A stretch of DNA of 41,835 bases, from positions 121,546 through 163,380 of IMG/VR virus record IMGVR_UViG_3300008108_000057, one strand, 5' to 3'. A program made the position numbers and the translations under genes. Of the stretch, positions 1 to 41,835 are shown one piece after another (the first letter of the stretch is position 1; every line of letters begins with the position of its first letter). The DNA is from a virus. The notes under the pieces were generated by a model. The model was not told the DNA's origin and did no database searches. It worked only from the letters and a program-made list of their open reading frames with translations.

Positions 1-1080
1 AAAGATTTTCGTAGAGAAGCTATTCGCCATCGTAGTCCGCTGGTCATCAACGGATCAGCAGACAATATTGATATTGTTTGCACCATCAGAGAAGAATTAG
101 AGGAACTTGGGTATTCTACCATGATGATATATGTTGACACTCTAAATGAAGTTAGCCGTCAACGTAACCTCGGATTAAAAAGAATGATATCCGAATCCGT
201 TCGTCAAGAGAAATGGAACAAAGCACAAGTTAATAAAGTAAAGTTTCACGAAATGTTTGATGACTTTAATTTGTTTGAAAACAACGACAATTTAGAGATA
301 GTTGAGGAATCAATAAGTGATGTTTATGACCATGTAAATGATTTCCTAGACAGAAACACATTAAATGAAACATCAACTGATTGGTTGATGCGAAACAAGA
401 AACTAAACATTAACGAAAAAGTTTCATTACTATTTAAGGAGCAAGAAAATGTTAAACTGGATTCTAAATCTATTCAAAAGTCCAACCTCAGAAGTAAAGG
501 TATCAAAGGACAATACATTGCAGACAACAACGCCCCAGCCATCCAAATTGCCAGAAAAGCAGGAAGAATTGATGATGTCCGAGACGGAGACGTTGCCAGT
601 AACTCCAGCTACATCTTCAGAACCTACGTTGAGGGAAAGCCAACCCTCAAAGTCAACCCGCCGCCCAAGGAAAGCAACTTCAGCAAAGACAAAGAAAAGC
701 TGAAGAAAAAAGGATTAGTTGATTCACCAACACAGAATCAACGTCTAAGAAATGTAGCGGGGATAGGACCGGAGTATGATACAAGACAACAAGGAACAGT
801 TTATCCTATGTCTGGTCTTGGTGATGTAACTTATCGTGAAAATACAGAACTTTCTAAGCATAAATATATGAAGGAAGGTACCGCAGCAGGACTTCGCAAA
901 AGTTTCAACAAGTTCAGAACTCAAAAAGAAGCAATAGACGATCCTGGTGCTGTAGATATGGGTGTTGGTGGTGTGTTAAATGGCGCCACAAATAAAGAAC
1001 CTTTGCAAACTTACAGAGACCAAGATAAAACTGTAGGTTCGCTAATTAAAAAGAATAAGAAACAAAAACAGGAGAAATAA
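1..1080 (+). CDS. P-loop kinase-like protein, C-terminal part (5' end outside window)
   Basis: The frame is open from base 1, so the methionine at 121 is internal and 359 residues are visible. The first visible residues (SPLVINGSADNIDIVCTIRE, then a YVDT/NEVSRQRN stretch) resemble the second half of phage P-loop kinases of the zeta-toxin/adenylate-kinase type, including the arginine-rich lid. The Walker A part must lie upstream. The C-terminal half (from about base 500) is lysine/glycine-rich and ends in a very basic tail. Third-position C rises between 449 and 703, where a second gene is nested in another frame. The next gene follows at 1082. The kinase assignment is an inference from partial sequence; substrate unknown. 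Confidence 0.65.
   Translation, partial: KDFRREAIRHRSPLVINGSADNIDIVCTIREELEELGYSTMMIYVDTLNEVSRQRNLGLKRMISESVRQEKWNKAQVNKVKFHEMFDDFNLFENNDNLEIVEESISDVYDHVNDFLDRNTLNETSTDWLMRNKKLNINEKVSLLFKEQENVKLDSKSIQKSNLRSKGIKGQYIADNNAPAIQIARKAGRIDDVRDGDVASNSSYIFRTYVEGKPTLKVNPPPKESNFSKDKEKLKKKGLVDSPTQNQRLRNVAGIGPEYDTRQQGTVYPMSGLGDVTYRENTELSKHKYMKEGTAAGLRKSFNKFRTQKEAIDDPGAVDMGVGGVLNGATNKEPLQTYRDQDKTVGSLIKKNKKQKQEK
449..703 (+). CDS. Nested out-of-frame small gene, Pro/Thr/Ser-rich with basic tail
   Basis: An 84-residue reading frame lies entirely inside the preceding gene in the next frame. Its ATG has a textbook Shine-Dalgarno, AAGGAG at 436-441, with a 7-base gap. The product begins with an amphipathic or hydrophobic stretch (MLNWILNLFK), continues as a Pro/Thr/Ser/Glu-rich linker and ends basic (TRRPRKATSAKTKKS). 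Its second codon positions are the wobble positions of the outer gene. Those wobble positions are unusually C-rich here, as expected if this frame is also selected. I do not recognise a family; a small virion-associated or DNA-binding protein is a guess. Chance cannot be excluded without homologues. Confidence 0.5.
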   Translation: MLNWILNLFKSPTSEVKVSKDNTLQTTTPQPSKLPEKQEELMMSETETLPVTPATSSEPTLRESQPSKSTRRPRKATSAKTKKS

Positions 1081-1081
1081 C

Positions 1082-2503
1082 ATGTTTGCCAAAGATAGAG
1101 TGTCCCAATCACTAATTGATGCAGTTAATAAAGTTCTGACTACAGAATCTAAACAGCCAGAACAACTCAATGAAGCATTCCCTACTGTAGCGGATGCTCA
1201 AAAGAGAGCAAGTGAGCCTAAGCCTAGTGGTGGTGCGGGAATTAAATTGGGAACACGTTATGGTGGTGGTCGTCAAGCTGATGAGCCAGAAAAAGACGAT
1301 GAGCCTAAACAAAGAGCAAAATATGGTGCTCGTAAAGATAGATTTACAAACACAAAACTATACAAAGAAGCTGATGATTGTGTAGATGAGCCAAAAGCAA
1401 AAGAGATTGCTAAAAAAGAAGTCGGTAATCATGAGAAGTCAATGCACAAAGAAGAATTAAAAGGTAATCAGCACAAGATTGATGCTAACAAGAATGGCAA
1501 AATTGATTCGCATGATTTTAAACTTCTGCGTTCAAAGAAAAAGAAAATGACAGAAGGATTGTCTTTTGCTGAACAACTAATTGAATCAATGTATGGTAAA
1601 AAGTCTGCACTTCCCATTGATGAAAAAGAAATGAGTGATACTCAAAAGAAAAAGAAAGAAGATATCGTTATGTCAATGAAGAAAGACACAGCGGGTCTTA
1701 AAAAGCGTTATGGGTCACGTTGGAAAGACGTAATGTACGCTACTGCTACAAAACAAGCCATGAAAGAAGAAGTTGACGAATTTGAAGAAGAAATTGATCC
1801 AGATGTAAGAACAAAAGATGCTATCTCTGGTGCAAACAAGCCAACAAAACAAAAAGATGATGTTGGTCCTGGTGCAGATAGCAGAAGCACTAAAGTAAAA
1901 TTCAAAGCTGGTCCTATGAGTGAAGGACATGAGGACGAAAAAGAAGATGAAGGACACGAGGACGAAAAAGAAGATAAAGCTTTAGTAAAGAAGATGGTCA
2001 AGAAAGATGCTTTGAAAGAAGATGAGCAACTTGATGAGTTGTCAAAAGACACATTATCATCTTATTTGCAAAAGCGTGGTTCTATGGTTTCTTCACGTTC
2101 AAAAAATAATAAAGGTAATGAAAATATGGTGAGAGCAGTAAATAAAATGGCCAATAAGAAAACAAACGAAGAAGTTGAACAACTTGATGAATTAAGCCAT
2201 GATACTTTGCGTAGCTATGTGGACAAAGCTAAAAAAGAAAATCTTCCTGGAAAAGGTGGCAATAGAGGCGTTGCTCTATTGACTCCTGGCACCAGAGATA
2301 AAGGTGTTCATAGAGCAGTTGATAGAATGAAAAAGATGAAAGCCAATGAAGAAGTTGAAATTCATGAAAATGAAAGAGAAGATGCAGATGACATGCATTT
2401 TGCCAAAAAGAATAAACCAAAATCATTAAAGTCATTCATGTCCATGAAGAAAGAGATGATAGGTAAAGCTGGTATGACTTCAGAGAAAAAAGATGAAGAA
2501 TAA
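1082..2503 (+). CDS. Lys/Glu-rich phage protein with EF-hand-like loop and two QLDELS repeats
   Basis: 473 residues, highly charged and probably largely disordered. It starts one base after the previous stop, behind AGGAG. Visible elements: an EF-hand-like loop DANKNGKIDSHD (bases 1480-1515; acidic or amide residues at positions 1, 3, 5, 9 and 12); a segment RYGSRWKDVMYATATKQAM that I recall from cyanophage hypothetical proteins; and two tandem ~50-60 residue modules near the C-terminus opening with EQLDELS-DTL-SY (from about 2018 and 2168). The neighbouring gene carries a third module. Such proteins sit among structural genes in T4-like phages; an internal head or scaffold-associated role is inference. 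Confidence 0.7.
   Translation: MFAKDRVSQSLIDAVNKVLTTESKQPEQLNEAFPTVADAQKRASEPKPSGGAGIKLGTRYGGGRQADEPEKDDEPKQRAKYGARKDRFTNTKLYKEADDCVDEPKAKEIAKKEVGNHEKSMHKEELKGNQHKIDANKNGKIDSHDFKLLRSKKKKMTEGLSFAEQLIESMYGKKSALPIDEKEMSDTQKKKKEDIVMSMKKDTAGLKKRYGSRWKDVMYATATKQAMKEEVDEFEEEIDPDVRTKDAISGANKPTKQKDDVGPGADSRSTKVKFKAGPMSEGHEDEKEDEGHEDEKEDKALVKKMVKKDALKEDEQLDELSKDTLSSYLQKRGSMVSSRSKNNKGNENMVRAVNKMANKKTNEEVEQLDELSHDTLRSYVDKAKKENLPGKGGNRGVALLTPGTRDKGVHRAVDRMKKMKANEEVEIHENEREDADDMHFAKKNKPKSLKSFMSMKKEMIGKAGMTSEKKDEE
2018..2350 (+). repeat. Two tandem QLDELS protein-repeat modules
   Basis: Copy A (about 2018-2160) and copy B (about 2168-2350) each encode an acidic run, EQLDELS-DTL-SY, a Gly/Lys/Asn-rich stretch and a helix like VRAVNKMANKK or HRAVDRMKKMKA. 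Copies are divergent at DNA level, so this is an old protein-level duplication. A third related start, VEQIDELKTSTLLRYA, lies at about 2941-2990 in the next gene. Confidence 0.7.
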
Positions 2504-3644
2504 AAAGACTTTTAAAGAAGCATTTGGTAGAAACCCATGGGATCCATGGTCAGCGAAAGCTGGCCTGGATGAAACTTCTGAAGCTCAACTTCAAAAGTAT
2601 CTCATGTCTAGAGGAATCAATCCTCAGTACGTCACCAAAGATGTTAAAATAGCTCACTCAAAATCTAATCAGTTTAAACAGTGGGCAGCTACTCATAGAG
2701 AAGAAGTGCAAAACGAAGATCATGTCGCAATCGCTATGGGCAAACAACTTGATGATGAAGGTAGCATGATTCTAAATCAACTTGATATCCTAGACGATGC
2801 AATTGCAAAACTGAGAGAAGTTGTCAAAGATCCTAACATGCAAATTCCTGCTTGGGTTCAATCGAAAATAACTTTAGCAGCAGATTATATGGATACTGTT
2901 GGACATTATATGTCTAGCAAGAACGAAGATGGTATGAATGAAGAAGTCGAACAAATTGATGAACTCAAAACTTCTACACTTCTAAGATACGCTACAAAAG
3001 CAAACAAAGCTTTGATCGGTGGAGACAGAAATAAAGAACAAAAAAGAATTCAAGGAATTCAAAAGGCAAATTACAAAATACAAAGTAGATATAAAGTAAA
3101 AGAAGAAGTTGAACTAGAAGAAGGAAGTGTTCAAGATGCTTTACATCAACGCCAACAAGCATTACGCAAGAAAAGCGGATTACCTCATCCAGATTATTAC
3201 AAAGAATTAGGCAAGTCATATGATATTGAAGATGACAAAGAAAGACTATCAAAACAGTCTGAGATTAAAAAGAAATACAATGTTGAATCCGTATTGTATG
3301 ATAATCCAAAAGGAACTTTAACTAGAGTAACTGAACGTAAGAAAGAATTAACTCGTTCTGCAAGAATCATCAAATCTTTGTATAAGAAAAAAGGTATAAA
3401 AGAAGATACCTATGATTGGGAAAAAGATGACAAAGATACGTCATCTTATGGTAAACAACCTAAGTTTACGAAGTCTGATGATAAAGCAAGTAAAGTTAAA
3501 AAAGAGTCTGATGCTGCTGCGATATTGTCTGGAGGCACAACACTAACGAAACAAAATCGTGATATAGTTGAGCTAGATCCTAAAATGAAAATGCGTCCCA
3601 ATAAAGATGCACAAGATGCTAATGACAACGACAAGAATCAATAA
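2493..3644 (+). CDS. Conserved phage protein with helical GSMILNQLD domain and QIDEL repeat
   Basis: 383 residues. The start overlaps the previous stop by 11 bases, implying translational coupling. A well-ordered helical block (GSMILNQLDILDDAIAKLRE ... PAWVQSKITLAADYMDTVGHYM, bases about 2760-2920) matches a segment I recall from many T4-like cyanophage proteins. It is followed by a VEQIDEL module related to those in the upstream gene and by a long charged tail (EDTYDWEKDDKDTSSYGK). I infer it belongs to the same late, virion-related set as its neighbour. Molecular function unknown. Confidence 0.7.
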   Translation: MKNKKTFKEAFGRNPWDPWSAKAGLDETSEAQLQKYLMSRGINPQYVTKDVKIAHSKSNQFKQWAATHREEVQNEDHVAIAMGKQLDDEGSMILNQLDILDDAIAKLREVVKDPNMQIPAWVQSKITLAADYMDTVGHYMSSKNEDGMNEEVEQIDELKTSTLLRYATKANKALIGGDRNKEQKRIQGIQKANYKIQSRYKVKEEVELEEGSVQDALHQRQQALRKKSGLPHPDYYKELGKSYDIEDDKERLSKQSEIKKKYNVESVLYDNPKGTLTRVTERKKELTRSARIIKSLYKKKGIKEDTYDWEKDDKDTSSYGKQPKFTKSDDKASKVKKESDAAAILSGGTTLTKQNRDIVELDPKMKMRPNKDAQDANDNDKNQ

Positions 3645-3647
3645 ATA
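3641..3647 (+). promoter_or_regulatory. Possible T4-type late promoter box ATAAATA
   Basis: ATAAATA overlaps the stop of the upstream gene, 32 bases before the start of an Ig-domain virion gene. T4 late promoters are a lone TATAAATA at -10. This copy reads CAATAAATA, one base off the 8-mer. The match is short in AT-rich DNA, so support is weak. Confidence 0.3.
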
Positions 3648-3678
3648 ATCAACAAACAGGATATTTAAGGAGAAAAAC

Positions 3679-4356
3679 ATGTCCTCATGGGGTAATAACG
3701 ACAACTCAGCAAATGCACCTTACTGGGCAGTAAACTCAGCAATTGCACCTGCTAATCCAAATAGAGCAGCACCTACAGCGGCTAACGTAGCATTGCTATA
3801 TGCAAACACTACAGCAAACGTGTATACTGCTGCCGAAACAATTGGTCTATTCGGACTAGATTCTCAAGAAATTGATGTTCTAGGAGATACAGGAGCACAC
3901 ACTGGTTGGGTACTAAAAACCGAAGGATCTGGTGGTAGAGCAAATCGTGTACAATACGAAACTCTTGTAGCACTAAGTAGCATGATTAGAGATGGGGATG
4001 CACAATTGTTCCCGAACGTAGCGATTTCTTTAGCAGTAACTTCAGCCGCTTCTGTTGTTGCTAACACACTATACGCTAATTCAGCAACATTTGTTGTAAC
4101 ACCAACGCTGACTGGAAACACCGCTGCCGCTCTAACATATCAGTGGCAAGTCAACAATGCAGCTGGTTCGCTAGGATGGACGAACGTTGTAAATGGAACA
4201 CCAGCGAATACAAACTACACTGGTGGAACCTCAGCAACACTACTTGTCAAGCCAGCAGATACAACAGTAAACACCCACAGATTCCGTGTTACTGTTACAG
4301 CAGCAGATCAAGGAGTATCTGCAACATCTTCAAACGGCGTAATTACTGTAACTTAA
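3679..4356 (+). CDS. Virion decoration-type protein with C-terminal Ig-like domain
   Basis: 225 residues behind a strong AAGGAG. The N-terminus (SSWGNNDNSANAPYWAVNSA) matches the WGNND-type N-terminal segment of virion proteins I recall in T4-like cyanophages. Residues about 120-225 form an Ig/BIg-like beta domain (FVVTPTLTGNTAAALTYQWQ, later HRFRVTVTAADQGVSATSSN). The composition is Ala/Thr/Asn-rich with few charges, unlike the lysine-rich neighbours, and suits an exposed capsid or neck decoration. A hairpin terminator follows directly, so it probably ends a highly expressed transcript. Exact position on the virion is not shown by the sequence. Confidence 0.7.
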   Translation: MSSWGNNDNSANAPYWAVNSAIAPANPNRAAPTAANVALLYANTTANVYTAAETIGLFGLDSQEIDVLGDTGAHTGWVLKTEGSGGRANRVQYETLVALSSMIRDGDAQLFPNVAISLAVTSAASVVANTLYANSATFVVTPTLTGNTAAALTYQWQVNNAAGSLGWTNVVNGTPANTNYTGGTSATLLVKPADTTVNTHRFRVTVTAADQGVSATSSNGVITVT

Positions 4357-4364
4357 TTGAAAGT

Positions 4365-4393
4365 GTGGGGAGGAGAAATCTTCCCCACTTTAA
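4365..4393 (+). terminator. Rho-independent terminator with GAAA tetraloop
   Basis: GTGGGGAGGA (4365-4374), a GAAA loop (4375-4378), TCTTCCCCAC (4379-4388) and then TTT. The stem is 10 bp with one G-T wobble, closed by a GNRA tetraloop. The short T run suggests partial termination. It ends four bases before the next start codon. Confidence 0.7.
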
Positions 4394-4396
4394 TGC

Positions 4397-4783
4397 ATGT
4401 TTGATGATTTGAATGAAGATAATTTTATGATGTATGCGGTGAAAGCATATCAATCACCAAATTGCATCATGTCTGAATTTGAAGGAGACTTAAAGAGAAC
4501 AAAATATCTTAAAAGACTCTTTCGGAGATATAAGACAACAAAAGAATTAAAAGAAAGATTGATACTGAATCATTTGGTATTGCTATACAATGTATTTGGC
4601 GCAGAAGCTACAGCAAGAATATTGTTCTATCGTATTGATGAAAAAGATTATGACGTTCTGAAAACTTTCTTGATGTATCTCAACCTGCTACCCACAGTTG
4701 TTAGAGGTGTTAAAGGGAAAGATATAATAACCTCCCATATTTCAGTAGATTTAAGTGTAGCGGAAACATTAAGACAGATATGA
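4397..4783 (+). CDS. Conserved T4-like phage protein (LKRTKYLKRLFRRY family)
   Basis: 128 residues, helical, with the stretch LKRTKYLKRLFRRYKTTKEL followed by LNHLVLLYNVFGAEATARILFYRI. I recall this pattern in a family conserved across T4-like cyanophages beside structural genes; function unknown. No clear Shine-Dalgarno is present. The only purine-rich stretch (AGGAGA, 4371-4376) is buried in the terminator stem and is too far from the start. It overlaps the next gene by four bases (ATGA). Confidence 0.75.
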   Translation: MFDDLNEDNFMMYAVKAYQSPNCIMSEFEGDLKRTKYLKRLFRRYKTTKELKERLILNHLVLLYNVFGAEATARILFYRIDEKDYDVLKTFLMYLNLLPTVVRGVKGKDIITSHISVDLSVAETLRQI

Positions 4784-5790
4784 AAACTCTAAAAAGTTTC
4801 TTACAGAACGAAGATTTAAGACAATGGTTCAGCAAGACACATCCAAAAGGTGACTGGAAAAGAATCAACTCAAAAGGCGAAGTTGTTGGTCCTTGTGCAA
4901 GAGAGCCTGGTGAAGCAAAACCGAAGTGCATGTCAAAAGAAAAGAGAGCGTCACTTTCTAAGAAAGAACGTGCTGCTGCGGTGAAGGCAAAAAGAAAGCA
5001 CGATCCTAATCCAGAAAGAAAAGGTGCTCCTATCAATGTATCAAGTTACGGAAAAGGAAAGTTGAGTGAGGATATGGAACATTTAGACGAAAAAAATAAA
5101 CCAACGAATCCTAAGCTTTGGTCCAGAGCGGTGTCACTAGCAAGATCCAAATTTGATGTTTATCCTTCCGCATATGCAAACGGTTGGGCTTCCAAATGGT
5201 ACAAGTCAAAAGGTGGTGGTTGGAGATCAGTAAAAGAAGAAAGAGAACCAATGAAATCATTTAGACAGTTTGTTACTGAAGTCAATGATAAAAAAGACAC
5301 CATCACTTTAAACATTCCTCTCATGATTCGTATGCTAGAACTAGCAAGAGAAGATGTTAAAGATGATATGGAACTTCATGCTATTACAGAAAGACTAATT
5401 GAGATTCGCAATAAAGGTGTCCTAACAATGGACGATTACAACTTTATTGCAGGCTTGAAAGAAGATTTTGATATTGGTGATGATGAGGTTCTGACAGAAG
5501 AATCTATCATGGAAAAATCACCAGCATGGCAACGTGCAGCAGGTAAAGATCCTGAAGGTGGTTTGAACCGTAAAGGTATCGCATCATATCGTCGTGCTAA
5601 TCCTGGTTCTAAACTTTCAATGGCTGTAACAACAAAGCCATCAAAGTTGAAGAAAGGTTCAAAAGCATGGAATCGCAGAAAGTCATTCTGTTCAAGAATG
5701 TCTGGAATGAAACGCCGTCTTACTTCAGCAAAGACAGCAAGAGATCCAAATAGCAGAATTAATAAATCTTTGAGAAAGTGGAATTGCTGA
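4780..5790 (+). CDS. Conserved basic phage protein with DUF6321/DUF5872-like segments
   Basis: 336 residues in three recognisable parts. Residues about 10-90 (DWKRINSKGEVVGPCAREPG, with CMSKEKRASLSKKERAAAVK) resemble the Lys/Cys family I recall as DUF6321. Residues about 108-150 (PKLWSRAVSLARSKFDVYPSAYANGWASKWYK) resemble DUF5872. The C-terminus (KGIASYRRANPGSKL, CSRMSGMKRRLTSAK, SLRKWNC) is the Cys/Arg motif common at the ends of large-phage proteins. An acidic helical insert separates parts two and three, and HLDEK fits the L-x-E pattern seen in its neighbours. It starts by ATGA overlap. Role unknown; probably virion- or DNA-associated. Confidence 0.7.
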   Translation: MKTLKSFLQNEDLRQWFSKTHPKGDWKRINSKGEVVGPCAREPGEAKPKCMSKEKRASLSKKERAAAVKAKRKHDPNPERKGAPINVSSYGKGKLSEDMEHLDEKNKPTNPKLWSRAVSLARSKFDVYPSAYANGWASKWYKSKGGGWRSVKEEREPMKSFRQFVTEVNDKKDTITLNIPLMIRMLELAREDVKDDMELHAITERLIEIRNKGVLTMDDYNFIAGLKEDFDIGDDEVLTEESIMEKSPAWQRAAGKDPEGGLNRKGIASYRRANPGSKLSMAVTTKPSKLKKGSKAWNRRKSFCSRMSGMKRRLTSAKTARDPNSRINKSLRKWNC

Positions 5791-6029
5791 TGAAAAAGTT
5801 TAAAAATATAAGAGAACTTTGCTGGTCAGGATATAGAAAAGTTCCAGGCAAAGCACCATATTCAAAAGGTAGTTGTGTTAAAGAAGATGGAGCAGTAGGT
5901 GGGTCAGCAGGTCCGACAGTAGTTACTGGACCACAGAGTGCTACTGATCCTATTAGTGCAACAGCAGTTAAATTACCGATGAAGAAAAAGAAGTACCCAA
6001 CACTGGTTAGAAAATCACCAAAAATGTAA
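5790..6029 (+). CDS. Small conserved phage protein (SGYRKVPGKAPYSKGSC)
   Basis: 79 residues starting at the ATG that shares its A with the previous stop (TGATGA, 5788-5792). The in-frame GTG at 5778 is less likely. The N-terminal CWSGYRKVPGKAPYSKGSCVKED motif and the C-terminal SATAVKLP with a lysine-rich end recur, from memory, in T4-like phage proteins next to the preceding gene. No membrane or signal segment is evident. Function unknown. Confidence 0.6.
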   Translation: MKKFKNIRELCWSGYRKVPGKAPYSKGSCVKEDGAVGGSAGPTVVTGPQSATDPISATAVKLPMKKKKYPTLVRKSPKM

Positions 6030-6041
6030 AGAGAGTATGAT

Positions 6042-6500
6042 ATGTGGATTTTAAAATGGTTACCCGATTGGATTTTTTATGCGGTCTTAGTTATTGGAAT
6101 CGTAGGATTGATTTCAACATATTTGGTTAAGTTTTTAGCTAAGTTCTTCCCTCCCCTCTACGTGTACAAGACACCTATACAGTTAGTGTCTATTGCATGT
6201 ATAGTTTTGGGTGTGTTCATGTCTGGTGCAATATACAACAATGATCAATGGGAAGCAAAAGTCAAAGAGCTACAAGAAAAAGTAAAGATTGCAGAAGAAC
6301 AATCAAAGCAAGTTAATACTGAGATTGTTGAAAAAGTAGTTACAAAGAACAAGATTATAAAAGAAAAAGGTGAAGAAGTTGTAAAATATATTGACAAAGA
6401 AGTTGTTAAGTATGACACAAAGTTCTTGCCTAGTGGTGAATGTGAAATACCAAAAGAATTCTTAGGGGCAATAAATAAAGCAGCGGAGACTCCAAAATGA
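6042..6500 (+). CDS. i-spanin-like (Rz-type) inner-membrane coiled-coil protein
   Basis: 152 residues: two hydrophobic segments (about residues 8-34 and 44-63), then a long coiled coil (EAKVKELQEKVKIAEEQSKQ) and a conserved tail with GECEIPKEF. The coiled coil following an N-terminal anchor, the four-base overlap with a lipoprotein gene and the adjacent endolysin fit an Rz-like inner-membrane spanin. Classical Rz has one transmembrane segment, so the two-segment anchor is atypical. Start ATG follows GAGAG. Confidence 0.6.
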   Translation: MWILKWLPDWIFYAVLVIGIVGLISTYLVKFLAKFFPPLYVYKTPIQLVSIACIVLGVFMSGAIYNNDQWEAKVKELQEKVKIAEEQSKQVNTEIVEKVVTKNKIIKEKGEEVVKYIDKEVVKYDTKFLPSGECEIPKEFLGAINKAAETPK

Positions 6501-6754
6501 AATATATTCTAATTGCTTTGATGCTTGTGGGATGTTCAACGCCAGTACCTGTAGCGCCAAAGTTTCCTGAAGCACCAAAGATTTTATTAGAAAAATGTAA
6601 GGAGTTACAAATGACTCCTGAAGATGCTACTCTAAGTGAGATAGCAAAAAAGATAGGTATTAATTACGGTAATTATCATGAATGTTCTGCGAAAAATGAT
6701 GCATGGGGTGAATGGTATCATAAGCAAAAAAACATTTATGAAAGTGTAAAATAA
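6497..6754 (+). CDS. o-spanin-like outer-membrane lipoprotein (Rz1-type)
   Basis: 85 residues with a signal sequence and lipobox (MKYILIALMLVGC; Cys13 would be lipidated), then a proline-rich start of the mature chain (STPVPVAPKFPEAPK) as in many Rz1-type lipoproteins. It overlaps the i-spanin-like gene by ATGA and the endolysin by one base. The context supports the outer-membrane partner that links to the coiled-coil protein for the last lysis step of a Gram-negative host. Longer than minimal Rz1 proteins. Confidence 0.65.
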   Translation: MKYILIALMLVGCSTPVPVAPKFPEAPKILLEKCKELQMTPEDATLSEIAKKIGINYGNYHECSAKNDAWGEWYHKQKNIYESVK

Positions 6755-7368
6755 TGGAACTAAAAAAAGAACAACTAAGACAATTACTACCAAAAAATCC
6801 ATATATTGATCAGTGGCACAAGGCTCTAAGCCAATTACTTCCAGATTATGAAATCAATACACCACAACGTATTGCTGCTTTCGTGGCTCAGTGTGCCCAC
6901 GAATCTGGTAATTTCATTTTCTTAACTGAAAATTTAAATTACAAAGCTGAAAGTCTTTTAAAGGTATTTCCAAAATATTTCAAAGACATGGCTACAGCAA
7001 AAGCATACGAAAAGAAACCAGAAAAAATTGCAAATCGTATCTATGCTGATCGTATGGGTAACGGTAACGAAGCATCTGGTGATGGCTACAAATATCGTGG
7101 TCGTGGACTAATTCAGTTGACCGGAAAAACAAACTATACTTGGTTTGCTGCATCACTAGAAATCTCACCAGAAGAAGCAGCAGAGTATACTCAAACATTT
7201 GAAGGTGCTGCACAGTCTGCGTGTTGGTTCTGGGAAACAAACAAAATCAATCAATGGGCAGATAAAAATGATATCGTTACCATGACCAAGAGAATTAATG
7301 GTGGGACAATAGGACTTGATGATAGAATAAAACACTATGAACACGCATTGCATGTCTTAGGAGTATAA
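6754..7368 (+). CDS. Endolysin, glycoside hydrolase family 19 (chitinase-like muramidase)
   Basis: 204 residues covering a complete GH19 catalytic domain. Key features are AHESGNF with putative catalytic Glu50, a second acid at Glu59 (LTEN), the GDGYKYRGRGLIQLTGKTNY substrate-cleft motif, and a C-terminal TKRINGG motif. It cleaves the peptidoglycan glycan strand in the periplasm. There is no signal peptide, so export would rely on a holin, for which nearby membrane proteins are candidates. The start codon overlaps the upstream stop by one base (TAATG). Confidence 0.92.
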   Translation: MELKKEQLRQLLPKNPYIDQWHKALSQLLPDYEINTPQRIAAFVAQCAHESGNFIFLTENLNYKAESLLKVFPKYFKDMATAKAYEKKPEKIANRIYADRMGNGNEASGDGYKYRGRGLIQLTGKTNYTWFAASLEISPEEAAEYTQTFEGAAQSACWFWETNKINQWADKNDIVTMTKRINGGTIGLDDRIKHYEHALHVLGV

Positions 7369-7369
7369 A

Positions 7370-7645
7370 ATGACAGACGCAAAACTTGCAAAGTTTATGC
7401 TTGTGTTGGTATTGTTACCTATAGGTATGGCAATGTGTAGTGGAGATAGATTCAGATATCCTTGTCAGGATCCATCAAATTGGGATAAGGATATTTGCAA
7501 AATGCCGGCATGTGATGTGACAAGAACTTGTCCAGAACATATTTTCAAAGGACAACGTGACCCTAGATTAGGACCTCTAAAAGATGAACCAACTCAAACA
7601 ATTAATACACCGCCTGTTTCACAAGGAGCAAACTGTGGAAAATAA
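7370..7645 (+). CDS. Small exported or membrane-anchored Cys-rich phage protein
   Basis: 91 residues: an N-terminal hydrophobic segment (FMLVLVLLPIGMAMC), then a cysteine-rich domain (YPCQDPSNWDKDICKMPACD, CPEHIF, final CGK). The segment could be an anchor or signal peptide; MAMC is not a good lipobox. The even spacing of cysteines suggests disulphides in the periplasm. I recall similar proteins in lysis cassettes of T4-like phages; function unknown. Starts two bases after the endolysin stop. Confidence 0.65.
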   Translation: MTDAKLAKFMLVLVLLPIGMAMCSGDRFRYPCQDPSNWDKDICKMPACDVTRTCPEHIFKGQRDPRLGPLKDEPTQTINTPPVSQGANCGK

Positions 7646-8084
7646 TCAACCATTCTTATATACAGATGAACAGTTGATGGCTAGATTGAAGTTTTTTATT
7701 GGTATTTGTTTAGCATTAACATTAACTGGTATCGTTTTCGTTGTGTTATATTCTCTTATTTTCGTAACACAACCTTTAAACGCTATCTCTCCAATCGATC
7801 AAAAATTCTTTGAGTTGATTGTTCCTATTGCTACATTCTTAACAGGTACTCTATCAGGTATTATGTTAGCAGGAACCTCTAAGGAAGATAAAGAAGCAAT
7901 GCTTCAGGCACAAAAAATGGCCAACGAGAACTTTGAAGCAACCAAGAAAGTCATGCATGATGTTCCACCACCGGCACCAACAGTAGTTGTGCAACAAGCA
8001 CCGATAGTTGCAGCAACAGGACAAGTTGTTACTGGATTTAATGGTAAAGAAGCACCAGAACAACCTTCTCATCCGGAGAAGTAA
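7635..8084 (+). CDS. Two-segment membrane protein of lysis cassette, GTG start
   Basis: 149 residues from GTG 7635, chosen because AAGGAG (7623-7628) lies six bases upstream. An ATG at 7584 in frame would run deep into the previous gene. Hydrophobic segments: FFIGICLALTLTGIVFVVLY and IVPIATFLTGTLSGIMLAG, followed by a Gln/Pro/Ala-rich soluble tail. Shape and location suggest a holin or regulator, but no holin family is certain. Overlaps the previous gene by 11 bases. Confidence 0.7.
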   Translation: MENNQPFLYTDEQLMARLKFFIGICLALTLTGIVFVVLYSLIFVTQPLNAISPIDQKFFELIVPIATFLTGTLSGIMLAGTSKEDKEAMLQAQKMANENFEATKKVMHDVPPPAPTVVVQQAPIVAATGQVVTGFNGKEAPEQPSHPEK

Positions 8085-8312
8085 ATGAGAATGTGGTTTA
8101 GTAGTTTGCTTGCTGATGGAACTAATAAGACTGTCAGCAGCAAACGCTTTATTACTTTAGCAGCATTTTTAATGTGTTCTATTGCTTTTATGACAGAGTT
8201 ATTTACTGAATATCATGTATCAAAAGAAGCCTTTGATTCAATGATGTATATTGTAATCGCAGGATTAGGTTTTACTGCATCTGAAAAATTTACTAAAAAG
8301 GAAGAAAAATGA
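8085..8312 (+). CDS. Holin-like small membrane protein
   Basis: 75 residues with two hydrophobic helices (FITLAAFLMCSIAFMTELF and MMYIVIAGLGFTASEKF), a charged N-terminus and a KKEEK tail, which is class II holin-like architecture. It abuts the upstream stop. GGAG at 8075-8078 favours ATG 8085 over 8091. The position, three genes after the endolysin, supports a role in its release. Assignment by topology and context only. Confidence 0.6.
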   Translation: MRMWFSSLLADGTNKTVSSKRFITLAAFLMCSIAFMTELFTEYHVSKEAFDSMMYIVIAGLGFTASEKFTKKEEK

Positions 8313-8488
8313 ACTACATATTTGCCCTAGCAATTGCATTGTTTCTTGCAACATCAGTATATGCCGCAGAAGAAAAGAAAGTCTGTGTTAAAGAATTTGA
8401 CAACAAGGCTAAAAAAGAAAAAGAAGTCTGTAAAACTATCAAGGTTCACAAAAAATTAGATGGTACAAAAATTCCAGAAAAAAAGTAA
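8309..8488 (+). CDS. Small secreted protein with signal peptide
   Basis: 59 residues, starting by ATGA overlap. MNYIFALAIALFLATSVYAA is a good Sec signal with predicted cleavage after AYA-type residues. The mature chain is short and lysine-rich with two cysteines (KVCVKEF and KEVCKTI) that could pair in the periplasm. Function unknown; it travels with the lysis and membrane cassette. Confidence 0.6.
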   Translation: MNYIFALAIALFLATSVYAAEEKKVCVKEFDNKAKKEKEVCKTIKVHKKLDGTKIPEKK

Positions 8489-8498
8489 AGAAATAGAA

Positions 8499-8927
8499 AT
8501 GTCTGACGATAAAGAAGTAGTGAATCTGCAAATTGATGTAGGAGTGCTGAAGCAACAAGTCAGCACCCTATGTACTCTCTGTGACAAAATGGATAAAGTC
8601 ATGGAGAAACTGGTAGATCAGCACGATAGACATATCGCCAAAATATATACAGACATGGACAACAGAAGATTAGAAACAGAAGCAGATATTAAAGAGATTC
8701 ATGTCAGAATAGACACGGTTCTTGATAAGCTACAAGATTCTGAGTTAAGACTCATGGATGAATTAAAAGCCATGCGTAAGGACATGCAAGACCATAATAA
8801 CAAAGAGAAAGAATCTTTGGACAAACTTCTGCAATGGAAGTGGATGGTAGTAGGTGGTGTTATTGTGTTTTCTTGGATAATATCCCGTGTCAACTTAGAT
8901 ACATTTTCCAATCTATTCGGTAAATAA
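8499..8927 (+). CDS. Coiled-coil protein with C-terminal membrane anchor
   Basis: 142 residues from ATG 8499 (MSDDKEVV). An in-frame ATG at 8460 would overlap the previous gene by 29 bases. A long charged coiled coil (VGVLKQQVSTLCTLCDKMDK through KESLDKLLQW) precedes one transmembrane helix (WMVVGGVIVFSWIIS). Tail-anchored topology with the coil in the cytoplasm is likely. I recall related proteins in T4-like phages but no function. Last gene before the replication block. Confidence 0.65.
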   Translation: MSDDKEVVNLQIDVGVLKQQVSTLCTLCDKMDKVMEKLVDQHDRHIAKIYTDMDNRRLETEADIKEIHVRIDTVLDKLQDSELRLMDELKAMRKDMQDHNNKEKESLDKLLQWKWMVVGGVIVFSWIISRVNLDTFSNLFGK

Positions 8928-8942
8928 CTTTTTACCACTTTA

Positions 8943-8968
8943 CATTCTATCAATTCCATGATAGAATG
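8943..8968. promoter_or_regulatory. Perfect 10-bp inverted repeat just before primase
   Basis: CATTCTATCA (8943-8952), a six-base loop and TGATAGAATG (8959-8968) pair perfectly. The primase ATG is five bases further on, and no T run follows. The hairpin would occupy the ribosome-binding region of the primase mRNA, so an operator or translational control element is as likely as a terminator. Confidence 0.5.
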
Positions 8969-8973
8969 ATATC

Positions 8974-10011
8974 ATGAGCATACACATTGATCGTAAATTT
9001 CTACATCTAGTTTCACCGAAGCTAGAACGGTTCGCACAAAAGAAACCGGACCTGTATAACTTTAGGTGTCCCATTTGTGGGGATTCTCAAAAGAATAAAT
9101 CCAAAGCCAGAGGTTTTGTTTACAAGAAAAAGAATGATTACTTTTTCATGTGCCATAACTGTGGCGCTGGACATACGTTTTATAACTTTCTAAAACTTGT
9201 TGATCCATCTTTGCTAAAAGAATATGCATATGAAAGATTTACCAATGGTGAGACCGGGAATCATAATTATCCGAAGCCTACGTTTGAGGAATTCAAGAGT
9301 CAACCTGCGTTCAATGAAAAACCAACGCAAAAGAAGATCGAGTTGGATACAATTGAGTCCTTACCAGAATCGCATTATGCGAAAGCATATGTTAAAGCCA
9401 GGAAGATTCCTGAAAAATATTTCTCAGAGTTATACTTTGCACCTGACTTCAAGATGTTGGTACAATCTCTCGGTGTTGAAAATGAAAATCTCAAAGAGAA
9501 AGACCCTAGGCTTATCATACCATTCTACAACGAAAATAATGAACTCTTTGCCATACAGGGTAGGGCGTTATCGGAATCAAAGATCCGTTACATCACAATC
9601 ACCTTGGTGGAGAATGAACGAGTTCAAGGATATATGAAGTTTTATGGTTTAAATAAATTAGATAGAAATAAAAAAGTTTATGTTGTTGAAGGTCCTATTG
9701 ATTCAATGTTTTTACCAAATGCAATTGCAACTGCTGATGCAGACCTGACAAGAGCGGCGAAGTTAGAACTAACTGATTTTGTTTTAGTGTATGATAATGA
9801 ACCAAGAAATAAAGATATTGTAAAGCAAATCGGCAAAGCAATTGCTTCTGGTTATAATGTAACATTACTGCCGGAAAACATCAAACAAAAAGACATAAAT
9901 GATATGATTTTAGCAGGAATTTCGCCTGGTGAAATCGTGGATCTTATAGATAAATTTACTTTCAGTAATTTGAGAGCTAATCTTGAGTTTTCCTCTTGGA
10001 AAAAAGTTTAA
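8974..10011 (+). CDS. DNA primase, T4 gp61-like
   Basis: 345 residues, the usual size for T4-type primases. It has an N-terminal zinc ribbon (CPIC at residues 32-35, CHNC at 60-63) that reads template trinucleotides, and a TOPRIM catalytic core with VYVVEGPIDSM (Glu239) and FVLVYDNEPRN as the metal-binding acids. It makes RNA primers for lagging-strand synthesis together with a replicative helicase not present in this window. The start follows a perfect inverted repeat and lacks an obvious Shine-Dalgarno. Confidence 0.92.
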   Translation: MSIHIDRKFLHLVSPKLERFAQKKPDLYNFRCPICGDSQKNKSKARGFVYKKKNDYFFMCHNCGAGHTFYNFLKLVDPSLLKEYAYERFTNGETGNHNYPKPTFEEFKSQPAFNEKPTQKKIELDTIESLPESHYAKAYVKARKIPEKYFSELYFAPDFKMLVQSLGVENENLKEKDPRLIIPFYNENNELFAIQGRALSESKIRYITITLVENERVQGYMKFYGLNKLDRNKKVYVVEGPIDSMFLPNAIATADADLTRAAKLELTDFVLVYDNEPRNKDIVKQIGKAIASGYNVTLLPENIKQKDINDMILAGISPGEIVDLIDKFTFSNLRANLEFSSWKKV

Positions 10012-10026
10012 TATGGAGATATTATA

Positions 10027-10686
10027 ATGGATGTAAAAATGGTGTCCTATTCTCAAGGGACTGATGGAAGAAACCTTTTGGAACAGGTTGCTTATGTAGC
10101 TAGAGTTTCCAATCCAGCAAACCAAAACAATAATGAATCAGCCGAAAAGTTGGTTCGTTACCTAATCAAACATCAACATTGGTCGCCACTTGAGATGGTC
10201 AATGTTTGTTTGGAAATTAACACTACACGGGACATAGCTAGGCAAATCCTTAGGCATAGATCATTTTCTTTTCAAGAGTTTAGCCAAAGGTATGCTGTAG
10301 TAGATTTTGGTATTGCTGGTTCTAATTGGGTCAGTCGTGAAGCAAGATTACAGGATCAAAAGAATCGCCAAAATTCTATTGAAACTGAAAATTTAGGACT
10401 ACAAGAAACATGGAAAACTCAACAAAGTTATGTAACATATGCTGCTGAAAAAGCATATAATTGGGCAATTGAAAACGGTATAGCAAAAGAACAAGCAAGA
10501 GTAGTTTTACCTGAAGGGTTGACAGCATCTCGTCTTTATATGAACGGAACTTTACGTTCTTGGGTACACTATATACAACTCAGGAGTGCAAATGGTACAC
10601 AAAAAGAACATCAAGAAATTGCTATAGCATGTGCAAAAGCTATTGAGCCTATTTTCCCGATGATAGAAGAATTCGTACAACAATAA
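10027..10686 (+). CDS. thyX: Flavin-dependent thymidylate synthase ThyX
   Basis: 219 residues. The ThyX signature RHR-x4-EFSQR is at residues 76-88 (RHRSFSFQEFSQRY), and the C-terminal catalytic region (EQARVVLPEG ... LRSWVHYIQLR) is intact. It converts dUMP to dTMP using FAD, NADPH and methylenetetrahydrofolate. A GGAG (10016-10019) precedes the ATG. It heads a nucleotide-metabolism run with ribonucleotide reductase, supplying DNA precursors during infection. Confidence 0.95.
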   Translation: MDVKMVSYSQGTDGRNLLEQVAYVARVSNPANQNNNESAEKLVRYLIKHQHWSPLEMVNVCLEINTTRDIARQILRHRSFSFQEFSQRYAVVDFGIAGSNWVSREARLQDQKNRQNSIETENLGLQETWKTQQSYVTYAAEKAYNWAIENGIAKEQARVVLPEGLTASRLYMNGTLRSWVHYIQLRSANGTQKEHQEIAIACAKAIEPIFPMIEEFVQQ

Positions 10687-10699
10687 TAAGGCAGAAGAA

Positions 10700-12484
10700 A
10701 TGGAATATTTAGGAATCAAGATAGACTTAGAGAGAGATAAACTGTTTGATGAACTTGGAATTAAAAGACTTAAAGAATCATATATGCGAGAAGATGAAGA
10801 ATCTCCGCAACATAGATTCGCATTTGTATCAAAGAGCTTCGGAAGTAATCCTGAACATGCTCAAAGGTTGTATGAATATAGTAGTAGACACTGGCTATCT
10901 TATTCTACGCCTATTCTTTCTTTTGGTCGTTCTAAGCGTGGAATGCCTATATCTTGTTTCCTCAACTATATTGAAGATACTGCGGAGGGATTAGTTGATA
11001 ATCTATCTGAAACGAATTGGCTTAGTATGCTTGGCGGTGGTGTTGGGATTGGTTTTGGAATTCGTTCGGCTGACGATAAAAGCACTGGAGTTATGCCTCA
11101 CCTCAAAATTTATGACGCATCTAGTTTGGCATATCGTCAGGGTCGCACCCGCCGTGGTAGTTATGCTGCTTACTTGGATATTAGCCACCCTGATATTATC
11201 GCTTTTCTAGAGATGCGTAAACCAACAGGTGACCCAAACGTGCGTTGCCTAAATCTGCATCATGGTATCAACATTACAGATGATTTCATGTCCATCATTG
11301 AAAACTGTATGTTAGATTCAAATGCAAACGATGATTGGGAACTCAAGGATCCACATACGGGTGAAATAAGAGAGATTGTGTCTGCAAGACATTTATGGCA
11401 AATGATTCTTGAATTAAGAATGCATACTGGTGAACCATATATTCATTACATTGATACTAGCAACAAACATTTACCCCAATGGCTAAAAGATAAAGGATTG
11501 AAAATTCATCAATCAAATCTTTGTAGTGAAATTGTTTTACCGACTGATGAAGAACGAACCGCAGTATGTTGTTTATCGTCATTGAACTTGGAGACTTATG
11601 ATGAATGGAAAAATGAACCACTATTCCTCAGAGATGTTGCTGAGATGCTTGATAATGTGTTACAGTATTTTATTGATAATGCTCCTGACACAATCAGCCG
11701 TGCAAGACATTCTGCATCCCGTGAACGTAGTATTGGGATTGGTGCTCTCGGTTTCCACGCTTATCTACAACGCAACAATATTGCTTTTGAAGGAGTTGTT
11801 GCCAAAGTTACCAACAATAGAATCTTTAAAACAATAAGAGAAGGACTTGATAATGCAAATCTGGAACTTGGTAAAGAGCGGGGTGAAGCACCCGATGCCG
11901 TGGGTACCGGCCGTCGTTTCTCTCATCTTATGGCTATCGCACCAAACGCTTCCAGTTCCATTATCATGGGTAATACCAGCCCTAGTATTGAACCTTATCG
12001 TGCAAATGCTTATCGACAAGACACACTCTCAGGCGCTTACCTCAACAAAAACAGATGGCTCGACCAACTCATCAGAAGTAAGATAACAGACGAAGGTGAG
12101 TACAATGATATTTGGTCGAGTATTATTGCAAATGATGGTTCAGTACAACACCTAGACATTCTTGATGAAAATGAAAAAGATATTTTCAAAACATCGATGG
12201 AAATTGATCAACGCTGGGTAATTGATCTGGCGGCTGATAGACAACAATACATTGATCAAGCACAATCATTGAATTTATTCTTTAGACCTGATGCAAACAT
12301 AAAATATATACATGCTATTCACTTCATGGCATGGAAAAAAGGTTTGAAGTCATTATACTATTGCAGAAGTGAGAAAATTGGTAAAGCAGATAAAGTATCA
12401 AAGAAAATTGAACGTCAAGTAATTAAAGAACTTGATATGACACAAATTGCACAAGGAAATGATTGTATTGCATGTGAGGGCTAA
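10700..12484 (+). CDS. nrdA: Ribonucleoside-diphosphate reductase, large (alpha) subunit
   Basis: 594 residues, short because it lacks an N-terminal ATP cone, as in phage-type NrdA. Active-site residues by comparison with E. coli NrdA: Cys86 (PISCFLNY), Asn273-Cys275-Glu277 (NLCSEI), Cys290 (AVCCLSSLNL), radical-transfer tyrosines 553-554 (LYYCRS) and the C-terminal redox pair CIAC (589-592). It therefore looks catalytically complete but without the overall activity-control domain. It overlaps the next gene by one base (TAATG). The partner NrdB gene downstream is truncated. Confidence 0.95.
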   Translation: MEYLGIKIDLERDKLFDELGIKRLKESYMREDEESPQHRFAFVSKSFGSNPEHAQRLYEYSSRHWLSYSTPILSFGRSKRGMPISCFLNYIEDTAEGLVDNLSETNWLSMLGGGVGIGFGIRSADDKSTGVMPHLKIYDASSLAYRQGRTRRGSYAAYLDISHPDIIAFLEMRKPTGDPNVRCLNLHHGINITDDFMSIIENCMLDSNANDDWELKDPHTGEIREIVSARHLWQMILELRMHTGEPYIHYIDTSNKHLPQWLKDKGLKIHQSNLCSEIVLPTDEERTAVCCLSSLNLETYDEWKNEPLFLRDVAEMLDNVLQYFIDNAPDTISRARHSASRERSIGIGALGFHAYLQRNNIAFEGVVAKVTNNRIFKTIREGLDNANLELGKERGEAPDAVGTGRRFSHLMAIAPNASSSIIMGNTSPSIEPYRANAYRQDTLSGAYLNKNRWLDQLIRSKITDEGEYNDIWSSIIANDGSVQHLDILDENEKDIFKTSMEIDQRWVIDLAADRQQYIDQAQSLNLFFRPDANIKYIHAIHFMAWKKGLKSLYYCRSEKIGKADKVSKKIERQVIKELDMTQIAQGNDCIACEG

Positions 12485-13122
12485 TGAAAACCATAGCTTT
12501 GTTTTTGAATCACCCGAAATGTTCGGTACAATCTGGTAATGGTATAATCAAAGCTTTACATCCACATTATAAATTTAAGATATTCACCAAACATGAAGTT
12601 GAGGATGATTTCTTTGATGATGTAGATATGGTTTGTTTTCCTGGTGGTTTTGGAGATAGTGATTCTTGGGATATTCTCTTTAAGACCAACGGCTCTCAAA
12701 TACTACGCTATATAGAGAACGGCGGAAGGTATTTAGGTGTCTGTATGGGTGCGTATTGGGCGGATGCAGACTATTTTAATATCATGTCAGACCTAAGAGT
12801 AGAGCAGTATATAAGACAACCAAATACAGACACAAAACGACCACACGCTAAAGAAATGAAAGTAATCTGGAATAATAATCCGGAAAGTTTGTATTTCTAT
12901 GATGGTAGTGTTATTATTGGTGACGAATCGAAATTTGAGACAGTAGCAAGATATGCGAATGGTATACCTATGGCTATCATTCAAAATAAGATAGGACTAA
13001 TCGGTTGTCATCCTGAAGCAGAAAAATATTGGTATGATAGTTATTCATGGATGAAGAAATATTGGAAAGGTAATAAACATCATTTGTTATTGAACTTTGT
13101 AAACGAACTGATGGAAAAATAA
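12484..13122 (+). CDS. Class I glutamine amidotransferase-like protein (BPL_N type)
   Basis: 212 residues with a flavodoxin/GAT fold: VDMVCFPGGFGDSDSW, the nucleophile elbow GGRYLGVCMGAYW (Cys about 87) and the His-Glu pair in GCHPEAEKYW. This is the catalytic triad pattern of class I amidotransferases and the biotin-protein-ligase N-domain family. The gene is inserted between nrdA and nrdB and translationally coupled to nrdA. Ammonia transfer to a nucleotide is possible; the substrate cannot be read from sequence. Confidence 0.75.
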   Translation: MKTIALFLNHPKCSVQSGNGIIKALHPHYKFKIFTKHEVEDDFFDDVDMVCFPGGFGDSDSWDILFKTNGSQILRYIENGGRYLGVCMGAYWADADYFNIMSDLRVEQYIRQPNTDTKRPHAKEMKVIWNNNPESLYFYDGSVIIGDESKFETVARYANGIPMAIIQNKIGLIGCHPEAEKYWYDSYSWMKKYWKGNKHHLLLNFVNELMEK

Positions 13123-13124
13123 AA

Positions 13125-13289
13125 ATGAAACAAAATAAAGATTACAACAATTTCGAAACACAAAAAGAAATACTATTGGAGTATTTACAAGTAATGATTG
13201 CAATTGAAGATTGGCATGGAGTATCTGATCTTGCAAATGACCTGCGTGAACTTGAAGCAAAACAGGATGTAAAATATAAAAGTAAATAA
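13125..13289 (+). CDS. Small hypothetical helical protein
   Basis: 54 residues (MKQNKDYNNF ... DVKYKSK), starting two bases after the previous stop. Mostly one or two amphipathic helices (EILLEYLQVMIAIEDWHGVS). No family recognised. Spacing and direction place it in the nrd operon. Confidence 0.55.
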   Translation: MKQNKDYNNFETQKEILLEYLQVMIAIEDWHGVSDLANDLRELEAKQDVKYKSK

Positions 13290-13297
13290 GGAGACAT

Positions 13298-13435
13298 TAT
13301 GGCAGCGAAAAACCCACTAGTGAATAGTCATAGATCAGTTGAAAAGAGAACCAAACAAGGTGGCCACAACAAAACATCAAGTATGAACAAACATGAAAAA
13401 CGTTCATTTAAAAAATATAGAGGACAAGGCAAATG
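13298..13435 (+). CDS. Very small basic protein (NSHRSVEKRTKQGG)
   Basis: 45 residues behind AAGGAG, ending in an ATGA overlap with thioredoxin. The product is strongly basic (NSHRSVEKRTKQGGHNKTSS, MNKHEKRSFKKYRGQGK). I recall near-identical small proteins in other T4-like phages. A nucleic-acid-binding role is possible from charge alone. Confidence 0.6.
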
Positions 13436-13723
13436 AAAAGAATTCTACGATTCACTGCATCGTGGTGTCAGCCGTGTAAAATGTTAGCTGCTAATCTAGG
13501 AGAAACTGATTGTAAGATACCCACCGAAGTTGTTGATATCGACATACATCCAGAAATCGCAGCAGAATATGGTATTAGAAGTGTTCCCACTCTTGTTATG
13601 TTACATGAAAATATAGAAGAAAAAAGATTAATAGGAAATAAATCACCAAAAGAATTAAAGGAGTGGATCTATCAGGTGGCTATGTTAATAATTATTTACC
13701 TCATTTCCCTCAGCCTGAAATAA
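13433..13723 (+). CDS. Thioredoxin-like protein, 3' end merged into nrdB
   Basis: Thioredoxin fold with active site WCQPC, a VVDIDIHPE strand and the cis-proline motif RSVPTLVML. Homology runs to about KELKEWI (base 13669). The last ~17 residues (YQVAMLIIIYLISLSLK) are simply the nrdB sequence read in another frame, so the natural stop codon seems lost. A dedicated electron donor for the reductase is the expected role given the C-terminal CIAC of NrdA. Starts by ATGA overlap. Confidence 0.85.
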   Translation: MKRILRFTASWCQPCKMLAANLGETDCKIPTEVVDIDIHPEIAAEYGIRSVPTLVMLHENIEEKRLIGNKSPKELKEWIYQVAMLIIIYLISLSLK

Positions 13724-14430
13724 GAATGATGTTAGCTGGTTTTGCTGCAAGAGAAGCATTACACATTGCAGCATACTCTCACCTTATCGAAACACTAGGG
13801 TTACCGGAGACAACATACAATGAATTCTTGGAATATGCAGAGATGCGTGAAAAGCATGATTATATTCTTGATCTTAGCTCACAGAATGGTGATAGGACTT
13901 CTACTGCTACTCATATTGCAGTATTCTCTGCTTTCACCGAAGGGATGCAACTATTCAGTTCCTTTATCATGTTACTTAACTTCCCTCGCACCGGTAAAAT
14001 GAAAGGTATGGGTCAGATTGTAACATGGTCGATTGTAGATGAGACACAACATTGCGAGTCTATGATTAAGTTGTTTAGAACTTATGTTGAAGAAAATAAA
14101 GAAATTTGGAATGATGATCTAAAATCAAAGATTTATACGATTGCAGAAAGAATGGTTGAACTTGAAGATAAGTTTATTGATTTAGCTTTTAGTGTAAATG
14201 AAATGGAAGGACTGACTGCTGAAGATGTGAAAAAGTATATTCGTTACATTGCAGATAGAAGATTGATTAGTCTAGGACTAAAAGGAATCTTTAAAGTAAA
14301 AAGAAATCCTCTACCTTGGGTAGAAGAAATGATTAATGCACCAACACACACCAACTTCTTTGAGAATAGAGCAACTGATTATGCAAAAGGAGCACTCTCT
14401 GGGGATTGGGCTGATGTTTGGGCACACTAA
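13663..14430 (+). pseudogene. nrdB: Ribonucleotide reductase small (beta) subunit, N-terminally truncated
   Basis: About 255 residues from GTG 13663, whereas phage NrdB proteins are about 100 residues longer at the N-terminus. The metal and radical residues are present: Asp2 (about E. coli D84), Glu31, His34, Tyr38 (Y122), Glu93, Glu127 and His130. Homology begins almost exactly at the first ligand, with a stop in frame at 13639. AAAGGAG abuts the GTG with no spacing, so initiation is doubtful; the next in-frame ATGs are at 13726 and 13729, after Asp2. Deletion, assembly error or a frameshifted thioredoxin-NrdB product are the options. May be non-functional. Confidence 0.75.
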
Positions 14431-14439
14431 GGAAACAAA

Positions 14440-14625
14440 ATGAACGACAAAATAATAACAGCAGAATGTCACAACTGCGAATCATCATATCAAATTAACT
14501 ATACTGAGGAATTTGTGTCTCAAGAATATCCAGAACATTGTCCATTTTGTGGAGAACTCATTGAAGAAATTGAAGAAGAATATATAGAAGATGAGGACTC
14601 TGAAGATGATGAAGAATGGAATTAA
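14440..14625 (+). CDS. Small zinc-ribbon acidic protein
   Basis: 61 residues with two CxxC knuckles (CHNC and CPFC) spaced as in a zinc ribbon, then a very acidic tail (ELIEEIEEEYIEDEDSEDDE). Such proteins recur in T4-like phages; possibly a DNA-mimic or adaptor, but no function is established. It overlaps the next start by ten bases. Confidence 0.65.
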   Translation: MNDKIITAECHNCESSYQINYTEEFVSQEYPEHCPFCGELIEEIEEEYIEDEDSEDDEEWN

Positions 14626-15053
14626 ATTGGAAATATAATAACGAAGATTTTACTGAAGGCTTGATTGGTGATAATTACGGATTCGTTTACGAGATTACTA
14701 ATCTCACGAATAAAAGAAAATATATAGGCAAGAAATTTTTTTACTCTGCCAAAACCAAACAAGTCAAAGGTAAGAAAAAGAAAGTGAAAGTACCAAGTGA
14801 TTGGCAAACTTACTATGGTTCTAACACAGAACTTGTAAATGATGTTAAACTACATGGAGAAGAAAACTTTTCTAGAGAGATTCTACATCTATGCAAAACA
14901 AAAGGTGAATGTGGATATCTTGAAGCGAAGGAACAGTTCGTTCGTGGTGTGATGGAAAGTGAAGATTACTACAACGTATGGATAATGGTAAGAGTTAGAA
15001 AATCACATATTAAAGGATACAATGCTAGACTTTCTGAGAGAACTCAAGGATGA
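14616..15053 (+). CDS. GIY-YIG-like nuclease (Seg/putative homing type)
   Basis: 145 residues. YGFVYEITNLTNKRKYIGKK is the GIY-YIG core in variant form (first motif YGFVY, second KYIG), followed by the conserved SDWQTYYGSN and GYLEAKEQF with the catalytic-type glutamate. Phage proteins of this shape are freestanding endonucleases; activity is likely but not shown. The start overlaps the zinc-ribbon gene and the end overlaps the next gene by 32 bases. Confidence 0.7.
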   Translation: MELNWKYNNEDFTEGLIGDNYGFVYEITNLTNKRKYIGKKFFYSAKTKQVKGKKKKVKVPSDWQTYYGSNTELVNDVKLHGEENFSREILHLCKTKGECGYLEAKEQFVRGVMESEDYYNVWIMVRVRKSHIKGYNARLSERTQG

Positions 15054-15366
15054 TCATTTTGATGCACTCTTTTTCATGCCTGGTCCAGAAGAAGATATGG
15101 TGAAAGTAGAGGCAGCAAAATACAAAACACCCGGTGAAGATATTGATGCCTGTAATATGGGAAACATGTATCATATCGTTCTATTCAAACAAGACAACAA
15201 AGGAAATCCTGTAGATCCTGACCTATTTGAAGCCATTTTAACAGAACCTCTAGAATATATTTCTAGAATGATAAAATGTGACTTCTATGGAGTAGTTGCT
15301 AAAAAAACAACTACCTCCAATGATTTTATCCAAAATATGTTTGAACGATTGAAGGAAATAGACTAA
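15022..15366 (+). CDS. Hypothetical protein, tail duplicated downstream
   Basis: 114 residues behind AAAGGA. No family recognised; contains FFMPGPEEDMVKVEAAKYK and a C-terminal helix (SNDFIQNMFERLKEID). The start is nested in the end of the nuclease gene. Its last 24 codons recur in degenerate form at 15908-15976, on the other side of the following gene. The neighbouring gene therefore looks inserted by recombination next to a duplicated tail. Confidence 0.6.
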   Translation: MLDFLRELKDDHFDALFFMPGPEEDMVKVEAAKYKTPGEDIDACNMGNMYHIVLFKQDNKGNPVDPDLFEAILTEPLEYISRMIKCDFYGVVAKKTTTSNDFIQNMFERLKEID

Positions 15367-15387
15367 AGTTTTGTTGGAGGAAATGTT

Positions 15388-15915
15388 TTGATTGATAACA
15401 GATATTATCGGCCTATATCTATTCCATTTGATATAGAACACCCAAAATTTGCCGATCCTATTCGCAATCAATTTATGACAAATCGTAAATACGATGTTAT
15501 CGATAAGAGATTATTGGATTTTATGGATTCATGTGAGGTCTATCCTGTTTACAATGAGTACTTTATATTTGTCCCGGGAGCAGATATAAAAATTCATATG
15601 GACGAGCCTACACTAAAAAGTGTGTGTAAACTTGATATATTTTTTGGTGGCACCGGAACATTAAAATGGTTTGATCCTCTTCCCGAATTCGAAGATCAAC
15701 GCATTCGTGTCTTTAGACCTGAAACCGTTACTCAAGTGTATGAGAGAGAGATGACAGGTGAATATATAATCAACGTTGGTATACCACACAAATTTGTAAA
15801 CACCAGTGATTCTTTATGTTATGTCGTTGGGTTTTTGTTATTTGATAAACATACAAACACATTTTTAACATTTGAAGATGGAATTCAAAGATTTAGTAAA
15901 CATATAAGTTGCTAA
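15388..15915 (+). CDS. 2OG-oxygenase-like double-stranded beta-helix protein, TTG start
   Basis: 175 residues from TTG 15388, with GGAGG (15376-15380) seven bases upstream; the ATG at 15383 is out of frame and stops at once. A HxD pair (IHMDEP) and a later IPHKFVN histidine are placed as in Fe(II)/2-oxoglutarate oxygenases, with the strands LDIFFGGTGTLKWF and LCYVVGFLLF. Substrate unknown. Its stop codon is made by the degenerate second copy of the upstream gene's tail, so it looks like an insertion. Confidence 0.55.
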   Translation: MIDNRYYRPISIPFDIEHPKFADPIRNQFMTNRKYDVIDKRLLDFMDSCEVYPVYNEYFIFVPGADIKIHMDEPTLKSVCKLDIFFGGTGTLKWFDPLPEFEDQRIRVFRPETVTQVYEREMTGEYIINVGIPHKFVNTSDSLCYVVGFLLFDKHTNTFLTFEDGIQRFSKHISC

Positions 15916-15976
15916 AAAAATAACTTCTAGTGATTTTATCCAAAATATATTTGACAAATTGAAGAAAACAGAGTAG
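15908..15976 (+). pseudogene. Relic: second copy of the 3' end of the gene at 15022
   Basis: The frame reads VAKKITSSDFIQNIFDKLKKTE-stop, against VAKKTTTSNDFIQNMFERLKEID-stop at 15295-15366. DNA identity is clear, with one codon missing. It has no start of its own and marks the right edge of the inserted oxygenase-like gene. Confidence 0.8.
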
Positions 15977-15979
15977 ACT
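15951..15979 (+). promoter_or_regulatory. Possible sigma70 promoter inside the relic, before RNase H
   Basis: TTGACA (15951-15956), a 17-base gap and TAGACT (15974-15979, 4 of 6). In the intact upstream copy the corresponding bases read TTGAAC, so the -35 match is specific to the relic. The spacing equals that of all other promoters in the window, but the -10 is weak. Confidence 0.35.
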
Positions 15980-16006
15980 GTAGTTTCCTAACTATAGAGT
16001 GTTATC

Positions 16007-16864
16007 ATGATACTAATTGATCTCAACCAAGTACTGTTGTCTGGCATTATGGCACAACTTGCATCACAAAAAAATGTCAAGCTGGAAGAAGGACTTGTTC
16101 GCCATATGGTATTGAATGTTCTAAGAACTCATACCAATAAATTTAAAGAATATGGCGAAGTTGTCTTATGTTGCGATAATCGTAACTATTGGCGAAAATC
16201 TATTTTTCCTTTCTACAAAGCAGGTCGTAAAAAAGCCCGTGAGAAGTCGGATTTAGATTGGCACCTAATCTTTGACATTCTGTCAAAACTCAAAACAGAA
16301 TTGAGAGAAAACTTTCCATACAAAGTAATCGATGTTGAAGGAGCCGAGGCTGATGACATTATAGGCACATTAGTTCCTCGTCATATCATGCATGAAAATA
16401 TCTTGATTCTTTCTAGTGATGGTGATTTCTTACAACTTCAAGCATATAACAGTAAAAGTGCATTTAATGTAAAGCAGTACAATCCTGCTTTGAAGAAGTT
16501 TGTCATTTCACAGAATCCACAAAAAGACCTGAAAGAAAAAATCATCAAAGGCGACAAAGGCGATGGTATACCAAATATCTTGTCTCCTTCGGATTGTTTT
16601 GTTCTAGATAAACGCCAGACTCCTATTACAAAAGGAAAACTAGATAAATTTCTATCTGAGCATTACAGTAACTATGAATCTGTAGCAAATACTGGCTTTA
16701 CCCGCAATCAACTCCTAATTGACCTGTCTTTAATACCAGGTGATATAAAGGAGAAAATCATAAATACTTATGAAGAAACAAAACCTGCTCCTAGAAGTAA
16801 GCTGTTGAATTACTTTATTGAGAACCGACTGAAGAATCTGATGGACGTTATTGAGGAATTTTAA
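16007..16864 (+). CDS. rnh: RNase H / 5'-3' exonuclease, T4 Rnh-like (FEN family)
   Basis: 285 residues, close to T4 RNase H (305). PIN/FEN metal-binding acids are seen in MILIDLNQ (Asp5), LCCDNRNYWRK, VEGAEADDIIGTL, LSSDGDFLQLQ and the helix-3-turn-like KGDKGDGIPN. It removes RNA primers and flaps on the lagging strand, acting with the primase encoded upstream. The start is preceded by GTTATC rather than a clear Shine-Dalgarno. Overlaps the next gene by one base (TAATG). Confidence 0.9.
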   Translation: MILIDLNQVLLSGIMAQLASQKNVKLEEGLVRHMVLNVLRTHTNKFKEYGEVVLCCDNRNYWRKSIFPFYKAGRKKAREKSDLDWHLIFDILSKLKTELRENFPYKVIDVEGAEADDIIGTLVPRHIMHENILILSSDGDFLQLQAYNSKSAFNVKQYNPALKKFVISQNPQKDLKEKIIKGDKGDGIPNILSPSDCFVLDKRQTPITKGKLDKFLSEHYSNYESVANTGFTRNQLLIDLSLIPGDIKEKIINTYEETKPAPRSKLLNYFIENRLKNLMDVIEEF

Positions 16865-17286
16865 TGAAAAATATATATGAGATATTTGATGAATTTGAAG
16901 AAGCTAAAACAAAAGCAGATAGGAAAAAAGTAATAGAACAAAATCTTTCTCCTACCCTTGTAAAAGTTTTAGAATATGCATTTCATCCTAATTATAAATG
17001 GACAGTAAAAGAAGTACCAGACAATTACAAAATTCCTGATACATTACCTGGAGTTTCTTTTGCTCATCTTGGAACAGAGCTACGAAGAATCTATTTGTTT
17101 CAAGAAGGACATCCTACATCATTAAGTTTGGATGAACAAAGAAAAAATGAATTACTAATTCAACTCTTAGAATCTTTGGAACCGAGAGAAGCTGAAGTAA
17201 TCATAGGAATAATGAAAAAGGATTTAGGTGTTAAAGGATTAACATATAATTTTGTTAAGGAGTGTTTTCCCAACATGTTACCATGA
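16864..17286 (+). CDS. Conserved T4-like phage protein (DUF6433-like)
   Basis: 140 residues: IYEIFDEFEEAKTKADRKKV, then YAFHPNYKWTVKEVPDNYKIP, LLIQLLESLEPREAEVI and VKECFPNMLP. I recall this whole pattern as the cyanophage family DUF6433, usually next to rnh as here. The biochemical role is unknown; the persistent association suggests a replication accessory. Coupled to both neighbours by overlaps. Confidence 0.75.
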   Translation: MKNIYEIFDEFEEAKTKADRKKVIEQNLSPTLVKVLEYAFHPNYKWTVKEVPDNYKIPDTLPGVSFAHLGTELRRIYLFQEGHPTSLSLDEQRKNELLIQLLESLEPREAEVIIGIMKKDLGVKGLTYNFVKECFPNMLP

Positions 17287-17660
17287 AAATAAGAAAAGAA
17301 AAAATAATCGTAACGATTGGTGCTTTTGATCCTGTAGAATTATCTGATATCAATTTTTTGAAAAGAGCTAAATCAAAAGGTGATTGGTTAATCATTGGCG
17401 TACATTCCGACATATATTTGACAAAATATGAAAAAGGTTTTATTCAAAACTACAACTCCCGATCAGAGATCGTCAAACACTTAAAATTTGTGGATGAAGT
17501 TTTCATGTATAATGATACTGACGGTACTGCATGTCAATTACTTAAGATAGTACAAATGTGCTATCCTTATTCCGAAATAATCTTTATATCTAAAAATGGA
17601 GATAAAGAAACCTCGCCTGAAGGTAAAATGAAAGGCATCAAGTTCCTACTAATGAAATAA
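17283..17660 (+). CDS. Cytidylyltransferase-like protein with degenerate catalytic motif
   Basis: 125 residues from ATG 17283 (ATGA overlap). The fold pattern matches small nucleotidyltransferases: IVTIGAFDPVELSDINFLKRAKSKGD, then LIIGVHSDIYL and VDEVFMYND. The HxGH nucleotide-binding signature is replaced by ELSD, and the second signature near the C-terminus reads ISKNGDKETSPEG. It therefore probably does not catalyse normal nucleotidyl transfer, in contrast to the intact homologue at 23240. Confidence 0.6.
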   Translation: MKIRKEKIIVTIGAFDPVELSDINFLKRAKSKGDWLIIGVHSDIYLTKYEKGFIQNYNSRSEIVKHLKFVDEVFMYNDTDGTACQLLKIVQMCYPYSEIIFISKNGDKETSPEGKMKGIKFLLMK

Positions 17661-17678
17661 TGGAGTTCATAAAATCAA

Positions 17679-17858
17679 ATGACTAAGTTTGCTGGTAAAT
17701 TCCGTAAAAATAATGATTACGGTGACGATTTTGAATTTGCTAAAAGTTCAAGAAAGAAACGCAAATTCAAAGAACACGGTGAAGTTAAGAAAAAGTTAAA
17801 ACAATGGGAATATGAAAATCGCCATGAAGATGAAGAACATCGTCATTACAAATATTGA
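17679..17858 (+). CDS. Small basic hypothetical protein
   Basis: 59 residues (MTKFAGKFRKNNDYGDDFEF ... RHEDEEHRHYKY) with a Lys/Arg centre (SSRKKRKFKEHGEVKKKLKQ) and a His-rich end. No family recognised. It lies between the replication block and the first consensus promoter and is probably the last gene of the upstream operon. Confidence 0.55.
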   Translation: MTKFAGKFRKNNDYGDDFEFAKSSRKKRKFKEHGEVKKKLKQWEYENRHEDEEHRHYKY

Positions 17859-17871
17859 AACAAAAAAGCCC

Positions 17872-17900
17872 TTGACAATTCACTCGTAGGTTGATATAAT
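17872..17900 (+). promoter_or_regulatory. Consensus sigma70 promoter
   Basis: TTGACA (17872-17877), a 17-base spacer and TATAAT (17895-17900): both hexamers perfect. The upstream flank AAAAAAGCC and downstream AATT match the extended sequence seen at the early promoters further on. Confidence 0.9.
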
Positions 17901-17927
17901 GTAGTCTAGTTGAGTGGAGATATCATT

Positions 17928-18290
17928 ATGATAGTTTATGGCTACATTCGTAAATCAAAACCGAAGAAATTGACAAAAGTGCAACAAGCTGAGTATGATG
18001 TATGGTGTCGTAAAGTTGGCATTGGTACTTCACCAAAAGTTACTAAGATAACAAAGACAACTTTCAAAACTAGCAACAAAATGCCTAAGCTTGTTATTCC
18101 TGCTGAACGAAACCCTAAGAAGTATCCTTCAGTAGACACTGGCGTACAGGTTGCAAACTGGAATAGAAAAGACAAAGTTACACAATATACTGGCGATAAA
18201 ATGCTAGGTGTTGGTACTTTACACAAATCTAACGCTGTTCCCGTTTTCAATGATACTGAAGCAAAAGATATGGCTAAGATGAGGCGATAA
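17928..18290 (+). CDS. Conserved phage protein (YTGDKMLGVGTLHKSNAVPVF)
   Basis: 120 residues from ATG 17928, behind GGAG (17916-17919). A basic N-terminal half (YIRKSKPKKLTKVQQAEYD) leads to a highly conserved C-terminal block (TGDKMLGVGTLHKSNAVPVF, then AKDMAKMRR) that I recall from many large phages. Function unknown. First gene behind a perfect promoter. Confidence 0.7.
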   Translation: MIVYGYIRKSKPKKLTKVQQAEYDVWCRKVGIGTSPKVTKITKTTFKTSNKMPKLVIPAERNPKKYPSVDTGVQVANWNRKDKVTQYTGDKMLGVGTLHKSNAVPVFNDTEAKDMAKMRR

Positions 18291-18291
18291 A

Positions 18292-18426
18292 ATGAAGATT
18301 TTATTGAAAATACCGAAGCCAATCTGCCGTACACCTATTCCTGCCCCACAAAAACATAAAATTGATGTACGATATACCCGAAAAGTGAAGCATAAGGAGA
18401 AAATTGATGTACGAACCTTTGGATAA
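18292..18426 (+). CDS. Tiny proline/lysine-rich protein preceding the methyltransferase
   Basis: 44 residues (MKILLKIPKPICRTPIPAPQ ... VKHKEKIDVRTFG), starting one base after the previous stop and overlapping the methyltransferase start by 20 bases. I recall similar tiny Pro/Lys proteins before methyltransferase genes in related phages. Short length keeps confidence moderate. Confidence 0.5.
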   Translation: MKILLKIPKPICRTPIPAPQKHKIDVRYTRKVKHKEKIDVRTFG

Positions 18427-19105
18427 TTGTATTTTGTACAATGATGATTGCTTAGAGGTCATGAAACGTGACCTTTCTTATCATTATGTCATCACTTCTC
18501 CACCAGATTTTGATGAAATTGGGGAAAATCCTGATGATTCTAGGGCAAAATGGGAAAGATTGATGTATGACACCTTTTCCATGATCAATCCAATCAATAA
18601 TGTTGTTACAATTATCCTTCGTGACCGTAAATCTGGAGGAAAAGTGGTGAAAAAGCACAGTTTCATCACAGATACGATGGAAGAATTGGGTTGGATTCAC
18701 AAAAGTCAAAGAATTTGGGTGCGTTCAATGAATGCAAACCTATATCGCTTCAACTATTCCTTTATTTTAACCTTCAAAAGACCCGGAAAACAGTTTTCTC
18801 GGGAAGGTTTTAGTGATTTGTCTATTCCTGATGTACTTGAACATTTTATAAAACCAATTGAGGGTTATGTTGACAACTATCCAACTGATCTTGTATCAAA
18901 TTTTCTTGATGTATATACAAATCCTGGCGAAACTGTCTTTGATCCATTTATGGGTTCGGGTAGTACCGCAGTTTCATGCATATATTCAGATAGAAAATGG
19001 GTAGGAGCAGAAATTGTTCCTGAAGTTTATCAACTTGCAGTCAATCGCTTGAATACAATTTATGATGAAAGGAACACCGAGTATGTCGGACTTAAATTTG
19101 AATGA
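18407..19105 (+). CDS. DNA methyltransferase, beta-class (N4-cytosine or N6-adenine)
   Basis: 232 residues from ATG 18407, behind AAGGAG. Catalytic motif IV is TSPPD (residues 30-34) near the N-terminus and the SAM-binding motif FDPFMGSGS (178-186) is near the C-terminus: the permuted order of beta-class enzymes. TSPPx is more often seen in N4-cytosine enzymes, but Asp in place of Tyr/Trp/Phe is unusual. There is no adjacent restriction endonuclease, so it is an orphan enzyme, probably protecting or marking phage DNA. Confidence 0.85.
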   Translation: MYEPLDNCILYNDDCLEVMKRDLSYHYVITSPPDFDEIGENPDDSRAKWERLMYDTFSMINPINNVVTIILRDRKSGGKVVKKHSFITDTMEELGWIHKSQRIWVRSMNANLYRFNYSFILTFKRPGKQFSREGFSDLSIPDVLEHFIKPIEGYVDNYPTDLVSNFLDVYTNPGETVFDPFMGSGSTAVSCIYSDRKWVGAEIVPEVYQLAVNRLNTIYDERNTEYVGLKFE

Positions 19106-19277
19106 ACTTGATCATTTTAGTGATGAAGAAATTGTTCTCTTGGAGGAAATGAGTGAAATGCTTGCAGAAATGACACAAGAGGAATATGATGACTTTGTGG
19201 CCATGGTTGAAATCATGGGAAAAAAGAAAAAAGAGAATAATTTTTTGTTGGTTGATAGAAGTGAATTTTATCATTAA
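19083..19277 (+). CDS. Small acidic helical protein
   Basis: 64 residues from ATG 19083, behind AAGGA, overlapping the methyltransferase end by 23 bases. Very acidic (FSDEEIVLLEEMSEMLAEMT) with a short KKKK stretch. No family recognised; an acidic adaptor or DNA-mimic cannot be excluded. Confidence 0.6.
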   Translation: MSDLNLNELDHFSDEEIVLLEEMSEMLAEMTQEEYDDFVAMVEIMGKKKKENNFLLVDRSEFYH

Positions 19278-19288
19278 TGGGAGAAAAC

Positions 19289-19438
19289 ATGAAAGCCGAA
19301 GATACAGTGAAATTGCAAAATCAAAAAGAAGCACTGGATGAAATTGAACAGATTGTCAAACAATGGGTAGCTAAAAGAAAGTGGCAAGAAGATTTAGATC
19401 ACTATGAAGATTTAAAAAAACAATTCATGTATGGATAA
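19289..19438 (+). CDS. Small coiled-coil protein
   Basis: 49 residues behind GGGAG, almost entirely one charged amphipathic helix (QNQKEALDEIEQIVKQWVAK). No recognised family. Part of the operon running into the AbrB-like gene. Confidence 0.5.
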   Translation: MKAEDTVKLQNQKEALDEIEQIVKQWVAKRKWQEDLDHYEDLKKQFMYG

Positions 19439-19441
19439 ACC

Positions 19442-19618
19442 ATGTCTAAAATATATACCTCAGTAGTTAAAGAGTGTGAAGATGGTTCTGGAGATGTTTA
19501 TATTGAACTTCCAGATGAAATGCTGGCAGACCTAGGATGGAAAGAAGGTCAAACTTTGGACCTTGATATAAAAAAGGATCCAACAGGTAATGTCATTGTG
19601 TTAACTGCTGTTGCGTAA
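19442..19618 (+). CDS. AbrB/MazE-like swapped-hairpin protein
   Basis: 58 residues. GDVYIELPDEMLADLGWKEG followed by QTLDLDIKKDPTGNVIVLTA is the pattern of SpoVT-AbrB/MazE beta-barrel proteins (dimeric DNA-binding folds). It is a lone copy without an adjacent MazF-like toxin, so a phage transcription regulator is more likely than an antitoxin. It ends just before a promoter. Confidence 0.6.
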   Translation: MSKIYTSVVKECEDGSGDVYIELPDEMLADLGWKEGQTLDLDIKKDPTGNVIVLTAVA

Positions 19619-19639
19619 ATACAACAATCAGGTTTTCCA

Positions 19640-19668
19640 TTGACAAAACATTGGATTTATGCGATAAT
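19640..19668 (+). promoter_or_regulatory. Sigma70 promoter before metallopeptidase-VWA gene
   Basis: TTGACA (19640-19645), a 17-base spacer and GATAAT (19663-19668). A GAGAGATATC leader precedes the ATG at 19697. Confidence 0.85.
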
Positions 19669-19696
19669 GTATCATCTTCAATAGAGAGATATCAAA

Positions 19697-21823
19697 ATGC
19701 AAACGACACAAGAATCCAAATCACAACTCGCCAAACTGATGGCGACGGAAAACCTGATTGTTGAACACAAGAAAGTTCCTACCGCTTATTTCAATACAAA
19801 AGAACGTAAGCTGGTAATTCCTATTCTTAAAGATACTCTTACTCCTGAAATGTATGATCTGTTCGTAGGTCATGAAGTTGGTCATGCATTGAATACTCCC
19901 GCTGAAGGTTGGCACGATTCAGTTATTGATTTGAAAATTCCTAAAGTTATTCTCAATATTGTAGAAGATGCGAGAATTGAGAAACTCATTAAACGCAAAT
20001 ATCCTGGCCTGCGTTCCTCATTCTCAAAAGCATATCGTCAACTTTACAACGATAACTTTTTTGCAACTGAAGGTGTTGATCTCAATGGTATGAATATTCT
20101 AGACCGTTTGAATATTCATTTCAAGATTGGCGCACACCTTGGCATCAAGTTCAATGAAGAAGAACTTACAATTGTTGATGAAATGAATCAATTGGAAACT
20201 TTTGATGATGTTGTTGAACTTTCTAAAAAGATTCAAGAACTTTATCGTCAACAAAAAGAAAAACAAAAAGAAAAACGTCAAGAAGAAGAAACTCCTACTG
20301 ATGAGTGGGATGATGATACCGAGTATTCATCAGAGACCATGGATTTTGATGATGGCGAAGAAGAAGATGATGATGGTGAAGAACAAGAAAACCGTCAGTC
20401 ACCAGAATTTTCTGATGAGATGGATTCTGAAGAAACTGAGAATGAAAGTTTTAATGAAGGTGAAGATAAAGTAGAATCACACACCGACGAGGCGTTTCGT
20501 AACCATGAAAAAGAACTTCTGTGTGAAGATTCAACGGATTACAATTATGCTAATGTTCCAGAAAACCTCAATCTAGATAATATTGTAATACCATATAAGC
20601 GTATTATCAATCGTTACAAGAAAGACTCATATTATGCTGATCAAGTAGACACAAGCGTATTCAACACTTTCAAATCCAAATCAGCGAAAGTTGTTTCTTA
20701 TCTTGTGAAAGAATTTGAACTCCGTAAAAATGCGGATCAAATGAAACGTGCGAGTGTTGCAAAAACTGGTGAACTCAACATGAGTAAAATTTACTCGTAT
20801 AAGTTCAATGATGATATCTTCAAACGATTGACTATTGTCCCTGGTGGTAAATCTCACGGTCTTGTGATATTTCTAGACTGGTCTGGTTCAATGATTAACT
20901 ATTTACACCCAACTATTAAGCAACTCTTAAATCTTGTTTTGTTCTGCAAGAAAGTAAATATTCCGTTTGAAGTATATGCATTCACAAATATGTACTATCC
21001 CGAAAGCGGTGAAAGAAAAAATGCCGAAGAGGCAGAATACAAAGAAAATGATGTTCTGATTCGTTCATTCAATTTGCTGAATTTATTTTCAAGTAAAATG
21101 AATGCAAGTGACATGTCTTACATGGCATCTGCTTTGCTACACGGCTCTGCAAGTATGTATCCAAATGTAGCAAGAATGGCACACCGCATTAACGGTTTCC
21201 CACGATGGTTAGATATGCAGTACACTCCACTCAACGAAACAATCTTTACCGCAATGAAGATTGTCCCTGAGTTTCAGAAACAGCACAAACTGCAAGTAGT
21301 CAATACTGTGTTTCTTACTGATGGTGAAGGTCACATGTTAACACAGAAAAAAGTTACTGATGGTGAATATGGTTCAAGTTCCCGTTTTATGACAACAGGA
21401 ACCCAGATTGGTGTTCTGCGTCATCAAAGTACTGGAATTTCTGAAAAAATCAAACATAGCGGATGTGAAGCATTTACTTCAGCAGCATTGAAGATATTCA
21501 AACAAGTTACAAAAAGTAATGTTGTTGGCTTCTATCTTGTAAATAGCCGTGAGTTCAGACAATCAACTTCTCGTTTGTTTCCTAAGACTGCTAACATGGA
21601 TGACATCCGTGAAAAGTTCATGAAAGAAAAAAGTGTTGTCTGCACAACATCTGGCTATGATGAATATTATATTGTTCGTGCCGAAACTGATGTTGACAAT
21701 GACAGTGAACTTGAAGTAAAATCAACAACTACCCGAGGTCTTGTAAACGCCTTTACTAAGTACAATACAAGTAAAGTTATTAATCGTGTTGTACTCAACC
21801 GCTTTATCGGAATGATTGCATGA
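19697..21823 (+). CDS. Zinc-metallopeptidase-like and von Willebrand factor A (CobT-like) protein
   Basis: 708 residues. N-terminal zinc-peptidase motif HEVGH (His59-Glu60-His63), with a later NIVEDARIE supplying a likely third ligand (Glu90). The middle is an acidic low-complexity linker (about residues 195-265). The C-terminal VWA domain has a complete MIDAS, DWSGS (394-398). This peptidase-plus-VWA layout resembles CobT-type partners of MoxR/CobS AAA+ ATPases, and a CobS-like ATPase lies at 38290. I infer a chaperone-like remodelling pair rather than cobalamin synthesis, as no other cobalamin genes are present. Overlaps galE-like gene by ATGA. Confidence 0.8.
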   Translation: MQTTQESKSQLAKLMATENLIVEHKKVPTAYFNTKERKLVIPILKDTLTPEMYDLFVGHEVGHALNTPAEGWHDSVIDLKIPKVILNIVEDARIEKLIKRKYPGLRSSFSKAYRQLYNDNFFATEGVDLNGMNILDRLNIHFKIGAHLGIKFNEEELTIVDEMNQLETFDDVVELSKKIQELYRQQKEKQKEKRQEEETPTDEWDDDTEYSSETMDFDDGEEEDDDGEEQENRQSPEFSDEMDSEETENESFNEGEDKVESHTDEAFRNHEKELLCEDSTDYNYANVPENLNLDNIVIPYKRIINRYKKDSYYADQVDTSVFNTFKSKSAKVVSYLVKEFELRKNADQMKRASVAKTGELNMSKIYSYKFNDDIFKRLTIVPGGKSHGLVIFLDWSGSMINYLHPTIKQLLNLVLFCKKVNIPFEVYAFTNMYYPESGERKNAEEAEYKENDVLIRSFNLLNLFSSKMNASDMSYMASALLHGSASMYPNVARMAHRINGFPRWLDMQYTPLNETIFTAMKIVPEFQKQHKLQVVNTVFLTDGEGHMLTQKKVTDGEYGSSSRFMTTGTQIGVLRHQSTGISEKIKHSGCEAFTSAALKIFKQVTKSNVVGFYLVNSREFRQSTSRLFPKTANMDDIREKFMKEKSVVCTTSGYDEYYIVRAETDVDNDSELEVKSTTTRGLVNAFTKYNTSKVINRVVLNRFIGMIA

Positions 21824-22794
21824 AGAAAGCATTAGTGACTGGAGGTGCTGGCTATATTGGTCATCACCTCCAGAAAGAACTGAAGAAGAATGGTTACTAT
21901 GTGATTGTGATGGATCGCAAACATCCGTCACAACTTATGGCAACAAAGTATTGTGATGAGTACATTCATACTGATATAAGAAATTATGATCATATTCTTG
22001 ATGAGATAGAATATGGTAAAATGTTTGATGATGATAAGTTCAGCTTTGATATTGTCTTTCATCTTGCGGGTTCCATAGAAGTAGGTGAGAGTGAAGAAAT
22101 GCCTACATACTATTATGAAAATAATGTTTCTGGTACAATTAACATTCTAAAATTGATGAAAGAATATGGTTGCAAAGATATTGTATTTTCATCATCTTGT
22201 GCTGCTGAGAATCCAGAATCAGTTTATGGTCAAACAAAACGAATGTGTGAAACAATTCTAGCAGATGCAAATAAAGAAGGAATCAATAGTGCTATTCTTA
22301 GGTATTTCAATGTTGCTGGTGCTGATCCCGATGGTGAGTTTGGTGAGAATCATGAGCCTGAATCTCATCTCATACCCCGTATTCTTACTAGGAATGATTT
22401 CACTGTGTATGGTAATGATTTTCCTACTCCTGACGGTACCTGTATAAGAGACTATATACATGTATCCGACTTAGCAGATGCCCATGTGAAGGCAGCAGAA
22501 TTTCTAAATGAAAGTAAAACTTCTAGCATTTTTAATCTCGGTTCTGGTACAGGTTATTCTGTTCTGGACGTTATTGCAATGGTAGAAGAAGTAACGGATA
22601 CTGATTTTAAGATTAAATATAGTAATCGTAGAGCTGGTGATCCTGCTAAGTTGGTATGTGAGGATGTCGAACACTCAGAAAAAATATTAAAGTTTAAACC
22701 CAAATATGGACTAAAGGAAATAATTGCTAGTGCATATCAATGGGAAGTTAAGCAAAGGAGAACACCAAATGCTACTGTCGGAGTTTCAGATTGA
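21820..22794 (+). CDS. NAD-dependent sugar-nucleotide epimerase, GalE-like SDR
   Basis: 324 residues, full length for extended SDR epimerases. The Rossmann motif TGGAGYIG (7-14), the SSSCAAENPESVYGQTK catalytic region (Tyr136, Lys140) and the C-terminal VTDTDFKIKYSNRRAGDPAK all match UDP-glucose 4-epimerase. It interconverts a UDP-hexose at C4. It may instead act on a heptose nucleotide, because it heads a heptose-type gene cluster. Coupled to the upstream gene by ATGA. Confidence 0.85.
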   Translation: MKKALVTGGAGYIGHHLQKELKKNGYYVIVMDRKHPSQLMATKYCDEYIHTDIRNYDHILDEIEYGKMFDDDKFSFDIVFHLAGSIEVGESEEMPTYYYENNVSGTINILKLMKEYGCKDIVFSSSCAAENPESVYGQTKRMCETILADANKEGINSAILRYFNVAGADPDGEFGENHEPESHLIPRILTRNDFTVYGNDFPTPDGTCIRDYIHVSDLADAHVKAAEFLNESKTSSIFNLGSGTGYSVLDVIAMVEEVTDTDFKIKYSNRRAGDPAKLVCEDVEHSEKILKFKPKYGLKEIIASAYQWEVKQRRTPNATVGVSD

Positions 22795-22960
22795 TAATAG
22801 AAAAGCAACTGTATCTAAATTCTCAGATACTTATATGATTGATTTCTTTGTTGATGGAAAACATATACAAAGAATGAGTGAAATGAGAATTAATTATGCA
22901 GAGAAATTAGCGGAAGATTTTGTACATGAAGGTTCCTCACCAATATTTTTGGCAGAGTAA
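22769..22960 (+). CDS. Small hypothetical protein
   Basis: 63 residues from ATG 22769, chosen because AAAGGAG (22755-22761) is seven bases upstream; overlaps the epimerase end by 26 bases. A compact alpha/beta pattern (RKATVSKFSDTYMIDFFVDG, RINYAEKLAEDFVHEG) without a recognised family. Confidence 0.6.
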   Translation: MLLSEFQIDNRKATVSKFSDTYMIDFFVDGKHIQRMSEMRINYAEKLAEDFVHEGSSPIFLAE

Positions 22961-22961
22961 T

Positions 22962-23243
22962 ATGATGGATCAAGAAACTAAAGATAAGCATTCTAAAAGA
23001 ATTCAACAAAAAGAAAATTATGTAAAGAAGCAAGTTCAAATAGCTAAAGATTATGGGTATCATAAACTGAATAGTTCTATGCACAAGTGGCGTTATCTAC
23101 TTCAACCACATCGTGCCCATAAGGTACATATTTTCAATTGTGGTGATCCTAAATGTTCTATGTGTGGTAATCCTAGAAAGTTCTTTGAGGAAGAAACCAT
23201 GCAAGAAAAAAGTCATAAACAGAAAAAACTATATCAAGAATGA
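22962..23243 (+). CDS. Conserved phage protein with CGDPKCSMCGNPRK motif
   Basis: 93 residues. HKWRYLLQPHRAHKVHIFNC runs into CGDPKCSMCGNPRKFFEEET, a cysteine cluster (C-x4-C-x2-C) likely to bind zinc. I recall this motif in many T4-like phage proteins; function unknown. Two adjacent in-frame ATGs (22962, 22965) leave the exact start open. Overlaps the next gene by ATGA. Confidence 0.65.
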   Translation: MMDQETKDKHSKRIQQKENYVKKQVQIAKDYGYHKLNSSMHKWRYLLQPHRAHKVHIFNCGDPKCSMCGNPRKFFEEETMQEKSHKQKKLYQE

Positions 23244-23632
23244 AAAAAATATTTGTTAATGGTACCTTTGATATTTTACACAGAGGTCACCTTGAGATGT
23301 TATTATTTGCCCGTGAACAAGGAGACTTTCTCACAGTAGCAGTAGACACCGATGAAAGAGTGAAACGATTAAAAGGACCAACACGACCAATTAATCCATG
23401 TGCCGATAGAATGTTAATGTTGATGCATCTAAAGGTTGTTGATGCTGTGGCCAACTTTGATACTGATGAACAGCTTATTGATTTAATATCAAAACATGAT
23501 GCTATGGTAAAAGGTTCCGACTATATAGGTAAAGATATTGTCGGACAAGAAGTATGTAGAGAAATTATTTTCTTTGATTTAATAAAAGGATGCTCAACAA
23601 GTGAAACGATTAAACGTATTACTAATCGGTGA
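23240..23632 (+). CDS. ADP-heptose-type adenylyltransferase (HldE C-domain-like)
   Basis: 130 residues, a complete small nucleotidyltransferase: VNGTFDILHRGHLEML with HxGH at residues 14-17, LTVAVDTDERVKRLKGPTRP, MLMLMHLKVVDAVANF and the terminal GCSTSETIKRI, which corresponds to the STS signature. This is the pattern of the HldE C-terminal domain that makes ADP-heptose from heptose-1-phosphate. A glycerol-3-phosphate cytidylyltransferase-like activity is possible. The kinase half follows as a separate overlapping gene. Confidence 0.8.
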   Translation: MKKIFVNGTFDILHRGHLEMLLFAREQGDFLTVAVDTDERVKRLKGPTRPINPCADRMLMLMHLKVVDAVANFDTDEQLIDLISKHDAMVKGSDYIGKDIVGQEVCREIIFFDLIKGCSTSETIKRITNR

Positions 23633-24371
23633 TATCTGTGATGATGTTTATCATTATGGTAGCGTGAACCGAATCAGCCCAGAAGCTCCCGTACCTGTAT
23701 TAGAACTCACCCACACAAAAAAGCTTGCCGGTATGGCAGCAAATGTTTCTAAGAACTTACAGTCACTTGGTGCTAATGTCACCGAAGTTGTAGGAAATAA
23801 AATCTCAGTTAAAACTAGATTCATAGATGAGAAGTCTGGTCATCAACTTCTTAGATTAGATGAAGATGCAATTTCTGATCATATCTCTCTAAATGATATT
23901 CCAAAAAAAGAATACGATTGTGTTGTTATCTCTGATTATGGTAAAGGAACTCTTACATATAAAAATATAAGAGAAATTATTGATTCATATAAATCTTTAC
24001 CTATCTTCATTGACACAAAGAAACCAGATTTAGAACAATTTGATCAGATATATCCACCTACAAATGTTTTTATTAAAATCAATTCACCCGAAAGTAAAAA
24101 GCTAACTTCATTTCACAAAAATGTGATCGTAACTGATGGTAAAAATGGAGCAAGATATAAAGGAAATAACTATCCTTGTCTACAAGTAAATGTTGCTGAT
24201 GCTTGTGGTGCAGGAGATACATTCTTAGCCGCACTTGCAGTATATTACTGTGGATCAAAAGATATTCAAATTGCAATTAATTATGCTAATATAGCAGCAT
24301 CACTAACAGTGCAGCATCTTGGAGTGTATGCACCAACATTAAAGGAAATTGATGATGCGATTGTCAGGTAA
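23601..24371 (+). CDS. Heptose-7-phosphate kinase-like PfkB protein (HldE N-domain-like)
   Basis: 256 residues from GTG 23601, overlapping the adenylyltransferase by 32 bases. LLIGDICDDVYHYGSVNRIS followed by PEAPVPVLEL is diagnostic of the HldE kinase domain. The PfkB C-terminal signature is DACGAGDTFLAALA, with the catalytic Asp in GAGD. It is shorter than bacterial kinase domains (about 315-330) because the segment between GANVTEVVGN and the RLDED motif is compressed, and the usual GG becomes GM in LAGMAANV. Bacterial HldE is kinase first then transferase in one protein; here the order is reversed and split. Confidence 0.8.
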   Translation: MKRLNVLLIGDICDDVYHYGSVNRISPEAPVPVLELTHTKKLAGMAANVSKNLQSLGANVTEVVGNKISVKTRFIDEKSGHQLLRLDEDAISDHISLNDIPKKEYDCVVISDYGKGTLTYKNIREIIDSYKSLPIFIDTKKPDLEQFDQIYPPTNVFIKINSPESKKLTSFHKNVIVTDGKNGARYKGNNYPCLQVNVADACGAGDTFLAALAVYYCGSKDIQIAINYANIAASLTVQHLGVYAPTLKEIDDAIVR

Positions 24372-24714
24372 AGTAGAAAAAGGTTGGGGCCACGAAGAAA
24401 TCTGGGCAACCAATGATAAGTATTGTGGTAAGATGATGCACTTTAAAAAAGGTGCAAAGTTTAGTATGCATTTTCATGCTGAGAAAGATGAAACTTGGTA
24501 TGTCTTGTCTGGTGACTTTCAAGTAAATTGGATAGATACAAAAGATGCATCGATAAAACATTCCAGATTATCAGAAGGTTCTGTTTGGCATAATCCTCCA
24601 TTGATGCCGCATCAGTTAGTTTGCCACCAAGAAGGAACTATTATTGAAGTTTCAACACCAGATTCTGTGGAAGATAACTATAGAGTTTTACCAGGAGACT
24701 CACAAAAGACTTGA
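24352..24714 (+). CDS. Cupin, mannose-6-phosphate isomerase type II-like
   Basis: 120 residues from ATG 24352 (24355 equally possible; AAAGGA upstream). GWGHEEIW, MHFHAEKDETWYVLSGDF and PLMPHQLVCHQEGT are the two cupin motifs with metal-binding His/Glu residues. Such stand-alone cupins accompany sugar-nucleotide genes, so isomerase or epimerase activity on a phosphorylated sugar is a reasonable inference. The stop codon lies inside the -35 box of the next promoter. Overlaps the kinase end by 20 bases. Confidence 0.7.
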   Translation: MMRLSGKVEKGWGHEEIWATNDKYCGKMMHFKKGAKFSMHFHAEKDETWYVLSGDFQVNWIDTKDASIKHSRLSEGSVWHNPPLMPHQLVCHQEGTIIEVSTPDSVEDNYRVLPGDSQKT

Positions 24715-24739
24715 CAATTCATCCCATCTTTGATATGAT
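24711..24739 (+). promoter_or_regulatory. Sigma70 promoter driving an apparently leaderless mRNA
   Basis: TTGACA (24711-24716) contains the cupin stop codon (TGA 24712-24714). A 17-base spacer is followed by TATGAT (24734-24739). The next ATG is at 24746, about where transcription should start, and no Shine-Dalgarno is present. Confidence 0.85.
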
Positions 24740-24745
24740 ACTACC

Positions 24746-24991
24746 ATGAAAGATAAAACTCCAAGCCAGCTAACTAGCGAAATCATTGACCGAATGAAAC
24801 AGACACAACAGTTTCGTATTATGCGACCTGTGCCTGATGACTTTGAGTTTCGTGGTGGTCCTGTACCTTTTACTATTTCTATCAATGCTAAGGGTGTGAT
24901 GACATTTACTGTCTATGCGGTATCACTTGAAGAAGCTAACAAGAAGATAGATGCGTATTTGAATCCATATGATGGAGATGAATCAGCATGA
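24746..24991 (+). CDS. Hypothetical protein, likely leaderless translation
   Basis: 81 residues (QQFRIMRPVPDDFEFRGGPV, GVMTFTVYAVSLEEANKKID). I recall similar small phage proteins but no function. The ATG lies six bases after the -10 hexamer and has no upstream ribosome-binding sequence, so the transcript probably begins at or next to the start codon. Overlaps the next gene by ATGA. Confidence 0.6.
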   Translation: MKDKTPSQLTSEIIDRMKQTQQFRIMRPVPDDFEFRGGPVPFTISINAKGVMTFTVYAVSLEEANKKIDAYLNPYDGDESA

Positions 24992-25200
24992 GATGGAAGT
25001 TGAAAAATCCCGAACCTAAGATAGGTGATATTCGTCATTTAAAAGCATTTGCATTGTTTCCCACTATTGTTGGTGAATACATAGTTTGGTTAGAAAGTTG
25101 GCAAGTAACAGAAGAATATATGTTAAGTCTTGATGCAGCAGGTGCACCAAGACCAGAGTGGACAGAAGTATCACGGAGAACTTTAGATTATGACTTTTGA
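24988..25200 (+). CDS. Small hypothetical protein (IVWLESWQVTEEY)
   Basis: 70 residues, coupled by ATGA to the upstream gene and overlapping the next by 11 bases. Basic N-terminus, then a beta-rich stretch (FPTIVGEYIVWLESWQVTEE). No family recognised; expression is presumably by translational coupling from the leaderless gene. Confidence 0.6.
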   Translation: MRWKLKNPEPKIGDIRHLKAFALFPTIVGEYIVWLESWQVTEEYMLSLDAAGAPRPEWTEVSRRTLDYDF

Positions 25201-25606
25201 TAATTTTGAGAAATATCTCAAAGAAACTTATCCTAAAATGTATGACGATGTTTATTGTGGTGTCTACATTGACGAAGGATGGTATCATCTAATTGACATG
25301 GTATCTGAAATCATCCATAATCATGTAAAGTCTAGTAATAATGCTCGTCAATATTATATTGAAAAACAATACGAAAAAATTCCAAACGAAGTAGAGTATC
25401 CTAAAGTAGTCCAAATCAAAGAAAAATATGGTATGCTAAGATTCTATGCAGATAACACCGATAAGTATATGGATGGTGTCATAGACATGGCAGAGAAAAT
25501 GTCTTGTCATATCTGTGAAGTGTGTGGAGCAAAAGGAGAATTAAGAACGACTGGTTGGTGGAAAACTTTGTGTGATGAACACTATGTCCAACATCATCCC
25601 GTTTAA
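25190..25606 (+). CDS. Phage zinc-knuckle protein (KEKYGMLRFY family)
   Basis: 138 residues. VQIKEKYGMLRFYADNTDKY is followed by VIDMAEKMSCHICEVCGAKG and TLCDEHYVQHH: a treble-clef-like CxxC ... C..H arrangement. I recall this as a widespread phage hypothetical family whose members contain IKEKFGTLRFY. Role unknown. Overlaps both neighbours. Confidence 0.7.
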   Translation: MTFDNFEKYLKETYPKMYDDVYCGVYIDEGWYHLIDMVSEIIHNHVKSSNNARQYYIEKQYEKIPNEVEYPKVVQIKEKYGMLRFYADNTDKYMDGVIDMAEKMSCHICEVCGAKGELRTTGWWKTLCDEHYVQHHPV

Positions 25607-25727
25607 GAAGCCTGAAGCAAATACAGAACCTATTATAGATTCTGATTATTGGGGTACGTCATCATACTCACTATTAGAACTACTACAAGCAGTAAAGGAA
25701 AACAAAAATGAAAATAACGAAGAATAA
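25584..25727 (+). CDS. Possible small protein bridging two genes
   Basis: 47 residues (MSNIIPFKKPEANTEPIIDS ... KENKNENNEE). It fills the otherwise empty 100 bases and overlaps both neighbours by about 20 bases, as is normal here. No clear Shine-Dalgarno and no recognised family, so confidence is limited. Confidence 0.45.
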   Translation: MSNIIPFKKPEANTEPIIDSDYWGTSSYSLLELLQAVKENKNENNEE

Positions 25728-25893
25728 TGCGTATGTCAATCTTTTGGACTTACGCCGTAATCTCCGCATAGAGGATTACAGAGATCAGATGGATCGTTTA
25801 GAAGCAGCCATCAAAAAAGAAAAGTTGCAAGCCCATCAAGAGAGACAACATGAAATCGTAGTTTCAGTATCGAAAGTGGATGTGTATGTATAA
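25708..25893 (+). CDS. Small helical hypothetical protein
   Basis: 61 residues behind AAAGGA. NLLDLRRNLRIEDYRDQMDR and the following KKEKLQAHQERQHE suggest a helical hairpin. No family recognised. Overlaps the next gene by 14 bases. Confidence 0.55.
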   Translation: MKITKNNAYVNLLDLRRNLRIEDYRDQMDRLEAAIKKEKLQAHQERQHEIVVSVSKVDVYV

Positions 25894-26143
25894 CTGGCAA
25901 CTTAGAAGTCATGGATCAGAAACTTACTATTACTATGAAGAATCAACTGGCAAAATTTGTGGCAAAGCTTCAAAACTCGCTTTACAAGAGAACTGGTTTG
26001 CTGTAGTATACGTAAATGAGTACACTTACTGTTCGGCTGATGATGAAAGACATTTAGGACAATACCTAGATGCAACCTTTGCAAAGAAAGCCATTGAACA
26101 TTTTTGGGATGTAAAAAGCAGAACACTACTAGCGGAGAATTAA
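25880..26143 (+). CDS. Hypothetical protein, aromatic-rich
   Basis: 87 residues (85 if ATG 25886 is used). Tyr/Trp-rich beta pattern (SETYYYYEESTGKICGKASK, WFAVVYVNEYTYCSADDERH) and a helical end with AKKAIEHFWD. I recall related small proteins in T4-like phages, function unknown. Confidence 0.6.
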   Translation: MCMYNWQLRSHGSETYYYYEESTGKICGKASKLALQENWFAVVYVNEYTYCSADDERHLGQYLDATFAKKAIEHFWDVKSRTLLAEN

Positions 26144-26144
26144 T

Positions 26145-26294
26145 ATGGCGTTACCGAAGTTTTTTAGTTATGTTAAAGATGAAAAGGAACATAAACATTT
26201 TCATACCATTTACAATGCTCTCCCCAAGAGACAGAAAGTAAAATGGAGAAAGTCTATGAATCGTGCATTTAAAAATCGTACACAAGGAGAATGA
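26145..26294 (+). CDS. Small basic protein (RQKVKWRKSMNRAFKNRT)
   Basis: 49 residues, one base after the previous stop, ending in an AAGGAG that serves the next gene. Strongly basic C-terminal half suggests nucleic-acid contact, but no family is recognised. Confidence 0.5.
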   Translation: MALPKFFSYVKDEKEHKHFHTIYNALPKRQKVKWRKSMNRAFKNRTQGE

Positions 26295-26296
26295 TC

Positions 26297-26467
26297 ATGA
26301 GTGATGATATTAAACAAACTTTAATTTTTGTTGGTGGTTTTTTAGTCTTTTTTGGATTGATGTTTGGAGTTTCTATGTACTCAGACAATATTAGACATGA
26401 GTGCAGATTGAAAGCAATTGAGAAAGGTCTGAACGCATCCGAAATTCAAGTTGTGTGTAGATCATAA
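26297..26467 (+). CDS. Small single-pass membrane protein
   Basis: 56 residues from ATG 26297; AAGGAG (26284-26289) has ideal spacing to it and poor spacing to ATG 26291. One hydrophobic helix (TLIFVGGFLVFFGLMFGVSM) and a short soluble tail with two cysteines (ECRLKAIEKG, VVCRS). Function unknown. Confidence 0.6.
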   Translation: MSDDIKQTLIFVGGFLVFFGLMFGVSMYSDNIRHECRLKAIEKGLNASEIQVVCRS

Positions 26468-26474
26468 AACAACA

Positions 26475-26744
26475 ATGAGTACACTAGATTGTAATGAAGC
26501 CTTAGTCATTCTACAAGAAGAATGTGCTGAGGTCATACAGATTATCTCAAAGATACATCGATATGGTCTACACGGCTACAATCCTATCACGGCAGAATAC
26601 AATGATGGACTACTCAATAAAGAGGTCGGTGATTTACTTTGTATGATTGATATTTGTACTAAGAATAATATTCTCAAAGAAGCTGATTTGGAATTCTATA
26701 AAGAACAGAAACGTGACAAACTTAAACAGTGGAGTAATCTATGA
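26475..26744 (+). CDS. MazG-like NTP pyrophosphohydrolase
   Basis: 89 residues from ATG 26475. The all-alpha NTP-PPase signature is present: EECAE (Glu15, 16, 19) and EVGD (Glu50, Asp53), the magnesium-binding acids. Such phage enzymes hydrolyse (d)NTPs and have been proposed to modulate nucleotide pools or the alarmone ppGpp. Single-domain length is typical. Overlaps the next gene by ATGA. Confidence 0.8.
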   Translation: MSTLDCNEALVILQEECAEVIQIISKIHRYGLHGYNPITAEYNDGLLNKEVGDLLCMIDICTKNNILKEADLEFYKEQKRDKLKQWSNL

Positions 26745-27010
26745 AACCTAAGTTTATAGAACTAGTAGACAAAGCAGGCTTTGCTATATGGGATGATGAA
26801 GAATGGCGACCAAAAGATGCTTTTGTTGACTGGTCATCAAACTATGACAAAGAACTAGAAAATTTCTATGAGTTGATTGTTTCAGAATGTGCTAGTCTTG
26901 TACGAGAGTATACGTTGAGGAAGTCTGGTGTTGAAAACCCATATACTGGTGCAGTCTTTATAGAAGAAGAAGTTTTAAAACATTTTGGACAATTACGATT
27001 AGATGATTAA
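26741..27010 (+). CDS. Hypothetical protein with ELIVSEC motif
   Basis: 89 residues. YELIVSECASLVREY and a C-terminal VLKHFGQLRL match the short family that recurs in this window at 27513 and 41500 (ELIVxEC plus a K-x-F end). Function unknown. Coupled by ATGA upstream and overlapping the next gene by eight bases. Confidence 0.6.
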   Translation: MKPKFIELVDKAGFAIWDDEEWRPKDAFVDWSSNYDKELENFYELIVSECASLVREYTLRKSGVENPYTGAVFIEEEVLKHFGQLRLDD

Positions 27011-27200
27011 TAAGAAAATACAAGAACTAACTGGTCAATGCTGGAGTCATTACATCAATGGTGTATTGATTGATGGCCATCTACATTTTGATTCAGTCAA
27101 GTTTGCTAATTTGCTTATACAAGAAATAGAAACTTATATACAAGAAGCAGAAGGTGATATTGACTATGTACGTTTTTTAATTGACAGAAATCTCAAATGA
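27003..27200 (+). CDS. Small hypothetical protein (KFANLLIQEIE)
   Basis: 65 residues. KIQELTGQCWSHYINGVLID followed by KFANLLIQEIETYIQEAEGD is distantly like the ELIVxEC proteins next door but lacks the cysteine. Ends by ATGA overlap with a lipoprotein gene. Confidence 0.55.
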   Translation: MINKKIQELTGQCWSHYINGVLIDGHLHFDSVKFANLLIQEIETYIQEAEGDIDYVRFLIDRNLK

Positions 27201-27349
27201 AAAAACTGCTGCTAGTTTGTTTACTATTATCTGGTTGTTCTACAGTACAAAAGGTTACTACTGACGCTAGGAATGAATTCAAAAAAGAAGTTAATGGTTT
27301 TAAAGCAGACTTCTCCAGAGTCTTTCTAAAAAAAGAAGTCTATGAATAA
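27197..27349 (+). CDS. Small lipoprotein, first of a tandem pair
   Basis: 50 residues with a lipoprotein signal (MKKLLLVCLLLSGC; lipobox LSGC, Cys14), then a helical soluble part (DARNEFKKEVNGFKADFSRV). Ends with an eight-base overlap into a second lipoprotein gene. The lysis cassette is 20 kb away, so a role in superinfection exclusion or envelope remodelling is possible. Confidence 0.65.
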   Translation: MKKLLLVCLLLSGCSTVQKVTTDARNEFKKEVNGFKADFSRVFLKKEVYE

Positions 27350-27485
27350 GTTTATTTTAGTAGCTGTATTATTCATTTCTGGTTGCCAATCACCACTTAT
27401 CATACGAGCCTTACCGAGTCCAACAGGAAACTCTAAAGACTGTATACAAGGCAAACAAATCACCTGCGAATGGTCCACAAGATAA
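27342..27485 (+). CDS. Small lipoprotein, second of a tandem pair
   Basis: 47 residues: lipoprotein signal MNKFILVAVLFISGC (lipobox ISGC, Cys15), then a short proline-containing tail with two further cysteines (SKDCIQGKQITCEW). Overlaps the first lipoprotein gene. Function unknown. Confidence 0.6.
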   Translation: MNKFILVAVLFISGCQSPLIIRALPSPTGNSKDCIQGKQITCEWSTR

Positions 27486-27512
27486 TCATTAACGACAACA
27501 GAAAGAAACAAA

Positions 27513-27770
27513 GTGAACGAACAACTTAAAACATTAATGATCAAACACGGGCTTCACAAACACATCACAGAAGATTGTCAGAATCGTATGGAGATGTTAG
27601 CCGAGTTGATTGTTCAAGAATGTGCTGCTTGCTGTGGTTCTCAAGCTGACAAGAAGAACATTCGAAAGCGGTTTGGACTTCAAGTTGAGTCTAATGTTGA
27701 GTATGAAGGACCTGATGCACACGGGTCAATCACAAGCCAATATACCAGAGAATATAATCTACCAAAATGA
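27513..27770 (+). CDS. Hypothetical protein with ELIVQEC motif, GTG start
   Basis: 85 residues from GTG 27513. MEMLAELIVQECAACC is followed by NIRKRFGLQ: the same core as 26741 and 41500, here with a longer variable C-terminus. I recall many phage genomes with several copies of this family. Function unknown. Overlaps the next gene by ATGA. Confidence 0.6.
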   Translation: MNEQLKTLMIKHGLHKHITEDCQNRMEMLAELIVQECAACCGSQADKKNIRKRFGLQVESNVEYEGPDAHGSITSQYTREYNLPK

Positions 27771-27943
27771 ACGAACAAGACCTAGTATACAGACTTCGTA
27801 AGAGAGCAGAGATACGCCGTCAGATACCTTCCAGAAAGTCAGTACAGAATGGTGAGCCTGACAGAATCGCTGACCTGCTAGAAGAAGCCGCAAATGAGAT
27901 TGAGAAACTACGAGAGAAGGAGCAATCATGGCACAATGGATAA
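27767..27943 (+). CDS. Small charged helical protein
   Basis: 58 residues (YRLRKRAEIRRQIPSRKSVQ, RIADLLEEAANEIEKLREKE), mostly a basic helix then an acidic coiled coil. I recall related phage proteins in which the second helix is conserved. ATGA-coupled upstream and overlapping the next gene by 16 bases. Confidence 0.55.
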   Translation: MNEQDLVYRLRKRAEIRRQIPSRKSVQNGEPDRIADLLEEAANEIEKLREKEQSWHNG

Positions 27944-28368
27944 TTCACCCAAGCTGGAAGAAGTCACTCATTGAACGTCAGTATTATCACAAAGGTGACA
28001 ATACGGTTATGTCAGAAACAGGATGGCGTTGGGGTAGCTTTGAAGTAGAGACAGAAGATGAGAATGTACCCAAGATTAGTGCGGGTGATAATCTATGGGA
28101 CTGTGGGTATGATGTTCAACTCATGGAGACTTGGGATGGCTGTTGGGACACTTATGACCTAGATGACTGTGATGAAGCAACCCAACAGTGGATTGAAGAA
28201 TATTTTGAAGAAGGTAATAATATCTACGACCTAGAAGAACAAGAATGGGTGCAAGGTGACTCTGAGATGATTATTGACTGTGATCCTATCTTTGAACGAG
28301 TTGATGGTCCCAATGCTGGTAAGAAGTATGATACTGATGGTAATGAAGTGATTGAAGGAGAAGAATAA
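27928..28368 (+). CDS. Conserved acidic phage protein (WKKSLIERQYY family)
   Basis: 146 residues behind AAGGAG. SWKKSLIERQYYHKGDNTVM and TGWRWGSFEVETED are strongly patterned, the rest is very acidic with many Trp (TWDGCWDTYDLDDCDEATQQ). I recall the family in large phages of proteobacteria and cyanobacteria; function unknown. Coupled to the next gene by TAATG. Confidence 0.7.
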   Translation: MAQWIIHPSWKKSLIERQYYHKGDNTVMSETGWRWGSFEVETEDENVPKISAGDNLWDCGYDVQLMETWDGCWDTYDLDDCDEATQQWIEEYFEEGNNIYDLEEQEWVQGDSEMIIDCDPIFERVDGPNAGKKYDTDGNEVIEGEE

Positions 28369-28874
28369 TGGTCACCATAGTCAAACACGAATGGCATCAA
28401 GTAGACGAACAGTATGCATTTTATCTAGATGAAGAAACACTCAGTGATATCTACCCAGACCTCGATGTAGGTGAGATCGTTTCTCTACTAGTACGCATAG
28501 AGAATGGTGAAGTAGACGTTAATGATATTATTCAAGATGCTTATGATAATGACATAGAGATTGACTGGGAACATCAGTATTCTGACTGTTGGACCGCCCG
28601 TAAAGGAGGTTACGAGGTTACCTATGAGTTGGGTGATGAGAACTCCTGGGTAGCACCAGAGACACCGCCAGAGCCTACACACAAATGCACCAACTGTAAG
28701 TGGGCTGGTCAGAGCTATGATGCTGAGTGGTCCTGGACAGACAAAGAAGGTAATGAACTAGAAGATCCTAGACACATTTGCCCATACTGCGAATCAGACA
28801 CAGAGTTGACCGAGCATGGAATACAGCAAGAAAAAGAAGCTGAGGAAAGACGCCGAAAGTGGGATAACTCCTAA
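28368..28874 (+). CDS. Acidic protein with C-terminal zinc ribbon
   Basis: 168 residues. An acidic N-terminal region (LDVGEIVSLLVRIENGEVDV) is followed by a zinc ribbon (CTNCKWAG ... CPYCESD) and a charged tail. Zinc ribbon and acidity suggest a protein- or nucleic-acid-interaction adaptor. No family named. Confidence 0.65.
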   Translation: MVTIVKHEWHQVDEQYAFYLDEETLSDIYPDLDVGEIVSLLVRIENGEVDVNDIIQDAYDNDIEIDWEHQYSDCWTARKGGYEVTYELGDENSWVAPETPPEPTHKCTNCKWAGQSYDAEWSWTDKEGNELEDPRHICPYCESDTELTEHGIQQEKEAEERRRKWDNS

Positions 28875-28880
28875 GCGTCT

Positions 28881-29570
28881 ATGATACACACTATTTTTCC
28901 TCTGTGTGTAGGCGAATACTTCTACAAGAACCATGAGGATTACAAAAGACGTTTTCTACCTAGAGCAGACTCTTATATTATCAGAGAGCCTGACGGAAGC
29001 TTAGTGTCTGGTGAAGTTACTGGTATCAATGATATCCACACTGATCCTGACTATTACGACTTATTCAAGTTTATATCAGATTCATGTAAACAATACTTTA
29101 ATGCTATAGAGTTTGATCCTAGTGTATTTGATATTATGATCTCAAAAACCTGGCTGACCGTTCTCCATGGTGAGACCAGCGTTCCTCCTCATATGCACGA
29201 AACCAGTCATTACTCGTTTGTGTATTATATCTCTGCACCAGTCAGTTCAGACTTATTGACTTTCTTTATAGACAGAAGTCCTAATGAACCTTTTCATGGT
29301 GCATTTCATGATAATCGAAATAGTAAAGTCAAAACACTTGTAAGAAAATATAATCAGTTTAACAGTCTGACTTGGAGTTTTACTCCTGAGCAAGGTAAGC
29401 TGTTTCTATTTCCTAGCCATGTAAAGCATTATACAGAGAAAGCAGGTGATGGTCAAAATCGCTTTCGTTTGTCGATAGCTGGTGATATTCTCTTATGCTA
29501 TAAAGAAGATCAAAGACCTAACTATCCCACTGGTTTGTTTCCAGTAAGCCAATGGAGAAAGTATGAGTGA
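28881..29570 (+). CDS. 2OG-Fe(II) oxygenase-like protein
   Basis: 229 residues. The pattern matches the phage 2OG-oxygenase family (TIGR02466-like, from memory): WLTVLHGETSVPPHMHETSH supplies the first metal ligands, YSFVYYISAP is a core strand, GKLFLFPSHVKHYTEKAG the distal histidine, and RFRLSIAGDI the 2-oxoglutarate-binding arginine. Substrate unknown. It is the second oxygenase-like protein in the window (see 15388). Confidence 0.7.
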   Translation: MIHTIFPLCVGEYFYKNHEDYKRRFLPRADSYIIREPDGSLVSGEVTGINDIHTDPDYYDLFKFISDSCKQYFNAIEFDPSVFDIMISKTWLTVLHGETSVPPHMHETSHYSFVYYISAPVSSDLLTFFIDRSPNEPFHGAFHDNRNSKVKTLVRKYNQFNSLTWSFTPEQGKLFLFPSHVKHYTEKAGDGQNRFRLSIAGDILLCYKEDQRPNYPTGLFPVSQWRKYE

Positions 29571-29676
29571 TTATCTTAGAGAAAAAATTCGAAAATCCTG
29601 TGGTTCCGCTCCGGAAAAAATTTTGGATTCTGTGGGTTCCACTTCCAGATTTCCAGTTACGGGTCTAGGGGTTTGA
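29563..29676 (+). CDS. Possible very small gene before terminator
   Basis: 37 codons (MSDYLREKIRKSCGSAPEKI ... TGLGV) with GGAG well placed upstream and an eight-base overlap with the oxygenase end. The DNA contains an imperfect direct repeat (GTGGTTCCGCTCC against GTGGGTTCCACTTCC), which accounts for much of the frame. It could be real or fortuitous. Confidence 0.3.
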   Translation: MSDYLREKIRKSCGSAPEKILDSVGSTSRFPVTGLGV

Positions 29677-29695
29677 GATTCCAACCCTTTTTTTA
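29667..29695 (+). terminator. Rho-independent terminator before the early-type region
   Basis: AGGGGTT (29667-29673), a nine-base loop and AACCCTT (29683-29689), then a run of T to 29694. Seven-pair stem with one G-T wobble. It separates the 24.7-29.6 kb genes from the promoter-rich region. Confidence 0.65.
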
Positions 29696-29772
29696 ATTTC
29701 ACTAAGCCCACCAAAGTTGTCCTCCTAGCAACACCCAGCCCCAGGAAACCACCCCAGGAGCCTACAAAGCCC
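29696..29772. other. Untranslated C-rich stretch
   Basis: Between the terminator and the next promoter the + strand is rich in C and CCA/CCC (AGCCCCAGGAAACC-type runs). No reading frame, repeat or convincing hairpin is seen. Confidence 0.5.
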
Positions 29773-29801
29773 TTGACAATTGGCACCGAATCTCCTATAC
29801 T
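29773..29801 (+). promoter_or_regulatory. Sigma70 early-type promoter
   Basis: TTGACA (29773-29778), a 17-base spacer and TATACT (29796-29801), flanked by AATTGGC after the -35 as at several later copies. Confidence 0.9.
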
Positions 29802-29834
29802 ATCTTCATTGAAACAAAACAACGGAGAAACCAA

Positions 29835-29969
29835 ATGTTCCAAGCCATTATCATTTCAGCATCAGTCCTCTTCGGAGCCTATTTCCACAAAGCCGTCCTA
29901 ACCGTAGCCTCCATCGTGGGCAGTGGTGCCTATAACGTAGCCTGCGACCTGATCAGCCTCTGCCGTTAA
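29835..29969 (+). CDS. Very small membrane protein
   Basis: 44 residues behind CGGAG. Hydrophobic throughout (AIIISASVLFGAYFHKAVLT, then VASIVGSGAYNVACDLISLC). Its codons favour third-position C (GCC, ATC, CTC), unlike genes upstream. First gene behind an early-type promoter; a host-directed membrane peptide is possible. Confidence 0.55.
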   Translation: MFQAIIISASVLFGAYFHKAVLTVASIVGSGAYNVACDLISLCR

Positions 29970-29983
29970 TAAAAGGATACCAT

Positions 29984-30079
29984 ATGGATACCGCACAAAT
30001 TATCTTTATTGTAATTACACTTATTGCAGCACCTTACATTGTATGGGATGCATTGAATGACCGCAAAGGAGACCAATAA
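29984..30079 (+). CDS. Tiny single-pass membrane peptide
   Basis: 31 residues: MDTAQIIFIVITLIAAPYIV is a transmembrane helix, then WDALNDRKGDQ. AAAGGA lies seven bases upstream and the stop overlaps the next start (TAATG), which supports real translation. Confidence 0.55.
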   Translation: MDTAQIIFIVITLIAAPYIVWDALNDRKGDQ

Positions 30080-30318
30080 TGACCGAATTTGAATCAAAAT
30101 GCTATGGCATGTCCGAAGCCAATATCCGTGACCAGTATATGGACAGTCTAACCGCTAAATTTGTTGGACTGGAAATGGTCGCCATGGGTGTACTATCCGA
30201 TGCCCAAGAATTGATATCATTTGGACATGACCAAGCCTACGACCAAGCCAGAAAAAATATCAATATTGCAAAATTTATATTGGCTGAAATGATGGATGCC
30301 CGTAGGGAAAAAGCTTGA
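30079..30318 (+). CDS. Conserved small phage protein (LSDAQELISFG)
   Basis: 79 residues. KCYGMSEANIRDQYMDSLTA, GLEMVAMGVLSDAQELI and ARKNINIAKFILAEMM form an all-helical pattern I recall from many large phages; function unknown. The stop codon TGA (30316-30318) is inside the -35 of the following promoter. Confidence 0.65.
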   Translation: MTEFESKCYGMSEANIRDQYMDSLTAKFVGLEMVAMGVLSDAQELISFGHDQAYDQARKNINIAKFILAEMMDARREKA

Positions 30319-30343
30319 CAATTGGTACCTTATCCACTATACT
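30315..30343 (+). promoter_or_regulatory. Sigma70 early-type promoter
   Basis: TTGACA (30315-30320), a 17-base spacer and TATACT (30338-30343). Leader contains TTGATTGATTGA before the Shine-Dalgarno. The upstream gene's stop lies within the -35. Confidence 0.9.
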
Positions 30344-30374
30344 TGATCCATTGATTGATTGACAGGAGAAAATT

Positions 30375-30566
30375 ATGAATTCAATATCATACGAAACCGC
30401 TGTGGAAATGTTCGAGGATGCCCTGGATTGTGAGGGTCCTGTGATGGTTGCTGGATTGACATTTAACCGTTCCACGATCCTCAAGGAATGCGACCCAGTA
30501 GCCTACCGGTGTTATCTAAGTGACTATATTGCCAGCCTCGAGGATGATTTTGAAATTGAGGATTGA
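30375..30566 (+). CDS. Small hypothetical protein
   Basis: 63 residues behind AGGAG. SISYETAVEMFEDALDCEGP, LTFNRSTILKECDPVAYRCY and LSDYIASLEDDFEIED: helical and acidic. The arrangement resembles small phage proteins with a conserved FxxSxIL-DPVAYR core, from memory. Function unknown. Confidence 0.6.
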   Translation: MNSISYETAVEMFEDALDCEGPVMVAGLTFNRSTILKECDPVAYRCYLSDYIASLEDDFEIED

Positions 30567-30569
30567 GGC

Positions 30570-30598
30570 TTGACAATTGGTAGTGGATCCATTATACT
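30570..30598 (+). promoter_or_regulatory. Sigma70 early-type promoter
   Basis: TTGACA (30570-30575), a 17-base spacer and TATACT (30593-30598), followed by GTATCCATAC as at other copies. Confidence 0.9.
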
Positions 30599-30632
30599 GT
30601 ATCCATACACTGAGAAAACGAAAGGAAACCAA

Positions 30633-30797
30633 ATGTATATCGCCGGAAACAAAAAATTCAAAAGCCTAAAAGCCGCTGTGGAATATGCCAAAAAAACCTT
30701 TGTCCGCACCGGTGTGATGTTAGGTATTGAGCAAGATACCACACCCAACAAAAACCCTGGCTATATTGCCTACCTTGCCAACGGAATGAAACTGTAA
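30633..30797 (+). CDS. Small basic hypothetical protein
   Basis: 54 residues from ATG 30633, behind AAAGGA; in-frame codons upstream are promoter sequence. YIAGNKKFKSLKAAVEYAKK and NPGYIAYLANGMKL. No family recognised. Confidence 0.6.
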   Translation: MYIAGNKKFKSLKAAVEYAKKTFVRTGVMLGIEQDTTPNKNPGYIAYLANGMKL

Positions 30798-30815
30798 TTC
30801 TACTAGGAGAAAACC

Positions 30816-31115
30816 ATGACTAAAATTGAAACCGTAAAAACCAATATCAAAACCACAATGGCTAACCTGAAGGCCAACCGTGAAACCTTGACCAAACTCA
30901 AAGCCGAATTGAGTTTCCTCAAGGTCCAAGAAAAAGCCTTCAAGGAACAGTCTAAGGCACTCAAAGCCCAAGACCGTGAAGCCAAAAAGGCTGCCCGTAT
31001 TGAAAAACTCAAAGCGAAACTCCTAGCCCTCGAAACACCAAAAGTGGGCATCAAAGCAAAAAAGGCAGCAAAAAAGCCTAGCCCAGTAACCGTTACTAAA
31101 TTTGCATCAGTATAA
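30816..31115 (+). CDS. Lysine/alanine-rich coiled-coil protein
   Basis: 99 residues behind AGGAG. A long coiled coil (NLKANRETLTKLKAELSFLK, AFKEQSKALKAQDREAKKAA) and a basic, alanine-rich end (VGIKAKKAAKKPSPVTVTKF). Possibly DNA-binding or histone-like by composition. It is followed by a strong terminator. Confidence 0.6.
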   Translation: MTKIETVKTNIKTTMANLKANRETLTKLKAELSFLKVQEKAFKEQSKALKAQDREAKKAARIEKLKAKLLALETPKVGIKAKKAAKKPSPVTVTKFASV

Positions 31116-31122
31116 TATAGAG

Positions 31123-31153
31123 TCCTCTAGTGTAAAAACTAGAGGATTTTTTT
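31123..31153 (+). terminator. Strong rho-independent terminator
   Basis: TCCTCTAGT (31123-31131), a six-base loop and ACTAGAGGA (31138-31146), then seven T. Nine perfect pairs. It closes the unit begun at the promoters at 29773-30598. Confidence 0.9.
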
Positions 31154-31163
31154 GGTATAGTCC

Positions 31164-31192
31164 TTGACAATTCAGCCAGTAACCTGTATTAT
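31164..31192 (+). promoter_or_regulatory. Sigma70 promoter for an untranslated region
   Basis: TTGACA (31164-31169), a 17-base spacer and TATTAT (31187-31192). No convincing gene follows for 400 bases, so its product may be a non-coding RNA or a long leader. Confidence 0.8.
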
Positions 31193-31198
31193 TACACT

Positions 31199-31529
31199 AT
31201 TGGAGATGCAGCAAAATTCTGGTATCCTAATCCACTCCTGCACTAATAGTTATCATTATTGCAATAGAGTATCCTTCTAATAAGTTTCCTGCCAGAAGGG
31301 TATCTCCGAGGCTTTTTCGGGCCACTATGGATGGATCAAAGCCAATTTTAAAACCCCTCTGAGACCCTCTGAGCCTGTCCAAACCTGAAAGGATTACTCG
31401 GTGGCACGGCTAAAGACCCAATCCCCAGAGGAACCAGCGATCCTCTAAGCGCCTGAATGAGAATCATTCTCATTTACCAGAGGAATCTGACAATACCTGC
31501 AAAACCACAGGAAACCATAGTTGGACCTA
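31199..31529 (+). other. Long untranslated region, possible non-coding RNA
   Basis: About 330 bases downstream of a good promoter without a credible reading frame; the longest starts give 11 to 24 codons. It contains CCACTCCTGCAC-N5-GTTATCA (31232-31255) shared with 37344-37367, a direct repeat CCTCTGAG, matching CAGAGG segments (31436-31500) that could pair with it, and a perfect 19-base palindrome (31456-31474). The end of such an RNA is not marked by an evident terminator. No tRNA pattern is seen. Confidence 0.4.
31456..31474. promoter_or_regulatory. Perfect 9-1-9 palindrome resembling a Fur box
   Basis: AATGAGAATCATTCTCATT. The inner 15 bases differ from the TGATAATNATTATCA Fur core at two symmetrical positions. 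It lies 56 bases upstream of the next -35 rather than over a promoter, so binding by host Fur is an inference. Confidence 0.45.
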
Positions 31530-31558
31530 TTGACAATTGCCTTACTTGCCACTATACT
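31530..31558 (+). promoter_or_regulatory. Sigma70 early-type promoter
   Basis: TTGACA (31530-31535), a 17-base spacer and TATACT (31553-31558). The following 18 bases, including TTGATTGATTGA, are identical to those after the promoter at 31989. Confidence 0.9.
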
Positions 31559-31595
31559 ATGCTTTATTGATTGATTGAAAGCAAGGAGATACTAA

Positions 31596-31790
31596 ATGAA
31601 TAACCTTATCGGTAAGACAATTGTTGGAAAGTATATTGGTGAAACTATTGTCAAAGGTACAATCCGTGAGTGCCGTAACCGTTATTCTGAAACCATATAC
31701 TACGTGGATCTTTTCAAACCAGTAACAGTCCGATTAGGTGAGCGGACTAGTGTTATTTTGAAAACTTCTGAAGTATTGTCTATTGGTTAA
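31596..31790 (+). CDS. Small beta-rich hypothetical protein
   Basis: 64 residues behind AAGGAG. NNLIGKTIVGKYIGETIVKG and TIYYVDLFKPVTVRLGERTS suggest a small beta barrel. No family recognised. Single-gene distance from its own promoter. Confidence 0.6.
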   Translation: MNNLIGKTIVGKYIGETIVKGTIRECRNRYSETIYYVDLFKPVTVRLGERTSVILKTSEVLSIG

Positions 31791-31805
31791 TTTGAAAGGA
31801 ATTAT

Positions 31806-31985
31806 ATGTTTTTTATTAACTTGTGTGCCCGTAAAAACAATGGTGATTTTATGATAACGTCCACTGAGGTGTTGCAAGACCAGCATCCTTTTGCTTCAAA
31901 TGAAACCATTACGGAAATGCTAATCCGTATTGGCGATCAATATGAGGCAGAGGGGTATTCTTTGTCTTATACCTTTGGGGAATAA
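31806..31985 (+). CDS. Small hypothetical protein
   Basis: 59 residues (MFFINLCARKNNGDFMITST ... YSLSYTFGE) behind AAAGGA. Alternating strands and a short helix (NETITEMLIRIGDQYEAEGY). Ends three bases before the next -35. Function unknown. Confidence 0.55.
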   Translation: MFFINLCARKNNGDFMITSTEVLQDQHPFASNETITEMLIRIGDQYEAEGYSLSYTFGE

Positions 31986-31988
31986 TGA

Positions 31989-32017
31989 TTGACAATTGGC
32001 ATGGATACCTCTATACT
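31989..32017 (+). promoter_or_regulatory. Sigma70 early-type promoter for the GP88 gene
   Basis: TTGACA (31989-31994), a 17-base spacer and TATACT (32012-32017); leader TTGATTGATTGA then GAGAGGAAA. Confidence 0.9.
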
Positions 32018-32047
32018 ATGCTTTATTGATTGATTGAGAGGAAAATT

Positions 32048-32797
32048 ATGAAATTGCTATCCACAGGTAATCCTAAGATTCTCAAAGGTACTAAGCAAGG
32101 CTATAACACCTATATCCTGCACCTCGCACCATACAACCTGAGCGGCTATCAGACCTGCCCTAAAGCAACCGCAGGGTGTGCGGAAGCCTGCCTCAATACC
32201 GCTGGTCGTGGTGGTATGTTCAAAAAAGGCGAGACCACCAATGTTATCCAACAAGCAAGAATCCGTAAGACCCAATTTTTCTTTGAGGAACGAAACGGCT
32301 TCATGGAGTGGCTTGTATCTGATATCGAAAAAGCAATTAAACAATCAGCAAGATTGAACCTGATTCCTGTTTTCCGCTTGAATGGTACCTCGGACTTGTC
32401 CTTTGAAAAATACTCTGTTATCCGTAACGGTGTACAATATGACAATATTTTCTTTGCATTCCCTGAGGTACAATTCTATGATTACACCAAGATTCTAGGC
32501 CGTAAAATCAAGAATATTCCTAACTACCACTTGACATTCTCAGCCGCTGATGGTAACGATTCCGACGTGGCCAAAGCCATTGAGCAAGGTTACAATGTAG
32601 CAACGGTCTTTGGTATCAAGAAAACCGAACCGATGCCTGAATTCTACAATGGCCTGCCGGTATTCAATGGCGACGATTCCGACCTACGATTCCTTGATCC
32701 TAAAGGTGTTATCGTTGGCCTGTATGCAAAAGGTAAAGCCAAAAAAGACACCAGCGGCTTTGTCAAGTATCCTACCATCATGATGATGGCTGCCTAA
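32048..32797 (+). CDS. GP88-family phage protein
   Basis: 249 residues from ATG 32048, behind AGAGGA. KLLSTGNPKILKGTKQGYNT, the cysteine cluster CPKATAGCAEAC (Cys37, 44, 48) and VFRLNGTSDLSFEKY match the phage gene-product-88 family (mycobacteriophage gp88, from memory). The CX6CX3C cluster and TIM-barrel-like pattern hint at an iron-sulphur or zinc site; the function of the family is unknown. Codons use much third-position C, as do neighbours. Confidence 0.8.
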   Translation: MKLLSTGNPKILKGTKQGYNTYILHLAPYNLSGYQTCPKATAGCAEACLNTAGRGGMFKKGETTNVIQQARIRKTQFFFEERNGFMEWLVSDIEKAIKQSARLNLIPVFRLNGTSDLSFEKYSVIRNGVQYDNIFFAFPEVQFYDYTKILGRKIKNIPNYHLTFSAADGNDSDVAKAIEQGYNVATVFGIKKTEPMPEFYNGLPVFNGDDSDLRFLDPKGVIVGLYAKGKAKKDTSGFVKYPTIMMMAA

Positions 32798-32838
32798 TCA
32801 ATTGTAAGTAACCACTAACCAATAAGGAGTGTTATCAA

Positions 32839-33045
32839 ATGTTTAACCGTGAAAAAGCCATTGAAACCCTTGTTTCCGATGATGTCCAAACGATAACCTT
32901 TATGGTTAAAACTTTCCAAACAAGTGATTATCTAAATGCTATCTTGCGGGAAGGGACAAAAGGTTACGTGGATTACACCGATGAGGAATTGATATCAGAA
33001 TTGCAAGACCGTGATATCTCATACCTGTTTGGCGAGACCGAATAA
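32839..33045 (+). CDS. Small acidic hypothetical protein
   Basis: 68 residues behind AAGGAG with the recurring GTTATCAAATG start context. NREKAIETLVSDDVQTITFM, then YTDEELISELQDRDISYLFG. I recall similar small phage proteins with a C-terminal TDEELI-L helix. Followed at once by a promoter remnant. Confidence 0.6.
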   Translation: MFNREKAIETLVSDDVQTITFMVKTFQTSDYLNAILREGTKGYVDYTDEELISELQDRDISYLFGETE

Positions 33046-33048
33046 CCC

Positions 33049-33070
33049 TTGACAATTCGCACCACTAACC
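33049..33070 (+). repeat. Promoter remnant (left copy of 22-base direct repeat)
   Basis: TTGACAATTCGCACCACT then AACC; identical at 21 of 22 bases to 33523-33544. No -10 hexamer exists at 17 bases: the position reads AAGTGA. It looks like a promoter cut by the HNH gene that follows. Confidence 0.75.
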
Positions 33071-33085
33071 AAAGTGAGGATTACC

Positions 33086-33526
33086 ATGAAATCTAAGTTG
33101 GTACTAGGTCGGCGTCCTAAATGCATTAATGATGGATGCAATAACCGTGGTCAATTTATGGGAACCTACCGAAAAGACGGTTCTCCTGCCTTTCGGAATT
33201 ATTGTTCATCCTGTCACCATAAGCGGTCCGCAAATAAAAAAGGAATGACCGTATCCGAATGGACCCATCAATCCCATCCTTACTTGAAATACCGTAAGAC
33301 CTATTGTGAAAATGCAAAAGGCGATAAGGCTGGCTGGCTCGGTTACAAGTGTACCACGACCATTGTCCACACTTTGCAATTGGACGTGGATCACCTTGAC
33401 GGCAACCCAACCAATAATGATCCCGATAACCTAATAACATTATGCAAATGTTGTCATTCTATTAAAACCAATATGTTTGCTGATTATGCAACAAAAGGCC
33501 GAAAAAGATTAGGGCTGGCCTATTGA
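33086..33526 (+). CDS. Freestanding HNH endonuclease
   Basis: 146 residues from ATG 33086, behind GAGGA. Zinc-binding cysteines (Cys13, 18, 40, 43) precede the HNH core LDVDHLDGNPTNNDPDNLIT with LCKCCHSIKT (His103, an Asn in NPTNN, His124; Cys120/123). Typical of phage homing-type nucleases. It sits between two copies of one promoter sequence and its stop codon lies in the second -35, consistent with mobile insertion into a promoter. Confidence 0.88.
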   Translation: MKSKLVLGRRPKCINDGCNNRGQFMGTYRKDGSPAFRNYCSSCHHKRSANKKGMTVSEWTHQSHPYLKYRKTYCENAKGDKAGWLGYKCTTTIVHTLQLDVDHLDGNPTNNDPDNLITLCKCCHSIKTNMFADYATKGRKRLGLAY

Positions 33527-33551
33527 CAATTCGCACCACTTACCCTATACT
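33523..33551 (+). promoter_or_regulatory. Sigma70 early-type promoter (right copy of direct repeat)
   Basis: TTGACA (33523-33528), a 17-base spacer and TATACT (33546-33551). The HNH stop TGA (33524-33526) is inside the -35. Intact partner of the remnant at 33049. Confidence 0.9.
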
Positions 33552-33582
33552 GTATCCATAACGTGAACAAAGGAGATATCAA

Positions 33583-33819
33583 ATGAATATCATATCATTA
33601 GTGCAAGATGAAATTTCCGCAGGCGAATTGACCTGGGCACAAATTGCCGAAAAGTTTAATATGTCCGTTTGGGACGTAGAATTGATTTTCGAGGAAATGA
33701 TGGATCAAATGGCGGAAGCCTATAATGAATCCATGGATGGTGATTTTGATTCCGCCATGGCCTCAGCTGGCTACGGCACCGATGAGGATTATGGATATTA
33801 TGGCAATGAGGAGTTTTAA
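33583..33819 (+). CDS. Acidic protein with helix-turn-helix-like segment
   Basis: 78 residues behind AAAGGAG. LTWAQIAEKFNMSVWDVELI has helix-turn-helix spacing; the rest is acidic (EEMMDQMAEAYNESMDGDFD, GTDEDYGYYGNEEF). DNA binding is possible but the acidity argues for caution. Immediately behind a strong promoter. Confidence 0.6.
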   Translation: MNIISLVQDEISAGELTWAQIAEKFNMSVWDVELIFEEMMDQMAEAYNESMDGDFDSAMASAGYGTDEDYGYYGNEEF

Positions 33820-33821
33820 TT

Positions 33822-33995
33822 ATGAAAATTACATGTAAGAATGTAGCAGGCGGCTGGCAGACCTGCATTGAAACCTCAGGCTACCTATTCGGTCCTGTTT
33901 TTAATAAGATAACAGACCTATGGGCCTGGCAACGGCTGAACCTGTATTCTAGCCGCTTTACCGTGGCAGACCTGCCTACCAGCCTAGGAGCCTAA
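33822..33995 (+). CDS. Small hypothetical protein
   Basis: 57 residues, two bases after the previous stop. ITCKNVAGGWQTCIETSGYL, GPVFNKITDLWAWQRLNLYS: compact with two cysteines. Many Leu/Ala codons are CTG/CTA and GCC. No family recognised. Confidence 0.5.
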   Translation: MKITCKNVAGGWQTCIETSGYLFGPVFNKITDLWAWQRLNLYSSRFTVADLPTSLGA

Positions 33996-33996
33996 C

Positions 33997-34218
33997 ATGG
34001 GTAGACCCAAGGGCAGTAAAAACAAAGCCAAGGAGCCTAAAATCAAGGCTACAGGAGGCTCCGAAGGCAGGAACAAGTACCTCATCACCTATATGGTCCA
34101 CGACCTACAGGCCCCGTATGAGGTCACGGTAAGCGGTATCAATTCAGCAACAAATGCGGAATTGTTTTTTAAACAATATTTTCCAAATGCAAACATTGTC
34201 AATTGTGAAAGTGTGTAA
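33997..34218 (+). CDS. AT-hook-like small protein
   Basis: 73 residues, one base after the previous stop. The N-terminal GRPKGSKNKAKEPK is an AT-hook type motif (GRP flanked by basic residues), followed by a small alpha/beta domain (YLITYMVHDLQAPYEVTVSG, ATNAELFFKQYFPNANIVNC). Minor-groove DNA binding is plausible. Confidence 0.6.
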   Translation: MGRPKGSKNKAKEPKIKATGGSEGRNKYLITYMVHDLQAPYEVTVSGINSATNAELFFKQYFPNANIVNCESV

Positions 34219-34348
34219 GTGGCTACTAACCTGGGTTGTCCGATTGACAATTCTAGTCCCATTACTATTTTTGAAACAAATATTTGAGTGGGCGGAATAT
34301 CAATTTGATAACATAGAGGAGTGGCTAGAATTGTGGAATAATCCTTGA
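34205..34348 (+). CDS. Possible small membrane protein, GTG start
   Basis: About 47 residues overlapping the previous gene by 14 bases: KWLLTWVVRLTILVPLLFLK is a transmembrane helix, then an amphipathic end (EWAEYQFDNIEEWLELWNNP). Start uncertain (GTG 34205 or 34211) and no Shine-Dalgarno. The stop TGA (34346-34348) falls in the next -35 box, as for several accepted genes here. Confidence 0.4.
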   Translation: MKVCKWLLTWVVRLTILVPLLFLKQIFEWAEYQFDNIEEWLELWNNP

Positions 34349-34373
34349 CAATTCGGCATAGGTGCCCTATACT
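34345..34373 (+). promoter_or_regulatory. Sigma70 early-type promoter
   Basis: TTGACA (34345-34350), a 17-base spacer and TATACT (34368-34373), then GTATCCATATTGATTGAT. Nearly identical to the copy at 37391. Confidence 0.9.
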
Positions 34374-34403
34374 GTATCCATATTGATTGATAAGGAGACT
34401 GTA

Positions 34404-34604
34404 ATGGAACGATTCTCTATAGAATTATATGATGGCGATTATGACCGCCTGCCTGAGTGGTGCGTGGTTGAATGGGCACCTATTGCCACTGGCCGTGTGG
34501 GTACCAACCTAGCAAAGTTTAACACCGAGGCTGAGGCTGTGGAATACCTGTACGTTACCCGTATGGAATATGCCTTCGGTGGTTCTGGCTATATGAACCT
34601 GTAA
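34404..34604 (+). CDS. Small hypothetical protein
   Basis: 66 residues from ATG 34404, behind AAGGAG; the frame upstream of it is only translated promoter. FSIELYDGDYDRLPEWCVVE and NLAKFNTEAEAVEYLYVTRM form a small alpha/beta domain. No family recognised. Confidence 0.6.
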   Translation: MERFSIELYDGDYDRLPEWCVVEWAPIATGRVGTNLAKFNTEAEAVEYLYVTRMEYAFGGSGYMNL

Positions 34605-34613
34605 GATTATACA

Positions 34614-34754
34614 ATGAATAGGAAACGACAAATAATTGAGGCCATGCTGGCCGAACTATATGAAATTCAAGAGGAAATGATTGAAGCCGCTTTGGAACAA
34701 TCAGACCTTTCCGATGCAAAAACCGTGATTGATTTTATTATGGAGAAACAATAA
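34614..34754 (+). CDS. Small acidic helical protein
   Basis: 46 residues: RQIIEAMLAELYEIQEEMIE and LSDAKTVIDFIMEKQ, two helices. Shine-Dalgarno is not evident, but the stop overlaps the next start (TAATG), which suggests translation. Confidence 0.5.
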   Translation: MNRKRQIIEAMLAELYEIQEEMIEAALEQSDLSDAKTVIDFIMEKQ

Positions 34755-35200
34755 TGGCTACCCGTTCCGCTATCGGCATCAAATTGGAAAATGGTAATAT
34801 CATGGCAGTCTATTGTCATTGGGATGGCTATCCTTCCCACAATGGTGCTATTCTAGCAGAAAACTACACCGTCCCAGAAAAAATCAAAGCCCTTATCAGT
34901 CTAGGCGATATATCAAGCCTGCGTCCTGAAATTGGTGTTAAGCACCCATTTGACACCTATTATTTCAGCGAGGAAGAAAAAGAAAAATATAAGGACATGA
35001 CCACATTCTTTGGTCGTGACCGTGGCGAGGAAGATTGTGGATTCCATATTTTAGAATCAGAGGCAGATTTCCTTGAATACTATGATCCTACAGGAGCAGA
35101 GTATTTTTACCTGTACGAAAATGGCAAATGGAAAATTTCTGAGTATACGAACAAGTTTAAGGACTTGAACAAAGTATTGGCAGAATTGGAGACTTTATGA
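34754..35200 (+). CDS. Conserved phage protein (YCHWDGYPSHNG family)
   Basis: 148 residues. ATRSAIGIKLENGNIMAVYC and HWDGYPSHNGAIL are the diagnostic start of a family I recall from many phages, here followed by an acidic middle and LEYYDPTGAEYFYLYENGKW. Function unknown. Overlaps the next gene by ATGA. Confidence 0.75.
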   Translation: MATRSAIGIKLENGNIMAVYCHWDGYPSHNGAILAENYTVPEKIKALISLGDISSLRPEIGVKHPFDTYYFSEEEKEKYKDMTTFFGRDRGEEDCGFHILESEADFLEYYDPTGAEYFYLYENGKWKISEYTNKFKDLNKVLAELETL

Positions 35201-35379
35201 CCGAGTTGGAAATTGAAATGAATAATTCTATCATTGACCTAATACACCGATTGGAAGCGGTAATGAACAATCCTTCACCTCAGGGTAAGATTAATGGGGT
35301 AGAGGCTACGGGTGTACAATTAGCCAGCACCGTAGAATTTTGGAACTATAAACTTGAAAAACTTTTGAATGGAGTATAA
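35197..35379 (+). CDS. Small helical hypothetical protein
   Basis: 60 residues, ATGA-coupled. NNSIIDLIHRLEAVMNNPSP, later TGVQLASTVEFWNYKLEKLL: two helices. No family recognised. Last gene before the next promoter. Confidence 0.55.
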   Translation: MTELEIEMNNSIIDLIHRLEAVMNNPSPQGKINGVEATGVQLASTVEFWNYKLEKLLNGV

Positions 35380-35397
35380 TTGTTATTATGACAACCC

Positions 35398-35426
35398 TTG
35401 ACAATTGCCAGCGGATGCCCTATACT
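35398..35426 (+). promoter_or_regulatory. Sigma70 early-type promoter with inverted -35 copy downstream
   Basis: TTGACA (35398-35403), a 17-base spacer and TATACT (35421-35426). CCTTGACAATT (35396-35406) is exactly complementary to AATTGTCAAGG (35442-35452), whose last bases run into the AAGGAG ribosome-binding site of the next gene. Confidence 0.9.
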
Positions 35427-35462
35427 GTATCCATACTGGATAATTGTCAAGGAGACAATAAA

Positions 35463-35654
35463 ATGAAGTTGTCATTTAAGAAACGAGAATTCTTGCAAAA
35501 AGAATACGTGGCCCGTTGGTTTGAAACCGCTACCGATGAGGCTATCATGGACCTTGCATATTTTGCAATGATGGAAAAACTTGACGGAATGCAAACAAAA
35601 GAACTTGTTGCATTTATTGAAAGGCATGATCCTGACCTATTGTCAAATGTATAA
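35463..35654 (+). CDS. Small hypothetical protein
   Basis: 63 residues from ATG 35463, behind AAGGAG. LSFKKREFLQKEYVARWFET and AIMDLAYFAMMEKLDGMQTK are helical; ends with an acidic HDPDLLSNV. The Shine-Dalgarno overlaps the inverted repeat of the upstream -35. No family recognised. Confidence 0.6.
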   Translation: MKLSFKKREFLQKEYVARWFETATDEAIMDLAYFAMMEKLDGMQTKELVAFIERHDPDLLSNV

Positions 35655-35667
35655 CACAAAAAAGTCC

Positions 35668-35696
35668 TTGACAATTGGCACAATATGCCCCATAAT
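35668..35696 (+). promoter_or_regulatory. Sigma70 early-type promoter for AAA+ gene
   Basis: TTGACA (35668-35673), a 17-base spacer and CATAAT (35691-35696). Confidence 0.85.
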
Positions 35697-35729
35697 AGCA
35701 TCATTGTTCATTGATATGGAGATTTGATT

Positions 35730-36572
35730 ATGCCACGTGGTGTTCCTAAAGCCGGTTATCGTAAAACCAAAAACCAGAAAAATGGTCCTGTATCTATCAC
35801 CAAGTTTAATACCGAGCCTGTTCCTGTTGTGGAATCACGGTTCACAATTAATGAGCGATTCGGCTTCGTTTCTGATATGGTCACCATGCTGGCCATTGGC
35901 GATCAGGCTTCCGTCATTGTTACAGGTCCTGGCGGTCTTGGCAAGTCCTTTACAGTAACCCAAGCCCTACGCCAATCTGGTCTGCAGGACGTATCATTGA
36001 CCGAAGATTTTGAAGTTGGCGAGACCATGAGCAAAAGTGCCTACCGTGTCATCAAAGGCTATTCAACACCTAAAGGCCTCTACCGTACACTATATGAAAA
36101 CCGTAACGGCGTGATTGTATTTGACGATTGTGATTCCGTCCTCAAGGATCCCGTATCATTGAACCTGCTCAAAGGTGCATTAGATTCTTATTCTCGCCGT
36201 ATTATCTCATGGCGTGCTGACCTCCGTGATGATGACCTGCCTACCACTTTTGAATTCAAAGGCCGTGTTATTTTTATCAGTAACCTGTCATCCAATCAGA
36301 TTGACCAAGCCATTATCACCCGATCAATGGCCGTTGACCTGTCAATGACACCGCAACAAAAAATTGAGAGAATGAAATTCATCCTTGATTCCGATGAATT
36401 CATGCCTGAGTACCCACGGGCAATGAAGCTTGATGCCCTCAACCTCATTGATTCCCTGCGTGATAATGTCAAGGAAATGAGCCTGCGTACCTTGATCCAA
36501 GTGACCAAGATTCGCAAAGCAAACCCCAACGGCAAATGGAAATCACTTGCCGAGTATACTATCTGTGGCTAA
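35730..36572 (+). CDS. AAA+ ATPase
   Basis: 280 residues from ATG 35730 (GGAG at 35717-35720). A basic N-terminal tail (PRGVPKAGYRKTKNQK) is followed by an AAA+ core with Walker A GPGGLGKS (66-73), Walker B VIVFDDCD (Asp132-Asp133, Asp replacing the usual Glu), a sensor-like VIFISNLSSN and an arginine-containing ITRSMAVDL. The N-terminus suggests DNA contact. It resembles phage AAA proteins of unknown function; a helicase-loader-type role is possible. No adjacent partner gene is obvious. Confidence 0.8.
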   Translation: MPRGVPKAGYRKTKNQKNGPVSITKFNTEPVPVVESRFTINERFGFVSDMVTMLAIGDQASVIVTGPGGLGKSFTVTQALRQSGLQDVSLTEDFEVGETMSKSAYRVIKGYSTPKGLYRTLYENRNGVIVFDDCDSVLKDPVSLNLLKGALDSYSRRIISWRADLRDDDLPTTFEFKGRVIFISNLSSNQIDQAIITRSMAVDLSMTPQQKIERMKFILDSDEFMPEYPRAMKLDALNLIDSLRDNVKEMSLRTLIQVTKIRKANPNGKWKSLAEYTICG

Positions 36573-36583
36573 TAGGAGATTTT

Positions 36584-36829
36584 ATGAAAACCGCTGAAAT
36601 TAAAAAAGGAATGCGTTTCCAACTCCGTAATGGATGGTTTGGAACCATGATGGACAATAAAAAGTCCACAACCCGCTTTGCAGAGGTTGAAGGCTTTTTT
36701 ACTGAAATGGGATCCGTGTATTCCTTTGATATTGTCCGTGCCCAGACACCTGACGGTGAGTGGCATGCCGTAGAATACACGGAAAAGGAAATAAAAGTGT
36801 ATGAAATGAATCAGGCTATTTTTGGATAA
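36584..36829 (+). CDS. Small beta-barrel-like phage protein (GMRFQLRNGWFGTM)
   Basis: 81 residues from ATG 36584, behind AGGAG. KKGMRFQLRNGWFGTMMDNK and TTRFAEVEGFFTEMGSVYSF match a small SH3-like phage family I recall, without function. Same transcription unit as the AAA+ gene. Confidence 0.65.
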   Translation: MKTAEIKKGMRFQLRNGWFGTMMDNKKSTTRFAEVEGFFTEMGSVYSFDIVRAQTPDGEWHAVEYTEKEIKVYEMNQAIFG

Positions 36830-36846
36830 GAATTAAGGAGCATACA

Positions 36847-37089
36847 ATGTTTTTATATGTCGGAGCCTATTGGGCTGATTTTCCGGAATCAGAATATGGT
36901 GGAATGTGGGTAGTCATGGCTGAAAATGAAAATCAGGCCGTTGAACTATTGAAGGAAGTTGATTATTATCCGGATGATGCTAGGGTCGAAAAAATCCGAC
37001 AAGCCGTGCAGAAGGGAGATGTTTTTCAATTGGATGACAATGTACATTCCCATCAGGAACCAAAGGTTGTGGCCTGTATGTTTACTTAA
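36847..37089 (+). CDS. Small acidic hypothetical protein
   Basis: 80 residues behind AAGGAG. FLYVGAYWADFPESEYGGMW, ENENQAVELLKEVDYYPDDA and a final strand KVVACMFT suggest an alpha/beta fold with a regulatory-subunit look. No family named. Two terminator hairpins follow. Confidence 0.6.
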   Translation: MFLYVGAYWADFPESEYGGMWVVMAENENQAVELLKEVDYYPDDARVEKIRQAVQKGDVFQLDDNVHSHQEPKVVACMFT

Positions 37090-37110
37090 CAATCCAACAA
37101 TTGTTTTTTT
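37088..37110 (+). terminator. Weak hairpin with T run, first of tandem pair
   Basis: AACAAT (37088-37093), a six-base loop and ATTGTT (37100-37105) continuing into T to 37110. AT-rich six-pair stem overlapping the stop codon. Confidence 0.45.
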
Positions 37111-37120
37111 GATAATTTCC

Positions 37121-37149
37121 AGAGCCTCCGCATAGGAGGCTCTTTTTTT
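37121..37149 (+). terminator. Strong rho-independent terminator
   Basis: AGAGCCTCC (37121-37129), a five-base loop and GGAGGCTCT (37135-37143), then T to 37149. Nine perfect, GC-rich pairs. Confidence 0.92.
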
Positions 37150-37289
37150 GGTTGATATCTCCATATGGACCACTACCAGAAAACCTCCTATAACCCTTCC
37201 TAGCCTCCCGTCGGACCGCATGGCCACTAGGTCCTGAGTGGTCCAGCGAGCCTGTTGTCAAAAAGCAACAAAATAATCCGGAATAACCC

Positions 37290-37318
37290 TTGACAATTCG
37301 GCTCAAATATCCTATAAT
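37290..37318 (+). promoter_or_regulatory. Consensus sigma70 promoter for a short untranslated RNA
   Basis: TTGACA (37290-37295), a 17-base spacer and TATAAT (37313-37318), both perfect. No start codon with a gene before the next promoter 72 bases on. Confidence 0.88.
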
Positions 37319-37390
37319 TATTCCAGAATCCAGAATTCCGGAACCACTCCTGCACCCAATGTTATCAAATAAACAACATGGAATAATCCT

Positions 37391-37419
37391 TGACAATTCG
37401 GCATGGCTGCCCTATACTG
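37391..37419 (+). promoter_or_regulatory. Sigma70 early-type promoter
   Basis: TTGACA (37391-37396), a 17-base spacer and TATACT (37414-37419), then GTATCCATATTGATTGAT and GAGGAG. Near-duplicate of 34345. Confidence 0.9.
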
Positions 37420-37448
37420 TATCCATATTGATTGATGAGGAGAAAACA

Positions 37449-37676
37449 ATGGTAAAATCGTTATATAAAGTGAATCGCCGCAAAGCCGAAGCCGAAGCGG
37501 TCCTCAAAGGTTTCGTGGCCGTTAATTATGAAAAATACAAGTCTGATTCCTATACCCTGGGGTATGTTAATCAAATGCTATTGAATACACTTGCTGAAAA
37601 TGTAAGTGAAAAAGTTTTCAAAGATGCAATGGAAATGCTCCGTGCAACCACCGTGAAAAACTTTGTGAAAGGTTAA
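37449..37676 (+). CDS. Small basic hypothetical protein
   Basis: 75 residues from ATG 37449, behind GAGGAG; the longer frame upstream is promoter sequence. YKVNRRKAEAEAVLKGFVAV, then LGYVNQMLLNTLAENVSEKV: helical. No family recognised. Confidence 0.6.
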   Translation: MVKSLYKVNRRKAEAEAVLKGFVAVNYEKYKSDSYTLGYVNQMLLNTLAENVSEKVFKDAMEMLRATTVKNFVKG

Positions 37677-37678
37677 TT

Positions 37679-38017
37679 ATGAATTTTCAAAATGAAATGA
37701 ATTCCTATCTCCGTTATCTCCTTGAAAACTATAAAACCTGGAGCCGTCCCGAGGATGCACTTGATGAGGTTTCCCGCCAGGTCCGTCAAAAAATGACCGA
37801 GGATTTTGCAAATAAACTGCGGTACAAGGAAGGTAGTAAGTATATCAAGGTGATACAAGGTTCCTCAGTTCATTCTTTTATTGTAAAAGAAGATGGTCCT
37901 AAATTTAAGAAAGGCGATATACTGAAGGCTGCCAGTTGGAATGCACCTGCTACCAACTTTGCCAGAGGTAATGTCTTATGTTTTAATTATGGTAACGTAA
38001 GTTGGGCGGGGGCTTGA
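37679..38017 (+). CDS. Conserved phage protein (KVIQGSSVHSFIVKEDG)
   Basis: 112 residues, two bases after the previous stop. N-terminal helices (EMNSYLRYLLENYKTWSRPE, DEVSRQVRQKMTEDFANKLR), then a conserved beta part (GSKYIKVIQGSSVHSFIVKE, KKGDILKAASWNAPATNFAR). I recall the second part from many large phages; function unknown. A small hairpin covers the stop codon. Confidence 0.7.
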   Translation: MNFQNEMNSYLRYLLENYKTWSRPEDALDEVSRQVRQKMTEDFANKLRYKEGSKYIKVIQGSSVHSFIVKEDGPKFKKGDILKAASWNAPATNFARGNVLCFNYGNVSWAGA

Positions 38018-38035
38018 TGTTGTATTTTTACAACA
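38018..38035. promoter_or_regulatory. Seven-bp hairpin with TTTT loop
   Basis: TGTTGTA, TTTT, TACAACA directly after a stop codon, 15 bases before a -35 box. No T run follows. Could stabilise or attenuate the upstream transcript. Confidence 0.35.
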
Positions 38036-38049
38036 GCGAGGTAAACTTG

Positions 38050-38078
38050 TTGACAATTGATGAGGTAACCATTATAAT
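38050..38078 (+). promoter_or_regulatory. Consensus sigma70 promoter flanked by GAGGTAAAC repeats
   Basis: TTGACA (38050-38055), a 17-base spacer and TATAAT (38073-38078), both perfect. GAGGTAAAC occurs at 38038-38046 and 38098-38106, on either side, with GAGGTAAC inside the spacer. Confidence 0.88.
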
Positions 38079-38108
38079 TAATGGTGTTGGTAACATTGAG
38101 GTAAACAA

Positions 38109-38279
38109 ATGGGTAAAATGAAAAATCAAGTCCTTGGCGTCATGGAATCAATTGAAGATGGTATGACACCTAGGCAAGTTGCATTGTATATGGGTATGTC
38201 GGTTGATGAGGTAATAAAAATCATGGAAGCCATGGGTGTTAGCTATCCTGATGAATTTGATTATTATGAACAAACTTGA
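38109..38279 (+). CDS. Small helix-turn-helix-like protein before CobS-like gene
   Basis: 56 residues behind GAGGT. MTPRQVALYMGMSVDEVIKI has helix-turn-helix spacing with a conserved Gly in the turn. It is the first gene after the promoter with GAGGTAAAC repeats, so autoregulation is possible. No family named. Confidence 0.55.
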   Translation: MGKMKNQVLGVMESIEDGMTPRQVALYMGMSVDEVIKIMEAMGVSYPDEFDYYEQT

Positions 38280-38289
38280 TGAGGTGAAA

Positions 38290-39444
38290 ATGAATCGTAA
38301 TGCTATGGCTTTCGTTGAATCAGCCACAGAGGTATTTGGTACAGGTGCAATTATCAACCGTGACCAAATTGACAAGGTGGTAAACGAAAAAGGTCTTTCC
38401 TATCCCTATTGGTTTGTTTCTCGTCCTGCTTATCGTGCAGGTCGTGGTCAGTATAAACTTCCTATGACCAATATGCCTAAGACTGAGGTAACAAAATCTA
38501 CACCAGTTGAGGTAACGGAAACCGAAACCGTTGAGATGGCGGCTCAGGTACTGGCTTTCAAACAACCCAAATTGATTGATGAATCTGAACCATCAATTCC
38601 TAATATCTTCCCTGATTATGTTCCGTTTGGTTTTTACAAAGACCTGAACAAAATCATTGGCTCAAAACAATTCTATCCTGTGTTCGTTACTGGTCTATCA
38701 GGTAACGGCAAGACCTTGATGGTTGAGCAAGTGTGTGCTACTCTTAAACGTGAATGTATCCGTGTTAATATTTCTATTGAAACGGATGAATCTGACCTGC
38801 TTGGTGGTCCTACACTTGTTGATGGTAATGTGGTTAACCGTGACGGTCCTGTTATTCTTGCAATGAAGCGAGGTGCTGTTTTATTGATTGATGAGGTAGA
38901 CCGTGGTTCTAATAAACTTATGTGCCTTCAAGGTATTCTAGAAGGTAAGCCATACTTCAATAAAAAGAATGGCGAAATGGTTTATCCTGCAAATGGCTTC
39001 AATGTGGTTGCTACTGCAAACACCAAAGGTCGTGGCTCTGATGAAGGTAAGTATCTATCACAAATCCTTGATGATGCATTCCTTGAGCGTTTCCCAATTA
39101 CTGTTGAACAGGAATATCCTGACGTTAAAACAGAAAAGAAAATTCTTACTCCTCTTATTGAAGATAAAGAATTTGTTGAATTGCTTGTGCAATGGGCAGA
39201 TGTTATTCGTAAGTCGTTTGACGAGAATGCCGTAGATGAAATCATTTCTACTCGCCGTCTTGTCCACATTGCCAAAGCATATACGATTTTTGGTGATCGT
39301 ATGAAAGCGATTGAATTGTGTGTTGCCCGCTTTGATACAGAAACCAAAATGTCATTCTTGGATTTGTATACCAAGATTGATGCAAAAGCGAATGAACCAG
39401 AACCAGTATCTGTGCCACCACAGACTGGCGAAGTTCCATTCTAA
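38290..39444 (+). CDS. CobS-like MoxR-type AAA+ ATPase
   Basis: 384 residues from ATG 38290, behind GAGGTG. A small N-terminal domain (ATEVFGTGAIINRDQIDKVV, YPYWFVSRPAYRAGRGQYKL), a variable linker, then the AAA+ core: Walker A GLSGNGKT (135-142), Walker B AVLLIDEVDR (Asp201-Glu202), FNVVATANTKGRGS sensor-1 region and ERFPITVEQEY. This is the phage CobS family, widespread in cyanophages. With the peptidase-VWA protein at 19697 it would form a MoxR-VWA type pair; a true cobaltochelatase role is unlikely without the other subunits. Confidence 0.85.
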   Translation: MNRNAMAFVESATEVFGTGAIINRDQIDKVVNEKGLSYPYWFVSRPAYRAGRGQYKLPMTNMPKTEVTKSTPVEVTETETVEMAAQVLAFKQPKLIDESEPSIPNIFPDYVPFGFYKDLNKIIGSKQFYPVFVTGLSGNGKTLMVEQVCATLKRECIRVNISIETDESDLLGGPTLVDGNVVNRDGPVILAMKRGAVLLIDEVDRGSNKLMCLQGILEGKPYFNKKNGEMVYPANGFNVVATANTKGRGSDEGKYLSQILDDAFLERFPITVEQEYPDVKTEKKILTPLIEDKEFVELLVQWADVIRKSFDENAVDEIISTRRLVHIAKAYTIFGDRMKAIELCVARFDTETKMSFLDLYTKIDAKANEPEPVSVPPQTGEVPF

Positions 39445-39447
39445 CCC

Positions 39448-39476
39448 TTGACATACCATCCGGAGTGTGTTATATT
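39448..39476 (+). promoter_or_regulatory. Sigma70 promoter
   Basis: TTGACA (39448-39453), a 17-base spacer and TATATT (39471-39476). The spacer does not share the AATT extension of the other early-type copies. Confidence 0.8.
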
Positions 39477-39509
39477 GTAGTTCTATTAACTTGATTGGAG
39501 ATTTATATT

Positions 39510-39842
39510 ATGGCAAAAACTACTACTAAAACCCCCAAGATTCGTCCTCACAACAAAGTTGCACAGGTTCTCCTGAGCGGTAAGGTAATGAGTGTTGAAG
39601 ATATCAAAGCGTCCTTTGCTGCTGATGCTAAGATGTCCAGCCTGATGTATCGCCTGTCTACCTTTGTGTATGACATCCGCAAGTATGACAATGGTGTAAT
39701 CAAAGTCATCAAAGATGGTCGCAAAGTGACCTCTTACCAACTTGTAAACTTCAAAGAGTTTGACAAGAATGGTTGCTATGTTGGTAGCACTAGCAAGCCT
39801 GCTGCACCTGTAGCACAACCAGAAGTTACTGAGGCTGCGTGA
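39510..39842 (+). CDS. Conserved phage protein, winged-helix-like
   Basis: 110 residues from ATG 39510, behind GGAG. RPHNKVAQVLLSGKVMSVED, MYRLSTFVYDIRKYDNGVIK and KDGRKVTSYQLVNFKEFD give a helix-helix-strand-wing pattern typical of winged-helix domains, with a disordered Ala/Pro tail. I recall it in T4-like cyanophages. DNA binding is an inference. ATGA-type overlap with the next gene. Confidence 0.65.
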   Translation: MAKTTTKTPKIRPHNKVAQVLLSGKVMSVEDIKASFAADAKMSSLMYRLSTFVYDIRKYDNGVIKVIKDGRKVTSYQLVNFKEFDKNGCYVGSTSKPAAPVAQPEVTEAA

Positions 39843-40066
39843 GTAAGGAGTTTATATTTGAATGGTCAGCCACCGTCATCTTATTGATTGGTGTGGCGAT
39901 GGCTGCCTTCAATTTATATCCTTATTATTTAATCGTGCAGGTAGTGGGTAATGTAATGTGGTTTGCTTTGGGCTATTATTGGCGTAAGTGGAGCCTGATG
40001 ACTGTTCAATGCACCATTGTGGCTATCTATATTATGGGTCTTTTGAGTTATTATAATGGAAGATAG
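39839..40066 (+). CDS. Small three-helix membrane protein, GTG start
   Basis: 75 residues from GTG 39839, which overlaps the upstream TGA. Three hydrophobic helices (ATVILLIGVAMAAFNLYPYY, LIVQVVGNVMWFALGYYW, LMTVQCTIVAIYIMGLLSYY) resemble small phage membrane proteins with a semiSWEET/PQ-loop look. Transport is not demonstrated. Overlaps the next gene by 11 bases. Confidence 0.6.
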   Translation: MSKEFIFEWSATVILLIGVAMAAFNLYPYYLIVQVVGNVMWFALGYYWRKWSLMTVQCTIVAIYIMGLLSYYNGR

Positions 40067-40238
40067 TGTTAAACGAAAGTTGAATGTGTGCCTATTCGCT
40101 ATGTTAGGTAGTGATGAACTAGTTGACAAGTGGTGGGTATCTCCTAATCTTGCATTTGAAAATAAGACACCAGCAGAAGTATTTGAAGTGAACCAAAAAA
40201 ATGTTATTGATTATGTTTTGAGTTATATACAAAAATAG
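40056..40238 (+). CDS. DUF2384/MbcA-ParS-like antitoxin-domain protein
   Basis: 60 residues. LGSDELVDKWWVSPNLAFEN and KTPAEVFEVNQKNVIDYVLS resemble the toxin-binding (DUF2384, MbcA/ParS/Xre) domain, in which an N-x-AF/AL ... TP-E core is conserved. No RES-type toxin lies nearby, so it may serve as an orphan antitoxin or have another role. Similarity is to a short motif only. Confidence 0.5.
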   Translation: MEDSVKRKLNVCLFAMLGSDELVDKWWVSPNLAFENKTPAEVFEVNQKNVIDYVLSYIQK

Positions 40239-40246
40239 GTGATATC

Positions 40247-40621
40247 ATGCCCATTAGTCTAGCCACAGAAGCGGTAGAGATTGTACCTCCAGTTGAGGCT
40301 CCAGTTAAAGAAGTAATAGTGGAGCAGATAATAACTACTCCTAGTTCACCAGGATTGAATGTTGACCTTGCTTCAATGCTAGGTGTTTCAACATCAGTCC
40401 TTGAGAATATAGTAATCTTTGGTATAATCATTGCTATTGTTGGTCTTATTTTTGTTTTGTTCTGGAAGTTTATTGTTGCTGGTGTATTAGCCATATTCTG
40501 CTTAGTTGTAATCGCTGGGCACAAACCAGAAGATGCACAGGCTAAACCTTCAGTTAAAGTACAGAAACACATAGAACAAATACAAACAAAAGAAAATCCA
40601 AACTATCTACAAAAAGAATAA
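40247..40621 (+). CDS. Membrane protein with two hydrophobic helices
   Basis: 124 residues. A Pro/Glu/Val-rich N-terminal segment (EIVPPVEAPVKEVIVEQIIT), two membrane helices (NIVIFGIIIAIVGLIFVLFW, FIVAGVLAIFCLVVIAG) and a basic tail (KPSVKVQKHIEQIQTKENPN). Similar proteins occur in T4-like phages next to small zinc proteins; function unknown. Confidence 0.6.
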   Translation: MPISLATEAVEIVPPVEAPVKEVIVEQIITTPSSPGLNVDLASMLGVSTSVLENIVIFGIIIAIVGLIFVLFWKFIVAGVLAIFCLVVIAGHKPEDAQAKPSVKVQKHIEQIQTKENPNYLQKE

Positions 40622-40625
40622 TTTT

Positions 40626-40829
40626 ATGTCAGTTCTTGATTTTATGGAAGAAAAGAAAACAACAAGAAAGAAGAAGGTAAAGGATGAGGAAGTTCCTATG
40701 GATACTTTTACCTGTGTAACCTGTAAAGGTAAATTCTTTGACATGGGTTCATACTTTCATAACAAGCCATCTACAAAATGTATTTGGTGTTCTAAGTTTC
40801 CTAATCGTTTTAAAGAAAAGAAAAAGTGA
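40626..40829 (+). CDS. Small zinc-finger protein
   Basis: 67 residues: basic N-terminus (EEKKTTRKKKVKDEEV), then a zinc finger CVTCKGKFFDMGSYFHNKPS followed by CIWC and a KEKKK end. Two CxxC knuckles suggest nucleic-acid binding. No Shine-Dalgarno, but only four bases separate it from the previous stop. Confidence 0.6.
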   Translation: MSVLDFMEEKKTTRKKKVKDEEVPMDTFTCVTCKGKFFDMGSYFHNKPSTKCIWCSKFPNRFKEKKK

Positions 40830-40838
40830 GGTTGATTT

Positions 40839-41204
40839 ATGACCAGTGTTACCACACCATATGGCATCACAGCATTGACATTGGAAGACCTTGAAAAACT
40901 AAATGTGAATACAGTTCTTACCCATAGTTTTACTGATGGTAGTGTTAAACCAATACAAGGTGAACCTATTGTTGTTGAACTTACTCTAAACGAATCTGAG
41001 TTAGAGTGGTTGCAGGATTCAGAAAGAAAAATAAAACATGGGCTAGTACAAAAACTAGCAGAGGCAATGTATGAAAGTGGAAAATATATTGAATTCACCA
41101 GACAAGAATTGATCAATGAACAAAGATCAGTATTCCGTGCCAGAATCTTTGTAACCCCAGGGGATATGGTACAGTTGCTAAGAACTAACGGGACAATAAA
41201 ATAG
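40839..41204 (+). CDS. Hypothetical protein
   Basis: 121 residues behind GAGGTT. TSVTTPYGITALTLEDLEKL, LNESELEWLQDSERKIKHGL and AEAMYESGKYIEFTRQELIN, with a final strand-helix (SVFRARIFVTPGDMVQLLRT). No family recognised. Its stop abuts the next -35 (TAG then TTGACA). Confidence 0.6.
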   Translation: MTSVTTPYGITALTLEDLEKLNVNTVLTHSFTDGSVKPIQGEPIVVELTLNESELEWLQDSERKIKHGLVQKLAEAMYESGKYIEFTRQELINEQRSVFRARIFVTPGDMVQLLRTNGTIK

Positions 41205-41233
41205 TTGACAATTGACACCAACTATGTTATAAT
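41205..41233 (+). promoter_or_regulatory. Consensus sigma70 promoter
   Basis: TTGACA (41205-41210), a 17-base spacer and TATAAT (41228-41233), both perfect. A second TTGACA at 41212-41217 is too close to the -10 to serve. Confidence 0.9.
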
Positions 41234-41263
41234 GTCTTATCAAGTGAGAAAAGGTGTTATCAA

Positions 41264-41503
41264 ATGAACAATGCATATCTTCGTAAATTAGTATCGGATG
41301 AGTTCCGTGAATTGCTTATGTTTGCTGGTTTGGTAAAAGACTATCATTGCAAAACAAAAGTAGAAGCAGGTAAAGATACCCACTATACCTTCAATACAAT
41401 TATTGGTGAGTGTAAAGTATTCTCACCTAAACGCATATACATAAAAGACAAATCATATAAAAGCCTTCGTGAAGCCCGCTTTGAATTGTACAGATACCTA
41501 TGA
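41264..41503 (+). CDS. Small hypothetical protein
   Basis: 79 residues with the recurrent GTTATCAAATG start context. NAYLRKLVSDEFRELLMFAG, then YTFNTIIGECKVFSPKRIYI and SLREARFELYRYL. No family recognised. Overlaps the next gene by ATGA. Confidence 0.6.
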   Translation: MNNAYLRKLVSDEFRELLMFAGLVKDYHCKTKVEAGKDTHYTFNTIIGECKVFSPKRIYIKDKSYKSLREARFELYRYL

Positions 41504-41715
41504 ACGAACGAATTCAACTACTCTCTGAACAGGCTGAAAAATATGCCGATGATAATTTTAGAGGCGAACCTACATGGTCTGAAGCATTCGAGTCAAAGTT
41601 CGCCGAGTTGATTGTTCGGGAATGTACGAATATCTGTGAGGAACTTGGTGATAAAGGTTTAGATGGTCACTATTGTGTAGACAAAATTAAAGAACATTTT
41701 AAAATTCAAAAATGA
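41500..41715 (+). CDS. Hypothetical protein of ELIVREC family
   Basis: 71 residues. NERIQLLSEQAEKYADDNFR, FESKFAELIVRECTNICEEL and a C-terminal IKEHFKIQK are the standard form of this phage family; shorter or variant copies are at 26741 and 27513. Function unknown. ATGA overlap with the next gene. Confidence 0.7.
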   Translation: MNERIQLLSEQAEKYADDNFRGEPTWSEAFESKFAELIVRECTNICEELGDKGLDGHYCVDKIKEHFKIQK

Positions 41716-41835
41716 AAATCGCCATTTGTTCTGACCTACACCTTGAGTTTGGTGATCTGGTTCTCCGCAATGAGGAAAATGCTGACGTATTGATCCTTGG
41801 TGGAGATATTCTGGTTGCCGATAATCTGCGTTATC
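41712..41835 (+). CDS. Metallophosphoesterase, N-terminal part (3' end outside window)
   Basis: 41 residues visible. KIAICSDLHLEFG carries the DxH metal-binding motif and VLILGGDILVADN the GD motif of calcineurin-like phosphoesterases. Phage members may act on nucleic acids, nucleotides or phosphoproteins; the substrate cannot be told from this part. Coupled by ATGA to the ELIVREC gene. Confidence 0.85.
   Translation, partial: MKIAICSDLHLEFGDLVLRNEENADVLILGGDILVADNLRY

Follow-up and report, generated by a model that had tools for sequence, protein, structure and literature searches.

A promoter-less HNH homing-type gene probably inserted by short-homology recombination into an early promoter of a T4-type phage

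The HNH locus and its surroundings

The window analysed here, a stretch of 41,835 nucleotides, forms the end of the 163,380-base virus record IMGVR_UViG_3300008108_000057. The capsid protein (Gp23, E = 2.7e-145) marks the phage as T4-like, and the record encodes a RecA/UvsX-family recombinase (E = 1.3e-13); RecT and ERF annealing proteins have been looked for and none was found. A megablast search of the 30–36 kb region against cultured phages gave no match at the DNA level. Promoters of the perfect TTGACA-17-TATACT type are found 13 times in the window, against 0.17 expected, and TTGACAATT, the core common to all these promoters, is present at 18 sites. Beyond the -10 box, many of them share GTATCCAT, conserved around the start of transcription, as at window positions 30570, 33523, 34345, 35398 and 37390 and in the related loci L013 and L014. 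A strong terminator-like hairpin with a T-run is located at 31120–31192, directly before the promoter at 31164, and is the only clear stem-loop/promoter pair of the promoter-early stem-loop (PeSL) type among the promoters examined.

The HNH endonuclease gene lies in a variable slot between a GP88-family gene and P0002, both of which serve as anchors in the comparisons below (Table 1). P0002 encodes a small uncharacterized protein, whose relatives in environmental virus contigs number in the hundreds (378 confirmed).

Table 1. Features at and around the HNH gene (window positions).
Feature	Position	Strand	Remarks
GP88 gene promoter	31989..32017	+	TTGACA-17-TATACT; nearest upstream promoter able to transcribe HNH by read-through
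GP88-family gene, left-hand slot anchor	32048..32797	+	Pfam PF17338, E = 6e-38; in all syntenic relatives
P0003, small ORF to the left of the insert	32839..33045	+	Homologues 46–48% identical in L013, L014, L015 and L016
Promoter-derived part of left copy	33040..33066	+	27 bases identical to the single promoter of L175 and its upstream edge; longest exact match
Left promoter-like copy, no -10	33049..33070	+	Repeat comparison
Inferred left join, CCACT	33062–33066	+	Overlap of the promoter-derived and leader-derived parts
Leader-derived part of left copy, CCACTAACCAAAG	33062..33074	+	Exact match to the post-GP88 leader of L175 (10761)
HNH endonuclease gene, 146 aa	33086..33526	+	Pfam HNH_3 and PHROG HNH families; motif DHLDGNPTNNDPDNLITLCKCCH intact
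Right intact promoter, TTGACA-17-TATACT	33523..33551	+	Holds the HNH stop codon (33524–33526)
Inferred right join in TTGACAATT	33523–33531	+	Promoter core
P0002, right-hand slot anchor and gene of the right promoter	33583..33819	+	92% identical homologue in L013

The HNH gene is intact from its ATG to its TGA, with a GAGG ribosome-binding site just upstream of the ATG. The protein belongs to the HNH superfamily by its match to PF13392 (25.5 bits, with a cut-off of 24.8) and to the PHROG HNH families, and Asp102, His103, Asn115, Cys120, Cys123 and His124 are invariant in 23 HNH homologues. An AlphaFold model has a pLDDT of 86.5. The fold matches of this model in the PDB are weak, the best being the GVE2 HNH protein (E = 0.11), and a sequence search against solved structures gave nothing significant. 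A second copy of the gene was not found in the 163-kb record. Some T4 endonuclease genes have a leader hairpin that hides the ribosome-binding site; a hairpin of this kind before the HNH gene of the window is unsupported (z = 0.51).

The two promoter copies

The observation of an earlier note on this DNA, that the HNH gene is flanked by two nearly identical 22-base promoter copies, is borne out. The left copy, TTGACAATTCGCACCACTAACC, and the right copy, TTGACAATTCGCACCACTTACC (33523–33544), differ at one base and are the most similar of the 153 pairs that the 18 TTGACAATT sites of the window can form, with 21/22 matches against a mean of 13.4. No further site within three mismatches of the 22-base copy exists in the window, and none appeared in 100 shuffles. 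The right copy is part of a full promoter with the textbook sigma-70 pattern and, as the note had stated, is intact and holds the stop codon of the HNH gene, the TGA of which lies within its TTGACA.

The left copy has no -10 box at a spacing of 16–18 nt and continues into AAAGTGAGG-ATTACC-ATG, so the description of a copy that lacks its -10 and reads into the ribosome-binding site stands; the view that the -10 was lost does not. The left edge instead consists of two exact matches to the nearest relative of the phage, one to a promoter with its upstream edge and one to the translation leader that follows GP88, which overlap by the 5 bp CCACT and together leave no base of the edge unexplained. 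The 13-mer of the leader-derived part was present in 0 of 2000 Markov-resampled sequences. Judged from these two genomes, the left copy is a promoter/translation-leader chimera and not a decayed promoter, which explains the single mismatch and the missing -10 without decay. With no -10 in the left remnant, transcription of the HNH gene presumably reads through from the GP88/P0003 unit.

The empty site in related phages

The nearest relative, IMGVR_UViG_3300042542_003555 (loci L013 and L175), is about 87–92% identical around the site. The earlier note had proposed looking for a relative in which a single promoter takes the place of the HNH gene, and this relative is such a case: one intact promoter joins the homologues of P0003 and P0002, with the P0002 homologue directly behind it. 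The empty site reads GAATAACCCTTGACAATTCGCACCACTTACCCTATACTGTATCCATAACGTGAACAAAGGAGATATCAAATG and has no HNH gene. An HNH gene at this position is likewise absent from all other syntenic relatives. HNH-free relatives with both promoter copies, which the note had named as evidence against an insertion, were not encountered. In L014–L016, the interval from P0003 to P0002 does contain two promoters, but the left one differs in its spacer and the DNA separating the pair is unrelated.

The distance between GP88 and P0002 is 4 bp in at least nine distinct contigs, 301 bp in L013, 788 bp in the window and 1069–1110 bp in L014–L016. As the closest relative has one promoter and no HNH gene, and no syntenic relative carries the gene, the direction of change was most likely a gain of HNH. 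An insertion into the promoter, as the earlier note had it, is well supported by this comparison of sequences. Two findings count against this interpretation. The left flank has no clean match to L013, in which P0003 is only 47% identical, and the 3' end of P0003 is closer to L016; the region is therefore one of mixed history. Also, no donor DNA with an HNH gene more than 67% identical has been found, since searches of all viral_contigs with the 22-bp repeat and with the HNH 3' end plus the -35 core returned known relatives only.

A possible trace of the gene has been identified at a different promoter of the same relative. In L013, GCTGGCCTA stands before the GP88 promoter (3886). It equals the nine bases found ahead of TTGACA at the 3' end of the HNH gene in the window, and gives the possible footprint GCTGGCCTATTGACAATT. 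Apart from the window, this 18-base combination of the HNH 3' tail and TTGACAATT occurs only in the contig of the relative among 2.9 million viral_contigs, and the next best of 288 TTGACAATT sites (redundant loci included) matches the HNH 3' end at 6/9 bases. This match, a single case, suggests that an HNH gene was once located at the GP88 promoter in the L013 lineage.

Related HNH genes in other phages

For comparison, 80 loci that carry a related HNH gene have been fetched, and promoter contacts were scored within these loci. The stop codon of the HNH gene lies inside a -35 box in 6/19 relatives that are at least 45% identical, against 10/495 control ORFs (p = 7e-6), and in 9/63 overall against the same 10/495 other ORFs of these loci (p = 6e-5); both tests are based on simple ORF calls without correction for relatedness, and are indicative only. 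Several unrelated phages show the stop codon within the -35 box of the next gene (L095, L099, L116, L123, L141, L167 and L169). In L258 and its kin, the HNH gene is located between 68-bp repeats of promoter, leader and ATG that are 98.5% identical (4240–4305 and 4789–4854 in L258), and the promoters flanking the HNH genes of L155 and L114 are also alike. The similarity among the other copies of this promoter in L258 is much lower. L262 was considered as the empty site of the L258-type gene and rejected, as it has the same promoter before a different gene.

In another phage group, the HNH gene of L033 (5406–5850) adjoins a P0002 homologue, at the ribosome-binding site and leader of the next gene, and the relatives L030, L031 and L036 are without it. 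The cultured HNH relatives are mostly found beside capsid or other genes, which counts against the interpretation favoured here, and more distant members of the family occupy other kinds of site.

A leader of the form TCAA[C/T]AACAGAAATGAAA, with a GTTGA- or ATTGA-type arm, is found just before the HNH genes of L096, L113, L114, L123 and L147, and a small hairpin is possible in these loci. As this conserved leader precedes HNH genes with differing promoters, it may travel with the gene. A broader reading, which we regard as speculative and rather unlikely, is that a clade of phage HNH nucleases prefers to dock at resident early promoters and has repeatedly fused its stop codon with the -35 box, by which the gene downstream would retain a promoter; removal of the HNH gene that spares this promoter would then be constrained.

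Proposed mechanism of insertion

In the interpretation that we favour with reasonable confidence, a promoter-less free-standing HNH gene of the homing type was inserted by short-homology recombination and the recipient promoter was regenerated at its stop codon. A T4-type phage would have gained the gene inside the early promoter of P0002. In the donor piece, a translation leader with CCACTAACCAAAG would have preceded the HNH gene and a promoter core would have followed it. Very short homologies would have linked this piece to the recipient promoter at either end, with CCACT at the left join and TTGACAATT at the right one. Because these joins overlap on the recipient promoter, 18 bp would then be present on both sides. 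The right copy would remain the complete promoter of P0002, with its -35 box supplying the stop codon of the HNH gene, and this layout is predicted to keep the recipient promoter functional.

The short-homology recombination proposed in the earlier note fits both joins and, together with the chimeric edge, is the most likely mechanism. The recombinase may have been the UvsX-like protein of the phage itself, and a cut by the HNH protein itself may have started the event, making it a case of putative homing, which is plausible. The further proposal of the note, that the repeated promoters offer the nuclease many landing sites, holds as a possibility only, with a single HNH copy in the 163-kb record and one likely footprint in the relative.

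Alternative explanations

The repeated early promoters could also act as general recombination points at which cassettes are shuffled without the help of a nuclease, the HNH gene being a mere passenger. This has an appreciable chance of being correct, although we do not favour it. The GP88–P0002 slot of L014–L016 holds other small genes interleaved with promoters of the same TTGACAATT type, some non-HNH genes are also flanked by promoter repeats (L163 and L139), and promoter-linked PeSL exchange in T4-like phages is cited in PMC4503421. However, the overlap of the -35 box with the stop codon and the flanking promoter repeats are more common in HNH genes than in other genes, and HNH genes of such a type are typical mobile genes.

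The HNH gene could instead be ancestral and have been lost from L013-like relatives by a deletion between the 22-bp repeats, which would leave one intact promoter as seen in L013 and would agree with the HNH-like 3' footprint elsewhere in that relative. We consider this improbable, since no other syntenic relative, even the distant ones with directly adjacent genes, has the HNH gene or the left remnant, and the chimeric left join is derived and not ancestral. It is still less probable that the nuclease recognizes the promoter itself (-35 box and spacer), with promoters as homing targets. In its favour, a -35 box repeatedly marks the end of family members in unrelated phages, whose promoters differ, but the spacers differ wholly between cases, many family members are found elsewhere, and the phage of the window keeps at least 13 such promoters as well as the intact right copy, all of which would be cut. 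Finally, two unrelated promoters that are alike by chance or consensus can hardly be the explanation despite the 18 TTGACAATT sites, as the two copies are far above the mean similarity of the other pairs and one promoter of the relative, at the empty site, matches both sides.

Comparison with known systems

The insertion favoured here would be a well-documented case of a selfish nuclease gene settling in a phage, with an unusually readable scar. With the filled and the empty allele and joins at base level, one can see directly how a free-standing nuclease gene enters a promoter without silencing the gene behind it. The recurrent layout of a stop codon in a -35 box suggests a general solution to promoter displacement, a problem raised for T4, and the roles of promoters as recombination points and as nuclease targets can now be told apart by direct tests.

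The PeSL cassettes cited in PMC4503421 are similar in that gene exchange takes place at points marked by repeated early promoters. Unlike in these cassettes, no terminator-like stem-loop is found beside either promoter copy, the folds being weak at both 33049 (-6.4/-6.4 kcal/mol) and 33523 (-10.9/-2.5 kcal/mol). T4 UvsX joins broken DNA at homologies of 3–4 nt (PMC8262927). The joins proposed here also involve few bases, and the record encodes a protein of the same RecA/UvsX family, but the T4 events are deletions after Cas cleavage whereas here a gene would have been gained.

The closest parallel is the mob/seg genes of T4 (segG, mobB, mobC), free-standing HNH or GIY-YIG endonuclease genes that are intergenic and often promoter-less cassettes, with displaced promoters of the downstream genes inside them, an arrangement thought to favour gene retention (PMC2988022). 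Both features can be read from the DNA of the window, in which the left copy has no -10 and the right -35 box lies over the stop codon. The presence/absence polymorphism of free-standing homing endonucleases is also seen, the HNH gene being present in the window only and the site empty in L013 and the other relatives. The insertion differs from the mob/seg genes in the exact overlap between the stop codon and the downstream -35 box and in the short direct repeat, one edge of which is chimeric; homing is only putative here. The HNH insertion is thus of a kind already known from the T4 mob/seg genes, and its detail is a variant.
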